From the NCBI GenBank assembly GCA_009782475.1, contig WRIZ01000002.1, forward strand, positions 64,001 through 128,000: 64,000 nt of DNA. The letters are read 5' to 3'. This stretch comes from Oscillospiraceae bacterium (GTDB lineage Bacteria > Bacillota > Clostridia > Oscillospirales > UBA929). The translations under genes and the position numbers were made by a program. Positions 1-64,000 of the stretch are shown here, piece after piece. Each line of letters begins with the position of its first letter. Position 1 is the first letter of the stretch. The notes beneath the pieces were generated by a model. The model saw only the letters and a list, made by a program, of their open reading frames with translations. It ran no database searches and was not told where the DNA came from.

Positions 1-2
1 TG

Positions 3-1754
3 ATCCTCCTCTCGCTGAAAGACACAGCCTTTATGTTTGAAAAGCTGCTGTATGCCGCGACGCTGGCCGTGACCGTCATCGTTGTCGCCGTGCCGGAAGG
101 GCTTCCGATGATGATCACGGTTGTTTTGTCCGCCAATATGAAGCGGATGTTCAAAGACAATGTGCTGGTGCGTAAATTGGTCGGGATCGAAACCGCAGGG
201 AGTATGAACATCCTGTTTACCGACAAAACCGGGACACTGACCAAAGGGAAGCTGCAAGTCACCGCCTTTATTGACCCGGACGGCAGAACCTATAAAGCGG
301 GGGACAGCCCGGTGGACAAAGCCATCCACCGCGCTTTGGTTTGGAACAACGCCGCCGTCATGTCGAAAGGCAAAGCGGTTGGCGGCAACGCGACCGACCG
401 GGCTTTGTTGGAATTTGCGCAAAAATACAACTTTTCACATCGTTTGGCCAAGGGGAAAATCATCCCGTTTGATTCAAAACGAAAGATTATGTCCACCGAA
501 GTAACGGGCGAAACGGTGTGTAAATTGACCAAAGGCGCGCCGGAGATCATCATGCGCGGGCAGGAAACGCAGGCGTTGAAGAAGGCCATAACGCGTTTGC
601 AGGAAGAAGGAGCCAGGCTGATCGCGGTTGCCGAAAACAACCGCGTTTTGGGGCTGTTTGCCGTGCGGGACGATGTGCGTTACGAGGCGGCCGGGGGCGT
701 CAAGCAGATTCAAAACGCCGGCATCCAAGTGGTGATGATCACAGGCGACGCGAAAGAAACGGCGCGCGCCATTGCCAAAAAGACCCACCTGCTCGAAGAC
801 GGCGGGTTGATCCTGACCTCTGAGGAACTGGCGAAAATGAGCGATGATGAGGTGCGTCACGCCCTGCCCCGTTTGCGGGTGGTTGCCCGCGCCCTGCCCC
901 GGGATAAAAGCCGCCTTGTCCGCATCGCGCAGGGGATGGGTTTGGTGGCGGGGATGACGGGTGACGGCGTGAACGACGCGCCCGCTTTGCGGAAAGCGGA
1001 CGTCGGCTTCGCCATGGGCAGCGGGACAGAGGTCGCCAAAGAAGCGGGGGACATCGTCATCATGGACGACAACCTCTTTTCGATCGCCAAAGCCATCCGT
1101 TACGGGCGCACCATCTTCAAGAGTATCCGCAAATTTATCATTTTCCAGCTCACGCTGAATTTCTGCGCGTTGGGCGTCTCGGTCATCGCGCCGCTGATCG
1201 GGGTGGAGGCTCCGATCACCGTCATACAGATGCTGTGGATCAACATGGTGATGGACACATTGGCCGGGCTGGCCTTCGGCGGTGAACCGGCTTTGATGGA
1301 ATATATGAACCAGCCGCCCAAAAAGCGGGACGAACCGATCATCAACAGCTACATGTACCGGGAGATCGCGCTGGGGGGGCTTTACGCGGTGCTGGTTTGT
1401 CTGTGGTTCTTGAAAAGTTCTGTGACCCACACTCTTTTCAATACCCCGGCGCGGTTTATGACGGCGTTCTTCGCATTGTTTATGTTCATGGGCATCTTTT
1501 CATCCCTCACGGCGCGCACCCATAAAGCCAACCTCTTAGACCATTTGGCGGGCAACAAACCGTTTATCGGCATTATGGGGCTGGTGGCGGCTGTGCAAAC
1601 CGGATTGATTTACTTCGGCGGCACCATCTTCCGCACCAGCGGGCTGACCTTTTGGCAGCTCACCTTTGTTCTCTTGCTGGCGTCCACCGCCATCCTCGTC
1701 CGCACCTTCCGCGTCATATGGTATGAACGCTCGGGAAAGCCTTGCGGGTTATAG
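3..1754 (+). CDS. Cation-transporting P-type ATPase (Ca2+-type), 5' end cut by window edge
   Basis: Frame is open from base 3 (ILLSLKDTAFMFEK...); DKTGTLT phosphorylation motif, MTGDGVNDAPAL hinge motif, C-terminal TM helices. Confidence 0.93.
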   Translation: MLLSLKDTAFMFEKLLYAATLAVTVIVVAVPEGLPMMITVVLSANMKRMFKDNVLVRKLVGIETAGSMNILFTDKTGTLTKGKLQVTAFIDPDGRTYKAGDSPVDKAIHRALVWNNAAVMSKGKAVGGNATDRALLEFAQKYNFSHRLAKGKIIPFDSKRKIMSTEVTGETVCKLTKGAPEIIMRGQETQALKKAITRLQEEGARLIAVAENNRVLGLFAVRDDVRYEAAGGVKQIQNAGIQVVMITGDAKETARAIAKKTHLLEDGGLILTSEELAKMSDDEVRHALPRLRVVARALPRDKSRLVRIAQGMGLVAGMTGDGVNDAPALRKADVGFAMGSGTEVAKEAGDIVIMDDNLFSIAKAIRYGRTIFKSIRKFIIFQLTLNFCALGVSVIAPLIGVEAPITVIQMLWINMVMDTLAGLAFGGEPALMEYMNQPPKKRDEPIINSYMYREIALGGLYAVLVCLWFLKSSVTHTLFNTPARFMTAFFALFMFMGIFSSLTARTHKANLLDHLAGNKPFIGIMGLVAAVQTGLIYFGGTIFRTSGLTFWQLTFVLLLASTAILVRTFRVIWYERSGKPCGL

Positions 1755-1759
1755 AAAGA

Positions 1760-1787
1760 ACCCCCGCTTTTCATTCAAAGCGGGGGT
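1760..1787. terminator. Hairpin between the ATPase and the converging minus-strand ORF
   Basis: Perfect 11-bp stem acccccgcttt/aaagcgggggt with 6-nt loop; short T-rich tail only on the minus side. Confidence 0.55.
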
Positions 1788-1799
1788 ATCGTACAACAC

Positions 1800-2276
1800 T
1801 TATGAAGTCTGCTTTACCAATGATTTGATCAACGCGGTGAAGTCTTCTAAGTTACAAGTGTTGAATTCTTCCGGCGTATCGAGCAACTTTGCGATTGTGT
1901 ATCCGGTCAAATCTTTTTCAGTCAGCTTTATGTTATGTTCACCGAGCATTTTGCTTGAATCCCAATTTACAACCAGCATTTTATCCGCTATAGGCCAAGT
2001 GGTCGAAGACCCAAAACCGTTGCCTGCCTTATTGATAAAGAATATGGCTTCCATACCGGGGGATAGTTCAAAGGTTGAAGATCGTTCAATATAGGTTTCC
2101 GCTCTGCCGCCGTCCCGGTAAAAAGTAAATTCTCCCTTTGCGTCACCCTTATATACCTCGACAACGGAAAGGATAACAGGGGTCTTCAATAGCATTCCGT
2201 GATGAAGCTCAGTTTTTTTCAATTCAGATACCTTAGCGAAAAAGATGTGATCCGCTTCCTTAACCAACCCAGCCAA
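1800..2276 (-). pseudogene. Probable 5'-truncated secreted/hypothetical protein
   Basis: 158 aa ORF with TTG start and no signal peptide; in-frame stop a few codons upstream; body (EADHIFFAKVSELKK...VVEVYKGDAKGEFTF) looks like the interior of a longer extracytoplasmic protein. Confidence 0.4.
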
Positions 2277-2560
2277 AGTATAACCGGGTATTTATAGTTG
2301 GCTGCATGATATTACTGGAACAAGTTGAACTTGTACACTTACCGTTGCCAATCTCGTGGCAATGACGGATTCCATAAACATGACCCAATTCATGCATGAC
2401 TACAGTTTGAGTGTTATATGTACCGGATTGATTTGTTATACTAAATGAATATCTGCTGTTTAAGTATACATCTACCTTTGTCCACGCCTATGTTATAACT
2501 GCCGCCGAGAGTGCTGCCGAGATACAAGTCGTAGTCATAGCTGTGTTGATACCCCTTTCA
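2260..2560 (-). pseudogene. Matrixin/metzincin-like metalloprotease remnant (frameshifted, 5' truncated)
   Basis: Minus-strand translation ...VDVYLNSRYSFSITNQSGTYNTQTVVMHELGHVYGIRHCHEIGNGKC...NIMQPTINTRLYFGWVG*; HExxHxxGxxH at 2394-2362; upstream segment SYDYDLYLGSTLGGSYNIGVDK is in another frame, reconnectable by a 1-nt change near 2478. Confidence 0.7.
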
Positions 2561-2649
2561 TTCGTGTATTTATTTCATTATACACATAGAAAGAAGAGGC
2601 AATTGTCGAATAATGTCGATGGAATTGTTAAATATTTGTTAACTTTAAT

Positions 2650-2702
2650 TCAACGCACGGTTACGCTCACAACCTCATTGCTCGTGCCGATGCGGATCGG
2701 CG
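2650..2702 (-). repeat. Second copy of the 3' end of the metallophosphoesterase gene (copy A)
   Basis: Encodes PIRIGTSNEVVSVTVR*, identical in protein to the end of ORF 3544..4665; 7 of 51 nt differ, all synonymous. Confidence 0.9.
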
Positions 2703-2773
2703 GAATTGTCAAACGAACAACGCAATTATACGTTCTATCGAACGTATGCGCCTACCGGGGGCGTTTTAGCTCG

Positions 2774-3175
2774 TCACTCCTTCGTCCAATCCTCCGTAAC
2801 AAGCCCATCGACACGGGAAAACTCCCCTGTATTATTTGTCACCAATACTGCGTCGTTTGCTAAAGCCGAAGCGGCTATCAACAAATCGTTTCCGCCGATA
2901 ATCTGCCCTTTTGTTTCAAGCGCGGCACGAATATCGCCGTATACACGAGCGGTTTTATGATCAAAATGAATTATTTCATAAAGCGCAGCAAAACGGGCAT
3001 ATCGTATTAAGTTATAATCCCTCTTTACGCTTTTTGCCGCGCCATAGTAGAGTTCGGCCATAACAACTGCAGGTACTCTTATTTCATTGCGCAGAATCGT
3101 TCTCATTTTCTCCCTTATTTGATGGAATTTATTATTTAGAAAATAAACGCAAATATTTGTATCAAGGAAATACAT
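2774..3175 (-). CDS. vapC: PIN-domain toxin, VapC family
   Basis: MYFLDTNICVYFLN start, conserved acidic residues (MAELYYG, GGNDLLIAASAL), preceded by a small overlapping ORF. Confidence 0.88.
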   Translation of the reverse strand: MYFLDTNICVYFLNNKFHQIREKMRTILRNEIRVPAVVMAELYYGAAKSVKRDYNLIRYARFAALYEIIHFDHKTARVYGDIRAALETKGQIIGGNDLLIAASALANDAVLVTNNTGEFSRVDGLVTEDWTKE

Positions 3176-3447
3176 TATCTTATTTCCTCTCTTGGAGTGT
3201 TAAATTCCCAAGGGATTTCTGGCGGTTCGATAAACGTTGGATCATCTATTGAACCGCAAAGTTCATCAAGGGCAATTTGATACTCCTTTTGTGTCATTTC
3301 CTCTGTCTTTTTGATGACCGCCGGTTCATCAAGCACGGTCATAATAACCTTGCGCCGACCAGTTATACGCATTGTTTGTCCTGCCGGATAGAAATGCCCG
3401 TTTTCAAAATATCCTTCATATGCTTGCATAGCTTTCAGCTCCTTCAT
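3175..3447 (-). CDS. Antitoxin of the VapC-type toxin
   Basis: 90 aa; MQAYEGYFENGHFYPAGQTMRITGRRKVIMTVLDEP is typical of clostridial antitoxins paired with PIN toxins; overlaps the toxin start. Confidence 0.8.
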   Translation of the reverse strand: MKELKAMQAYEGYFENGHFYPAGQTMRITGRRKVIMTVLDEPAVIKKTEEMTQKEYQIALDELCGSIDDPTFIEPPEIPWEFNTPREEIR

Positions 3448-3486
3448 AGATTATTCACCGCATATTCATATGGTTGCCACATTTAT

Positions 3487-3515
3487 AGAATACCATAAAT
3501 CAAATTCCTTGACAA
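3487..3515 (-). promoter_or_regulatory. Candidate sigma-A promoter of the toxin-antitoxin pair
   Basis: TTGTCA (3515-3510), 17 bp, TATTCT (3492-3487). Confidence 0.6.
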
Positions 3516-3543
3516 CTAAATATCGCCGGTCTTGTTACAAAGC

Positions 3544-4665
3544 TCAACGGACGGTTACGCTCACAACCTCATTGCTGGTACCAATCCTAATCGGCATCAT
3601 CCATGTGCCTGCGCCCTGCGAAATGACGACTTGGGGGTTCTCTTCGTTCTTCGGAATGTATCCGTAATCAATAGGATAGATCAAGCCGGTGATGATGCTG
3701 CCCGGGAATATCTGACCCCGGTGGGTGTGCCCGGCCAGGATAAGGTCGGCGGCATTGCGGTATTCAGTGATATAAGCCGGGTTGTGATCCATCACTACAA
3801 TGGGCAACCCGGCATCCAGCGAAGCGGAAAGCTCCCAAAAATCCGCGCGCCGTGAACCGCCGAGGCCGCCGATCGGGGAATGGTCGAGCCGTCCCAGCAG
3901 CACCATCCGTTCGTCTATCATAACATGCTCATCTTTAAGGAGCCTGACCCCGCTCCGTTCAAGGAAATCGATCATCTCCCCGGCCGAATGTCCGCCGTCG
4001 TGGTTCCCGAAACAAGCGTACACGCCGTAAGGGGCATGGATGCTTTGAAGGAGGGCGGACGCCTTGTCCGGGTAGCGGACGGCGTCGTATCCGTTGGAGA
4101 AAATGTCCCCGGCAATACAGACCAAATCGGGGTTGAGGTCATTGATCATTTCAACAATGGTTTCAAGGCGGCGTTCGGAACCGAGGTCGCCCAGATGCAA
4201 GTCGCTGACCAAAACGATGTTCATCTCGCCGGAAAGCCCTATATCAACATCATAGGAGACAGTTTTCACCCGGTGCGCGTTGAAAATACCGTAGCAAACC
4301 ACGCCGACAGACAGGATAACAACGGCAAGTCCCGCGAAAAAACGGACGCTCTGCGGCATCGGGCTTGGGATCAGCCGGGAAAGCCTGCCGATTAAGATAA
4401 CGGCGTCCGAGAGAAGGAAGAACAAGAAAAGGTATATGTAGAAGCCTGTCCAGTAAGAAGCGAACCAGCGCATGACGTCCTGTATCCCAAACGGCAGGCG
4501 CAGGAACCCCAAAACCAGCGACAAAGCCAGCAGTGTGTAAACGATGATAAACGCTTTCCCGCTGATCTGCGGAAACATGGTTCCAAGCCACTGAAAAGAC
4601 CTTCTGCCCACATAAAAATTGGAGCCAAAGTAAACGGTTATGAGAGTAAGAAAAATCCAGCGCAT
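3544..4665 (-). CDS. Metallophosphoesterase, membrane-anchored
   Basis: N-terminal TM helices then SDLHLGD..., GDIFSNG, GNHDGG, GHTHRGQ motifs. Confidence 0.92.
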   Translation of the reverse strand: MRWIFLTLITVYFGSNFYVGRRSFQWLGTMFPQISGKAFIIVYTLLALSLVLGFLRLPFGIQDVMRWFASYWTGFYIYLFLFFLLSDAVILIGRLSRLIPSPMPQSVRFFAGLAVVILSVGVVCYGIFNAHRVKTVSYDVDIGLSGEMNIVLVSDLHLGDLGSERRLETIVEMINDLNPDLVCIAGDIFSNGYDAVRYPDKASALLQSIHAPYGVYACFGNHDGGHSAGEMIDFLERSGVRLLKDEHVMIDERMVLLGRLDHSPIGGLGGSRRADFWELSASLDAGLPIVVMDHNPAYITEYRNAADLILAGHTHRGQIFPGSIITGLIYPIDYGYIPKNEENPQVVISQGAGTWMMPIRIGTSNEVVSVTVR

Positions 4666-4689
4666 TCGTCCACCCGCTTTCTAACGTGT

Positions 4690-4717
4690 AGTATAGCACA
4701 CAATATAGCGTTGTAAA
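4690..4717 (-). promoter_or_regulatory. Candidate sigma-A promoter for the metallophosphoesterase gene
   Basis: TTTACA (4717-4712), 16 bp, TATACT (4695-4690). Confidence 0.6.
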
Positions 4718-4849
4718 ACCCCCTTAATCCGCTTGAAGCAGGATAGGGGGTATGATACGATATTGTAAAAATGTTTCAGGCAGTGAGCAAATCGCCCCGT
4801 TCAATTGTATATTGTATGACCGGTTAATAGAGAGCGAAGGGGCAATGCT

Positions 4850-5368
4850 TTGATGGAGGGTACTTTGGGGAATACAAAAAAATTGAAAAACGGGGTGGCG
4901 GAAGCGGTCATTACGGAAGTTTACGAGAGGACTTTGCCGTCTGTCTACCGTTTATGCTACTCATATCTGAAAAACAGCCACGATACGCAGGACATGGTTC
5001 AAAGCGTATATGTAAAGCTCTTGCAAAGCGGCAGAGATTTTGAAAGTGACGAGCATCAGAAGGCCTGGCTCTTGCTAACGGCGCGCAATCTCTGCAAAAA
5101 CAACCTGCGTCACTGGTGGCGGCGCAACGAGCCTTTGGAACGGTGCGACAGCCTGCCCATCGCGTCCCCGGCGGAGGATTACAGCGGCGTCAGGGACGTG
5201 GTGCTGGGATTGCCGGATAAATACAAAATACTGGTGTTCCTGTATTACTATGAAGGCTACGACACCAATGAAATCGCCGATATGCTGAAGAAAAACAATT
5301 CGACCGTGCGGCGGCATCTCGCCGAGGCACGAGCTATTTTAGGAGGGATTATCCGTGAAGAAGAATAA
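4850..5368 (+). CDS. RNA polymerase sigma factor, ECF (sigma-70 family)
   Basis: Region 2 (YRLCYSYLKNSHDTQDMVQSVYVKLLQ) and region 4 (LGLPDKYKILVFLYYYEGYDTNEIADMLKKNNSTVRRHLAEAR). Confidence 0.9.
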   Translation: MMEGTLGNTKKLKNGVAEAVITEVYERTLPSVYRLCYSYLKNSHDTQDMVQSVYVKLLQSGRDFESDEHQKAWLLLTARNLCKNNLRHWWRRNEPLERCDSLPIASPAEDYSGVRDVVLGLPDKYKILVFLYYYEGYDTNEIADMLKKNNSTVRRHLAEARAILGGIIREEE

Positions 5369-7637
5369 CATTACCGGGTTTTATGAGACGATTGGGCCGT
5401 CCGCGGACGAAAAGGGACAAATGCTGGAGAAATTATTGCAGACAAAAACAAGGAAGCGCGTGAACTTACGGCCTGTAGGCCTTTTGGCGGCGGGGCTGGC
5501 ACTCTTTTTCATCCTGTCCGTGCCGTTATGGGGGTTGTCGTGGTTTGACTTCGGCGGAGCCGACGTTCCCGGGGTTGACCCCGGCGCAACCGAACAGCCG
5601 GGCGTGACCGTACAGACAAGTACCGCGCCGTCTGCCGGGAAGGAAGTTGTCTTCATTCATGAGGAAACGGTCTCTCTGGAAGGGATCGGCAGTCTCGACG
5701 TCGCAAGCATTTACCAAGACATTGCCGTCACCCTCACCGACGCCGCGGAAATGACAGTCCGCCAATACGATAAAAACGGAGTGAAGCCGTTTATCCTCAA
5801 CAACGACGGCAAGGCTATTTCGGTAAAGCACGATGACAAAACCGTCAGCGGTTCGATCACAAATTCACAAATGCCCCGTTTTGAGATTGCGATACCCCGT
5901 GCATTCTACGGCGATGTGTCTCTGAGCAGTACCTCCGGCGATATACTACTGCATAGCGACGCCAACTGGAAGACGGTGAAGTTCAACACGTCATCGGGGG
6001 ATATACTCTTCGGCAAACTGTGGGCAGAGTCTGTCAATTTCAAGGCAACATCCGGCGACATCGTCATCAATGAATTGATGGCGGAAGGGGACGTCAACCT
6101 AAACTGCACATCCGGCGATGTGGTTATTGTAAAGTTATCGGCGGCAGGCAATATAAATTTGGAAACGACATCCGGCGACATCTTGGTCTCCGCCCTTGCC
6201 GGCAAGAGTTACTCCGTCAGCACGACATCCGGTGACATTGACATCAAAGAAGCCATCGGCGAAGGAAAGGCGGCATCGGTGAGCGGCAAGGTGAAAGTCA
6301 ACGGCGAGATACTGGAGAAAGAACGGCCTGCTCAAGGTAAGGATGGTTCCAGCAGCGAAAATAAGCAGCAGAAAAAATGGGGAAAAGCCATCCTTTTGCA
6401 TGAAGAAACGGTTTCTTTATCAGGAATCGAAAAAATCTCCATTGACAATATGTATCAAAACATTAACATCACCCTTACCGACGCGGAAGAGATGACCATC
6501 CGCCAGTATGACCCGGAAGAAATAAAGCCGTTGACCCTAAGCAATAACGGAACAAAAATCTCCATAAAGGCGGATGACAGCTGGAGCAAAACTTACAATA
6601 GCAGCCCCAGCGGAAAAGAATGCCGCTTTGAGATCGAGCTGCCCCGTTCCTACAGCGGCGATGTAAGCATAAACACCATGTCCGGGTCAGTAGAGGTCAA
6701 GGGAAGCGTAAAACTCAATAATGTGAAGTTTTATACCATGTCCGGCAGCATCAATATTGAAACACTTGAAGCGAAGGATGTAATACTCAGCACGATGTCC
6801 GGCAGCACTTGGGCCGACAAAATCACAAGCGAGACGTACAACATCAGCGCGATGTCCGGCAGTGTGAACATCAAAGACCTTACCGGCAAAGGCGAAGCGT
6901 CGGTCATGAGCGGCACAGTGACGATCAACGGCAAAACGCAGGAGAAAGAATGGCCGTTTAACAACGGCGGGCAGACATTTGATTACGTGCAAGTATTTGA
7001 TAATGGTCAAGTTAACGAAGCTGTTTTTATCCACGAGGAAACCGTATCGCTGGAAGGGATTGACAGCCTTACGATTGAAAGTTTCCACCAGATCATCAAT
7101 ATTACTTTCACCGATGCCTCGGCAATGACGATCCGTCACTATGATCAAGCCGGGATGGAGCAGTTTACCCTGAAGAACGACAGCAAAACGATTGCGGTGA
7201 AGCACGATGATAAAAACACCGACAGAATGATTAGCAACTTAAATAATCCCCGCTTTGAGATCGAGATACCCCGTTCCTATCAAGGCGATGTGTCCCTGAA
7301 AAGCCTGTCCGGCAGCGTCTCTGTCAAAGAAGATGTGAATTGGAACAAGGTGACGGTCTCTCTGATCTCCGGTATGATTGCGTTTGAGAATATCAAAGCG
7401 AAAGATGTATCCTTAAAGAGCGTATCCGGCCATGTCAAGGTCAAGGAAGTTGAAGCGAATGATGTAAATCTCAAAAGTACCTCCGGGAATGTTACGGCGG
7501 AAAAAATCATCAGTGAGACATACAGCGCGAGTTCAACCTCCGGCAATGTAAACATCAAAGAAGCCGCCGGCGAAGGTCAGGCGACGTCGGTGACCGGCAC
7601 GGTAACCATCAACGGCGAGGTACAAAAGAAACGGTAA
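5355..7637 (+). CDS. DUF4097-like repetitive beta-strand protein, possible anti-sigma/envelope sensor
   Basis: Overlaps sigma gene end; short cytoplasmic N-term, one TM helix (VGLLAAGLALFFILSVPLWG), three homologous modules rich in SGDI/MSGS/SGxV repeats. Confidence 0.8.
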   Translation: MKKNNITGFYETIGPSADEKGQMLEKLLQTKTRKRVNLRPVGLLAAGLALFFILSVPLWGLSWFDFGGADVPGVDPGATEQPGVTVQTSTAPSAGKEVVFIHEETVSLEGIGSLDVASIYQDIAVTLTDAAEMTVRQYDKNGVKPFILNNDGKAISVKHDDKTVSGSITNSQMPRFEIAIPRAFYGDVSLSSTSGDILLHSDANWKTVKFNTSSGDILFGKLWAESVNFKATSGDIVINELMAEGDVNLNCTSGDVVIVKLSAAGNINLETTSGDILVSALAGKSYSVSTTSGDIDIKEAIGEGKAASVSGKVKVNGEILEKERPAQGKDGSSSENKQQKKWGKAILLHEETVSLSGIEKISIDNMYQNINITLTDAEEMTIRQYDPEEIKPLTLSNNGTKISIKADDSWSKTYNSSPSGKECRFEIELPRSYSGDVSINTMSGSVEVKGSVKLNNVKFYTMSGSINIETLEAKDVILSTMSGSTWADKITSETYNISAMSGSVNIKDLTGKGEASVMSGTVTINGKTQEKEWPFNNGGQTFDYVQVFDNGQVNEAVFIHEETVSLEGIDSLTIESFHQIINITFTDASAMTIRHYDQAGMEQFTLKNDSKTIAVKHDDKNTDRMISNLNNPRFEIEIPRSYQGDVSLKSLSGSVSVKEDVNWNKVTVSLISGMIAFENIKAKDVSLKSVSGHVKVKEVEANDVNLKSTSGNVTAEKIISETYSASSTSGNVNIKEAAGEGQATSVTGTVTINGEVQKKR

Positions 7638-7668
7638 AGCGGTGAGGCAGAACAAACCATTATACAGC

Positions 7669-7701
7669 AAAGGTGCGCGCAGTTCGCTGCGCGCACCTTT
7701 T
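7669..7701 (+). terminator. Strong hairpin with TTCG loop between DUF4097-like and beta-propeller genes
   Basis: Perfect 14-bp stem aaaggtgcgcgcag-ttcg-ctgcgcgcaccttt followed by T. Confidence 0.6.
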
Positions 7702-7745
7702 GATGTAATTGACGGAACAAAACGGAAATCAATGCGTCTAAGGGA

Positions 7746-9773
7746 GTGAACGGAGGGAAAAATATGAAAATGGCAAAACGGTCTATCCTGTCTTTCGTCG
7801 CGCTGCTGGTGGTTGCGGCGGTCGTTATCGCATCCATGGAAACCTTTAAGGGCGGAGCCGCCCAGCCCGGCGGGCAGCCCGGCAAACCCGGCGTGATCCA
7901 AAGCGACGGCAAAGAGTATCCGGTCAAAAAGATCGAAAATGTGAAACTCAAATCAACCGTTCCGAAGGAAACCCTGCCTGCGGTGGGGAACAAAGAAACC
8001 CTTCTCAAGCTGCTCATGGAGCGAGGGGCGTTGTATGACGGGGAAGAAATACGCTATACAGGCGGAAAAGGCTTGTTTATGGCCGGAGGACTTGTTTTGG
8101 AAGACGCCGCGGAAGCGTCACGGGATGCTCCGGGCGATTTGGCTCCCGTTCCGGCGGCCGATAACAGCGTAGCAGGCGGAAGTCCGGGTCATTCCGAAAC
8201 CAACGAGCAGGTCGAAGGGGTGAGCGAAGGCGACATCGTTAAAACAGATGGGCGGTATATTTACGCCCTCTCCGGCAATATCCTGCGCATCATCGAAGTC
8301 AGCGGAGTTTCGATGAAGGTAATCTCCAGCATATCATTTGAGGATATGTGGGGAGCGGAATTTTACCTGATGGGCGATCAAATCGCCGTTATTGGGCAGA
8401 AACACATCCAATACAATGCTCCGGCGGATGAAGACTACAACATCGCTTCTGATATGTTAGTGTATGGAGGTTGGTATGGAAGAAACAGCACGGTGTTGAT
8501 GGTGTATGACATTTCCGACCGCGCAAATCCAACCGAAACACGCCGGGTCGAGATGGAAGGATATAATGTTTCCACCCGCGTCATCGGCGATATTGTCTAT
8601 TTGGTCACCAACAAATACGTTTCCGCGCCGTTTGAAAGAGCCGACAGCGACATCATCCTGCCCTGCGTGCTGGATACGGCGAAAAAGGATATGTATACGC
8701 CGATCCCGCTGGATCAGGTATTCTATATCCCGGAAACCGATGACGCGAGTTATCTTCTCATCGGCGCGGTCGACATTAACAGCGATGAGCCGTTTGAGCC
8801 GCAAGCCTATCTCGGGGCGGGCAGCCAGCTCTACATGAGCCGGAACGCTATCTATGTAACAAAATACCGCTGGGAAACCCCCGGAAATGATGAACTGATC
8901 ATGTGGGGCGGCAGGCAATTGACCGATATTCTCCGCTTTGACATTGACGGTACGGATGTTCAATACGCCGGCATGGGAACCGTTGAGGGGCATCCGATCA
9001 ACCAATACAGCATGGATGAATACAACGGGCATTTCCGCATCGCAACCACGCAGCGGGGCGTCGGCACGGTGGTATGGGTGCTGGACGGCGGAATGAAAAC
9101 CGCTGGGCGCACAGAGGCACTGATGCCCAACGAAATGATGCAATCCATGCGGTTTATGGGAGATATGGGTTATGTCGTCACCTTTGAAAACACCGACCCG
9201 CTCTTCACCATCGACCTGAGCGATCCGGCCAATCCAACCGTGCTGGGCGAACTGAAAATTCCGGGGTTCTCGCAGTATCTCCACCCGGTGGGCAACGGCT
9301 TGCTGATGGGCATCGGCCGGGACACCGAAGAACTGTTCAGCAGGGACGGGAATGGCAAGGAGACGGTGATCGGTTTCCGGGATGTGGGGATGAAAATCTC
9401 CCTGTTCGACGTCAGCGACCCGTATAACCCCAAAGAAGTGGATGTCCTCACATTGGGCGAAGGCTGGGCCGAAGTGAGCCATAACCCCCGCGCCCTGATG
9501 TGCGACCCGTCGCGCGGTCTGTACGGATTTACGATGGAGCGTTGGAACAGCGGCTTCAACGTGGAGCGGTATGTCAATCATTTTGCGGCATTGCTGCTGC
9601 GGGTCGAGGGCAGCCGACTCTCGATCGCCGCCGACTTGGAAACCGGGGACAAGTTTGCCCCGTGGAACAGCCGCCTCGCTTTCATTGGCGATACATTGTA
9701 TCTCTCGCATGACGGCGGCCTCAGGGCGTATGACTACTATACCTTTGAATTGGCGGGAACCTTGGGTTACTAA
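7746..9773 (+). CDS. Secreted beta-propeller domain protein
   Basis: N-terminal TM/signal, then ETNEQVEGVSEGDIVKTDGRYIYALSGN... typical of the Beta_propel family. Confidence 0.87.
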   Translation: MNGGKNMKMAKRSILSFVALLVVAAVVIASMETFKGGAAQPGGQPGKPGVIQSDGKEYPVKKIENVKLKSTVPKETLPAVGNKETLLKLLMERGALYDGEEIRYTGGKGLFMAGGLVLEDAAEASRDAPGDLAPVPAADNSVAGGSPGHSETNEQVEGVSEGDIVKTDGRYIYALSGNILRIIEVSGVSMKVISSISFEDMWGAEFYLMGDQIAVIGQKHIQYNAPADEDYNIASDMLVYGGWYGRNSTVLMVYDISDRANPTETRRVEMEGYNVSTRVIGDIVYLVTNKYVSAPFERADSDIILPCVLDTAKKDMYTPIPLDQVFYIPETDDASYLLIGAVDINSDEPFEPQAYLGAGSQLYMSRNAIYVTKYRWETPGNDELIMWGGRQLTDILRFDIDGTDVQYAGMGTVEGHPINQYSMDEYNGHFRIATTQRGVGTVVWVLDGGMKTAGRTEALMPNEMMQSMRFMGDMGYVVTFENTDPLFTIDLSDPANPTVLGELKIPGFSQYLHPVGNGLLMGIGRDTEELFSRDGNGKETVIGFRDVGMKISLFDVSDPYNPKEVDVLTLGEGWAEVSHNPRALMCDPSRGLYGFTMERWNSGFNVERYVNHFAALLLRVEGSRLSIAADLETGDKFAPWNSRLAFIGDTLYLSHDGGLRAYDYYTFELAGTLGY

Positions 9774-9805
9774 GCGGCATACCCTGTAGTAAACAGGGAA
9801 GGGTC

Positions 9806-10237
9806 GTGATTTGTATGTCCCACCGCCTCACGCAGGAGCTGCTGCTGAAAGCGATCGAAGGCGAGCAAAACGCCATCGCCGGATACGAGCACATGAAGTC
9901 GATGGCAGGACAGCCGGAGATCATCGAAACGCTCAACAGGATCATCCTCGATGAACACAAACACCTGAAGAGCTTTGAGGAGCTTTTCCGCCGCAAATTC
10001 GGAAAATTGACCGAATCACCGCCGATGAAGCAGACCTGCGGCCCGGAGTTTACCGATTGCATAGCGCAAGCCGTGAACGACGAACTGGAAAGCTATGAGT
10101 TTTACAGAGACATTGTCCGGGACAACAGCGGCGAGCAAATCAGAGTCCCTTTCTTCGACGCCATGACGGATGAAAACGAACACGCCATACGGTTAAACTT
10201 GATGTTTGCGCAGCAAATAGCAAAGAGGGTCATGTGA
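9806..10237 (+). CDS. Ferritin-like domain protein
   Basis: Two helix pairs with ExxxH motifs: EGEQNAIAGYEHM, DEHKHLKSFEE, DELESYEFYRD, DENEHAIR. Confidence 0.8.
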   Translation: MICMSHRLTQELLLKAIEGEQNAIAGYEHMKSMAGQPEIIETLNRIILDEHKHLKSFEELFRRKFGKLTESPPMKQTCGPEFTDCIAQAVNDELESYEFYRDIVRDNSGEQIRVPFFDAMTDENEHAIRLNLMFAQQIAKRVM

Positions 10238-10250
10238 GCATGACCCTCTT
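10223..10250. terminator. Bidirectional hairpin covering both convergent stop codons
   Basis: 12-bp perfect stem aagagggtcatg-tgag-catgaccctctt; contains TGA stops of the ferritin-like gene and folC. Confidence 0.7.
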
Positions 10251-11429
10251 CGCGTCGTTGATCATATGAAGTGAACCGCAAGCTAAAACAACGTCCTCCG
10301 GCCCGGCGAGTTCCATCGCCCGGGCGGTGGCTTTTTCCGCGTCGGGAATGATTTCAGGTTTTCGCGCGCAGGCTTCCGCGAGCTTTTCCGCTGGTAAAGG
10401 GTTGGGGGATTCTCTCGCCTGTGTGGCGATGAACTGAACCGAACGGCTCTCCAGCATGGGGACGCAAAGATCGACCCGTTTATCCGCGCCCATCGCCATG
10501 ACGGTGATGATGCGCCTGCCGTTCAGCAGGGCGTCGATTGCGCCGCACAAAACCCTGACCGCATCCTGATTGTGCGCGCCGTCGATGATACATAAAGGTT
10601 TCCGCCTTACGATCTCCAGCCGCCCGCCCCATTGGGCTGTACGCAGTCCTTCTCGGACGCTGTCGTCCGGGATGACCCAGCCGCAGGAGCGTAGCGCGAA
10701 AACCGTTTCGATGGCGGTGACCGCGTTTTGGATCTGATGCGCCCCGATCAGGCCGGTTTCATACCGCTGACCGCGATAGGAAAACCGTGAACCGGAGAGG
10801 GATAACTCTATATTCTCCGCCGGAGGCAGGTTAGCAGTTTCCACAACGGCGCAGCCCGGTTTGATGATGCCGCGTTTTTCACGCTTGATCTCTTCCAGCG
10901 TCTCGCCTAAAATCTTTGTGTGGTCATACGAAATTGAGGCAATGACGGCAACTTCGGGCGCGTCAATGACGTTGGTGGCGTCAAGCCGCCCGCCCATCCC
11001 GACTTCCAGCACAACGATGCCGCATCTCTGATCGGCGAAATATCGCAGCCCGGCGGCGGTCTCCATTTCAAATTTTCTCGGCTGTTCGCCGCCGCTTGCA
11101 ACGATGTCTCCGCAATGCCCGGCGATCTCAGTGATGTACGACGCAAACACGTCACGGGGGATCATGGCGCGGTTGATCTGTATGCGGTCGCAGTAATCCT
11201 CCACATACGGCGAGATGTACAATCCGGTTTTGTAACCGGCGGCGCGAAGGATGCTTTCCGCCATCGCGCACACACTGCCTTTGCCGTTGGTTCCGGCGAC
11301 ATGGACAAATTTCAAATGTTTATGCGGGTTGCCCATCCTCTCCAGCAAGGCCGCGATGCGTTCCAGTCCCAGCTTATTGCCAAACTGCGCCGTTTGGTGG
11401 ATATAGTCGAACGCTTGCTGATAATTCAT
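10230..11429 (-). CDS. folC: Bifunctional folylpolyglutamate/dihydrofolate synthase
   Basis: HVAGTNGKGSVCAM P-loop, GLYISPYVEDYCDRIQIN, DATNVIDAPEVAVIASISYDHTKILG, DGAHNQDAV. Confidence 0.95.
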   Translation of the reverse strand: MNYQQAFDYIHQTAQFGNKLGLERIAALLERMGNPHKHLKFVHVAGTNGKGSVCAMAESILRAAGYKTGLYISPYVEDYCDRIQINRAMIPRDVFASYITEIAGHCGDIVASGGEQPRKFEMETAAGLRYFADQRCGIVVLEVGMGGRLDATNVIDAPEVAVIASISYDHTKILGETLEEIKREKRGIIKPGCAVVETANLPPAENIELSLSGSRFSYRGQRYETGLIGAHQIQNAVTAIETVFALRSCGWVIPDDSVREGLRTAQWGGRLEIVRRKPLCIIDGAHNQDAVRVLCGAIDALLNGRRIITVMAMGADKRVDLCVPMLESRSVQFIATQARESPNPLPAEKLAEACARKPEIIPDAEKATARAMELAGPEDVVLACGSLHMINDAKRVMLT

Positions 11430-14029
11430 GGGGAAAGCCTTTCGATTCGTTCTTTTAGTGCCGCCAAACGCTCGCGTTCGGCCAAAACGATGCGTTCGGG
11501 GGCTTTTTCGGTAAAGCCGGGGTTTTGCAGCTTGGCCGACAACACGTCATATTCTTTTTGGGCGGAGGCCAGCTCTTTGGCCAACCGCGCTTTTTCGGCT
11601 TCCAAATCAACCAGCTCCGCCAACGGCAGGGCAATGGTCGCGCCGGAGGTGACGATCTGCACCGCTCCCTCCGCCGCCGCGCCGAAGGTAACGTCCGACG
11701 CGCCCGCCAAAGACTTGAAGACCCAAGCATGGCTTTCAAACAGCTCCTGATGCTGTGTTTCCACCGTCCATGCCGCCTTCTTCGACGGCGGTACTTTCAT
11801 TTCGCTCCGGCGGGTACGCACGGCGCGCACCGCGTCCATCAGCAGTTCCATTTGTCCGGCTTCATGGTTGAAGCGCAGCCTGTCTTCCGGTTCCGGCCAC
11901 TGGGCGATCATCAGCGACGGGCTTCCCCGCAGCCCGTCCGGGAAGGATTGATATATTTCCTCGGTAATAAACGGCGCGAACGGATGGAGAAGGCGCAAAG
12001 ACGTTTCCAGCACATAGGCGAGAATCTGCTGGGTCGCTTCCTTGGTATCGTCATGGCGAAGCTGGTTTTTGGAAAGTTCGATCGTCCAATCGCAAAAATC
12101 ATCCCATATGAAATCGATCAATTTCTGTATGGCAAGATTGAGTTCATATTTATCCAAATGCGCCGTTACGTCATAAACAAGCCCTTGCAGCTTGGTGACG
12201 ATCCACATATCGGGCAGGGATAAAGATTCAGGAAGCGTCCAGCCGCCGGTGTCGCCGAGATTGCTCAAAACAAAACGCGAGGCGTTCCACAGCTTGTTGC
12301 AGAAGTTGCGGAAATGTTCGCAGCGGTCGGGCGCGAAGTTCATATCGCCCCCTTGCAGATTGGCCAGCGACGTCAGGTAAATGCGGAGGGCGTCGGTGCC
12401 GTATTGATCGATCATCTCCAGCGGGTCTACGCCGTTCCCGGCCGATTTGCTCATTTTTTTGCCGTTGGCGTCCCGCAGCAGACCGTGCATATAAACGGTG
12501 TGGAACGGTTCTTTTCCGGTATGCTCAATACCCGAGAAGATCATCCGCGCCACCCAAAGGTAAATGATGTCATACGCTGTCACCAATACGTCGGTGGGGT
12601 AGAAGCGGCGCAGGTCTTCGGTGTCGTCGGGAAAACCTAATGTAGAGAACGGCCATAACGCGCTGGAGAACCATGTGTCCAGCACATCGGGGTCTTGCAC
12701 AAGGTCGATGGAATAGCAATGAGGGCAGCTTTCCGGGTCTTCCCGCATGGCGAAGACGTTGCCGCAGGCCGAGCAAGTCCAAACAGGGATGCGGTGACCC
12801 CACCAAATTTGGCGGGAGACGCACCAATCCCGCACGTTCTCGATCCAATGGAGGTAGAGTTTTTCAAACCGTTCCGGCACAAACTTCGTCCGTCCTTCTT
12901 TGACGGCGGCAATGGCCGGTGCGGCCAGTTCTTTCATAGAGACAAACCACTGCTCCGACGCCATCGGCTCGACATTTTGGTGGCAGCGGGCGCAGGTGCC
13001 GACATTGTGCGGATGCGGTTCGGTTTTGATCAGCAGCCCGTCTTTCTCCAGGTCTGCCAAAACGGCTTTCCGGGCTTGTTCCCGGGTCAGCCCGGCGTAC
13101 TTCCCGCCGTTGGCGTTGATGACGCCGTTCTGATTCATAATCAGCAGTTCGGGAAGGTTGTGGCGTTTGGCAACGTCGTAATCGTTGGGGTCATGGCAGG
13201 GGGTGATTTTCACGCACCCGGTGCCGAATTCTTTATCCACGTATTCGTCGGCGATGACCGGGATCTCCCGGTTCATCAGCGGCAAGAGGACTGTCCGGCC
13301 GATCAAACCCGCGAAACGGCGGTCATTGGGGTGGACGGCAACGGCGGCGTCGCCCAGCATGGTCTCGGGGCGTGTGGTGGCAACGGTCAGGAACCCGGTG
13401 CCGTCGGACAGGGGATAGCTGACGTGGTAGAGCTTGCCTTCCTGTTCCTCATAGTCCACTTCGGCTTCGGAAAGGGCGGTTTGGCAGCTCACGCAGATGT
13501 TGGTGATGCGGTTGCCCCGGTAGATCAAGCCTTTATCATACAAGGAGACGAAGACCTCGCGCACCGCGCGTGATAACCCCTCGTCCATGGTGAAGCGGAG
13601 GCGGTTCCAGTCGCAGGAGGAACCCAGCTTCTTTAGCTGTTCGACGATGCGGTTCCCGTATTTTTCTTTCCATTCCCAAACGCGCTTAATAAAGGCTTCC
13701 CGCCCCAAGTCAAAACGGCTCTTGCCTTCTGTTTTGCGCAGTTCGGCCTCCACAACAATCTGTGTGGCGATGCCGGCGTGATCGGTGCCGGGCATCCACA
13801 GTGCCTCGTAGCCGTCCATCCGTTTATAGCGGATGAGGGCGTCCTGGAGAGCGTTGTCGAAAGCGTGACCCAAATGCAGCTGCCCCGTCACGTTGGGCGG
13901 CGGGATCACAATGGTATAGGCGGGCTTATCGCCCTTTTTCGGCGCGAAATAACCGCCCTCCGTCCACATGGCATAAATGGCGGCTTCCACCTCTTGCGGC
14001 TGATATGTCTTTCCCAGTTCTTTCGGCAT
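11426..14029 (-). CDS. valS: Valine--tRNA ligase
   Basis: PPPNVTGQLHLGHAFDN (HIGH), KKMSKSAGNGVDP (KMSKS), C-terminal coiled coil; start MPKELGKTYQPQ. Confidence 0.97.
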   Translation of the reverse strand: MPKELGKTYQPQEVEAAIYAMWTEGGYFAPKKGDKPAYTIVIPPPNVTGQLHLGHAFDNALQDALIRYKRMDGYEALWMPGTDHAGIATQIVVEAELRKTEGKSRFDLGREAFIKRVWEWKEKYGNRIVEQLKKLGSSCDWNRLRFTMDEGLSRAVREVFVSLYDKGLIYRGNRITNICVSCQTALSEAEVDYEEQEGKLYHVSYPLSDGTGFLTVATTRPETMLGDAAVAVHPNDRRFAGLIGRTVLLPLMNREIPVIADEYVDKEFGTGCVKITPCHDPNDYDVAKRHNLPELLIMNQNGVINANGGKYAGLTREQARKAVLADLEKDGLLIKTEPHPHNVGTCARCHQNVEPMASEQWFVSMKELAAPAIAAVKEGRTKFVPERFEKLYLHWIENVRDWCVSRQIWWGHRIPVWTCSACGNVFAMREDPESCPHCYSIDLVQDPDVLDTWFSSALWPFSTLGFPDDTEDLRRFYPTDVLVTAYDIIYLWVARMIFSGIEHTGKEPFHTVYMHGLLRDANGKKMSKSAGNGVDPLEMIDQYGTDALRIYLTSLANLQGGDMNFAPDRCEHFRNFCNKLWNASRFVLSNLGDTGGWTLPESLSLPDMWIVTKLQGLVYDVTAHLDKYELNLAIQKLIDFIWDDFCDWTIELSKNQLRHDDTKEATQQILAYVLETSLRLLHPFAPFITEEIYQSFPDGLRGSPSLMIAQWPEPEDRLRFNHEAGQMELLMDAVRAVRTRRSEMKVPPSKKAAWTVETQHQELFESHAWVFKSLAGASDVTFGAAAEGAVQIVTSGATIALPLAELVDLEAEKARLAKELASAQKEYDVLSAKLQNPGFTEKAPERIVLAERERLAALKERIERLSP

Positions 14030-14123
14030 ATTGTCCCCTCCGTCACGCTTTCCAAACATAATAACAAATCCTTGCGCATTTGGCAAGACTGTGTTATAGT
14101 AACGTGGTAAGTTTTACGGAGGG

Positions 14124-14642
14124 TTGGACATGCCCCGTTACGGTTTTTCCGGCGATGAGCCGGATATGCGCAAACTGATCCTTTTCATCCTGCATACCGT
14201 CGGAGAGGCTGTGGCTGAACGGGAAGCGGTCAGGCTGGCTCTCCTCGACGACAACGCCGATTATTTCCTTTTCGCCGACGCGCTGACCGGGCTGATCGGC
14301 AACAGCCTGCTGACGCGGGAAGAAGCCATGCTTCAGCTGACGCCGCGCGGAAGAGAGGTCGCCGCGATCACAGAACGCGGGCTTCCGGCGGCTCTGCGCC
14401 GGATCATCACCGATGAAAGCGCGGCGGTTCGCGATCAGCAGCTCCGTGAACGGTGTATCACGGCGGAGATTCAAGAGGAAGGCGCGGTTTTTTCCGGCGT
14501 CCTGACCGACGGGACAACCCCTCTGTTGGAGATCAAATTGCAAACCGGCGGGCAGAAGCAAGCGGCGGCCTTGAAAAAAAGGTTTGAAAAAGACGCGGAA
14601 ACCATCATGCAGAGGATTTGGGATGCTTTTATTAACCCATGA
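14124..14642 (+). CDS. DUF4364 family protein
   Basis: MRKLILFILHTVGEAV...DYFLFADALTGLIGNSLL...LTPRGREV pattern typical of the family. Confidence 0.75.
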   Translation: MDMPRYGFSGDEPDMRKLILFILHTVGEAVAEREAVRLALLDDNADYFLFADALTGLIGNSLLTREEAMLQLTPRGREVAAITERGLPAALRRIITDESAAVRDQQLRERCITAEIQEEGAVFSGVLTDGTTPLLEIKLQTGGQKQAAALKKRFEKDAETIMQRIWDAFINP

Positions 14643-15336
14643 CCGAACCGAACCGGGGTTTAACCTGGCCTGTGAGGAATATTTTTTCAAGCACACCGAC
14701 TTGGAGTTGGACATCTTTTGGCGCAACACCCCGGTCGTGGTGATCGGGCGCAATCAGGATGCGAATGCCGAAACCGACATGCAATACCTGCGGGAACATA
14801 ACATCGGCCTGATCCGCCGGATCACAGGCGGCGGGGCGGTCTACCATGATTTGGGGAATGTCTGCTACACCCATATCCGAGGCTACAACGGCCCGGTCGA
14901 TTTCAAACGGTTCGCCGGGCCGATGGTCTCCGCTCTTCGGAAATTAGGGCTTCCGGCTGAGTTTACCGGAAGAAACGATATACTTATCGGCGGAAAAAAG
15001 GTTTCCGGCACGGCGCAGACGGTTTGGAAAGGGCGTCTTTTGCATCATGGGACACTGCTGGTAGACGCCAATATGGAGCATTTGGCCAATGTCTTGCGGG
15101 TGAACGCGGAGAAATACAAAGGGCGCGGCATCGCTTCTGTTGCGGCGCGTGTGGCCAATATCGCAGCCTTCATGGATGGGGAGCCCGATGTGGAATCGTT
15201 CATGGAATCGTTGATAGAGAACTGGCCGCATACCGGGCGGTATGAATTGACGCCGCATGACGTAACAGAGATAGAGAAACTTCGGCGTGAGGTTTACGAG
15301 AAGGAGAAGTGGGTATGCGCGGGTTCAAGGCGTTAG
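14623..15336 (+). CDS. lplA: Lipoate--protein ligase, catalytic domain (short C-terminus)
   Basis: RNTPVVVIGRNQDANAETDMQYL, RRITGGGAVYHDLGNVCYTHI, GRNDILIGGKKVSGTAQ. Confidence 0.88.
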   Translation: MLLLTHDRTEPGFNLACEEYFFKHTDLELDIFWRNTPVVVIGRNQDANAETDMQYLREHNIGLIRRITGGGAVYHDLGNVCYTHIRGYNGPVDFKRFAGPMVSALRKLGLPAEFTGRNDILIGGKKVSGTAQTVWKGRLLHHGTLLVDANMEHLANVLRVNAEKYKGRGIASVAARVANIAAFMDGEPDVESFMESLIENWPHTGRYELTPHDVTEIEKLRREVYEKEKWVCAGSRR

Positions 15337-16349
15337 CTCTATGCGCTGTGCTGGCGGCGTTTGCCTGCGCCTGCTCGGGTGTGGAAGCCCCGCCGACGCC
15401 TCCTGCCTCCGGCGCAAACGACGGCGGTTGGATATTGATTGACGGGAAAGAACTCAGCCGGGGCGAAGTTGTCTATCTGATGACCAGCGCGGTGGACGAA
15501 TATGCCCAATACCACGATGTAGATTGGAACGCTCCGATCGGCGGCGTGCCGGCGCGGCGGTATTTTCTAGAACACGCGCTCGAACTGGCCGTGACGGCGT
15601 ATGTCACCGACAGTAAAGCGAAAGAGTTCGGGCACGGGCTTACCGCTGAAGAGGAAGACCTGATCACGTGGGAAATCACTTGGGAGAAAGACAATTACGG
15701 GGGGCAGGAGGCCTTTTTGCAGGCATTGGGCGAATATGGTTTGACAGAAGAACTCTATCGGTTTTACAGCTACACCGTTCCGTTTTTGAGAGAAAAAATG
15801 CTGGGCATCCTCTTTGGGGAAGAAGGGCAGTATCATGTAAGCTACGATGACCTGACGGATTATTACAAACGGAACTATATATCCGCCAGTTATATTTTTC
15901 TCCCCGGCACCGACGATGAAGGCGAACCGCTGACAGGAGACGAGTTCACGACGCAGGAGCGCGTGGCTGAGGCGTTACGCCGTCAGGCCGTGACCGGAGA
16001 AAACTTTTTTGAAATGGTAAAGGAACACGGGTGGGATTACTATATGACCATCAACCCCGAGGGGATGCCCATCCCGATGGGGATGATCGGAGCGGCTTTT
16101 GACGCGGCGTTGTCGTCGCTTAAAGTGGAGGAGATCAGCGACGTGGTTATCACAAACGACGGGTTCTATATCATCCTCCGTTTGCCGGAGGATATGGATT
16201 GGTTTTCCGAAAACATGGAAGGCATTTGGTATGCCTGCGCGCATGAAGCGTTTTCCAAAATGGTCGCGGAATGGGGGAAGGAATTGGACATCACGGTCAA
16301 TGACGCTTTTTGGGATTTGGATCCGCATGAGTTAACGGCGGCGGGCTGA
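15315..16349 (+). CDS. PpiC/SurA-like foldase lipoprotein (putative)
   Basis: Lipobox FACACSG; helical SurA-like region, parvulin-like segment (FFEMVKEHGWDY...ISDVVITNDGFYIILRL). Confidence 0.65.
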   Translation: MRGFKALALCAVLAAFACACSGVEAPPTPPASGANDGGWILIDGKELSRGEVVYLMTSAVDEYAQYHDVDWNAPIGGVPARRYFLEHALELAVTAYVTDSKAKEFGHGLTAEEEDLITWEITWEKDNYGGQEAFLQALGEYGLTEELYRFYSYTVPFLREKMLGILFGEEGQYHVSYDDLTDYYKRNYISASYIFLPGTDDEGEPLTGDEFTTQERVAEALRRQAVTGENFFEMVKEHGWDYYMTINPEGMPIPMGMIGAAFDAALSSLKVEEISDVVITNDGFYIILRLPEDMDWFSENMEGIWYACAHEAFSKMVAEWGKELDITVNDAFWDLDPHELTAAG

Positions 16350-16351
16350 CC

Positions 16352-18358
16352 ATGAAGAGCATGATTTCACCGGGCAACCGGATGTTTTTTGTCCTCCTGA
16401 TCGCGTTTGCAGGGGCGACGATCTATTTTGAACCCTTGCTGGCGGTGGGGGAAAGCCTGCTGATCGTTTTGGCGGCTCTGATCTACCGCCGTCAGGTCGT
16501 CCGGCGGCGGCGCGACATCGTGCGGTATATCGACCACCTGACAAACAACATAGACGCCGCGGGGAAAGACAGTGCCGCTCACTGCCCCATCCCGATGATG
16601 ATCCTGAAAGTAGAAACGGGAGAAATGATTTGGGGGAATGATCCCTTCCTGGCCGCCGCAGGGCTGCGCGAACGCTTTTTCGCCCACCGCTTGAATGAGA
16701 TATTGCCGAATTTTGATTTGAAGTGGCTGGGACGGCCGGGCGGAACAAGCGAAGCTGTTTTACACGGCAAGCACTATGAGGTCTTCGGCAACCTGATCCG
16801 GCAGCCGGGCGGGCGGGTTGGTCGTGAGCTTCTCGCTTCGCTCTATTTTGTTGATATAACCGAACTTGTCGGCTTGCGGCGGGAATATAGATTGTCCCGC
16901 CCGGTTACGGCCATCCTTCTGCTGGATAACTACGACGAATTGATGAAAAACCTCTCGGAATCGCAAAAATCCGCTTTGCTTGCCGCCGCGGATGATAAAA
17001 TCACAGCGTGGGCGGCTCCGTCCGGCGGCCTTTTGCGCAAGTATGACCGGGATAAATACTTTTTTATGATCGAAGAACGGGAAATGGCCAAACTGATCGA
17101 AAACCGTTTCACCGTTTTGGACGATATGCGAACCATCACCGGGCCTTCGGGATTGCAAATCACCCTTTCGCTCGGGTTCGGGCGGGACGCCGAATCGTTT
17201 ACCGAGAGTTTTTCCTTTGCCCAGCTGGCCATTGATATGGCGTTGTCGCGCGGCGGGGATCAGGCGGTCGTCAAAAACCGGGTCACCTTTGAGTTTTTCG
17301 GCGGGCGGAGCAAAGAAGTGGAAAAACGCACCAAAGTCAAGAGCCGGGTCATCGCAACCAGCCTCTCCCGCATCATCGCCGACAGTTCGCTGGTCTTTGT
17401 GATGGGTCATTCCTTTTCCGACATTGATTCATTGGGTTCGGCCACCGGGATCGTTTGCATCGCGCGCAAATGCGGCAAAAAAGCCTATATTGTGGTCAAC
17501 GAACAGAAAACAATGGCTTCGGCGTTGCTGAGCAGATTGCGCGAACAGGAGCAGTATCAGGGGTTATTCATCGACGCGCAAACGGCGTTGCTGCATTCCG
17601 ATAACAAATCCCTTCTCGTCGTCGTTGACTGCAATCGGCCGGAGATCGTTGAATCGCGCGAGTTTCTGCAATCCATGCCGCGTATCGCCGTGATAGACCA
17701 TCACCGCCGCGCCGCCAGTTACATCGACAACGCCATATTGGTCATGCACGAACCGTACGCTTCCTCGGCCTCCGAATTGGTTTGTGAACTAACCCAATAC
17801 CTCTGCCAGCCGGGCGACCTGCTGCGCTGCGAAGCCGAAGCCATGATGGCCGGCATTGTGTTGGATACCAAAGGGTTCACCATGCACACCGGGATGCGCA
17901 CCTTTGAAGCGGCCGCCTTTTTACGCGGAGCCGGAGCCGACCCGGTTGAGATCAAACGGCTCTTTCAAAGCGATATGCAGTCGTCGATGGAACGCTATGA
18001 GATCATCACCAACGCCCGCATCGTTCGCGCCAACATCGCCGTCGCGGCTGTGGATAGGGAAGCCGACCGCACGGTCGCCGCGCAGGCGGCCGACGAGATG
18101 CTGAGCATCATCGGTATCGACGCGTCGTTCGTGTTGTTCCGTTCCAAAACAGGGGCGGATATATCCGGGCGCAGTTTGGATAAAATCAATGTGCAGATGA
18201 TCCTCGAGAAACTGGGCGGCGGCGGGCATCAAACCATCGCCGGGGCGCAAATGAAGGGGATGACCGTCCCGCAGGCACTGGACGCGCTGGTGCAGTCGAT
18301 CAATCAGTATTGTGATGAGAATGGGGTAAAGGCCAATGAAAGTGATCTTACAAACTGA
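16352..18358 (+). CDS. gdpP: Cyclic-di-AMP phosphodiesterase GdpP (degenerate GGDEF plus DHH/DHHA1)
   Basis: Two N-term TM helices, PAS-like and degenerate GGDEF region, [47 protein letters not shown]. Confidence 0.93.
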
Positions 18359-18785
18359 CGTAAAAGGTCAGGGCAAAAAAGGCGAATTGATCAATGTTTC
18401 CGACGGGTACGCCCGCAATTATCTGTTTCCGCGCAAGCTGGCGGCCGAAGCAACGGCTCCCGCGCTGGCTGAATACGAACGCAGCGAAAAAGCCAAAGCG
18501 GCCAAGCTGGAGAAGGAGAAAGCCGACGCCGCCGAAATGGCGCGCACGCTGAAAGGCGGCGGGGTCACCCTGACCGCCAAAGGCGGGGAAGGCGGCAGGT
18601 TGTTCGGCTCGGTCACCAACACCGAAGTCGCTGAGGCGTTGAACAAACAATTCGGGCTGGACATCGACCGCCGCGACGTGCAGCTGGCCGAAACGATCAA
18701 ACAGCAGGGGACATACACCGCTAAAGTCAAATTAGGCCACGGGATCAGCGCGGAAATCAATGTCACGGTCAAAGCCGAAGGGTGA
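18336..18785 (+). CDS. rplI: 50S ribosomal protein bL9
   Basis: [36 protein letters not shown] signature. Confidence 0.97.
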
Positions 18786-18794
18786 GCATAGCCA

Positions 18795-20123
18795 ATGGAT
18801 GAACTGCGGCGGTTACCGCATAATATAGAAGCCGAACAAGCGGTGATCGGTTCGATGCTGCTCGACCCGCGCTGCCTTCCCGACGTGATCGAGCTGCTCG
18901 ACCGGGATGATTTTTACCTGCCCGCCCATCAATCCCTTTTTGACGCTATTTACATCATGTTTTCCCGCAACGAGGCGTTCGACCCGGTTATGCTGATGGG
19001 CAAGATGCGGGAAATGGGGACGTTTGAGGAAAACTCCACCAATGACTATCTCAACCGCCTGCTCGACAACACGCCCACGGCGGCGCATGTGAAGCATTAC
19101 GCCGTTTTGGTGCGCCAGCAGTCTCTTTTGCGCAAACTGGACAACGCCGCCGCGGAGATTTCGCTGCAATCCAGGGAGCCGGGGGCGGCGGCCGACGATG
19201 TTTTGGACAATGCCGAACAGAGCGTTTTCAACATCCGGCAGGGGCGTGAAGTGAAACACCTTCACAACATACCCTCTGTCTTGATGGACGTTTACGCAAA
19301 TATCCGCGAACTATCCGACGCGGGCGGCAAACTGCCCGGCATCTCGTCCGGCATTGCCGGGCTGGACGATCATTTGGGTGGGCTGCTCAACTCCAACCTT
19401 ATATTGGTGGCCTCCCGTCCCGCGATGGGGAAGACGAGTTTCCTGCTCAATATCGGTCTCCACGCGGCGCGCGCCGCCCAAAAGGCCGTTGTCTTCTTTT
19501 CGCTGGAGATGTCGCGGGAGCAGCTGGTCACCCGTTTGCTCTCGGCGCAGTCTAAGGTCAAGGCGCAGAGCCTGCTGACTGGAAACCTAAATAACAAAGA
19601 CTGGGAAGAAGTGGGCAAGGCGTCTCTGGAACTATCACAGCTCCAATACTTTTTCAACGACAACCCCGCCATTTCGGTGGGCGAGATGAAATCCCAGTGC
19701 CGCCGTGTTCAAAATTTGGGGCTGGTCGTGATCGACTACCTTCAATTGATGCAAGGCTCAAAAGACCGGCGTTTTGACAACCGAACCTCCGAGGTCGGCG
19801 ATATTTCGCGGTCGCTCAAAATCATGGCAAAGGAGCTGGGCGTGCCGATCCTGTGCGCCTCACAATTATCCCGCGCCACGGTGCAGCGCAGCGACAAACG
19901 CCCGATGCTCAGCGATTTGCGCGAATCCGGCGCCATCGAGCAGGACGCCGACGCGGTCATGTTCCTCCACCGTGAAAGCTATTACGATGAAAACGCGGGC
20001 GACCCCAACGAAGCCGAACTGATCATCGCCAAAAACCGCCACGGGCGCACGGGAACGGTTGAACTCTACTGGTCTGGCGACATTACGACCTTTACCCAGC
20101 GGGAAAATATATACAATGATTGA
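18795..20123 (+). CDS. dnaB: Replicative DNA helicase
   Basis: RLPHNIEAEQAVIGSMLLD, SRPAMGKTSFLLN Walker A, LVVIDYLQLM. Confidence 0.97.
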   Translation: MDELRRLPHNIEAEQAVIGSMLLDPRCLPDVIELLDRDDFYLPAHQSLFDAIYIMFSRNEAFDPVMLMGKMREMGTFEENSTNDYLNRLLDNTPTAAHVKHYAVLVRQQSLLRKLDNAAAEISLQSREPGAAADDVLDNAEQSVFNIRQGREVKHLHNIPSVLMDVYANIRELSDAGGKLPGISSGIAGLDDHLGGLLNSNLILVASRPAMGKTSFLLNIGLHAARAAQKAVVFFSLEMSREQLVTRLLSAQSKVKAQSLLTGNLNNKDWEEVGKASLELSQLQYFFNDNPAISVGEMKSQCRRVQNLGLVVIDYLQLMQGSKDRRFDNRTSEVGDISRSLKIMAKELGVPILCASQLSRATVQRSDKRPMLSDLRESGAIEQDADAVMFLHRESYYDENAGDPNEAELIIAKNRHGRTGTVELYWSGDITTFTQRENIYND

Positions 20124-21042
20124 TGGGTCTATTTTAGCCGCAGTCTCCGGCGGAGCCGATTCCGTGGCGATGTTGCATATGTTACTAAATTCCCCTCCGG
20201 GGAGGGGTGGCCGCGAAGCGGACGGGGTGGTTCAATGTATGGTAACGGCAGCGCATTATAATCACGGTCTGCGCGATTCGGCGGACGGGGATGAAGACTT
20301 TGTGCGGAGCCTATGCGCGGAGTGGGGCGTGCCGTTTGTCAGCGAACGGGGAGAGGTATCGAAAGGGACGGGAGTTGAAGAAAGGGCGCGGGAGATGCGG
20401 TATGCTTTTTTAGAACGTGTGCGCGCCGAGCGCGGCCTCGGCCGGATCGCAACCGCCCATACCGCCGACGACAACGCCGAAACAGTTCTGCTCAACCTGA
20501 CCCGCGGCTCGGGGCTTCACGGCCTTTGCGGCATCCCGCATGAACGGGGAGCTATCATCCGCCCGCTGCTGCATTTTTCGCGCGCGGAAGTGATACGGTA
20601 CCTCACCGAGCGCAATATTCCGTGGCGCGAAGATGAGAGCAACGCCGACACCGTATACAGGCGTAACTATATCCGCCATACTGTCATTCCCTCGTTGAAA
20701 GAAGTCAATCCATCTCTGACCGACGCTGTGATAAGGCTGACGGCGTCGCTTTCGGAAGACGAGGAGTATTTAACGGAACTGGCGCGGCAAGAGCTCCTCC
20801 CGTCAGCGACGGAGGGAGAAGGGTTTTCCGCCAAACGTCTTACAGAACTTCCCCGCCCCATCGCGGCGCGGGTATGCCGGTTGCTGTATATGAAAGAAAG
20901 CCTCTATCCGCCCGAGCGCGTCCATATAGACGCCATGCTGGACATTGCCAAAGGCGGCAACGGGCGGCGGCGGCATTTGGCGGGAAATCTCACAGTGGAA
21001 AAGCGCAGCGGAAAAATTAACATATTGTTTACAAAAGGATGA
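20116..21042 (+). CDS. tilS: tRNA(Ile)-lysidine synthase
   Basis: AVSGGADSVAMLHML PP-loop, NHGLR, ATAHTADDNAETVLLNLTRGSGLHGL; in-frame insertion SPPGRGGREADGVVQ. Confidence 0.95.
   Translation: MIDGSILAAVSGGADSVAMLHMLLNSPPGRGGREADGVVQCMVTAAHYNHGLRDSADGDEDFVRSLCAEWGVPFVSERGEVSKGTGVEERAREMRYAFLERVRAERGLGRIATAHTADDNAETVLLNLTRGSGLHGLCGIPHERGAIIRPLLHFSRAEVIRYLTERNIPWREDESNADTVYRRNYIRHTVIPSLKEVNPSLTDAVIRLTASLSEDEEYLTELARQELLPSATEGEGFSAKRLTELPRPIAARVCRLLYMKESLYPPERVHIDAMLDIAKGGNGRRRHLAGNLTVEKRSGKINILFTKG
20190..20233 (+). repeat. In-frame palindromic insertion in tilS (family 2)
   Basis: cccctccGGggagggg palindrome plus GGTGGCCGCGAAGCGGACGGGG; core GGTGGMCGCGAAGCGG shared with pheT copy at 52493-52590. 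Confidence 0.75.
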
Positions 21043-21056
21043 AAGGGGCGTTTGCC

Positions 21057-21599
21057 ATGCACCCGGATGTAGAATCCATTCTGCTTTCCGAAACACAGAT
21101 TCAGGAGCGCGTACGCGAAATGGGGGCGGAAATCTCCCGTGATTATGAGGGAAAGGAACTGCTGTTGATCAGTGTTCTCAAAGGGTCTGTCGTTTTTATG
21201 TCCGACTTGATGCGAGCCGTTTCCTTTCCGGTCAAGCTCGACTTTTTGGCGGTCAGTTCCTATGGGTTAGGAAACAAAACATCGGGCGTTGTGAAAATAC
21301 TGAAGGATTTGGATCAGTCTGTTGAGGGAAAAAATCTCCTGATCGTCGAAGATATCCTTGACAGCGGGATGACTTTAAGTTATATTAAGGATTTGATGGA
21401 AGGGCGGCATCCGGCGTCGGTTGAGATATGCACCCTCCTTGACAAACCGGAACGCCGCGCGCCCGGCGTGGACGTGCGTTGCCGCTACACCGGGTTTACC
21501 ATCCCGGACGCCTTTGTCGTCGGCTACGGGCTGGATTACGCGGAGAAATACAGAAATTTTCCCTATATCGGAGTGCTGTCACCCCGTATGTATGGCTAG
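21057..21599 (+). CDS. hpt: Hypoxanthine phosphoribosyltransferase
   Basis: LISVLKGSVVFMSDLMR, LIVEDILDSGMTLSYI PRPP loop, FVVGYGLDYAEKYRN. Confidence 0.95.
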   Translation: MHPDVESILLSETQIQERVREMGAEISRDYEGKELLLISVLKGSVVFMSDLMRAVSFPVKLDFLAVSSYGLGNKTSGVVKILKDLDQSVEGKNLLIVEDILDSGMTLSYIKDLMEGRHPASVEICTLLDKPERRAPGVDVRCRYTGFTIPDAFVVGYGLDYAEKYRNFPYIGVLSPRMYG

Positions 21600-21618
21600 A
21601 TAGGAGAGGATTGGCATT

Positions 21619-23460
<1,842 letters not shown>

Positions 23461-23461
23461 C

Positions 23462-25453
23462 TTGGATATCCAATATCTCAAAGGCATAGGGGAAAAAAGA
23501 GCCCGCTTGTTTCACAAGCTAGGGCTCTTTCGCGTTGAGGACGTAACGGTTTTTTATCCCCGCGCTTATGAGGATCGAACAAAGATCGTCCCCATCCGCG
23601 AGCTGCTGGCAGGGGAAGCGGCTTGCTTTAAGGCAACCGTCGCCTCTCCGGTAACGGGCGCGCATATACGGAAAGGGCTTGACCTTTACAAGACTAAAGT
23701 CTTTGACGAAACAGGAGAGCTGCAACTCACCTTTTTCAACGCGCCGTATGTCAAGCAAGCGTTAAAGCAAGGTGAAACCTATGTATTTTTTGGCAAACAC
23801 GACGGAAACCGTGGAATGATCAACCCGATTTTCGAGAAGGAAGCGGGGGGGACAACGGGACGCATTGTCCCTGTCTACCGCGCCACGGCGGGGTTGTCAC
23901 AGGGAATGCTGCGCAACGCCTCCCGGCAGGTCTTGGAAAAGCTCGAACCCGACGAAACACTGCCGGAAGAGGTCAGGCAGAGATATACACTCTGCACGGC
24001 GCGTTTCGCGCTGGAAAACATCCATTTCCCGCAAACCGAAGAACTCTTGTCCGTCGCGCGGAAACGGCTTGTCTTTGAAGAGCTGCTGCTTTTGCAGCTT
24101 GGGCTGGCTGTGCGGCGCGGAAAGCTGGTCAAAACCCCGGGGCCGCGCTTTGAAAAGGTTGGACTGGAAGAATTCTACGCCGCGCTTCCATTTGAGCCAA
24201 CGGAAGCACAGCTTAGCGCGATAAAGGATATTGTAAATGATTGTATGGCGGAGCCGGGTGCGCGGCGGCCCGCGGCCGCTCGGCTGATTCAAGGTGACGT
24301 GGGCTGCGGAAAGACAGTCGTCGCCGCCGCCGCCGCCTATATCGCTTTCCGTAATGGGTTCCAAACCGCTCTGATGGCGCCGACCGAGATTTTGGCCGAG
24401 CAGCACGCCCGGTCACTGACTACCCTGTTCACCCCGCTGGGTCTGTGCGTCGGTTTATTGACTGGACGGACGAAAAAATCCCTAGACGGGTTGGCGAACG
24501 GGTCTGTTGATTTAGCGATAGGTACACACGCGCTGATCAGTGAAACAGTGACATTTGCGAAATTGGGGCTGGTCATCACCGACGAGCAGCACCGTTTCGG
24601 TGTAGAACAGCGCACAAAGCTCTTTGCAAAAGGTCAAGAACCGCACAGGCTGGTCATGTCGGCCACGCCGATACCGCGCACGCTGGCGCGTATCCTGTAC
24701 GGGGATTTGGACGTGACTGTCATGCGCGGGCTGCCGCCGGGTCGGACGCCTGTGAAAACCTATGTTGTAGACGAAGATTACCGCCCCCGCATCGAGGCGT
24801 TTGTCCGTAAAACAGTGGCGGACGGCGGGCAGGTTTACATCGTCTGCCCGGTGATAGAGGAAAACGAGGAGTTGGGGTTACAGTCGGCCGACGCGTACGC
24901 CGAGCAAATCAAAGCCGATGTTTACCCCGATCTGCGGGTCGGCTTGCTGCACGGAAAGGTCAAGGCAAAAGAACGCGAAGCCGTCATGCGGGCGTTCACG
25001 GCTGGGGAAATCGACATTTTGGTTGCCACAACCGTCATCGAGGTGGGCGTCGATGTGCCGAACGCGTCGCTGATGGTGATCGAAAACGCCGAACGCTTTG
25101 GGTTGAGCCAGCTTCACCAGCTCCGCGGGCGGGTAGGGCGCGGCCAGCGGGAATCGCACTGTGTATTGTTTATGCAAAACGATTCGGCAAAGGAGCGTTT
25201 GGAGGTTTTGCGCAAAGAAAACGACGGCTTTGCCGTCGCGGAAGCCGACCTGCGCCTGCGCGGGCCGGGAGACTTCTTCGGAAGCCGTCAGCACGGCCTG
25301 CCGGAGTTCAAAATTGCCGATTTAAGTAATGATATGGACATCTTGCAGGCTTCGCGGGAAGCCGCCGAGGCTCTGTTTCCGTCATACCACGAACATATCG
25401 CGTTGAAAACGGCGGTCGAAGCTCTATTGCATCGCATTGAGGGCGGGGATTGA
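23462..25453 (+). CDS. recG: ATP-dependent DNA helicase RecG
   Basis: LKGIGEKRARLFHKLG wedge start, LIQGDVGCGKT, DEQHRFGVEQR, LRGRVGRGQRESHC. Confidence 0.95.
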   Translation: MDIQYLKGIGEKRARLFHKLGLFRVEDVTVFYPRAYEDRTKIVPIRELLAGEAACFKATVASPVTGAHIRKGLDLYKTKVFDETGELQLTFFNAPYVKQALKQGETYVFFGKHDGNRGMINPIFEKEAGGTTGRIVPVYRATAGLSQGMLRNASRQVLEKLEPDETLPEEVRQRYTLCTARFALENIHFPQTEELLSVARKRLVFEELLLLQLGLAVRRGKLVKTPGPRFEKVGLEEFYAALPFEPTEAQLSAIKDIVNDCMAEPGARRPAAARLIQGDVGCGKTVVAAAAAYIAFRNGFQTALMAPTEILAEQHARSLTTLFTPLGLCVGLLTGRTKKSLDGLANGSVDLAIGTHALISETVTFAKLGLVITDEQHRFGVEQRTKLFAKGQEPHRLVMSATPIPRTLARILYGDLDVTVMRGLPPGRTPVKTYVVDEDYRPRIEAFVRKTVADGGQVYIVCPVIEENEELGLQSADAYAEQIKADVYPDLRVGLLHGKVKAKEREAVMRAFTAGEIDILVATTVIEVGVDVPNASLMVIENAERFGLSQLHQLRGRVGRGQRESHCVLFMQNDSAKERLEVLRKENDGFAVAEADLRLRGPGDFFGSRQHGLPEFKIADLSNDMDILQASREAAEALFPSYHEHIALKTAVEALLHRIEGGD

Positions 25454-26092
25454 GTTTCCGTACTCCCGCACGATCCGCTCCGCGCCCTTTCCGGCGCGGA
25501 GCTTTTCAACCTCCCGGTTGATGACTGTTTTTGTTAAGTACCGCAGTGTATCGGCGTGTTTGATCAGCGCGGCGCGGGTTTCGTCCTCAATGGTGAAATC
25601 CAGCACCGACGCGAAACGCAGGGCGCGTAAAATGCGCAGCGCGTCTTCAAAAAAACGTCTGTCCGGGTCGCCGACGGTGCGGATACGTTTGGCCTGCAAG
25701 TCGTCCCGGCCGCCGAAAAGGTCAACGATCGCTCCGCAACTATCCGCCGCCATAGCATTGACGGTAAAATCGCGGCGGGTAAGGTCTGTGGCTAAATCTT
25801 GGACAAACTCCACGCTATCCGGGCGGCGGTGGTCGGAGTAATTGCCTTCCCGGCGGAAGGTCGTCACTTGAATGCCTTGAACGGTGACCGTGCCGTATTT
25901 CAGCCCGGTGGCTTCACTCCCGGGGAACATCTCCAAAACCTCCTCCGGCAGGGCGGGGGAGGCTATGTCCCAGTCGCCGGGGATGATCCCCAGGAGGCTG
26001 TCGCGTATACAACCGCCGACGGCATATGCGTTATGACCGCGCTCGTCAAGCGCGGCCATAACTGTTTTCACATGATCGGGTATTATGAGCAT
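25424..26092 (-). CDS. CCA tRNA nucleotidyltransferase-like, head and neck only (short)
   Basis: YAVGGCIRDSLLGIIPGDWDIA, RRDFTVNAMA, RFFEDALRILRALRFA; terminates at about 222 aa. Confidence 0.85.
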   Translation of the reverse strand: MLIIPDHVKTVMAALDERGHNAYAVGGCIRDSLLGIIPGDWDIASPALPEEVLEMFPGSEATGLKYGTVTVQGIQVTTFRREGNYSDHRRPDSVEFVQDLATDLTRRDFTVNAMAADSCGAIVDLFGGRDDLQAKRIRTVGDPDRRFFEDALRILRALRFASVLDFTIEDETRAALIKHADTLRYLTKTVINREVEKLRAGKGAERIVREYGNSIPALNAMQ

Positions 26093-27174
26093 ATCTCTTG
26101 AAGCCTTTCGATGATCGGCAGTTTTTGTGTGCAGAGCGGTTCGCAGACGCCGCATTGTGTGCAGGCGGCGGCGGTTTCCGGCTTAAGCCCCCAATGCCAG
26201 CTGAGGCGGTTTGCGATGGATTTTTTTTCGCCCGAGAGGATATAGCTGTTATATGCCTCCATCAAACGGGGGAGGGGAAGGTTTGAAGGGCATTGATCGC
26301 AGTATTGACAGCCGGTGCAAAGGGTGTTCAATTCCTCGTTGAGCGACTTGGTCAGCTCATCAAGCCGTTCTTCGGTAACAGGAACAACATTTTCCGCGGC
26401 GGCAACGCATTCGTTCAATTCATCCAAATTCGAGATGCCGGGCAGGGTGACCGAAATCTCCGGGTGACCGATCAGGAATTTTAGCGCGGCGGTGGCGACC
26501 GTTTCGTCGGGGGAGGTTTTGATAAATCCAAACTTTTCGGCGTATTGCGGGATGGTGCCGCCCCCCAAGGGGTTCATCACAACCACGCCGAGGTTTTGTT
26601 CATAACAGGCCTTGACCCCTTCGCGGCGGTACGCGAAGTTCAGAGCGTTGTAACCCAGCGTCACAGCGTCCACCTTGCCGTCCGCGATGATCTCCTTGAT
26701 GGTTTTGCCGTCGGCATGGACTGTGCAGCAGATGTGTTCGATCAGGCCTTCCTCTTTGGCTTTGAGGATGCCGCTCAAATTGCCGTCCTTGCGCGTCATC
26801 TGCCGGTATTCGTCCATGCTCTTGATGTTCCAAAGGTTGTAGAAAGTGATCTTTTCGGTTTGCAGACGCTGCAACGATTGCTCGACCATCTTGCGCGCGC
26901 TGCTGGCTCTGTTGGCGTTCCACAAGCCGCATTTGGTGGAGAGGTATGGTTTATCCTTGCATTGCTCATAAGCGCGCCCGACAATGATCTCGCTTTGGTC
27001 GTCGCAGTAGCCGGGGGCTGTGTCTATGTAGTTGATCCCCATGTCCACGGCTTTTTTGACCAACTCGGCGCAAATGTCCGGGTCTTTTTCGTACTCCTCT
27101 TTGATAAAACGCATGGCACCGAATCCAATCGCGCTCACCGTTTTACCAGTACCGCCAAATTTCTTTTGAATCAA
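26083..27174 (-). CDS. Aldo/keto reductase with C-terminal 4Fe-4S ferredoxin domain
   Basis: Aldo/keto reductase fold sequence, CTGCQYCDQCPSNLPLP and CTQCGVCEPLC cysteine motifs. Confidence 0.92.
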   Translation of the reverse strand: MIQKKFGGTGKTVSAIGFGAMRFIKEEYEKDPDICAELVKKAVDMGINYIDTAPGYCDDQSEIIVGRAYEQCKDKPYLSTKCGLWNANRASSARKMVEQSLQRLQTEKITFYNLWNIKSMDEYRQMTRKDGNLSGILKAKEEGLIEHICCTVHADGKTIKEIIADGKVDAVTLGYNALNFAYRREGVKACYEQNLGVVVMNPLGGGTIPQYAEKFGFIKTSPDETVATAALKFLIGHPEISVTLPGISNLDELNECVAAAENVVPVTEERLDELTKSLNEELNTLCTGCQYCDQCPSNLPLPRLMEAYNSYILSGEKKSIANRLSWHWGLKPETAAACTQCGVCEPLCTQKLPIIERLQEICS

Positions 27175-28982
27175 TCTTGCTCCTCCTGTCCTGATGTTTC
27201 TGTTGTATCGGTGGGATCGGGAATTTCCGGTTCATCGGGCGGCAATGACGGATCGGGATCGGGCGAGGGGTTGATGATGATTTCCTCACCTGTGCCGCCG
27301 TCGTCCGGCAGCTCGCTGCCGCCGCCGGGACCTACTTCGATAATGGCGTCAACCTTCATATAGGCCGACCTTGCCTCCGTGTTGCGGTAAACAACATTGC
27401 CGTCCGGGTCTTTCAAAACGCGGTAGGTTTGCACCGTCCAGCCGTCGGAGCCGGAGGTCACGGTATGCGTCGCGCCCGGCGCGAGATCGGGGTTGACTTC
27501 GGTTTTTGTACCCTTTGGTTTGTGGGCAATGACGTCGCGGTCTATGGAAACGGTCAGGTCGTCCGTCTTGGTGCCCCATATTTGGATATGGATGCGGGAA
27601 CTTGCGTACCACGCATCGACACGGATGGGGTACGCCGTGTCATTGCTGAATACGAAATCGATCCTGCCCCAGTCCACAGCGGCGTCAAGCCCAAGCGGGA
27701 CATAAGCCACCGTCATGGAGTGGTTTTGGCGGTAGACGATATGCAGGTTGGAGAGCAGAACGGCGTTGTAGAGTGTTGTGGACGATTGGCAGACGCCGCC
27801 GCCGATGGCTTCAACGATCCTGCCGTTGAGATAGGCACCGGCCATCTTAAAGCCGCGTTCTTCGGTGCGGTTGCCAACAACTTGGTTAAACGAAAACTCC
27901 TCACCGGGCAGGACGACTGTCCCGGTCATATATTGCGCCGTTAAATTGATGTTGTTGACACGGTTGCTGGACGAACCGGCGGTGGAAGTGGAGTATTCGC
28001 CCAGCAAATCGCGGAAAAGGTTTTCTTCCAAATCGGCGGCCGTGACGTCGGGCGCGGTGCGGAGCAAGGGGATGATAAACCTGCCGGATTTCTGTTCAAG
28101 CAGGCTGAGAGCGTTTTGCATGTCAAAAGATACGCCGATCACATGCGGAACAACCGACGTTTGATTGTCTTCATCGGCGGTGATATAGGCGTCTTTCGGT
28201 TCCACATAGATTTGACGATAAAGCTCTTCCAGCGGAAGCGGATCGGGGGAGAGAAATTCCGATTGGAACGAAAGGGGCGAAAAGTCCTGTGTCTTAAAGC
28301 CTGCGATAACGGCGTTGGTCATTTCCTCCATATCGGAAGAAATACCGTCCTGCCCGCCCGACACTTCGATGGATTCCCCGCCGATATTCCAAGTGTATTC
28401 AACAGGGGGCTGACCCAGCCCGACGGAAAGCGAGGAGACGATTTGTTCAATCGCTCCCCTGTCTATGTAAACGTCAATGTCATCCTCTACCGTGTGTTGG
28501 GAGAAAAGGGAGGAGAAGGCAAATCCGATACGGGAGAATCTTCCCCCGGTGCGCCCTTTGTTGTAGATGGTTTCGGCTGTTGTGGCAGGGGAGAGGGCAA
28601 CACCCGCTTCCTCCGCCGTTATGGTCACCGATTGTTCGTCAAGCGACAGAATGATTTCTTTGCCGCGGTATACATCGGCCAGCTTTTCGGTCAGGGCGGC
28701 TTCCGCTTCCTGCTTTGTCATGCCGCCGAAGTCGATCCCATAGGCCTTCAGATTGGGGAAGACACGGCTATAGGTCAATGCGTAAACCGAAAAGGAAACA
28801 AATGCGATCAGCAATACGCCGACGCATATCATCGAAATTCCGAAAGGCGTGAGAAAATGCTTGCGCCGGGACGAGGCTGTTTCTTCCCGTTTGGAAGGGG
28901 CTTTTGACGGCGCGTGACCCTTCTGTGTTTGCTTCTTCCCGGCTCCGTCAGACGCTTTCCTCTTGGTTGCTGCTTGCGGCAT
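27171..28982 (-). CDS. VanW family protein
   Basis: PG-binding_4-like N-terminus; VanW core NLTAQYMTGTVVLPGEEFSFNQVVGNRTEERGFKMAGAYLNGRIVEAIGGGVCQSSTTLYNAVL. Confidence 0.92.
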   Translation of the reverse strand: MPQAATKRKASDGAGKKQTQKGHAPSKAPSKREETASSRRKHFLTPFGISMICVGVLLIAFVSFSVYALTYSRVFPNLKAYGIDFGGMTKQEAEAALTEKLADVYRGKEIILSLDEQSVTITAEEAGVALSPATTAETIYNKGRTGGRFSRIGFAFSSLFSQHTVEDDIDVYIDRGAIEQIVSSLSVGLGQPPVEYTWNIGGESIEVSGGQDGISSDMEEMTNAVIAGFKTQDFSPLSFQSEFLSPDPLPLEELYRQIYVEPKDAYITADEDNQTSVVPHVIGVSFDMQNALSLLEQKSGRFIIPLLRTAPDVTAADLEENLFRDLLGEYSTSTAGSSSNRVNNINLTAQYMTGTVVLPGEEFSFNQVVGNRTEERGFKMAGAYLNGRIVEAIGGGVCQSSTTLYNAVLLSNLHIVYRQNHSMTVAYVPLGLDAAVDWGRIDFVFSNDTAYPIRVDAWYASSRIHIQIWGTKTDDLTVSIDRDVIAHKPKGTKTEVNPDLAPGATHTVTSGSDGWTVQTYRVLKDPDGNVVYRNTEARSAYMKVDAIIEVGPGGGSELPDDGGTGEEIIINPSPDPDPSLPPDEPEIPDPTDTTETSGQEEQD

Positions 28983-29099
28983 ATCCCCCCTCCTTTCGCT
29001 TTCATACCCGCTTATTATACGATAACCGCGATGAATAATACAAGGTAAATTCATTACAAAACAGGAAACGAATGGTTACAGAAACTTATGTCACCCCAA

Positions 29100-31748
29100 T
29101 TAAGGCTCAGGGTTTTCCGGTTCCTCGGGCGGCAGGGCGGGGTCTTCGCCGCCGCCGGAGGGGTCATCTTCCCCGCCGGACGGGTCGCCGCCGGGGTCTT
29201 CGCCCCCATCATCGGGAGGCTGAGAAATGGGATGGTTAAACTCACAAAATGAATTGTATGGCTTTCTGCCGTCGGTTCCTTCCGCGATGATCCTGTAACG
29301 CTCTTCGTCCGTACCTGCCGCAGGGACGGCTTCGCCGCCGTCATCCGGCGCGGTTCCCGGCAATCGCCTCATGGTATACTGTTCGTCGGAAAGGGCAAAC
29401 CCCGCAATGGGAACCCAGCGTTCCAAGTCCAGCAAAGCCGCCGTTTTGCATGTCTCAGCAGGACAATTCGGGGTGGCAAGGTTGTTGGTCAGGATACATA
29501 CGCTCACGGGTTTGTGCATCGTGCAGGTGGTGCGCGGGATGTCGTCTTTGTCCAAATACCCGACTGCCGTGCGGTTCCCTCTCGGGTCAAGGCGGCAATA
29601 CTCCCCGGGCGTCATGCCGCTGTCAATGCAGTATTGAAACTGCTGGATTCCCTCGGGCTGGGTAAACTGCCTGGGTTCCAACCCTTCGTGGGCTTTGTTC
29701 ATGACTTGGATCCACATATGGAGGGCAGGGTTTCCGGGGCGGTTGTTGTTATAGTAAGACATATCGCGCCCGATGTCGTAACCGAACCATGTCACGGCGG
29801 TATAGTAGGGGGTGTAACCGGCAAACCAGCGGTCTTTGTTCGCGCTGGTGGTGCCTGTTTTGCCGGCGGTTTGCATATTGTTTACTTTCGCGTAGGAACC
29901 GGTGCCGCCCGTTCCGTAAATGACGTTGATCATACAGGTTTCCAAGTAATAGGCGGTTTTTTCCTTGATGGCAATTTTGGGGTCGGGTTTGTTTTCAAGG
30001 ATAACGACGCCGCTCTGATCGATGACATGAGTGTAAGTCCGCAGTTTGTTGCGCATCCCTTTGTTGGCGATGGCGGCGTAAGCCCCCGTCATGTCATGCA
30101 CCGTCGCGCCTCCGGTCAGTGAACCCATGCCGAGCGGGGAGAGATCAACGTCGTTAAATACCTTATTGCCGACCGTCTTGCTCGTGGTCATGGTGGTCAA
30201 TCCGAAACGGTCAAAACCGTAAGTAAAGCAGGTGAATGTTCCCACCCGGTCTACAATGGAGACGGCAACGGTATTTTTCGATTCGGTAACGGCCTGCAAA
30301 ACCGTCATATGCCCGATCCAGCGGTTGGGGGAGTTGAGCGGCCAGCCGCGGTTGCCTTCTTTCCTCACCGGTATATCGTCCACCGGGGAATAGGGCGTCA
30401 TCATCCCCAAATCAAAAGCTGGCGCGTAAACGGTGATCGGTTTGATGGCCGATCCGGGAGACCGTTCGGCCATGATGGAACGGTCGAATATAAGGTTGCC
30501 TGTTTTTTCCCGTCCGCCGATCATGGCTTTGATTTCGCCGGTTGCCTGATCTACCAGCATCATGGCCGCTTCGGGCGGTTCGGCGTCGGGGGTGTTCGGC
30601 CAGCAGGAATCGTCCGCCCAAATATCGTCCATTGCCTTTTGAATGTTTAAGTCAACGCAAGCATAAATATCGAGGCCGCCGGAAAAGAGCCATCGTTTGG
30701 CAAGTTCCGAATTCATGTTATGTTCCTTCATCAAATCGGCGGTCACATCACGGATGATTTGGTCTACATACCATGACCGGATGCTTTCGCCGCTGATGGT
30801 ATTCTCCCGCTGTTTGAATTCGAGCGGCTGATATTTGGCGAGATTATACTCATGCTGTTTGATCATTTTCTGCTTGAACATTTCACCCAGTATGGTTTCC
30901 TGCCGGTTTTTGTTGTTTTTGGGGTTGGAATAAGGATCGTAATACGAAGGGTTGTTGGTGATCCCTACAATGGCGGCGCATTCAGCCAGTGACAATTCCT
31001 CCAGCGGTTTGCCGAAATAGAGCTCCGACGCCGTCAGGATACCGTAGCATCCCCTGCCGAAGTAAACGGTGTTGAGATACATTTCAAGGATAGATTCCTT
31101 GCCTTCGACGCCGGGGTAGCTTTTCTCCAACGCGAGAGCACGAAAAATCTCTTGGATTTTTCTCGAAACGGTGGGGTCGTCGTCGCCGGTGTTGTTTTTG
31201 AGCATCTGCTGTGTAATGGTCGAGCCGCCGAAACTGGAATCGCCGCTCAACAGGCTTAGAAATGCCCCCACCGTACGTCTCCAGTCGACTCCTTCGTGAT
31301 CCCAAAAACGCTTGTCTTCAATGGCGACGGCGGCGTCAATGATATTTTTGGGCATCTCATCGTAAGAGATCCAAACGCGGTTTTCTTTACCGGAGAGGCT
31401 TTCCAGCAGGATATATTCGCCGGGGTTATCCGGGTCTGCCGCCCATATGTGCGACGTTTGGGCAAGGTCAAATTGATCAAAATCTATATCGGTATTGACG
31501 TTGAGGTATTTGGTAACATAAATCGCGCCGAACACACCGATAATGGCTGATGTGAGAAGGACGATCATCAGCATGATCAGCATGACGCGGGATATAACGC
31601 CCAGCACCGCAATGAATGCCCGCCGAACACGCCTGACTTCCGGCTTGATCTCGGGGCTGAAAATCTTGTTCGCGCCCTTTTTCAAAGAAGTCCAAAAAGC
31701 GAGGAAGAAGCACTTTATCTTGTGGAAGAACGCTTTCACTTTAACCAT
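29100..31748 (-). CDS. Penicillin-binding protein 1A (transglycosylase/transpeptidase)
   Basis: EDKRFWDHEGVDWRRTVGAF...GGSTITQQMLKN; transpeptidase SPGSAIKP, TGKTGTT; Pro/Gly/Asp-rich tail. Confidence 0.95.
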   Translation of the reverse strand: MVKVKAFFHKIKCFFLAFWTSLKKGANKIFSPEIKPEVRRVRRAFIAVLGVISRVMLIMLMIVLLTSAIIGVFGAIYVTKYLNVNTDIDFDQFDLAQTSHIWAADPDNPGEYILLESLSGKENRVWISYDEMPKNIIDAAVAIEDKRFWDHEGVDWRRTVGAFLSLLSGDSSFGGSTITQQMLKNNTGDDDPTVSRKIQEIFRALALEKSYPGVEGKESILEMYLNTVYFGRGCYGILTASELYFGKPLEELSLAECAAIVGITNNPSYYDPYSNPKNNKNRQETILGEMFKQKMIKQHEYNLAKYQPLEFKQRENTISGESIRSWYVDQIIRDVTADLMKEHNMNSELAKRWLFSGGLDIYACVDLNIQKAMDDIWADDSCWPNTPDAEPPEAAMMLVDQATGEIKAMIGGREKTGNLIFDRSIMAERSPGSAIKPITVYAPAFDLGMMTPYSPVDDIPVRKEGNRGWPLNSPNRWIGHMTVLQAVTESKNTVAVSIVDRVGTFTCFTYGFDRFGLTTMTTSKTVGNKVFNDVDLSPLGMGSLTGGATVHDMTGAYAAIANKGMRNKLRTYTHVIDQSGVVILENKPDPKIAIKEKTAYYLETCMINVIYGTGGTGSYAKVNNMQTAGKTGTTSANKDRWFAGYTPYYTAVTWFGYDIGRDMSYYNNNRPGNPALHMWIQVMNKAHEGLEPRQFTQPEGIQQFQYCIDSGMTPGEYCRLDPRGNRTAVGYLDKDDIPRTTCTMHKPVSVCILTNNLATPNCPAETCKTAALLDLERWVPIAGFALSDEQYTMRRLPGTAPDDGGEAVPAAGTDEERYRIIAEGTDGRKPYNSFCEFNHPISQPPDDGGEDPGGDPSGGEDDPSGGGEDPALPPEEPENPEP

Positions 31749-31770
31749 AAGGAGTGGTCACCTCACCGAT

Positions 31771-31799
31771 ATGGTATCATATTTTTTTCCAAATGTCAA
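31771..31799 (-). promoter_or_regulatory. Candidate sigma-A promoter of the PBP1A gene
   Basis: TTGACA (31799-31794), 17 bp, TACCAT (31776-31771). Confidence 0.5.
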
Positions 31800-31872
31800 C
31801 GAAGGGAGAGCGGTATATTTCATTTGCGCCGCCGCGCCGGACATGGTATACTGATTGCCGGGGTGATACATC

Positions 31873-32328
31873 ATGCGCGCAATGGCGGTGGATTACGGAG
31901 ACAGGCGCACAGGCGTCGCGGTCAGTGACGGTTCCCGCTTGATCACCGGGGATTGCTTTGTGATCGATGAACCAAACGCGGGGAAACTGGCCAACAGGCT
32001 CGAAGCCGAATACATCGGCCGCGGAGCCGACACGCTGATCCTCGGCAACCCGCTCAACATGAACGGAACATCGGGCTCCCGCGCCGAAAACACGGCGAAA
32101 TTCAAAGCCATGCTGGAGAAACGCGGCCTTAACGTTGTGTTATGGGATGAACGCCGCACGACGGTTGAAGCGGGGGAGCTGCTGAAAGGGACAGGGAATT
32201 TCGGGCAAAAGCGAAAATCAAAGATAGACGCGGTGGCCGCCTCACTGATCTTGGACGGGTTCCTTCTTTCGGAAAAAAACCTCGCGCAAGCCAATCAAAG
32301 CGGTCAGGATGCCGAAACCGATCCGTAA
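31873..32328 (+). CDS. ruvX: Holliday junction resolvase RuvX/YqgF
   Basis: MAVDYGDRRTGVAVSD, WDERRTTVEA, KIDAVAASLILDGFL. Confidence 0.93.
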   Translation: MRAMAVDYGDRRTGVAVSDGSRLITGDCFVIDEPNAGKLANRLEAEYIGRGADTLILGNPLNMNGTSGSRAENTAKFKAMLEKRGLNVVLWDERRTTVEAGELLKGTGNFGQKRKSKIDAVAASLILDGFLLSEKNLAQANQSGQDAETDP

Positions 32329-33015
32329 CGGCGCGGCGTCGAGCCTGGTTGCCAAAAAGGCTCCCAAAAAGGCGGCCGGAAGCCCGGCTCCTATGCACCA
32401 AAGACCCTCCCGCCAAACGATCTGTTTGTTTTTGATATGCCCAACCATCGACCCGATGGCGCACGGGGGGAAATAGAGCAGATTACTCCCTTGCGCCGCG
32501 TGCTGTTCCAATCCGCCGAAGGCCGTCATCCAAATCAGGAGCAGTACGCCTCCGCCCAACCCAAAGCCGCTCAATACGCCGGTTCCCGCTCCGGCGGCGG
32601 CGGACGGGAGAACGCCGTCAAAGGCGAGCCCCGTCTCCCACTGGAAAAACTGGCGCACAACACCCAGCAGTAACAGGACGCCAAAGCTGCGACGGAGCCA
32701 GCCGGGTGCCGTTTTGGCAAAGAGGAACCCGGCGATGACCCCTCCGATCAGCCCTCCCAAAGCGTAAGGCCAAGCCGTATTCCACGGGAGCTTTCCGCTG
32801 GCCGCGTACATAGCGGCACTGACGGCGCAGAGAGGCGCGACGCAGAAAACAGACGTCGCCATAGCGCGTTTGGCGTCCAAACCGATCCAATCGCGCAATA
32901 AAGGGACAAGCACCGCACCGCCGCCTGCCCCCAGCAATCCGCATATGATTCCCGCGCCAACGCCCGCGCTCGCGCTTTTTACTGTTTTTTTCCGCTTCCC
33001 GTTATCTTTTTCCAT
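32242..33015 (-). CDS. TauE/SafE family sulfite exporter-like membrane protein
   Basis: Multiple TM helices, GAGGGAVLVPLL and FGLGGGVLLLIWM glycine-rich repeats. Confidence 0.88.
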   Translation of the reverse strand: MEKDNGKRKKTVKSASAGVGAGIICGLLGAGGGAVLVPLLRDWIGLDAKRAMATSVFCVAPLCAVSAAMYAASGKLPWNTAWPYALGGLIGGVIAGFLFAKTAPGWLRRSFGVLLLLGVVRQFFQWETGLAFDGVLPSAAAGAGTGVLSGFGLGGGVLLLIWMTAFGGLEQHAAQGSNLLYFPPCAIGSMVGHIKNKQIVWREGLWCIGAGLPAAFLGAFLATRLDAAPLRIGFGILTALIGLREVFFRKKEPVQDQ

Positions 33016-34553
33016 ACAGGAATTATGCTCCTTTTGGCGGTCAATATACCCCAAACGGACGAGCCGATACTGCGGGAAACGGCCTTGTCAAACCGCATTT
33101 TCGGCAAATCGGCATAGAAACGTTCGCGGTTCTTGTGCCGGTTCGGGATGGTCACAAGGGCGGTGTTGTAATCAGGCAGCACATCAGGAGGAACCTCCCT
33201 CACAATGGCGCGTGAGGCCAGGCTGTCCATGACCTGAAACCCTTTTTCCGTATGCGCCAGCACCAGTGACGCGCCTTTATCGTCGAACAGTTCGGGGATA
33301 TGCTTGCGCCCGCCGGGGAAGGAACCCAGCGTCAGGTCGCTGCCGCGTTTTTCCTCATGGTGGGGGCAGTTATAGCATTCGGGGCGCAGACAAAGCCCGG
33401 CGCGGTAAGCCCGCAGGAAGGGGTCGCGTTCGACGGCGACTTCATAGGTACCGTTCTCCGAGCCGATCCGCACCTTGGCGTGGCTCAGTCCCATCGGCTT
33501 GCTTGAGAGATCGACCGCCGTCGCGGGCGCGCCGTTCTTCTCTTCCACATATTTTAAGTAGGCGGCAAAGACAGCCGGGTCGGCGGCTCCGCCGCAAACC
33601 ATGTCAACCGTCAGAAGGAGGGGATGGTCATGCTCCCTCCCGCCCAAGTGTTTATACAAGCTGCTGATCTGACAGGCCGTTCCCGTGAACAAAACATGTT
33701 TGCCCTGCTTCAGGCTGGAAACGGCTTGATCGTAAATCCCTTCGGTATCACTGAAGGCGTATTTCACTCCGCGCATGGGGATGCAATCGGGCATCCGGTC
33801 GGCTTTGACGTGGATGGTTTCAAAAATGGCATTGAACCGCGCGCCGAACACAACGCCGCCGCGGCCGATATACTCCTCGCACAGCAGCGAAAACACCCCT
33901 CCGGCCGCGCTGGCCGCCCGGACGTTTTCATTCTTGTTCACAACGCCGTAGGCGTGGATACGAGGCGAAAACTCGATCACATCGGAAGGTTCGCTTAAAG
34001 GAAGGTCATATTCAGGCAGCGGCGTCAATTTGGGTAAGTCGCTTAAATCAATCATTGGCGGCGGATCGCCGCCGATCATGTCCGATTCAGTTTGCGGCAG
34101 TGAGGTAGCTGTATGCCCGCTCTCAGGTTTGCCTTCTACAGGCGGCTCTTCAACCCCGGCGGATTTCGGCAGCACGACGTCGGCGTAGCCCGCTTCGCGC
34201 AACGCCGCATACGCCTCTTTATCACGGGCGAAAATCAAATCAAACATCGGCAAAACAGCGTAACACCGCTTGATCCATAATTCTTCGCAACCCCAAAGAA
34301 CCGCTTTGCACCCGGCTTTCTTCACGGCTGTGATAAAGGGTTTGTGTTTGGGTTCGCCTCCGTGAATGGCAACGTCGGCGTCGTCGGCCAGCGTTCGGAA
34401 ACGGGAGGTCACAAACAAACCAAGAGGGGCTTCATAATCAATCAGTTCGGCACGCCCAAAGAAACGGGATACCTGCTCCCGCTCTCCCCCGAACTGTCCG
34501 AACAATAAAATTTTGATAACAATCACCGTTAAAGAGTATACCATAATTGTCAA
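32979..34553 (-). CDS. Polysaccharide pyruvyl transferase-like N-terminus fused to FrhB-type (F420 hydrogenase beta subunit-like) domain
   Basis: C-terminal AAGGVFSLLCEEYIGRGGVVFGA..., LFTGTACQISSLYKHLG, CYNCPHHEEKRGSDLTLGSF; N-term Rossmann-like about 130 aa. Real start may be GTG at 34526. Confidence 0.75.
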   Translation of the reverse strand: MTIMVYSLTVIVIKILLFGQFGGEREQVSRFFGRAELIDYEAPLGLFVTSRFRTLADDADVAIHGGEPKHKPFITAVKKAGCKAVLWGCEELWIKRCYAVLPMFDLIFARDKEAYAALREAGYADVVLPKSAGVEEPPVEGKPESGHTATSLPQTESDMIGGDPPPMIDLSDLPKLTPLPEYDLPLSEPSDVIEFSPRIHAYGVVNKNENVRAASAAGGVFSLLCEEYIGRGGVVFGARFNAIFETIHVKADRMPDCIPMRGVKYAFSDTEGIYDQAVSSLKQGKHVLFTGTACQISSLYKHLGGREHDHPLLLTVDMVCGGAADPAVFAAYLKYVEEKNGAPATAVDLSSKPMGLSHAKVRIGSENGTYEVAVERDPFLRAYRAGLCLRPECYNCPHHEEKRGSDLTLGSFPGGRKHIPELFDDKGASLVLAHTEKGFQVMDSLASRAIVREVPPDVLPDYNTALVTIPNRHKNRERFYADLPKMRFDKAVSRSIGSSVWGILTAKRSIIPVWKKITGSGKKQ

Positions 34554-34563
34554 TAAACGTCAA
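34513..34563. promoter_or_regulatory. Overlapping divergent sigma-A promoters
   Basis: Minus: TTGACG (34563-34558), 17 bp, TATACT (34540-34535). Plus: TTGATA (34513-34518), 18 bp, TATACC (34537-34542). Confidence 0.55.
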
Positions 34564-34582
34564 GAACAGGGGAAGTAGGATC

Positions 34583-36340
34583 ATGGTTTTTCAAGCGGCT
34601 CCGGGCAAAACGGCTGATTTTCTATTGATCACAGGCGACGCCTGGGTCGACCATCCCGCGTTCGGCGCGGCGGTCATTGCCCGCGTACTGGAAGCCGAAG
34701 GGTTTACAACAGCTTATATTGCACAGCCGGACTGGAAGGATGCTTCTTCCCTCAGCGGGCTGCCGCGTCCCCGGTTGGCGGGGTTGGTCACGTCGGGCAA
34801 CCTCGATTCAATGGTGGCAAATTACACCGCCGCCCGAAGGCAGCGTAACGCTGCACCCAATGGCGGCTGCGGCCGCGGGACGGGAGTGGGGAGAAAACCG
34901 GACAGAGCTTGTATCGTTTACACCGGGTTGTTGAAAGCGGCCTTTCCGGGGCTGCCTGTCATTCTCGGCGGGCTGGAAGCGTCGCTTCGCCGGTTTGCCC
35001 ACTATGATTATTGGGATGATAGGGTGCGGCGGTCAATCCTCGTCGATTCGGGAGCCGACATTTTGGTTTACGGTATGGGGGAGCGCACCATACGGGAGCT
35101 GGCTCGTCAGATGGATAAAGGGGAAGAGCTTTACACGCGCGGCATATGCTTCCTAACCGACAAAACCCCTTCCAATGCGGTTGTTTTACCGTCGTTCGAG
35201 CAGGTTTCAAAAGACAAACGAACCTACGCCAAAGCGACCATGCTGGAGTACCGGGAACATGACCCCATCCGCGGCCGGACGCTCTGCCAATCGCATAGTA
35301 ACCGTTTTTTGGTATGCACACCGCCCGCCATGCCGCTTTCAGCGGCCGAGCTGGACGCTGTGGCTGAATTGCCGTTCACCCGCCTGCCCGTGTCAAAAGA
35401 AACAGAGGAGATTCAATTCTCCCTCATCCACAACCGGGGCTGCTTCGGGGGATGTAACTTTTGTTCGCTGGCCTTCCATCAGGGGCGCATCATCTCTTCC
35501 CGCAGTCACGCGTCCTTACTGCGGGAAGCGGAAAAACTGACCCAAATGCCGGGGTTCAAAGGGTATATCCACGACGTAGGCGGCCCGACGGCCAATTTCC
35601 GTCATCCCGCCTGTAAAAAACAGATGAAATCAGGCTCTTGCCCCGACCGGCACTGCCTGACGCCCAAACCCTGCCCCAATCTGGACGCTTCCCATGCCGA
35701 TTATCTCATCCTCTTACAAAAACTGCGGGCTTTACCGGGTGTCAAAAAGGTTTTTGTGCGTTCGGGGATACGGTATGATTACCTCATGCTGGACAAATCG
35801 GGGCATTGTATGGAGGAACTGGTCAAACATCACATCAGCGGGCAGCTGAAAGTCGCGCCGGAGCATTGCCGCGACCATGTGCTTGACCTGATGAACAAAC
35901 CGCGTTTCGCCGCCTACCGCGCTTTCTGCAAGAAATATGAAGCCCTGAACAGCAAGGCGGGGAAGAAGCAATTTTTAGTCCCTTATCTCATCTCGTCCCA
36001 TCCCGGTTCGCGGCTGGAAGACGCCGTGGAACTGGCTCTGACCCTCAAACGCATGGGGCGCAGGCCGGAACAGGTGCAGGACTTTTACCCGACGCCGGGG
36101 ACGATTTCAACCTGTATGTATCACACCGGCCTCGACCCTCGTACGATGAAGCCGGTGTACGCCGCCAAGACGCCGCATGAAAAAGCCATGCAGCGGGCGT
36201 TGCTGCAATGGTTCTTGCCGCAAAACCGCAAGCTGGTGTTGGAAGGGCTGCGTCAAGCGGGACGGGAGGATTTGATCCCGGTACTTTTGGGCGGCGTGAG
36301 GATGAAAGGAAAACCCCCAGCCAAACGGCGGGGGAGGTGA
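34583..36340 (+). CDS. ygiQ: YgiQ family radical SAM protein
   Basis: FLLITGDAWVDHPAFG, radical SAM HNRGCFGGCNFCSLAFHQGR, KVAPEH; in-frame repeat near residue 87. Confidence 0.93.
   Translation: MVFQAAPGKTADFLLITGDAWVDHPAFGAAVIARVLEAEGFTTAYIAQPDWKDASSLSGLPRPRLAGLVTSGNLDSMVANYTAARRQRNAAPNGGCGRGTGVGRKPDRACIVYTGLLKAAFPGLPVILGGLEASLRRFAHYDYWDDRVRRSILVDSGADILVYGMGERTIRELARQMDKGEELYTRGICFLTDKTPSNAVVLPSFEQVSKDKRTYAKATMLEYREHDPIRGRTLCQSHSNRFLVCTPPAMPLSAAELDAVAELPFTRLPVSKETEEIQFSLIHNRGCFGGCNFCSLAFHQGRIISSRSHASLLREAEKLTQMPGFKGYIHDVGGPTANFRHPACKKQMKSGSCPDRHCLTPKPCPNLDASHADYLILLQKLRALPGVKKVFVRSGIRYDYLMLDKSGHCMEELVKHHISGQLKVAPEHCRDHVLDLMNKPRFAAYRAFCKKYEALNSKAGKKQFLVPYLISSHPGSRLEDAVELALTLKRMGRRPEQVQDFYPTPGTISTCMYHTGLDPRTMKPVYAAKTPHEKAMQRALLQWFLPQNRKLVLEGLRQAGREDLIPVLLGGVRMKGKPPAKRRGR
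34838..34886 (+). repeat. In-frame palindromic insertion in ygiQ (family 1)
   Basis: ggcagcgtaacgctgcacccaatggcggctgcggccgcgggacgggag, encodes RQRNAAPNGGCGRGTG; aligns to copies in pheT, pheS and carB. Confidence 0.8.
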
Positions 36341-36347
36341 GGTTAAG

Positions 36348-36779
36348 ATGGATATTACTATACGTGAAATCGAAGAAAAAGATTATCTTGATGTCTTATC
36401 ATTAGGGAATAATGAACTTGACTGCAAACATAATTATGAAGATATAACGACTCATTATTTACGGGTAAAAGACGATAACCGTTATAAAACATTTGTGGCT
36501 CTGCTTGATGATGAGGTTGTGGGATTTATTTCCTCGGTATGGTCTTATGAAATTGGTCGTGAATTAGGTTTTATGCACATCGTAGGGCTTGCTGTAAAAT
36601 CAGATATGCAAAATAAAGGAATCGGGACAAAGTTAATTAAACACATTGAAAAGTATGCAAAAGAAAAAGGAATTACAAGCATTATTCTTAATTCGGGAGT
36701 ACAACGCACAAACGCACACGCTTTTTATAAGAATAAGGGTTATGATAACCGTTCGTGGTGTTTTAATAAGAAACTCTAA
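36348..36779 (+). CDS. GNAT family N-acetyltransferase
   Basis: GLAVKSDMQNKGIGTKLIKHIEKYAKEKG acetyl-CoA motif; ...NAHAFYKNKGY. Confidence 0.92.
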   Translation: MDITIREIEEKDYLDVLSLGNNELDCKHNYEDITTHYLRVKDDNRYKTFVALLDDEVVGFISSVWSYEIGRELGFMHIVGLAVKSDMQNKGIGTKLIKHIEKYAKEKGITSIILNSGVQRTNAHAFYKNKGYDNRSWCFNKKL

Positions 36780-36804
36780 TTTCCGAAAATAACCATAATG
36801 CGCG

Positions 36805-38790
36805 TTAAACCCCCGCGGAGACCGAACCGAAAATGATATTTTTCAGCATGGCCGCGTCGTTGACCGGAGCTAGGCAGGTGTTTTCCCGGCAAACATAGGC
36901 CGTGCTTTTCGGCAGAGTGGTGGATTCATCCAGCCGTACCGTCATAAACGGGTGGAAGCCGCGCAGGGCGGCACGAAGCGTTTCCAGGCCGTCACCGGGC
37001 GTCAGGGTGACGTCCATGCCGCCGTTGGCGTTATGCAGCAAGGCGGCCATCATCCAGTTGTGAGACTGAGGGTTGCCGCTTAATTGGTTCGATAGGCTTT
37101 GGACAAGACCATCGAAATATTCATCCCAAAAGGCGTCCCCGGTCAGCCGGGCAAGGCGGAGCATACAGTGCGCCGCGACCGATTGACCTGAAGGCGTCGC
37201 GCCGTCGTGCGCGTTGACGCCGCGCATGGGCAGGTCGGCGCAGTCGGACGCGGTGTAGTAGAGCAGGCCGTCCTCGCCCGAGAATGTTTCAACCATCAGG
37301 CCGCCCAAAGACCGGGCTTCGTCCAGCCAGCGTGAATTGAGCGTGCTTTGATAGGTTTCCAGCAATGCCCAAACCATATACGCGTATCCGTCCAGTGTCG
37401 CGTGGATGGAGCTTTGATGAACCGCCAATAGTCCGCGCCCGTCGCGCAGATTTTCCAGCAGGAATTTGACACACTTCTCGGCTTCACGGGTATAAACCGG
37501 CTCCTCCAGCGCGCGCCCGGCTTTGGCCAAAGCCACGGCCGTCAGGGCGTTGCTTGTGAGCAAAATCTTTTCGTCCCGCAGAGGGGGGATGCGGAGAGAC
37601 CGCACTTCATAGAGTTTGGGAAGGACGATGGAAGAAAAAGACATATCATCGCCGCCAAGAGGCATACGGATGAGATTGGGGATATTCATTTGATCAAAAT
37701 TGCCCTTGGAGGTGATGTCATACAGGAAGCAGAATCGTGTCCCGTCGGTATCGCCCAAAACAGCTTTCACCTGTTCCGGCGTCCAGCAGTAGAACAGACC
37801 TTCGACCCCTTCGCTGTCGGCATCCTGAGCGGTGAAATATCCTCCGGCCGGCCGGGACATTTCTCGCGTCACATAGGTGATGATTTCCCGTATGACCGGG
37901 GCAAATTCTCCGGTTTTTTCATAGCACTCGGTATAGGCCATCACGAGCAAAGCATTGTCATACAGCATTTTTTCAAAGTGAGGCACAAGCCACATACGAT
38001 CGGTCGAATACCGGCAAAAGCCGCCGCCCACATGATCACGCAAACCGCCCGCCGCCATAGCGGACAGCGTGTGGCGGACGGCACTCCAAATGGGGCTGTC
38101 CATCGGCTCGTCATGCCCTTTGCGCATTAAAAACATCAGGTTGTGCGGCGAAGGGAATTTGGGAGCGGAACCAAAACCGCCCCAACGGGAATCATAACCC
38201 GCCATCAGTGAAGAAGCCGTTTGGCTTGCGATAGAGCCAAAACCAGACATTCGGGACGGCAGGTCTCCGCCGCCGTCCTCTTGTATGTGGGAGAGAATGC
38301 GTTCGGCCGACGCCTCCAGCTTTTTTCGCCCGCGCCGCCAGTTTTCCGAAACGGCCGCAAGGAGGGTGAGCAGCCCGGCTCTGCCGCCCCGGTCGTGTTT
38401 CGGGAAATACGTCCCGGCGTAAAACGGTTTTCTGTCAGGCGTGAGGAAAACGGTGAGCGGCCACCCGCCGCTCCCCGTTGTGGACATACAGGCCAGCATA
38501 TAGATATGGTCAACGTCCGGTCGTTCTTCGCGGTCTACTTTGACTGATATAAAATCCCGGTTGAGAGCACCGGCAACGTCCGCGTCCATGAACGATTCAC
38601 GCTCCATGACATGGCACCAGTGGCAGGTGGAATACCCGATGCTGAGAAAAACGGGCTTATCCTCCCGCTTTGCCGTTTCAAACGCTTCATCCCCCCACGG
38701 ATACCAATCCACAGGGTTATAGGCGTGCTGTTGAAGATAGGGGCTTGTTTCACCGATCAGTCTGTTGGAGGCGTTTTTGATTGCATTCAT
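36805..38790 (-). CDS. Thioredoxin-domain (DUF255) protein YyaL
   Basis: [33 protein letters not shown]...[14 protein letters not shown]. Confidence 0.95.
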
Positions 38791-38857
38791 CAGGCATCAT
38801 CACCTTTTTCACTGATTTTCGGGTGTAGTATGCCCTTTTTGGTGTTGCTTATGATTG

Positions 38858-38886
38858 TTGAAAAAGCCAAAGACTTATGATATACT
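38858..38886 (+). promoter_or_regulatory. Candidate sigma-A promoter of degV gene
   Basis: TTGAAA (38858-38863), 17 bp, TATACT (38881-38886). Confidence 0.65.
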
Positions 38887-38923
38887 GATTCATATAATCT
38901 CGTAATGAAGCGAATAAAGGGGA

Positions 38924-39805
38924 ATGATGCCAATGGAAAAAATCATGTTTTTCAGCGATTCACCGTCCGACTTGCTGCCGGAGGATACGGTTGGCGAACC
39001 GTATAAGATCGTATCGTCCAGCGTTATATATGACGACGGGCGTGTGATCAAAGAAACTGATGTTGACCGGGACGAATTTTACGCATATCTGCAAACCTGT
39101 AAAAACATACCGGGGTCGGCCATGGGGACGCCTGACCAATGGATCGAGGCTTTGAAAGAAGCGATCGAAAACGGTTATACCCATGCGATCATTTACACAA
39201 TCAGCTCCACGGCCAGTTCGGTGCATCAGTCTATCACATTGGCAAGAGAAGCGGTTGAAGCGGAGCATCCCGGCGCGCTGACCGTTGAATGGATCGATTC
39301 GCGGCAGTATTCAATGATTTACGGCCGTTTGATCCTGGAATCGTTAAAGCAGATCAGGCAAGGATGGAGTTTTCAAAAAGTCGCCGATGATTTACGCGAA
39401 CGGACACAGCGCAATCAAGGTATTTTGGGGACATACTCCCTTCGCTGTATGCAAAAAAGCGGCCGCATCAGCGGGATGGCGGCGTTTGCCGGAGGGGTTT
39501 TGGGAATCCGCCCCATCCTGCTGGCGCGCGACGGGGTGATCGCGCCGGTTGAAAAGGTGAGGGGAGAGAAGAACTTGGTACCGGCACTCATAAAGCACAT
39601 CAAAGAGCGCATTGTAAACCCGGAAGAACAGGATGTATATATCACTCACGGCATCGTGCCGGAAGAGGAATTGACGATCATGGAGATCATGCTGCTTGAA
39701 GAAGTAAAAGTACGTTCGGTCAGGCGGCACAATATCGGCGTTACGGTTGTCCTCAACTGCGGGCCGGAAACCATCATCGTCGGGTTTTACGGGGAACCGC
39801 TTTGA
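38924..39805 (+). CDS. DegV family fatty-acid-binding protein
   Basis: FFSDSPSDLLPED, YTISSTASSVHQSITLA, WIDSRQYSM. Confidence 0.9.
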   Translation: MMPMEKIMFFSDSPSDLLPEDTVGEPYKIVSSSVIYDDGRVIKETDVDRDEFYAYLQTCKNIPGSAMGTPDQWIEALKEAIENGYTHAIIYTISSTASSVHQSITLAREAVEAEHPGALTVEWIDSRQYSMIYGRLILESLKQIRQGWSFQKVADDLRERTQRNQGILGTYSLRCMQKSGRISGMAAFAGGVLGIRPILLARDGVIAPVEKVRGEKNLVPALIKHIKERIVNPEEQDVYITHGIVPEEELTIMEIMLLEEVKVRSVRRHNIGVTVVLNCGPETIIVGFYGEPL

Positions 39806-39822
39806 ATCATTGAATCAAAATG

Positions 39823-39849
39823 AAGCCCGCGGCTCTTCGCCGCGGGCTT
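39823..39849. terminator. Rho-independent-like terminator between convergent genes
   Basis: 11-bp stem aagcccgcggc-tcttc-gccgcgggctt with AAAA before and TTT after. Confidence 0.75.
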
Positions 39850-39856
39850 TCAAAAA

Positions 39857-40630
39857 TCACATGATACCGCTTAGTATCGCCGCGCTGTTATGCTCGAGAT
39901 ATTCAATGTCTTCTAAATAACCTTGAAGATGCCCCTCGTCTATATGCTGCTGAAAAACACCATTTCCTTTTTGGGCTTCAGCTCGCATATAGTCTGTCAG
40001 GCATTCCAGGCGTTTGACGATTAGCTTTACGAAGTCGCTCCTGTCGGCAGATGTTACGCCATATGTGTCAAGGAAGAGCTTGGTTTTTCGTATTTGCTCT
40101 TCCGTGCTTCCACTAAAACCCGAATCTGCGGATATTGTAAATGGTACCCACCGATAAACGGCGTAAACAATATCCCACATCCTAGACCCCGGATGCAAGG
40201 TATCGAAATCAATGATCCCACGGGCTTCATCGTTTACAATCGTCACGTTATAAGGCGCGAAATCCCCATGGCACATGACTTCGACCGGCTCAACAACAGG
40301 CAGCATCCATTGCTCCCGATGCGTTAATCTTACAATATATTGCTCGCTATATGTATGAAATTTCCGCAAAAGATTGGCGGAAGAAATGAGCATGGAATCG
40401 CACAGGAGATTTTGCGGAAACGGGACATTATAAACATCACCCGGCATAAAGGAAACGATCTCTTCCCCATTTGCTATGCCGCGCGGTTCAGGTACAAAAT
40501 CGGCTCCCAGGTCAATGATAGTACGAAGAAAGCAATGTACATCGCTTGTCCAAATATGTGCGGGACGGAAGACGTTGTTTTCTGATTTTTTGATTTGTCC
40601 GATTCTTCCGCCTTCCAACGCTTCGATCAC
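39857..40630 (-). CDS. Aminoglycoside phosphotransferase-like (APH) protein
   Basis: VMCHGDFAPYNVTI and GIIDFDTLHPGSRMWDIVYAVYRWV catalytic/metal loops. Confidence 0.87.
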   Translation of the reverse strand: MIEALEGGRIGQIKKSENNVFRPAHIWTSDVHCFLRTIIDLGADFVPEPRGIANGEEIVSFMPGDVYNVPFPQNLLCDSMLISSANLLRKFHTYSEQYIVRLTHREQWMLPVVEPVEVMCHGDFAPYNVTIVNDEARGIIDFDTLHPGSRMWDIVYAVYRWVPFTISADSGFSGSTEEQIRKTKLFLDTYGVTSADRSDFVKLIVKRLECLTDYMRAEAQKGNGVFQQHIDEGHLQGYLEDIEYLEHNSAAILSGIM

Positions 40631-40668
40631 AGAAACCTCCCCGATAATGGATTTCCAATGTCCTCATT

Positions 40669-40744
40669 TGGAGCTCCCGGTCGGACTCGAACCGACGACC
40701 TGCGCATTACGAATGCGCTGCTCTACCAACTGAGCTACGGAAGC
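40669..40744 (-). tRNA. tRNA-Thr (CGT)
   Basis: GCTTCCGTAGCTCAGTTGGTAGAGCAGCGCATTCGTAATGCGCAGGTCGTCGGTTCGAGTCCGACCGGGAGCTCCA; cloverleaf closes, anticodon loop TTCGTAA, encoded CCA. Confidence 0.96.
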
Positions 40745-40864
40745 ACAAGGGCTGCATCAGCCCGCAGGGTGGAGAACACTCCGCAGGTCTAGCGAGCCTG
40801 AGAGCGTAATCGGAGGAGTTTCTACGCCCGCCCGCGAGCCGCGCAGGCAGCCTGACGCTTTTGC

Positions 40865-40894
40865 AGTATAGCACGCCGGCGGCACGATTGTCAA
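40865..40894 (-). promoter_or_regulatory. Strong sigma-A promoter for tRNA-Thr
   Basis: TTGACA (40894-40889), 18 bp, TATACT (40870-40865); -35 overlaps the TGA stop of the AAC(3) gene. Confidence 0.75.
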
Positions 40895-41634
40895 TACCGC
40901 AGTAAATACGTTGGATCCTCTTTGAGCAGCTTGGCCGTCATTTCCCGCAGCGGTTTGGCACGCATTAAGCGGGTGGTTGCGTCGCCGAATCGTCCGAGCG
41001 TCATAATGCCCTGCGCCAAAGCATCCGGCTCGAGTTTGGAAAAGGGCTCCGATCCAAGACGGGAATCATGGCGGTATTGAGGGGTGTAGAGCCTGTTGCC
41101 TTGATGATCGATCACATAGAGGTCTGTTACTGTATCTTTGATTGAACCGACGGCACCGTCCCATTCCTCAATGCCGTGAATATAAGTGTTCCGGGTAAAG
41201 TTCACACCGATCAGCAATATCTGCGCGTCGCGCTCCCATAGCCTATAATACGTGCCGCCTTTGCCGCAAGGGGTTTGAATGTGTTCCTCGCCGGAGAGGA
41301 AGGTTTCGGCGTCCGCGCCGATCGCCGCAAGCGAATGGGTGGGATGCAGAGAACGGTGTACACCCGGCCGGCAGCGGAAGAGTTCTGTTAACAGGCCGAC
41401 ACACGTTTGAGTGTATAAGACGTCCATAACCGGGTTAGCTGCATTGATCATCCATGTATGGCTGGGCAGCACCAGTAACCCCGGCTGCATATATTCAATC
41501 AATGCGTCCAGCACGGCGTCCCCGCGCCCTTCAACCTCCCCGATGGCTTTATAAGACAAATGAACCATCAGCGTGCCGTTGGGGTCTATGTTAAGGGCGG
41601 ATAGATTGCTGATAAGGTCTTGTTTTGTGACCAT
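40891..41634 (-). CDS. Aminoglycoside N(3)-acetyltransferase family protein
   Basis: GTLMVHLSYKAIGEVEGRGDAVLDALIEYM..., HPTHSLAAIGADAE, LLIGVNFTRNTYIHGIEEW. Confidence 0.92.
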   Translation of the reverse strand: MVTKQDLISNLSALNIDPNGTLMVHLSYKAIGEVEGRGDAVLDALIEYMQPGLLVLPSHTWMINAANPVMDVLYTQTCVGLLTELFRCRPGVHRSLHPTHSLAAIGADAETFLSGEEHIQTPCGKGGTYYRLWERDAQILLIGVNFTRNTYIHGIEEWDGAVGSIKDTVTDLYVIDHQGNRLYTPQYRHDSRLGSEPFSKLEPDALAQGIMTLGRFGDATTRLMRAKPLREMTAKLLKEDPTYLLRY

Positions 41635-41650
41635 ATGTATGGCTCCTTCG

Positions 41651-42598
41651 TCATTCCCACTCGATTGTCCCCGGAGGTTTCGCCGTTATGTCATACACCA
41701 CCCGGTTGACCCCGGCGCATTCCGTTGTGATCCTTGCCGAAGCCCGCTCCAATACGTCGTACGGCACACGAACCCAATCCGCGGTGGTAACATCGCTGGT
41801 TTTGACAGCCCGCAAGGCGATGGTATGCCCGAAAACCCGCGCACCGTTTTGGATACCGACGCTTTGCAATCCGGTGTGGATGGCGAAATACTCTTCGGAC
41901 GCGACGGCTGCCTTTTCCATTTCCTCGCGGAAAATCGCGTCGGCCTCGCGCAAAACGTCCAGCCGTTCGGCGGTCACTTCTCCGAGCACCCTTACGCCCA
42001 AACCGGGGCCGGGGAATATTTGGCGGTATACCATCTCTTTGGGCAGCCCCAAGGCGTTGCCCAGTTCGCGCACTTCGTTTTTATATAGGGTGCGCAGCGG
42101 CTCGATCAAACCCTCAAAAGCCAGTGTATCGGGCAGTCCGCCGACATTGTGGTGGGCTTTGACGGCCTTGTGCCCATCCTTGCCGCTTTCGGTGACGTCG
42201 GTGTAGATGGTTCCTTGCATCAAGTAACCGATGCCGTCGAGCTTCTTCGCTTCCTCTTCAAAAACGCGGATAAACTCTTCGCCGATGATTTTACGCTTGT
42301 GTTCAGGATCGCCGATCCCCGCGAGACGGTTCAAAAAGCGTTCCTGCGCGTTAACGCGGATCAGCCGTATATCATATTTTCCGTGAAACAGGGTTTCCAC
42401 TTCGTCTCCCTCGTTTTTACGCATCAAGCCGTGATCAACAAAGATGCAAGTCAAACGGCTGCCTACGGCACGGTGGGTCAGAACAGCCGCGACCGATGAG
42501 TCAACGCCGCCGGACAACGCCGCCAAAACGGGCTTTCCTTCTGTTTGCTTTTGTATGCCTGTGACGGCGTCCTCAATAAATTGATTCCAATCACGCAT
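41651..42598 (-). CDS. guaA: GMP synthase ATP-PPase subunit, no glutaminase domain
   Basis: [23 protein letters not shown]-loop, [47 protein letters not shown]; 315 aa starting at the ATP-PPase domain. Confidence 0.94.
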
Positions 42599-42604
42599 AT
42601 ATGT

Positions 42605-43261
42605 TCATCCTTTCAGCAGCTTTAGCAAATTTTCAACATCTTCAACGATTATCGTTGCCCCGGCGTCGGTCAATTCCTCGCGGCTTCCGTAGCCGTATAG
42701 CAAACCGATGCTGTCTAATCCGTTTTCCTTTGCGCCAAATATGTCATGCTTCCGGTCGCCGATCATCACGGCGGCACTTGGGTCGGTAACCCCAAGAGCG
42801 TCCAGCGCGATGCGGATGATTTCCTTTTTTCCGTTTTTGGATAGGTTGCCTTCCATATCGTCACCGGAAATAAAAGTGAAATACCGGGAAAGGTCAAAAT
42901 GATCTAAAATTCTTTGTGCGTAGGGGAGGGCTTTATTCGTGGCTACTGCCAACGTCTTACCATTCAGTTCCCGCAATAGTTCGTGAATGCTTGGATAGAC
43001 CTCATTTTGCAGCAGCCCGGTTTCGGAAAAATACACACGGAACTCCGCCACCGCTTTCTCTACATCGGCCGGGGAAAAACCGTAATGATCCCGAAAGGTA
43101 TCCCGCAGGGGAGGGCCGATGAATCCCGCCAGTTTGTTTAGTTCTTCCTCTATTCCAAATGCGGAGAGCGCGTATTGATAAGACTTGGTGATGCCTTCCT
43201 TCGGGTCGGTCAACGTGCCGTCGAGGTCAAAAAGGAGTATCTGTTTTTCCTTCATATCCAT
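42605..43261 (-). CDS. HAD-IA hydrolase (phosphoglycolate phosphatase/PpaX-like)
   Basis: LLFDLDGTLTDPKEGITKSYQYAL, AVATNKALPYAQRIL, VMIGDRKHDIFGAKENG. Confidence 0.92.
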   Translation of the reverse strand: MDMKEKQILLFDLDGTLTDPKEGITKSYQYALSAFGIEEELNKLAGFIGPPLRDTFRDHYGFSPADVEKAVAEFRVYFSETGLLQNEVYPSIHELLRELNGKTLAVATNKALPYAQRILDHFDLSRYFTFISGDDMEGNLSKNGKKEIIRIALDALGVTDPSAAVMIGDRKHDIFGAKENGLDSIGLLYGYGSREELTDAGATIIVEDVENLLKLLKG

Positions 43262-43265
43262 ACAC

Positions 43266-46200
43266 TCACGCGTTCGCTATATCCACAACGTCCAAACGTC
43301 CCGGGCTGCGGTGCTCCAAACTGAGCAGCAGTGCTTCGGCGGTATCCAGCGAGGTGAGGCAGGGGATACCGCTCTCTACGGCGATCCGGCGGATGAGGTA
43401 TCCGTCCCGCCGGGAGCTCACGCCGCCAGTGCTGGTATTGATGACAAGGTCAACGCCTTTACTGCGAATGAACTCCAATATATTGAGATCACCTTCGGCC
43501 TCCACCTTGTAAATCAAACTAGCGCGGAGTCCATGTTCTTGCAACGCCGCGTAAGTTCCTTCCGTCGCGTATATCTCATACCCCAGCGTTTGGAACCGGC
43601 GTGCCAAAGCGCACATCTCGACTTTGTCGGCGTCGCTGACCGTCATGATGACGCGGCGCGTCACCGACCGCAGATACCCGCCGCCGATGAAAGCCTTCAG
43701 CAGTGCGTCGGGCAGGTTATCGGATATACCCAAAACCTCCCCGGTTGACTTCATTTCAGGCCCTAGGCTGACTTCTGCGCCGTATAATTTTTCAAAGGAG
43801 AAAACCGGCATTTTAACGGCTGTGTATTGCTTTTCGGGGTAAAACCCGTACGCGTATCCCAAATCAGGCAGTTTGAACCCCAGCGCGGCCTGTGTGGCGA
43901 GGTCTACGACCGGCAATCCGGTGATTTTGGAGATATACGGCACGGTGCGTGAAGAGCGCGGATTGGCTTCGATAACGTAAACCTTTCCGTCGTGCAGGAT
44001 AAATTGGATGTTGATCAGCCCGCGCACCCCCAAAGCCAAAGCAATGTCGCGGGTGTAGCGGTAAAGCGTCTCACGGCGCGCTTCGGGAACCCGTCCGGGC
44101 GGGTAAACCGAGATGGAATCGCCCGAATGCACCCCGGCTCGTTCCAAATGCTCCATAATACCGGGAATGAGGACGTCCTCGCCGTCGCAGATGGCGTCCA
44201 CCTCAACTTCCAGCCCCATGATGTATTGGTCAATCAGAATGGGGCGTCCGTCATAGAGCTCCATGTTGTCCAGCCAGTCGTTCAGCTCCTCGTCGGAGAA
44301 GGCGATGGTCATGCCTTGTCCGCCCAGCACATACGATGGGCGGGCGAGAACCGGGTAGCCGAGTTCGTGAGCGGTTTGGACGGCGTCTTCACGGGTGTAA
44401 ACAGCCGCGCCGCGCGGACGGTCGATCTTGCAGTCCTCCAGGATGCGGTCAAATATTTTCCGGTCTTCGGCTCCGTCCACCCCGGAGAACGGGGTGCCGA
44501 TGATTTGGATGCCCAAGTCATGCAGGGGTTTTGCCAGCTTGATGGCCGTCTGTCCGCCGAATTGCACCATCACGCCGATAGGCTTCTCAATGTCGAGGAT
44601 GCTAACCACATCTTCCGGCGTGAGCGGTTCAAAATACAAGCGGTCGGCCACATCGAAATCGGTGCTGACCGTTTCGGGGTTGTTGTTGATGATGATGGCT
44701 TCATATCCGGCATTCTGCAACGCCCAGACGCAATGGACTGAGCAATAGTCAAACTCGATCCCCTGACCGATGCGGATGGGGCCCGAACCGAGCACGACGA
44801 CCCGGCGAGCCGCCGATGGCTGTGACGGCTGCGGCCGTGAGACGGGAGCTTCATTGGATACACCATAGGCCGAATAGTAATACGGCGTCTGAGCGGTAAA
44901 TTCCCCGGCGCAAGTGTCAACCACACGGTAACCGGGTACGATGCCGCTGCTGAGGCGTTCGTCCCGTATATCCCGCTCCGTTTTCCCGGTTTGGCGGGCG
45001 ATCAGGCTATCGGGGAAGCCGAGCTTTTTGGCGTGGAGAAGCAGTTGCGGTGTGAGAGGGGAGCGGGTCAAGACCCATTCCATCCGTACGATGGAATAGA
45101 TTTTTGAGAGGAACCAGCGGTCTATTTTGGTGATTGTATATAAATGATCAAGAAGCGGCATCACCTCTTCGGCGATATGACGGCGCAGATACTCGGCCAG
45201 CACAAACAGCCGCCGGTCGTCGATCAGCGTCAGCCGTTCTTCCAAAGCGTCGTCGCTCAATTCAGCCAATTCCGGCATTTGCAGGCTGTCAAATCCCTGT
45301 TCAAGGCTGCGCACCGCTTTCAGCAGGGCGGCTTCAAACGAGGGGGAGATGCTCATAACTTCCCCGGTCGCTTTCATCTGCGTTCCGAGTGTGCGTTTGG
45401 CCGTGACAAACTTATCAAACGGCCATTTGGGGATTTTGACACAGCAATAGTCCACCGAAGGCTCGAAACTGGCGTAGGTGGATTGGGTCACGGCATTGCG
45501 TATCTCATCCAGCCGGTAGCCCAGCGCAATCTTGGTGGCCACTTTGGCGATCGGGAAACCGACGGCTTTGGAAGCCAACGCCGAGGAGCGCGACAGGCGG
45601 GGGTTGACCTCGATCACGGCATATTCAAAACTCGCCGGATGCAGGGCAAACTGCACGTTGCAGCCGCCTTCGATCCCCAATTCATCGATAATGTCGAGGG
45701 AAGCCTTGCGCAGCATATTGTATTCCGGCGCGCCCAGCGTCTGCGTGGGTGCCACGACGATCGAGTCGCCTGTGTGGACGCCGACCGGGTCGATGTTCTC
45801 CATGCCGCAGATGGCGATGCGGTTTCCCGCGCCGTCGCGCATGACCTCAAACTCGACTTCCTTCCAACCGGCGATACACCGCTCAACCAATACCTGCCCG
45901 ACACGGGACGCGCGCAGGCCGCCGGACGCGATGGCGCGAAGCTCCGCTTCATCATACGCAATGCCGCCGCCCGCGCCGCCGAGGGTGTATGCCGGGCGAA
46001 TGACAACGGGATAGCCTGTCCGTTCCGCGAAATCCAGCGCGCCTTGCAAATCTTCCGAAACGATGCTCTCAATGCAGGGCTGGCCGATGGCTTCCATCGT
46101 CTGCTTGAAAATCAGCCTGTCTTCGGCCTTGCGGATGGTTTCAGGGCCGGTGCCGATCAAACGCACGTTATAGGCGTCTAAAAATCCGTCTTCGGCCAGT

Positions 46201-46502
46201 TCCATACATAGGTTGAGGCCGGTTTGCCCGCCTAGGGTGCCGATGACGCTGTCCGGGCGTTCTTTGCGGATGACGTCGCGCACCGTGTCGGTCGTCATCG
46301 GTTCAATGTAGACCCGGTCGGCGATGTCCTTATCGGTCATAATGGTGGCGGGATTGGAGTTGATCAGGATGACCTCCAGCCCCTCTTCCTTCAAAGCGCG
46401 GCAGCACTGCGTCCCCGCGTAGTCAAATTCGGCGGCCTGCCCGATGACAATCGGCCCCGAACCGATAACCAATACCTTCTTGATCGAATTATCTCTTGGC
46501 AT
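43266..46502 (-). CDS. carB: Carbamoyl-phosphate synthase large subunit
   Basis: 1078 aa; KVLVIGSGPIVIGQAAEFDYAGTQ, duplicated ATP-grasp halves, second LGSGPIRIGQGIEFDYCSVH, C-term MGS domain. Confidence 0.97.
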   Translation of the reverse strand: MPRDNSIKKVLVIGSGPIVIGQAAEFDYAGTQCCRALKEEGLEVILINSNPATIMTDKDIADRVYIEPMTTDTVRDVIRKERPDSVIGTLGGQTGLNLCMELAEDGFLDAYNVRLIGTGPETIRKAEDRLIFKQTMEAIGQPCIESIVSEDLQGALDFAERTGYPVVIRPAYTLGGAGGGIAYDEAELRAIASGGLRASRVGQVLVERCIAGWKEVEFEVMRDGAGNRIAICGMENIDPVGVHTGDSIVVAPTQTLGAPEYNMLRKASLDIIDELGIEGGCNVQFALHPASFEYAVIEVNPRLSRSSALASKAVGFPIAKVATKIALGYRLDEIRNAVTQSTYASFEPSVDYCCVKIPKWPFDKFVTAKRTLGTQMKATGEVMSISPSFEAALLKAVRSLEQGFDSLQMPELAELSDDALEERLTLIDDRRLFVLAEYLRRHIAEEVMPLLDHLYTITKIDRWFLSKIYSIVRMEWVLTRSPLTPQLLLHAKKLGFPDSLIARQTGKTERDIRDERLSSGIVPGYRVVDTCAGEFTAQTPYYYSAYGVSNEAPVSRPQPSQPSAARRVVVLGSGPIRIGQGIEFDYCSVHCVWALQNAGYEAIIINNNPETVSTDFDVADRLYFEPLTPEDVVSILDIEKPIGVMVQFGGQTAIKLAKPLHDLGIQIIGTPFSGVDGAEDRKIFDRILEDCKIDRPRGAAVYTREDAVQTAHELGYPVLARPSYVLGGQGMTIAFSDEELNDWLDNMELYDGRPILIDQYIMGLEVEVDAICDGEDVLIPGIMEHLERAGVHSGDSISVYPPGRVPEARRETLYRYTRDIALALGVRGLINIQFILHDGKVYVIEANPRSSRTVPYISKITGLPVVDLATQAALGFKLPDLGYAYGFYPEKQYTAVKMPVFSFEKLYGAEVSLGPEMKSTGEVLGISDNLPDALLKAFIGGGYLRSVTRRVIMTVSDADKVEMCALARRFQTLGYEIYATEGTYAALQEHGLRASLIYKVEAEGDLNILEFIRSKGVDLVINTSTGGVSSRRDGYLIRRIAVESGIPCLTSLDTAEALLLSLEHRSPGRLDVVDIANA
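44811..44850 (+). repeat. Family 1 repeat-like segment inside carB, antisense to the gene
   Basis: ccgatggctgtgacGGCTGCGGCCGtGaGACGGGAGct matches the 3' half of the ygiQ copy. Confidence 0.6.
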
Positions 46503-47523
46503 ATGATTTCTCCAGTATCTTCACAAATTCCTGAACGGTCTCCACATCCGGCTGGAATTGAACGGACAGCATATCCTCCCGCCAGCTCAACCCTTCCACC
46601 GAACTGTCATTGACGTTGACGTGGCTGATGATTCCTGACTCAACGCTGCTTGTGTCCACCGTAAACCCATGGTTTTGGGTTGTGATGGCGACCTTGCCTG
46701 TTTGAATATCGCGCACCGGGATGTTCGCGCCTCTGTGGCCGGGGGAGAGGGACGTGATTTTCGCGCCATTGGCCAAAGCCAGCAGATGATGACCCAACCC
46801 CACGGCGAAGACAGGTTTTCCCGTTTGAATGATCGTTTTAACCGTCGTCAAATCATAATCCTCGGGGTTGCCGGGGCCGCCGGGCAGAAGGTAACCGTCG
46901 TATGTGCCGTCGATCACGTCGCCGTACGGAAAAACTTCCAGCGAGACGCCGCATGAAAGCAGCATTCGCTCCAAATCCCGCCGCAAGCCGGTATCGGCGA
47001 CGGCGACAGTTGCGATGGTGTTCTCTGCTTTGACCGAACGCCGTTGGGCATGATAACGCGAAAGGGGAGGAGCAGAGAGCGGGTACTCTGTTTGCTCATT
47101 GTCACCAACAAAAACGGACACTGTCCGCGGCGACTCGCCGCCTTGCCTGCTGCGTAAAAGCCGTACCAGTGAACGTGTGTCAATCCCGGTAATCACGGGA
47201 ATGTCAAAACGTTCCAGCACGGCCTTTAAGGAGTCTTCGCTTCTAAAATTGCTGTGTATTTCAGAAAGTTCGGAAACGATGAGGGCGGCGGCATGTGGTT
47301 TATCGGATTGAAAATCCTCATAGCAAACGCCGTAGTTGCCGATCAGGGGATTGGTGAGAACAATGGCTTGTCCCATCGACGACGGGTCGGTCAGTATCTC
47401 TGTTACCCCGGTCATCGAAGTGTTAAAAACAATGCCGCTTGTGAATCCTTCGGTCATCCCGCCCATGCAAAACCCTGAAAAAATCTGTCCGCTTTCCAGT
47501 TTGATCGTGGCTTTCAAGCGCAA
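46489..47523 (-). CDS. carA: Carbamoyl-phosphate synthase small subunit with altered glutaminase active site
   Basis: CarA-like N-domain GMTEGFTSGIVFNTSMTGVTEILTDPSSMGQAIVLTNPLIGNYG; GATase loop FAVGLGHHLLALANGAK lacks the Cys; SVQFQPDVE in place of SVQYHPEA. Confidence 0.95.
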   Translation of the reverse strand: MRLKATIKLESGQIFSGFCMGGMTEGFTSGIVFNTSMTGVTEILTDPSSMGQAIVLTNPLIGNYGVCYEDFQSDKPHAAALIVSELSEIHSNFRSEDSLKAVLERFDIPVITGIDTRSLVRLLRSRQGGESPRTVSVFVGDNEQTEYPLSAPPLSRYHAQRRSVKAENTIATVAVADTGLRRDLERMLLSCGVSLEVFPYGDVIDGTYDGYLLPGGPGNPEDYDLTTVKTIIQTGKPVFAVGLGHHLLALANGAKITSLSPGHRGANIPVRDIQTGKVAITTQNHGFTVDTSSVESGIISHVNVNDSSVEGLSWREDMLSVQFQPDVETVQEFVKILEKSYAKR

Positions 47524-47543
47524 CCCTCCCTATCTTTCGTCTC

Positions 47544-49127
47544 TTATATCAGCTCGGTTGTACTGCGTATTTGGTCTGTGCCTTTCATGATCTTTTTATT
47601 GGCATACATGGCCTCGTCAGCCGTTTTGATCGCATTATCCAAATTATCATTCTCGTGCTCTTTAATACCGTAACCAATCGCCATTGTGATGGCATACGGA
47701 TATTCGGTGATTCCTTTCAAGTATTCCCTGACCGATTCAATCACGGCTTCCGCTTCCAGTTTACCCGTTTGCGGCAAAAGGACAAGGAATTCATCTCCGC
47801 CGATCCGCCCGGTCTGCGCGGTAGGCGGACATTTCTCGGCCAGCGACTCCCCGCAAACGCGAAGCATGATGTCGCCCGCCTGATGGCCATGCACGTCGTT
47901 GGTTGTTTTGAGATTGTTCAAATCGCAAATGAGCACGGCAAGCGGCAGGGAATCCGATTTATCCAGTTCCTTTTTCAGCTGCTCCATCATAGAGCGGTTA
48001 TGAAGGCCGGTCAGCGCGTCGCGCCCCGCGCCCACCTCAAGCCGTTGAATGAGCTGACGGTTTTCCGTTTCGTCGGAGTAAACGACATAGGTGCCTATTT
48101 GCTTTTTCATGTTGTCAAATATCAATTTTTCCCTCAAATTGAAAATCTTGCTTTCGCCTTTGCTGTCGAAATGATAATCAAAGCCGCTTTCATCGTCACG
48201 AAGTTTTTCAACCTTTGAAGCGGCCGCGGCAAGCCGTTCGGCCAGCTCTAAATAGGATATTCCTTCAAAATTCAGGCTTTCCAGCCATTTCGACGCTTTT
48301 TCATTTTTGAAGATGATGTTCTTTTCCTCATCCAAAATCAAGATGCTTTGATTCAGGTTTTTGATAATGTCATTCCGCGCCTGAGAAAGGAAAACAAGCC
48401 CCTGATTGCCCAATGTTGCCGCGTAGATGAACCGAATGGAGAAGATAAAACCGAACAGAGAAAAGTCAAAGGGTGCTCCTTCATGGCCTGAAGCATTGAT
48501 CAACGCGGCAATAAAGCCAAGCGATATGATGATCGAACCGGTGAGCAGTTTTTCCGACGGAGCGCGGTAAATTTTGGGAAGTTTGATGTGCTTAACGATC
48601 GTTAAGGCTGTTATACTGAGGGAAAGGGTAAAGCAAATGGTGAAAAATGCGTAGTAAACAGAGCCAAAAGCCCCGAATACGTAATTGAGTTTTTCCGTTT
48701 GGATAGTAGGATCAAGCCGGATCAGATTGGCACCCCCGAAATGGCCGATGAAGATGTTCATAATGATGGAAAGCGGGGTGATTAAGGCAATCACGACGAT
48801 ATGCGGCCTGCTCAACGCCATGAGGTTGTAAAAACGCATGATGAAAAACAGCACTGCTATCAGCGAAAAAGCGTTAAAAGCATACGGCAGGAGGGAAAGG
48901 AAATAGATCATATCCTCGCTGTCGCTGACAAAACGCGTGATGGATATAATGGACCAAGAGCAAACACTGATAAGGATAAACAGCAGATGCTTGGGTAAGC
49001 GGATGCTTTTTCGGTTGGCGTATATTTTGACCAGTGAAAGCGCGAAAAAAGCGAAGAAAACGATGTTAACGCCCATCATCATGCTATTGGTAAAGAGATC
49101 GGGAAATCCCGTTATTCCGTCAGGCAT
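47544..49127 (-). CDS. Membrane GGDEF diguanylate cyclase
   Basis: Multi-TM N-term, PAS-like linker, DALTGLHNRSMM...GRIGGDEFLVLLP. Confidence 0.92.
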   Translation of the reverse strand: MPDGITGFPDLFTNSMMMGVNIVFFAFFALSLVKIYANRKSIRLPKHLLFILISVCSWSIISITRFVSDSEDMIYFLSLLPYAFNAFSLIAVLFFIMRFYNLMALSRPHIVVIALITPLSIIMNIFIGHFGGANLIRLDPTIQTEKLNYVFGAFGSVYYAFFTICFTLSLSITALTIVKHIKLPKIYRAPSEKLLTGSIIISLGFIAALINASGHEGAPFDFSLFGFIFSIRFIYAATLGNQGLVFLSQARNDIIKNLNQSILILDEEKNIIFKNEKASKWLESLNFEGISYLELAERLAAAASKVEKLRDDESGFDYHFDSKGESKIFNLREKLIFDNMKKQIGTYVVYSDETENRQLIQRLEVGAGRDALTGLHNRSMMEQLKKELDKSDSLPLAVLICDLNNLKTTNDVHGHQAGDIMLRVCGESLAEKCPPTAQTGRIGGDEFLVLLPQTGKLEAEAVIESVREYLKGITEYPYAITMAIGYGIKEHENDNLDNAIKTADEAMYANKKIMKGTDQIRSTTELI

Positions 49128-50661
49128 TCTTCAACGCCTCCCTTTCGGCCTTCTTGCGGGCCTGCTTATCTTCATACATCTTTTGATCGGCTTGGCCGAT
49201 CAATGCGCTGAGGTTTTCATTGCCATGATATTTGATGGCGTATCCCATGGCAATGGACGGTTGATGAACCATATCATCGCGCGGGTTTTTCAATGAACGG
49301 TCTACATCGGCAATATATTCCTCCACCGCTTCCGGCGGGGATTTGACCAAGAGCGTCGCAAACTCGTCGCCTCCGTAACGCGCCACATAGCCGCCTTTGG
49401 GGCAGCAATCAACGAGTACGGCGGCAATGTCTTTGATGTATTGGTCGCCCATAAGATGACCATAGGTATCGTTGACGAATTTCAACCCGTTGACGTCGCC
49501 GATGACAACGGCAAGAGGGTAATTCTCCGTCTTGTCGAGTTTGCGCAATAGATCCTGATAGCGGTAACGATTGGCCGTCCCCGTGAGGACGTCCACACCC
49601 GCCATATCACGCAGACGGTCGATCAGGAGACGGTTGCGCGACACGTCTGTCAGGGTGACGAATTCGCCCTGGGTGATGCCGTCGCTCATCACGAAAACGC
49701 GGCGTTCCATACGGTAAACAAGCGGAATGGCCGTTCCGATGAAATGAATATCGGAATCCTGGCTGTCTTCCAGCTTTTTGATACTGATGCGGTTGTTGTT
49801 TGACAAAACGGAAATCAATCCGTCAAAAGCTACGTTTTCAACGTTGCGGCGCAGGGATTTCAGCCAAAGAACGGCCGGAAGGTTGGTTTCAACGATGATC
49901 CCATCCTCATTGAGGATGAAGACGGCCTGATCGAGAAAATCGAAGACGCTGCTTTGGTCAATGCTGAGCGTGGATGTGTCGCTGTTGAGCAGATGACCGA
50001 AATAGAAGAGAAGACCGCAGACGCAGAAACCGTAATATTGAACATCGAAGGAGGGGTTATCGCCCGAGGCAAGAAAAGCAATTTGCGTGGCAATCAAAAC
50101 ACCCAAATAGATGATATGGAAAGAAGAACCGCGCCTGTAGGCGCCGGGGAGGCGGCGGAACATTCTGATAACCACGACGCCGACCGCCGCATATACAACA
50201 TACTGGTAGACAAGGCTTAAATAATAGATGATGCCGTATCCGTGCTCAATGACCAATATGGGCGATGTGCTGACAACGGTCATATCGGGATAGATGAGCG
50301 GCGACGCCGCGGGAATCAAGGAGATGACCGCCGTGATCACAGGAATGGCGAGAATGGCCGGAAGCGTCCAGCGCGGGAATGACCGCTTGATCCGGTAAAA
50401 ACTAACGGCAAAGTAGAAAAACGCTGTCGGCAGGATGATCAAAGGCACACGGCTGATGATATGTAAATAAGTTGCCCAAAACTCGCTTTTCGTCAGGCAA
50501 AGCAAGACTTCAAGAATCTGCCATACAAAAATGCAGCTCAAAAAGAAGATACTGCGGTCACCCTTAAATGTCCCTTTTGTCTTCATCAGAGAGGTGATCA
50601 GCAGGATTCCAAAGACGGCCGCGATCGGTAAATACACGATAAATTGATGTTCGTTTGCCAA
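49120..50661 (-). CDS. Membrane GGDEF diguanylate cyclase, paralogue of the previous one
   Basis: Multi-TM N-term, DVLTGTANRYRYQDLL...ARYGGDEFATLLV; overlaps downstream gene by 8 nt. Confidence 0.92.
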   Translation of the reverse strand: MANEHQFIVYLPIAAVFGILLITSLMKTKGTFKGDRSIFFLSCIFVWQILEVLLCLTKSEFWATYLHIISRVPLIILPTAFFYFAVSFYRIKRSFPRWTLPAILAIPVITAVISLIPAASPLIYPDMTVVSTSPILVIEHGYGIIYYLSLVYQYVVYAAVGVVVIRMFRRLPGAYRRGSSFHIIYLGVLIATQIAFLASGDNPSFDVQYYGFCVCGLLFYFGHLLNSDTSTLSIDQSSVFDFLDQAVFILNEDGIIVETNLPAVLWLKSLRRNVENVAFDGLISVLSNNNRISIKKLEDSQDSDIHFIGTAIPLVYRMERRVFVMSDGITQGEFVTLTDVSRNRLLIDRLRDMAGVDVLTGTANRYRYQDLLRKLDKTENYPLAVVIGDVNGLKFVNDTYGHLMGDQYIKDIAAVLVDCCPKGGYVARYGGDEFATLLVKSPPEAVEEYIADVDRSLKNPRDDMVHQPSIAMGYAIKYHGNENLSALIGQADQKMYEDKQARKKAEREALKNA

Positions 50662-50707
50662 CTGTCACACCTCCTATGAACTCAATGGAGAATACACGTT
50701 CTCGATC

Positions 50708-50736
50708 ATTATATCATAAGGTATAATTTGATGCAA
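50708..50736 (-). promoter_or_regulatory. Candidate sigma-A promoter of the tandem GGDEF genes
   Basis: TTGCAT (50736-50731), 17 bp, TATAAT (50713-50708). Confidence 0.7.
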
Positions 50737-50762
50737 TAGCCGCTGATAAATTTATTCGCGTT

Positions 50763-53162
50763 TTATGTGCGGATGGTCACGCCGAGTTCCTCTTTGAGCT
50801 TTTTCAAAAGTTGACTGATCGCGCCGTCGGCCTCTTCGTCGGTCAATGTGCGGTCGGGCGCGCGGAAGATCAGGCGGTAGGCCAAACTGTTCAGCTTCTC
50901 AAAGACGTCAAACAAAACGCAGTCTTCGAGCAAACTCCCGCCCGTTTTGCGGATCACAGCCAATAGCTCAGCCGCCGCGGTATCCTTCGGGCAGACCAAA
51001 GCGAGGTCGCGCGTGATGGCCGGGCAACGGGGCAACGGGGCAAAAACCGCGTCAGGCTGAGCCAGTTCCAGCAAAATATCGGCGTCCAGTTCGCAAACGG
51101 CCGCGTTTTTCGGCAAACCAAGCGAAGGATGCAGTTCTCCGATCATGCCAAGAGTGCGTCCGCCGATCGAAACCCCGGCGCAGCGGCCGGGATGGAAGGA
51201 ATGCTTACCATTATCACGGCTAAACGAGGCTTCTTTGCGGCAGAAACGACTGATTAGCGACTCGACCGCGCCTTTCAGGCAGAAATAATCCATGCCGCCG
51301 CCATATCCGCCGAGGATCAAGCGTTTTGATTCAAGCGGAAGCTGACCGCCTTGCTTGATATAAACCGCGCTGATTTCGTATAGATGCGCTTCCGGGTTCC
51401 GTGCCGAATGGTTGCGTGTCAGCACTTCCAGCATAGAGGGCAGAAGGGAGGTGCGCATGATGCTGTGCTCCTCGCCCAGCGGATTACGGAGTACCATCGC
51501 TTCCGTCTCGCAACCGCAGTTGCCATCGGGTGCAGCATCATGCTGCCGCCGCCCGATGAAGGAATAGGTCAGCATTTCGTAAAAGCCTAAAGATACACAG
51601 AGCTCATGAAGTTGTGCCTGTAAAGATTGTTCCCTTGTCAGCCAGCCCTGGTTTTTAGAAGGAGGCAGTGTTGACGGAATGTTGTCATACCCAAACAGCC
51701 GCGCCGCCTCTTCGGCCAAATCCTGCCAAATGGATACATCCCTCCGCCATGACGGCACAACGGCCGCGCCGTCTTTCACCGTGAAACCGAGCGATTCCAG
51801 CAGTTCATTAACATTAGAGATGGTAACGCCAAGATGTTCATTGATCTGTTTTTCGGTAAATTGCACGGCCACAGGCTCTTCGGGCGGGATGCCGCAATCA
51901 ATGACGCCGGGAATGGGCGTCCCCGCGCCCAGTTCATTCAATAGGGCGCAAGCTCTCTCTAACGCGGGCAGGGTGGCGGCGGGATCAAGCCCTTTTTCAA
52001 AGCGCGACGAAGCGTCGGTGCGCATGGCAAGGGATAACGCTGTCTTCCGCACGGACGAGCCGTTGAAATTGGCCGATTCAAAGACAATCGTTGTTGTTGT
52101 TTCGGTGATTTCGCTGGCCGCGCCGCCCATCACGCCCGCAACAGCCGTTGCGTTGTGCGCGTCGGCGATAACCAGCATTGAAGGCTCCAATGCCCGCGCT
52201 TTCCCGTCCAGTGTTTCCAGCGTCTCGCCGGGACGCGCCGCGCGGATGACGAGCTGTTTATCTTGAACACAAGCATAATCAAAAGCGTGCATCGGCTGCC
52301 CGAGTTCGAGCATGACATAATTGGTGACGTCAACGATGTTGTTGATCGGGCGGATGCCGCAGGAACGCAGGCGGCGGCGCATCCACATCGGCGAAGGTTG
52401 GATTTGAATATTGTTGACCATCCTCGCGGAATAACGCGGGCAGAGGACGGTATCTTCCACCGTGACGGTGAGGTAGTCTGTGATGCGTGGGGAACTCCCT
52501 TCGGCCGCTTCGCGTCCACCTCCCTCTGTGAGGGAGGCTTTTTTGCCCTCCTCTTTGAGGAGGGTGTCGGTGCAGCCGACGGGAGGAGTTCGCAGCGTTG
52601 CCGCTGTTTCCCGTGCCAAACCGATAACCGACAAGCAGTCGGGGCGGTTGTTGGTGATCTCGAATTCCAGCACGGTGTCTCGCAGCATCAACGCTTCAAC
52701 AATATCCGCTCCGACGGTAAAACCATCTCCGAGGATCAATATTCCGTCCGCTCCGGCTCCCGGCTGGTCGTGTTCGTCCAGCCCCAGCTCTTCGCCGCTG
52801 CAAAGCATCCCCTGGGATTCCAAGCCGCGCATTTTTCCTGTTTTGATCTTCTTTCCGCCCGGCAGCAAAGCCCCGTCTAAAGCGGCGGGGACGACAGCCC
52901 CGGCGAAGACATTGGTTGCCCCGGTGATGATTTGCCGGGGCGCGCCGTCGCCGACGTCCACCGAACAGACGAAGAGCCTGTCGGCGTCCGGGTGCTTTTC
53001 GATGGACAGCACCTTCCCGGCGACAACCTTTTGGATGTCCGCGCCCAGCTCGGTGACGGTTTCCACCTTGCTCCCGCTCATGGTCAGCGCGTGAGCCAGC
53101 TCTTTGGGCGACACCCCGTCTAAATTGACATATTCTTTTAACCAGTTATAGGAACACTTCAT
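50763..53162 (-). CDS. pheT: Phenylalanine--tRNA ligase beta subunit
   Basis: MKCSYNWLKEYVNLDGVSPKELAHALTMSGSKVE, NNRPDCLSVIGLARE, B5 domain, C-term FDX-ACB domain; two in-frame repeats. Confidence 0.96.
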   Translation of the reverse strand: MKCSYNWLKEYVNLDGVSPKELAHALTMSGSKVETVTELGADIQKVVAGKVLSIEKHPDADRLFVCSVDVGDGAPRQIITGATNVFAGAVVPAALDGALLPGGKKIKTGKMRGLESQGMLCSGEELGLDEHDQPGAGADGILILGDGFTVGADIVEALMLRDTVLEFEITNNRPDCLSVIGLARETAATLRTPPVGCTDTLLKEEGKKASLTEGGGREAAEGSSPRITDYLTVTVEDTVLCPRYSARMVNNIQIQPSPMWMRRRLRSCGIRPINNIVDVTNYVMLELGQPMHAFDYACVQDKQLVIRAARPGETLETLDGKARALEPSMLVIADAHNATAVAGVMGGAASEITETTTTIVFESANFNGSSVRKTALSLAMRTDASSRFEKGLDPAATLPALERACALLNELGAGTPIPGVIDCGIPPEEPVAVQFTEKQINEHLGVTISNVNELLESLGFTVKDGAAVVPSWRRDVSIWQDLAEEAARLFGYDNIPSTLPPSKNQGWLTREQSLQAQLHELCVSLGFYEMLTYSFIGRRQHDAAPDGNCGCETEAMVLRNPLGEEHSIMRTSLLPSMLEVLTRNHSARNPEAHLYEISAVYIKQGGQLPLESKRLILGGYGGGMDYFCLKGAVESLISRFCRKEASFSRDNGKHSFHPGRCAGVSIGGRTLGMIGELHPSLGLPKNAAVCELDADILLELAQPDAVFAPLPRCPAITRDLALVCPKDTAAAELLAVIRKTGGSLLEDCVLFDVFEKLNSLAYRLIFRAPDRTLTDEEADGAISQLLKKLKEELGVTIRT
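51501..51550 (-). repeat. In-frame palindromic insertion in pheT (family 1)
   Basis: Sense strand ggcggcagcatgatgctgcacccgatggcaactgcggttgcgagacggaa encodes RQHDAAPDGNCGCETE; aligns with ygiQ copy. Confidence 0.8.
52493..52590 (-). repeat. 98-bp composite palindromic insertion in pheT (family 2)
   Basis: Outer AACTCCC.../...GGGAGGAGTT, inner cctccctc-tgt-gagggagg and ccctcctc-ttt-gaggaggg and gtcggtgcagccgac hairpins; shares GGTGGACGCGAAGCGG with tilS copy. Confidence 0.85.
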
Positions 53163-53173
53163 GATCTTACTCC

Positions 53174-54235
53174 TTAAAATTGACGTAAGAAACGGACGTC
53201 GTTTTCGTAAAGCAGCCTTAAATCGTTGATTTTATACCGCATCATCGTCAGCCGTTCGATCCCCACGCCGAAGGCGAAACCGCTGTAAACGCTTGAATCG
53301 ATGTTGCAGCGGTCAAGAACCGCCGGATGAACCATCCCGCTCCCCAGCATTTCGATCCAGCCTTCGTTTTTGCACATCCGGCAGCCTTCGCCGCGGCAGG
53401 CGAAGCATTGCAAATCAACTTCGGCCGAGGGTTCGGTGTAGGGGAAGTGATGAGGGCGGAACCGCAGCTTGACGTCCAGGCCGTACAGCCCGGTCATCAT
53501 GGTTTGCAGCGCGCCTTTGAGGTCTGCCATGGTGAGGCCTTTGTCCACCGCGAGGCATTCGATTTGATGAAAGAGCGGGGAATGGGTGGCGTCGATTTCG
53601 TCTTTGCGGAAAGTTTTTCCGGGGGAAATGATGCGTATAGGCAACCCAACGTCCCGCGCGCCGGGCGCGCCATTGAGTGCAGCGTCACGCTGCTCCATAA
53701 TTCGGATCTGAACGGAAGATGTTTGGGTGCGTAAAATCGTATCATCGTCAAAATAAAAGGTATCCTGCGGGTCGCGGGCGGGATGGTTTGGCTCTATATT
53801 CAGCGCGTCAAAGCAATAGTATGTCGTTTCCACTTCAGGCCCTTCGGCCACGGTAAAACCCATGCCGAGGAATATTTTAACCACATCGTCTAACACCGCC
53901 TGCATCGGGTGGCGGCGTCCGGTGCGGAAGGTTTTCCCGGGAAGGGTGACGTCTATCGTCTCGGCGTCCAAACGGGCGGCCATTTCAGATTGGTTGATGC
54001 GCGCCGACGCTTCTTCTAAGGCCGCTTCGATCGCCGCGCGGACTTCATTGGCCAAAGCTCCGGCCGCAGGACGTTCCTCGGCGGAGAGCGTCCCCATTTG
54101 CTTTAACACTGAGGTCAGCTCGCCCTTTTTGCCCAAAAGCCACACCCGTATATTTTCAAGCGAAGCGGCGTCTTTCGCGTTGCCGACCGCCTCCAACGCT
54201 TTCCGGCGCAGTTCCTCTAAATTCTCTCGCAGCAT
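53174..54235 (-). CDS. pheS: Phenylalanine--tRNA ligase alpha subunit
   Basis: HPMQAVLDDVVKIFLGMGFTVAEGPEVE, TQTSSVQIRIME, DATHSPLFHQIECLAVDKGL, GMVHPAVLDRCNID, FAFGVGIERLTMMRY. Confidence 0.97.
   Translation of the reverse strand: MLRENLEELRRKALEAVGNAKDAASLENIRVWLLGKKGELTSVLKQMGTLSAEERPAAGALANEVRAAIEAALEEASARINQSEMAARLDAETIDVTLPGKTFRTGRRHPMQAVLDDVVKIFLGMGFTVAEGPEVETTYYCFDALNIEPNHPARDPQDTFYFDDDTILRTQTSSVQIRIMEQRDAALNGAPGARDVGLPIRIISPGKTFRKDEIDATHSPLFHQIECLAVDKGLTMADLKGALQTMMTGLYGLDVKLRFRPHHFPYTEPSAEVDLQCFACRGEGCRMCKNEGWIEMLGSGMVHPAVLDRCNIDSSVYSGFAFGVGIERLTMMRYKINDLRLLYENDVRFLRQF
53650..53695 (-). repeat. In-frame palindromic insertion in pheS (family 1)
   Basis: Sense ggagcagcgtgacgctgcactcaatggcgcgcccggcgcgcgggacg encodes EQRDAALNGAPGARD; aligns with ygiQ and pheT copies. 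Confidence 0.8.
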
Positions 54236-54264
54236 ATCGCACCCCTTGACCAAGTTTTCAATCT

Positions 54265-54293
54265 AGTATATACTACCTCCAACGAGTTTTCAA
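54265..54293 (-). promoter_or_regulatory. Candidate sigma-A promoter of pheST
   Basis: TTGAAA (54293-54288), 17 bp, TATACT (54270-54265). Confidence 0.7.
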
Positions 54294-54310
54294 CAGGAAA
54301 GTGATGAACG

Positions 54311-55810
54311 GTGCCCAAAACGATTAAAATTCTTGATACCACCCTCCGCGACGGGGAGCAGGCTCCCGGGTGTTCGATGAACGCCGGGGAGAAGCTGGAA
54401 GTCGCCCGCGCCTTAGAACATCTGCGCGTCGATATTATCGAAGCGGGTTTCGCGGCTTCGTCGCCCGGGGATAAAGAGGCGGTCGCCGCCGTCGCCAAAC
54501 AAGTCAAAGATTGCGCCGTAACCTCGCTCTGCCGCTGTAAAGAAAGCGACATCTACACGGCTTGGGACGCGCTGCGGAATGCCGCCGCGCCGAGGATACA
54601 TGTCTTTTTAGCGACCAGCGACCTGCATATGGAGAAAAAGCTCCGGTTGAGCAGGAAACAGGTCTTGGAAACGGTGACAGCTTCGGTTCAATACGCGCGT
54701 AAATATTGCCCCGACGTGCAATTCTCCGCCGAGGACGCAACCCGTTCCGACCGTGATTTTCTCTGCCGGGTTTTTGAAGCGGCGATCGGCGCGGGCGCAG
54801 CGACGCTGAACATAGCCGACACGGTCGGCTACGCCCTGCCGGAAGAATTTGCGTCATTGGTACAGTACATACTGTTTAACTGCCGAGGGATCGAGGGGTT
54901 GGATGTAGCCGTCCACCCGCACAACGATTTGGGGCTGGCGGCCGGAAACGCTCTCGCAGGCATTGCCGCCGGGGCGGGGCAAGCCGAGGTGACGCTGTGC
55001 GGCATCGGCGAACGGGCGGGCAACGCCGCGCTGGAAGAAGTCGTCATGGGGCTGCATACCCGGCAAAACGCGCTGGATGTATCCTGCCGCGTGGAAACCG
55101 GGCAAATCTATCGAAGCGCAAGGCTGTTGCAATCGGTTTTGGGGTTGCAGATCCAGCCGAACAAACCCATCGTCGGGAAAAACGCTTTTACCCATGAAGC
55201 GGGCATCCACCAGCACGGCGTGATGGCCGACCGGCTGACGTATGAGATCATGCGCCCCGAAAGCGTCGGCATCCCTCAGCAGGAAATGGTTTTGGGCAAG
55301 CACTCCGGTCGTCACGCCTTTGACGAGACGGTCAGGAGTTTGGGGTTTTCATTGGAAGAAGAAGCGTTGGCATCGGCATTTCAGGCGTTCAAAGCCCTGG
55401 CGGACAAAAAAAAGAAGGTCACAACGTCCGACATCGAAGCCCTGATCAAGGAAGAAGGGCGGGAGACCACCGGACACTACCGCTTGGAGAGCTTTGTCAT
55501 CAACTCCGGTAATACCATTGATGGTACAGCCATCTTAAAATTGGCAGTAGGGGAAGAGGGCGGACAGACGCTGGTGGCGTTTGGGGATGGGCCGATCGAC
55601 GCGGCGTTTAAGGCGGTCAATGAGCTGGCCGGTGAGTTTACCCTAAAGAGCTATTCGCTCAATGCCGTCACCGGCGGCGGCGATGCTCTAGGCGAGGCGT
55701 TGGTGCGCATAGAAAACGAAAACGGCCAATATACCGGGCGCGGGGTGTCAACAGACATCATTGAAGCCAGCATCAAGGCATATCTGAACGCGGTGAATAA
55801 GAGTTTGTAA
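54311..55810 (+). CDS. leuA: 2-isopropylmalate synthase
   Basis: LDTTLRDGEQAPGCSMN, HPHNDLGLAAGNALAGIAAGAGQAEVTLCGIGERAGNA, C-terminal regulatory (LeuA dimer) domain. Confidence 0.93.
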   Translation: MPKTIKILDTTLRDGEQAPGCSMNAGEKLEVARALEHLRVDIIEAGFAASSPGDKEAVAAVAKQVKDCAVTSLCRCKESDIYTAWDALRNAAAPRIHVFLATSDLHMEKKLRLSRKQVLETVTASVQYARKYCPDVQFSAEDATRSDRDFLCRVFEAAIGAGAATLNIADTVGYALPEEFASLVQYILFNCRGIEGLDVAVHPHNDLGLAAGNALAGIAAGAGQAEVTLCGIGERAGNAALEEVVMGLHTRQNALDVSCRVETGQIYRSARLLQSVLGLQIQPNKPIVGKNAFTHEAGIHQHGVMADRLTYEIMRPESVGIPQQEMVLGKHSGRHAFDETVRSLGFSLEEEALASAFQAFKALADKKKKVTTSDIEALIKEEGRETTGHYRLESFVINSGNTIDGTAILKLAVGEEGGQTLVAFGDGPIDAAFKAVNELAGEFTLKSYSLNAVTGGGDALGEALVRIENENGQYTGRGVSTDIIEASIKAYLNAVNKSL

Positions 55811-55828
55811 GTTCAGGGGAGCGATATT

Positions 55829-56623
55829 ATGAGCGAACAATTGATTCAGCTGGACGGCATCGACGGCGGCGAAGGGTTCAGCTTTGGAAAAACAGCGGAG
55901 GATTACGCAAAGTACAGGGATATATACCCGGATAGTTTCTACAAAACCCTGCTTGGCTACCAAATCGGGACAGCGGGGCAAACCGTTCTTGATCTAGCCA
56001 CGGGAAGCGGCGTCCTCCCCCGGAAAATGAATCCATACGGAGCCAAATGGACAGGGGCGGATATTTCCGAAGAGCAAATCAAAATGGCAAAAGAACTCTC
56101 GAAAAACCTTTGCATCGAATACATCGTTTGCCCGGCGGATGTGATACCATTGCCGGATAACAGCTTTGACGCGGTGACCGCCTGCCAGTGTTTTTGGTAT
56201 TTTCCCGAAAAAACCGCGCTGCCGGAGATCAGGCGGGTTTTGAAAAAGGGCGGGAGGTTTGCCATCCTCTTTATGATGCCCCTTGCGGCTGAGAGCGACA
56301 TCGTGCGGAAATCCGAAGAGCTTGTCTTAAAATACAACCCCAGCTGGAGCGGCGCGGGTTATAAACGAACAAAACCGGCAAAGCGGTCTTGGGACGGAGA
56401 GCTTTTTCAATCCATAGAACTGGTTGACTATACCGAAAACTTGGAATTCACGCGGGAAAGCTGGTGCGGCAGGATGAAATCCTGCCGCGGGATCGGGGCA
56501 TCTTTAACGCCGGAGCTGGTGGATCAATATGACAGGGAGCATTTCAACGCGCTCACTGAAATAGCGGGAGAGACATTGTCCATCCCGCATCAGTGTATTT
56601 TTGAGATTTACAGTGCTATATAG
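55829..56623 (+). CDS. Class I SAM-dependent methyltransferase
   Basis: VLDLATGSGVLPRKM motif I, DVIPLPDNSFDAVTACQCFWYF, LKKGGRFAILFM. Confidence 0.9.
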   Translation: MSEQLIQLDGIDGGEGFSFGKTAEDYAKYRDIYPDSFYKTLLGYQIGTAGQTVLDLATGSGVLPRKMNPYGAKWTGADISEEQIKMAKELSKNLCIEYIVCPADVIPLPDNSFDAVTACQCFWYFPEKTALPEIRRVLKKGGRFAILFMMPLAAESDIVRKSEELVLKYNPSWSGAGYKRTKPAKRSWDGELFQSIELVDYTENLEFTRESWCGRMKSCRGIGASLTPELVDQYDREHFNALTEIAGETLSIPHQCIFEIYSAI

Positions 56624-57170
56624 CGGCCAAACCAAGCGCGACGGCTTTCATGTTGTTTGCGAACATCTCTTTTTTGCGTTCGGGGATGGTTTCCCTCATT
56701 GCCGCCTCAATGACATCCTGGCTTATGTCCGGCAGCTTTGACAGCACCGCCCCCGCCATGATCATGTTGGCAAGACCTTTCAGCCCATGTTCCTCCGCCA
56801 TTTGCGTGGCCGGAATCCCGCGCACGGTAATGTCTTTGCGGCTGCATTCCTTTGATATAAGGGAAGAATCGACAAACATCGTTCCGCCCGGCTTGACGCG
56901 GTTTTCAAAGGCGGCAAACGAAGGAAGGTTCATGGCGGTAAAAATATCCGGTTCACCCACCACGGGGTTGCCGATGACATTATCCGATAAAACCACGCCG
57001 CATTGCGCCGCGCCGCCGCGCATTTCAGGGCCGTAAGAGGGCATCCAGCTCACTTGCAGCCCTTTTTCCATGCCGATATACGCGAGATACTTGGCAAAAA
57101 ACAATATACCCTGCCCGCCGAATCCGGCGATCAATATCCGTGTTTCCAACGTATTCACTTCCTTAATCAT
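56616..57170 (-). CDS. 2-oxoacid:ferredoxin oxidoreductase gamma subunit
   Basis: ILIAGFGGQGILFFAKYLAYIGMEKGLQVSWMPSYGPEMRGGAAQC. Confidence 0.92.
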   Translation of the reverse strand: MIKEVNTLETRILIAGFGGQGILFFAKYLAYIGMEKGLQVSWMPSYGPEMRGGAAQCGVVLSDNVIGNPVVGEPDIFTAMNLPSFAAFENRVKPGGTMFVDSSLISKECSRKDITVRGIPATQMAEEHGLKGLANMIMAGAVLSKLPDISQDVIEAAMRETIPERKKEMFANNMKAVALGLAAI

Positions 57171-57211
57171 GTCAAAGGCACAAATGAATTGCGCCTTTAT
57201 GCGCTCTTCAT

Positions 57212-57943
57212 TTATTCCTTATACACACCCAGCGGGTAATATGGCATCATCTTTTCGCGCAGCCAGCCCAGCGATTCAACCGGGTTCAACCCCCAGTTGG
57301 TCGGGCAGGTTGAGAGAACTTCAACCAATGTGAAACCCTTGCCCGCAAGCTGCATCTCAAATGCCTTTTTGATGGCTTTCTTCGCCGCGCGGACGTTTTT
57401 GACGCAATCCACCGCCACACGTTCGCAATACGCCGTCCCGTCCAGCGTCGCCAGCATTTCGCAGACACGGATCGGGTAACCCGCCGCTTTGATGTCGCGC
57501 CCGTAAGGGGAGGTTTGGGTGATCTGCCCGGGCATGGTGGTGGGAGCCATCTGTCCGCCGGTCATGCCGTAGATGGTGTTGTTGACAAAAATGGCGGTGA
57601 TGTTTTCCCCGCGCGCGGCGGCGTGTACCGTTTCGGCCGTGCCGATGGCGGCGAGGTCGCCGTCGCCCTGATAGGTAAAAACAACACTGTCCGGGTTTGC
57701 CCGTTTGACGCCTGTGGCAACGGCGGGGGCGCGCCCGTGCGCGGCTTGGACGAAATCACAGTTAAAATAGTTATACGCCATGACGGAGCATCCCACCGGC
57801 GCGATACCGACGGTGCGTTCCCCGACATTCAATTCTTCCAGCACTTCAGCCACCAAACGGTGGATGACGCCGTGGGTGCATCCGGGGCAATAGTGCAGAA
57901 CCGTATCGGTTAGCATCGGGGTTTTCTCAAAGACCGTTGTCAT
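57212..57943 (-). CDS. 2-oxoacid:ferredoxin oxidoreductase beta subunit (TPP-binding)
   Basis: YCPGCTHGVIHRLV, TYQGDGDLAAIGTAETVHAAARGENITAIFVNNTIYGMTGGQMAPTT. Confidence 0.94.
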   Translation of the reverse strand: MTTVFEKTPMLTDTVLHYCPGCTHGVIHRLVAEVLEELNVGERTVGIAPVGCSVMAYNYFNCDFVQAAHGRAPAVATGVKRANPDSVVFTYQGDGDLAAIGTAETVHAAARGENITAIFVNNTIYGMTGGQMAPTTMPGQITQTSPYGRDIKAAGYPIRVCEMLATLDGTAYCERVAVDCVKNVRAAKKAIKKAFEMQLAGKGFTLVEVLSTCPTNWGLNPVESLGWLREKMMPYYPLGVYKE

Positions 57944-58998
57944 CGCGCCGCCTCCTTATCCGCTTGAAGTATCGCGTCAAAAATCTGTTTCGGTTCGGGA
58001 GCCATGCCTCCGACGCGGCTGCAAAGGAGGACGGGGCGGCGGCAGCGGATGGCCAGCTCGACGTCTTCGATCATCTGCCCCATGCTCATTTCCGCCGAAA
58101 CAAAGGCGCGGGCGTGTTCCGCCGCTTTGGCGAACGCTTTTTTCGGGAACGGCCATACGGTAACAGGCCGCAGAAGCCCCGCTTTGACGCCTTGGCTCCG
58201 CGCTTCGTCAATGGCATTGCGCGTGATACGCGATGTCGCGCCGTATGCCGCGACGACAATCTCCGCGTCGTCCAGCATATACCCTTCGTGAAGAGGCTCG
58301 GACTCCTCAACCAGTTTATACCGTTCAAACCGTTCGAGGTTGGATTTCTCTAAATCGGCGGGTTTGAGGAAGAGGGAGTTTACAATGCGTTTTCCGCGCT
58401 TCCCTCCCACAGCCCAATCCTTTTCACTGTCCACTGTCAACTGTCCACTCTCAACTGTCATCGGTTCCATCATCTGCCCCAAAAATCCGTCTGTCAGGAT
58501 CATCACGGTCAAACGGTATTGATCGGCAAGGTCAAAGGCTTTACATGTATGCGAATACATCTCCTGCACGCTGTTCGGCGCGAGGACGATCATCCGGTAG
58601 TCGCCGTGACCGCCGCCTTTCACCGCTTGGAAATAGTCGGCCTGTGACGGCTGGATGCTGCCAAGACCCGGGCCGCCGCGCTGCACGTTGATGACAACGG
58701 CGGGCAGGTCACACCCGGCTAGGTAAGACAATCCCTCCGTTTTCAGTGAAATCCCGGGACTGGAGGAAGATGTCATGCAGCGCACACCCGCCGCCGACGC
58801 GCCGTAAACCATATTGATGGCCGCGACTTCGCTCTCGGCCTGTAAATAACAACCGCCTATTTTGGGCAGCCGCCGCGACATATGGGCGGCCAGCTCATTT
58901 TGCGGGGTGATGGGGTAACCGAAAAAGTGGCGGCAGCCGGAAGCAATGGCCGCTTCGGCGATGGCTTCGTTCCCCTTGATCAAAATCCTCTTGCTCAT
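57940..58998 (-). CDS. 2-oxoacid:ferredoxin oxidoreductase alpha subunit
   Basis: MSKRILIKGNEAIAEAAIASGCRHFFGYPITPQNELAAHMSRRLP, GVRCMTSSSSPGISLKTEGLSYLAG. Confidence 0.94.
   Translation of the reverse strand: MSKRILIKGNEAIAEAAIASGCRHFFGYPITPQNELAAHMSRRLPKIGGCYLQAESEVAAINMVYGASAAGVRCMTSSSSPGISLKTEGLSYLAGCDLPAVVINVQRGGPGLGSIQPSQADYFQAVKGGGHGDYRMIVLAPNSVQEMYSHTCKAFDLADQYRLTVMILTDGFLGQMMEPMTVESGQLTVDSEKDWAVGGKRGKRIVNSLFLKPADLEKSNLERFERYKLVEESEPLHEGYMLDDAEIVVAAYGATSRITRNAIDEARSQGVKAGLLRPVTVWPFPKKAFAKAAEHARAFVSAEMSMGQMIEDVELAIRCRRPVLLCSRVGGMAPEPKQIFDAILQADKEAAR
58426..58460 (-). repeat. In-frame short tandem repeat in the alpha subunit gene
   Basis: Sense strand tgacagttgagagtggacagttgacagtggacagtg, encodes MTVESGQLTVDSE; (A/G)ACAGTKGASAGT-type periodicity. 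Confidence 0.7.
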
Positions 58999-59204
58999 GG
59001 CTTCACCACCTTTATGATGCAGTCCGGGCACATGATGGCGCAGAACGCGCAGGAGATACAGGCGTCTCCGTCTGCAATCTCCACAGGATGAAAGCCCTTT
59101 TCGTTCAATGTGCTGTCGGACATACGCAGCACCTTCTTTGGGCAAGCGTCTACGCAGAGGGCGCAGCCCTTGCATAGGGAGGTATTGATGGATAGTTTGC
59201 TCAT
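58995..59204 (-). CDS. 4Fe-4S ferredoxin subunit of the 2-oxoacid oxidoreductase
   Basis: CKGCALCVDACPKKVL and CISCAFCAIMCPDCII cluster motifs. Confidence 0.93.
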   Translation of the reverse strand: MSKLSINTSLCKGCALCVDACPKKVLRMSDSTLNEKGFHPVEIADGDACISCAFCAIMCPDCIIKVVKP

Positions 59205-59860
59205 CATGACACCCATTTTCTTTTAATCTGTATCGGCCAAAAGGTTTTGCCGGTCAATCCCAGCCGTTTGTCAACCGCGCAGGCAGTAATAGGCAGACCC
59301 AACTGTTTGCCGATTTCTTCGGCATAGGGGAGGGAAGAGATGACATCCTCTTTTGTGGTTTCCGCGCCGAGATTGCTGTTGTTGATGATCCCTGTAAAGC
59401 GGAAACGCCCGGCCGATTCGATTTCACGGCATATTCCGCATGTATCTTCTGCGTCGGCGGAGAGGGGACGGTATTGATTGACAACGAGCAATACGGTTGT
59501 GTTCTGCCTGAGCTGCTCCGCGTATCGGCCCAACGCCAACGCCCCGCGGTCGTCGCCGCCGACGTCAATGACGGCGGTCACTTCTTCGTCGTCAAACACC
59601 GAAGCCGCTTCGGGCGGAAATCCCGGTGATTCGAGGCTTGACCCCGCCAACTCGGATGAAATCAAACGGACGCCGGATTCATCCAGCCATTCACGGTGAT
59701 CGATGGAACGGAAGTAGGGGTTTACAATGTCGAGATCGCACAATGTAACGCGGTTTTTCGTTTTGCGCAATTCCACCGCGAGATTGGCCGCCAGCGTCGT
59801 TTTACCCGAGCCGTAATGCCCGGCGAGGAGGATGATCCTGCCTAAACCATCAAGGAACAT
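59204..59860 (-). CDS. P-loop NTPase (MinD/CobQ-like)
   Basis: LLAGHYGSGKTTLAANLAVELRKTKNRVTLCDLDIVNPYFRS. Confidence 0.8.
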   Translation of the reverse strand: MFLDGLGRIILLAGHYGSGKTTLAANLAVELRKTKNRVTLCDLDIVNPYFRSIDHREWLDESGVRLISSELAGSSLESPGFPPEAASVFDDEEVTAVIDVGGDDRGALALGRYAEQLRQNTTVLLVVNQYRPLSADAEDTCGICREIESAGRFRFTGIINNSNLGAETTKEDVISSLPYAEEIGKQLGLPITACAVDKRLGLTGKTFWPIQIKRKWVS

Positions 59861-61668
59861 ATTTTTTCCGAAAAAGCCACCGGGTCATCCACCGGCAAAC
59901 CCTCGATCAGTAATGCTTGTGTGTAGAGCAGGTTGGCATACACTTTGAGTTTATCCCGGTCGGTGACGAAGAGCGAACGCATGGCGGCGAAAACGGCGTG
60001 ATCGGCGTTGAGTTCCAAAACCCGCTTGGCTTTGACGTCGCCGCCCTGCGGCATTTGGCTTAGAACCTTCTCCATCTCTATGCTGAGTTCGCCTTCGCTG
60101 GTCAGGCAGACCGGATGCCGCCCCAGCCGCGCCGAAACGGTGACGCCGCTTACCTTATCGCCCAACGATTCCTGAATAAAGGCCAATAAATCTTTGTTCT
60201 CGTCGCTTTTGGCCTTTTGGCTTTCTTTTTCCTCTTCGGTCAGCCCTACGTCGTCGCCCGAGACGGAGCGGAACTCTTTTTCATTGTATTCCCGCAGCAT
60301 CTTGAAGGCAAATTCGTCCACGTCTTCGGTCAGGCAGAGGATGTCATATCCCTTTTCACGCACCCGTTCGGTTTGCGGGAGGAGAGCCGCTTTGGCCGGC
60401 GTTTCGGCGCAGATATAATAAATGTATGGCTGACCCTCCGGCATGTTTTCTGTATACTCTTTGAATGTAACGAGCTTATCTTCCGCCAGGGAATGGAACA
60501 GGACAAGGTCACGAAGCAGTTCGGCATTCGCCCCGAAACCGGAGTAGAGGCCGTATTTGAATTGCAGCCCGAACGTCTTATAAAACTCCTCGTATTTCTC
60601 CCGCTCGTTCTCCAGCAGCCGTTCCAGTTCGCCCTTGACCTTTTTCTCGATGCTTTTGGCCATCGCCTTGAGCTGGCGGTCATGCTGAAGTATTTCCCTG
60701 GAAATGTTGAGGGAGAGGTCGGGGGAATCGATCAAACCGCGTATAAAGCTAAAGTGGTCGGGGAGCAGATCGGCGCATTTGTCCATGATTAAAACGCCGT
60801 TGGCGTAAAGCTGCAGCCCCTTTTCATAGTCACGGGAATAGAAATTATACGGAGCCTGCGAAGGGGCAAACAGCAGGGCGGTGTAGGATACCGCGCCTTC
60901 GATGTTATAGTGGACGGAGAACGCCGGGTCGGTGAAATCGTGGAACTTACCTTTATAGAAGCCGTTGTAATCCTCGGCGGTCAATTCGCTTTTGCTCTTG
61001 CGCCAAAGCGGGATCATGCTGTTCTCCGATTCCTCTTTGCCATCCAAATAAATCGGGTAGCGGATGTAATCGGAATATTTTTTGACCAAGCCGGAGACGC
61101 GGTATGTTTCCAAAAACTCATCATATGCCTCGTCATCAGTATCGTCTTTTAAGATCAATGTAATGACCGTCCCGTGTTCCGATTTCTCCGCCGCTTTGAC
61201 CGTATATCCGTCCGCGCCGTCCGATTCCCACAGAAAGGCTTGTTCCGAACCGTAAACCCGGCTCAGGACGGTCACCTTTTTCGCGGTCATAAACGCCGAA
61301 TAAAAACCGACGCCGAATTGACCGATCGTTTCCAACTCGCTTGGTTTTTCCGACTCGTTCTTGAACAGAAGGGTACCGCTGTGCGCGATGACGCCGAGGT
61401 TTTCGTTCAACGCCGTTTCGTCCATACCGCAGCCGTTGTCGGAGAGGATTAGGGTGCGCGCCTCTTTATCAATCGTTATGTCAATGCGGTAATCGTCTTT
61501 TTTCAACGTCACCGAATCATCGGTGAGCGAGCGGAAATAGAGTTTATCAATGGCGTCGCTCGCGTTTGATATGAGTTCGCGCAGAAAAATCTCCCGGTGG
61601 GTGTAGACCGAATGGATCATCATTTCCAGGATGCGTTTTGATTCTGTTTTGAATTGCTTCTTTGCCAC
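59842..61668 (-). CDS. htpG: Molecular chaperone HtpG (Hsp90)
   Basis: KKQFKTESKRILEMMIHSVYTHREIFLRELISNASDAIDKL, GVIAHSGT, GQFGVGFYSAFM. Confidence 0.97.
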   Translation of the reverse strand: MAKKQFKTESKRILEMMIHSVYTHREIFLRELISNASDAIDKLYFRSLTDDSVTLKKDDYRIDITIDKEARTLILSDNGCGMDETALNENLGVIAHSGTLLFKNESEKPSELETIGQFGVGFYSAFMTAKKVTVLSRVYGSEQAFLWESDGADGYTVKAAEKSEHGTVITLILKDDTDDEAYDEFLETYRVSGLVKKYSDYIRYPIYLDGKEESENSMIPLWRKSKSELTAEDYNGFYKGKFHDFTDPAFSVHYNIEGAVSYTALLFAPSQAPYNFYSRDYEKGLQLYANGVLIMDKCADLLPDHFSFIRGLIDSPDLSLNISREILQHDRQLKAMAKSIEKKVKGELERLLENEREKYEEFYKTFGLQFKYGLYSGFGANAELLRDLVLFHSLAEDKLVTFKEYTENMPEGQPYIYYICAETPAKAALLPQTERVREKGYDILCLTEDVDEFAFKMLREYNEKEFRSVSGDDVGLTEEEKESQKAKSDENKDLLAFIQESLGDKVSGVTVSARLGRHPVCLTSEGELSIEMEKVLSQMPQGGDVKAKRVLELNADHAVFAAMRSLFVTDRDKLKVYANLLYTQALLIEGLPVDDPVAFSEKICSLMV

Positions 61669-61700
61669 GTTTGCTCACCTTTCCAATGAGTATTTGATTT

Positions 61701-61722
61701 CTCCCTGTCTTACGACAGGGAG
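61701..61722. terminator. Hairpin with T-tract on + strand upstream of htpG
   Basis: ctccctgtc-ttac-gacagggag followed by GTTTTT. Confidence 0.45.
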
Positions 61723-61729
61723 GTTTTTA

Positions 61730-62770
61730 TTAAGCCGCAAGTTCCAACTCTGACAGATAGTGCTCAATGATTGCCTCGATCTCGGGATCCGGGGGAGTGT
61801 CCACAATGGATAGCAATCTGCCGTGAAAGGAGTGTAGAACCCAAACCCCGTCAATCTCTTCAAACGTAAGGTCAAGCCTGCCTAGAAAGTGGTTTTCCTC
61901 GCCTCCGGCCTGAACGATCGGGATAGACTTGTCATCGTCCAAGATAACAGCCGGAGTATACAGAACCATGTGATTGTCGCCGCCGACAACCGCGCTCACC
62001 CCGCGCATTTCGCGGTCTTTGTCGATACCGGCATGGGATAGAACGATTTGAATATCCGAAACCGGCTTGACCTCAGCCAGCATTTGCTCAACAACCAGTT
62101 CCGGGGAGGTGAAGTCCGCCTTTTTGGATATATCTGACCCATTGTTATGGGGTTTCATCGAAGTGACGCCGATGACGGCGATGTCCAGTCCGCCGACGGT
62201 GACGACGATATACGGTTCAAACCCGTCAAGTACCTCGCCGTCAATCGTTACGTTGGCGCATAGGATGGGAAACTCCGCCGTCAGCAGGATGGGATGCCGG
62301 GGGAAATCGGGCATCTCTTTATCTTTTTGGGGGTAATCATTGTTGCCGAATGTCAAAGCGTCATATCCCATGGCGTTCATGATTTTAATCTCTACTTCTC
62401 CGAAATATTCCTCGTACATGCCGCGCCGGAAAATGTCTCCGGCGTCCAAAAGCAAGACATTATCTGTTTCCGCTCGTATCTCCTTCACCAATGTAGCGTA
62501 TTGAGGCACACGATCCAGTACGCCGTGCCAGTCGTTGGTGTGCAGGATGGTCAGGGTATAAACCGGATAATCCCCGCTGGGATCGGACGGTTCCGATGAA
62601 GGAATAGGGGAAGGAGACAGCAGGGGTGAGGGAGCGGTATCCGTTGAAGAGTCCGACGGGGTTACAGTCGGTTCCGGCGTCGTCTCCGAAGGGGTTGTCC
62701 CGCTTTTGCATGAGGCAACTAGAAGGAACAGGAACACAACCATACAAGAAATCCTTCTCATATGAACCAT
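61730..62770 (-). CDS. 5'-nucleotidase/metallophosphatase-like lipoprotein
   Basis: Lipobox LLVASCKSG; ILHTNDWHG, DAGDIFRRG, FGNNDYPQ, LSHAGIDKD, GGDNH. Confidence 0.9.
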   Translation of the reverse strand: MVHMRRISCMVVFLFLLVASCKSGTTPSETTPEPTVTPSDSSTDTAPSPLLSPSPIPSSEPSDPSGDYPVYTLTILHTNDWHGVLDRVPQYATLVKEIRAETDNVLLLDAGDIFRRGMYEEYFGEVEIKIMNAMGYDALTFGNNDYPQKDKEMPDFPRHPILLTAEFPILCANVTIDGEVLDGFEPYIVVTVGGLDIAVIGVTSMKPHNNGSDISKKADFTSPELVVEQMLAEVKPVSDIQIVLSHAGIDKDREMRGVSAVVGGDNHMVLYTPAVILDDDKSIPIVQAGGEENHFLGRLDLTFEEIDGVWVLHSFHGRLLSIVDTPPDPEIEAIIEHYLSELELAA

Positions 62771-62789
62771 CCTTATAAACCGTTTTCAT

Positions 62790-62863
<74 letters not shown>

Positions 62864-62883
62864 TTGAAAAGACTACGAAAAAT

Positions 62884-62912
62884 ACTATAGCATATCAGAT
62901 GCGTATTGTAAA
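62884..62912 (-). promoter_or_regulatory. Candidate sigma-A promoter for tRNA-Gly
   Basis: TTTACA (62912-62907), 17 bp, TATAGT (62889-62884). Confidence 0.7.
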
Positions 62913-62919
62913 GATGAAA

Positions 62920-64000
62920 TTATCCTGCCACCAGCCATATCGTATACGTCTCATCCATTATTGCATCTCTGTCTCTGCTGTCAAAGACAACAGGATAATC
63001 TAGAGCGATCTCCCTCGGGCTGATGAATAGGACGGTTTGACCCCGATGGGCTTCGGCCTGTTGGCGGATAAATTCTGAGAGGCCGAAGGAATGCTCATAT
63101 CGGGAATTATATACCTGCCATAAGGCAAAAGAGCAGTCGCCGTAAACATACCGGAAGGTTTTGATCTTCTCGGTAAATCCCAAAACCGTGCTGACAAAGG
63201 GATGCCCGGTCGCCAAAATGAGGGTGTCGTCTGTGTCATAACCGTAATCTTTCAAGAACGCCGCCGCTTCCATGCCTGTGGAATACGGCCGTTTTACATC
63301 CAGCGCGGAACGGTAGACATTCAGTGAAAACGCGCCGATAAAAACAACACACGCGGCAAAAACGCCCAAACCGCGAATGACCGGGCTTATTCTCGATATA
63401 CGCGGGCCGGTATCCCGCTCCTCCAGGGCGATAAACCAAGAAGCAGCTAGGACAAAGACAAACGGCACGCCGTGCCGGATGTTGAAAATCCCCGTCACCG
63501 TCAACGCCAAAACCGTTCCGGCGTAAGCGCAAAGGCAAACGGCGGCGATCCAAAAGCGCGACGCCGTTTTGCGGGCGGTCAGGACGGCTCCGGCGATGCC
63601 GCACAGGATCAGCAAGGTACAGCCCAATGTGATAACCGGTTTGGGGATAAAATCCGTGTGGGCAGGCAGCGCGCCCAAGACGGAAGCGTTGCCAACCCGG
63701 AAAAAGGCGTCGGCCAACCGTTGAAAGCCAAAGCCGTACTCTTGTATGATGGTAAAATGCGCGCCCGCATGGAGCGGCACTGGGTTGTAACGCACAAAGA
63801 TGTCCGAGAATACGATCAGGTATACACAAACAAAGCTGACCGCCGCGGTTGCGAAATAGGCGGCGGCTCTGAGCGGCTGTGGGGAAGCCTCCCTGCGCAG
63901 AACGGGATGGAAACGGCGTGAAACCAGCAGGACAATTTCACCGCCGATAAGCGCGGCTCCGGCGATGGCACCGTAAATATTGGAATTGATCAAGAAAAAC
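62920..64000 (-). CDS. Polytopic membrane protein, C-terminal part of a probable glycosyltransferase-like protein (cut by window edge)
   Basis: Multiple TM helices, ITGIFNIRHGVPFVFVLAASW; frame stays open to the window end. Confidence 0.6.
   Translation of the reverse strand, partial: FFLINSNIYGAIAGAALIGGEIVLLVSRRFHPVLRREASPQPLRAAAYFATAAVSFVCVYLIVFSDIFVRYNPVPLHAGAHFTIIQEYGFGFQRLADAFFRVGNASVLGALPAHTDFIPKPVITLGCTLLILCGIAGAVLTARKTASRFWIAAVCLCAYAGTVLALTVTGIFNIRHGVPFVFVLAASWFIALEERDTGPRISRISPVIRGLGVFAACVVFIGAFSLNVYRSALDVKRPYSTGMEAAAFLKDYGYDTDDTLILATGHPFVSTVLGFTEKIKTFRYVYGDCSFALWQVYNSRYEHSFGLSEFIRQQAEAHRGQTVLFISPREIALDYPVVFDSRDRDAIMDETYTIWLVAG

Follow-up and report, generated by a model that had tools for sequence, protein, structure and literature searches.

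A short palindromic repeat made of two unequal hairpins is dispersed through the genome of this Oscillospiraceae gut bacterium, mostly inside the reading frames of unrelated proteins. Four clear copies lie in the window, the 64,000-nt stretch of DNA analysed here: in ygiQ, pheT, pheS and carB (Table 1). Judging from sequence comparisons, we put the probability at roughly 0.8 that the repeat is a non-autonomous mobile element that would work like Rickettsia palindromic elements (RPEs) and REPs, its present copies being frame-preserving survivors in protein loops. A preliminary description of this DNA had located the copies in pheT, ygiQ and pheS and proposed an element family in a Clostridia-type genome, in frame in unrelated proteins and analogous to RPEs. 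Both the places and the analogy held up, as did the peptides RQHDAAPDG (pheT), RQRNAAPNG (ygiQ) and EQRDAALNG (pheS), all read in the same frame; genome-wide, the family has 36 copies. The carB copy and a probable relative of the element in carA were absent from that description.

Structure and copy number of the repeat

The window copies sit within recognizable genes. The pheT copy encodes RQHDAAPDGNCGCETEA, at about residues 539-555 of PheT, and the reading frame continues unbroken through it. In pheS, the encoded peptide EQRDAALNGAPGARDVG has a conserved segment on either side, 'QIRxM' before it and 'PIRIISPG' after it. The carB copy, read by the gene as APVSRPQPSQPSAARR, lies just ahead of the second-half preATP-grasp domain and is flanked on both sides by Pfam CPSase domains. 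The ygiQ and pheT copies together form the longest inverted repeat of the window (77 nt, 70%). A weaker hairpin in carA is probably, and tentatively, a diverged copy of the element or a member of a sister subfamily. The inverted-repeat partner of the carA hairpin region lies at 34057-34124 (-), inside the gene at 32979-34553, where a hairpin complementary to that region, GGCGGCGATCCGCCGCC, is followed by AATG and read MIGGDPPPMID; it perhaps represents a second palindrome family in genes.

Table 1. Repeat copies, related features and host genes in the window, with hairpin-1 modules found next to tRNAs.
Feature	Position	Strand	Evidence and details
ygiQ-type radical SAM protein, 597 aa	34547..36340	+	Pfam Radical_SAM_N, DUF3362
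Element copy in ygiQ	34839..34886	+	R2 72.3 bits; encodes RQRNAAPNGGCGRGTGV
carB, carbamoyl-phosphate synthase large chain	43266..46502	-	Pfam on the part read (locus L346); translation
Element copy in carB	44802..44848	+ (antisense to gene)	R2 38.2 bits, E 8e-7
Hairpin GGCGGCGAGTCGCCGC in carA	47096..47142	-	R2 17.4 bits, E 0.04; read QGGESPRTVSV
pheT, phenylalanyl-tRNA synthetase beta chain, 799 aa	50763..53162	-	Pfam B3_4, tRNA_synthFbeta, FDX-ACB
Element copy in pheT	51500..51547	-	R2 64.7 bits; sequence GGCAGCATGATGCTGCACCCGATGGCAACTGCGGTTGCGAGACGGAAG
pheS, phenylalanyl-tRNA synthetase alpha chain, 359 aa	53174..54253	-	Pfam tRNA-synt_2d
Element copy in pheS	53646..53694	-	R2 57.2 bits
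Hairpin-1 modules behind various tRNAs	L255-L257, L272, L290, L291, L293, L300, L301, L305		
Hairpin-1 modules behind various tRNAs, continued	L332-L335, L337, L339		

Most copies measure 45-49 nt and follow the consensus GGCAGCGTGACGCTGC-ACCCAATG-GCGGCTGCGGCCGC-GGGACGGGGG (5' to 3'), with two unequal hairpins in a fixed order. Hairpin 1 (GCAGCG-TGA-CGCTGC) is followed by the linker ACCCAATG; hairpin 2 (GCGGC-TGCG-GCCGC, with the stem variants GCAAC/GTTGC and GCGCGC/GCGCGC) has a loop of 4 nt and is followed by the tail GGGACGGGGG. The stems are G+C-rich and 5-6 bp long, and 30 of the 36 copies have GACG among their final 14 nt. At three loci (L029, L032, L035), hairpin 1 is joined to a different second half in which a GGGACG tail is kept. 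The nested CATCGGG...CCCGATG pairing previously noted is peculiar to the pheT copy and is not a trait of the family (enrichment p = 0.23); the CATCGG of this outer pairing is host sequence common to relatives.

Compensatory changes are seen in both stems. Across 44 distinct copies, two-sided compensatory changes were found in 9 of 11 pairs and 94% of cells were paired, compared with 53% or less in controls that slid the 3' partner. The 44-copy alignment was fitted to the structure and its pair count therefore leans towards the fold; a sequence-only alignment of ten copies displayed the same compensatory pattern. Stem 1 alone occurs as nine different fully complementary sequences. Part of this covariation could stem from arm-to-arm correction of quasi-palindromes, not from selection. 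Carried further, this idea would have independent local mutations, by quasi-palindrome correction or template switching, make similar hairpins gene by gene with no mobility at all. Stems that vary yet remain complementary and target residues that are replaced rather than cleanly split would be expected from such events, but unrelated genes and unrelated families have in common an exact 20-nt core, GCAGCGTGACGCTGCAYCCA, that comprises the core of hairpin 1 and its unpaired linker. The shared 20-mer rules out local mutation as the sole cause and leaves this account extremely improbable, although local events may still explain the variation of the stems.

Copy numbers were established with an exact core and with covariance models. 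The exact 19-nt core GCAGCRTNAYGCTGCACYC matches 13 times in the 2.1-Mb host genome, where base counting predicts about 0.001 matches and the reversed control pattern gives none. A first model, R1, built from ten copies, yielded 36 matches at E<=0.1; some of its weak matches were unlike the element when read (L042 in the host genome; L047, L049 and L050 in relatives) and were left uncounted. A second model, R2, built from 48 partly overlapping matches, yielded 36 host-genome matches at E<=0.001. All 36-copy tallies given here are R2 matches, the weakest of which could still be false; they add about 33 copies to the three first described. At the same threshold, R2 found none in four of six other genomes of the genus and 6 and 7 copies in the remaining two; it also found none in 9 of another 11 genomes from the family and order. 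The copy-rich genomes of the genus are that of the host (G000, 92% complete), G003 and G005. Diverged elements occupy the same place in what seems to be one gene (FLTPAEQRD...) in G003 (L064) and G005 (L066), and this pair is a candidate for a vertically inherited copy. An exact 25-mer had no matches in a collection of genome contigs, from which the host and near genomes are possibly missing, and an Rfam search returned nothing except tRNAs above the gathering score.

Insertion sites, reading frames and protein loops

ORFs cover nearly the whole window, and the repeat does not avoid coding sequence. Among the 36 copies, 31 are internal to ORFs (28 in ORFs with Pfam-recognized domains and 3 in ORFs without a Pfam match), 3 lie in C-terminal tails and 2 are intergenic. 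The genes involved, some of them named from our reading of domains and flanks, are mostly housekeeping genes, about two dozen in number. ProS and FtsK carry two copies each. Single copies occur in PheS, PheT, GatB, AspS, TsaB, TsaD, TsaE and TrmB, in DnaE, DnaX, SMC, RecN, Mfd, AddA and ObgE, in PurF, CarB, transketolase, YgiQ and two further radical SAM proteins (one HemZ-like, one with SPASM), and in a histidine kinase, an SLH protein and a VanY-type protein.

Orthologues lack the element. Using a chimeric query of 18 flank pairs to locate them, we found the element sequence missing from same-genus orthologues at 17 sites compared, with a caveat at tsaE, and its absence was also seen at the DNA level. 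No orthologue carried the residues that the element encodes; their presence there, or a lack of more copies in the genome, would have refuted the earlier proposal. Net gains, read by eye from the alignments, ranged overall from about -1 to +15 residues. The largest were in TsaE (+15), PurF (+14), PheS (+13 relative to 8 orthologues) and RecN (about +12), followed by DnaX, TsaB and DnaE (+11 each) and YgiQ (+11 relative to its two nearest same-genus orthologues). Smaller gains were found in ProS (+9 and +3), TsaD (+6), SMC (+5) and Mfd (+2), and FtsK, HemZ and AddA gained about 0. Since +15 or +16 is expected where an insertion is clean, target residues have usually been lost, either at insertion or later. 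Flank identity to even the closest orthologues is no more than ~70-86%, too low for exact insertion boundaries to be read. PheT, for which a clean insertion had been anticipated, does not show one: the corresponding variable loop of its relatives is equal in length or slightly shorter (0 to +4, depending on the relative), and PheS is the cleaner example. The site is likewise a variable loop among 80 further PheTs. The nearest named PheT, from the Oscillospiraceae MAG Th196P3bin109, is 70% identical. Hairpin-like inserts that differ from the host's element are present in G003 at the tsaE (L203), purF (L223) and dnaX (L227) sites. The one in tsaE perhaps records an old or independent event, and the three sites may be insertion hotspots or old shared insertions. 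Target-site duplications were not seen; 33 of the 36 copies lack an abutting repeat of even 2 nt.

Which frame a gene uses is biased, and more than one is used. By our own classification of the 28 copies in Pfam-recognized genes, 15 are read in the pheT frame (QRDAAPNGGCGRGTG) and 7 in the second open sense frame (GSVTLHPMAAAAAGR), whereas 6 are antisense, in two frames. The fixed frame first proposed is thus true for three of the window copies and does not extend to the genome. The same frame table rules out that a protein motif was inherited or selected at the amino-acid level: three window copies give similar peptides in one frame, but across genes the repeat is translated in four frames, two of them sense and two antisense, and the probability of this reading is close to nil. 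The third sense frame, which contains TGA, is used by none of the 28. Tolerance had been attributed to one frame being free of stops; in fact the consensus is stop-free in five of its six frames and just one contains a stop, so a lack of stops cannot account for the preference. That the polar sense frame is favoured suggests selection after insertion, and we infer that other insertions were purged. Orientation within genes is also skewed (22 sense versus 6 antisense, p = 0.004), an excess that may instead arise from an orientation preference built into insertion itself.

Structural models put the PheS and PheT inserts in segments of low confidence that are probably flexible. In the AlphaFold2 model of PheS, pLDDT falls below 50 at residues 192-200, between a helix and the next strand, and the insert is missing from the best-matching solved PheS chain. 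The AlphaFold mapping proposed earlier for PheT likewise put its insert in a low-confidence segment (pLDDT < 50 at 547-553).

Hairpin 1 next to tRNAs and stop codons

Hairpin 1 has a wider distribution than the complete element. Of 396 genomes sampled across the order, 16 contain the exact 20-mer; they represent 10 of 168 genera, and the reversed control had no matches in the same 396 genomes. Sampling at the class level turned up a 20-mer of near-identical sequence beyond the order, in three genomes of one genus. The module is patchy across the order, and intragenic spread is prominent in the genus of the window.

The least expected part of our results is where these modules lie. In families of the class other than the window's own, at least 16 copies start 0-1 base past the CCA end of a tRNA called by ARAGORN, all in the sense orientation and often preceding a terminator-like second hairpin (Table 1). 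In two further lineages, several copies of hairpin 1 start at or directly after a stop codon. At locus L292 of G158 (upstream of position 1501), the CCA end that precedes the module has no ARAGORN tRNA call, and the sequence before it resembles a tmRNA 3' end. Such docking would be compatible with selection for harmless sites, with a part in the processing of 3' ends or with mobility at the RNA level.

A functional RNA element, kept by selection as a 3'-end stabilizer or pre-terminator hairpin and serving within genes as a pause or mRNA-stability signal, could explain the uniform orientation behind tRNAs, the frequent terminator-like hairpin downstream, the copies that begin at stop codons and the sense bias within genes. 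Such a function is at odds with the patchy occurrence (16 of 396 genomes), the lack of a fixed gene set, the antisense copies inside genes and the orthologous sites in sister species that are without the element, and we regard it as unlikely. A distinctly unlikely alternative, offered as speculation, is that the hairpin 1 plus ACCCA module is itself an RNA-level mobile element: it would join or be copied onto transcript 3' ends (the CCA of mature tRNAs, the ends of ORFs) in the sense orientation before returning to DNA. Within a single gut lineage, the module would then have moved out into gene bodies, where it would add or replace loops of many housekeeping enzymes.

Mobilization and comparison with known repeats

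Under the preferred reading, a non-autonomous repeat that moves between genes, a trans-acting factor would copy the element as a folded single strand to new sites; alternatively, copies would enter as templated insertions during replication repair. Copying from a single strand or templated insertion would account for the missing target residues as well as the absence of duplications. Frame-breaking insertions and those that fall in ordered structure would be purged, leaving survivors in loops and mostly in the polar sense frame.

One candidate for the trans-acting factor is a RAYT/Y1 transposase, which would make the repeat a REP. Two hairpins with a conserved flanking tag are REP-like, and Y1_Tnp genes exist in some relatives, but Y1_Tnp (RAYT type, PF01797) was not found in the three copy-rich genomes G000, G003 and G005, nor was the hairpin core found at the Y1_Tnp loci scanned elsewhere in the order. 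The host assembly is incomplete enough for a Y1 gene to have been missed; even so, we consider mobilization by such an enzyme very improbable. With neither a Y1_Tnp in the copy-rich genomes nor a hairpin core at the scanned loci, the mechanism of spread is one that we infer.

Several known repeat classes share features with the element. RPEs (RPE-1 and others; Ogata et al. 2000, 2002) are ~150 bp long and occur in Rickettsia, as far as the account in PMC10969869 extends. Measured against that account (PMC10969869), the element resembles RPEs in being a dispersed palindrome, in frame in unrelated housekeeping genes and apparently tolerated there. It differs, in a comparison by description only, in being 45-49 nt long and residing in Oscillospiraceae, in using two sense and two antisense frames and in replacing target residues. 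CGTC-tagged REPs (Di Nocera et al. 2013; PMC3733652) have stems of 8-9 bp that start with AT and loops of 4-5 nt; they are known from Proteobacteria, Chlorobi, Bacteroidetes, Spirochaetes and Thermotogae, with Firmicutes unlisted in that survey, and are mostly intergenic. Intragenic units do occur, often in replication and repair genes, and the family is without a known dedicated transposase (PMC3733652). The element shares with them a GACG (CGTC on the other strand) near its end in most copies and the loop size of hairpin 2; unlike them, it has shorter, G+C-rich stems and two unequal hairpins in fixed order. Because stem length, composition and habitat differ and Firmicutes are unlisted, we do not place it in the CGTC-REP family. 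REPs in general seldom overlap coding sequence, whereas 31 of the 36 copies here are internal to ORFs. GTAG-tagged REPs with RAYT transposases are short hairpins that often lie directly past stop codons (PMC3733652), a habit that the element shares; its consensus, however, has no GTAG tag, and the copy-rich genomes have no Y1 transposase. Like MITEs, the element is small, non-autonomous and dispersed, but it has two separate hairpins in place of terminal inverted repeats and lacks target-site duplications. It belongs to neither the RPE nor the CGTC-REP family, being set apart from the former by description. A text search of the literature for a 15-nt core found no paper, most subscription journals being outside its scope.

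Rickettsia offers the best-known examples of selfish palindromes within protein genes, together with the intragenic REPs of some genomes in other phyla. The genome studied here adds a member of the Clostridia, a lineage unrelated to Rickettsia, with intragenic palindromes in about two dozen housekeeping genes. Together, the empty sites within the genus, a measurable preference for frame and orientation and a relative docked at tRNAs make up a system in which the movement of repeats can be tested, as can the tolerance of proteins for random inserts of ~15 residues.
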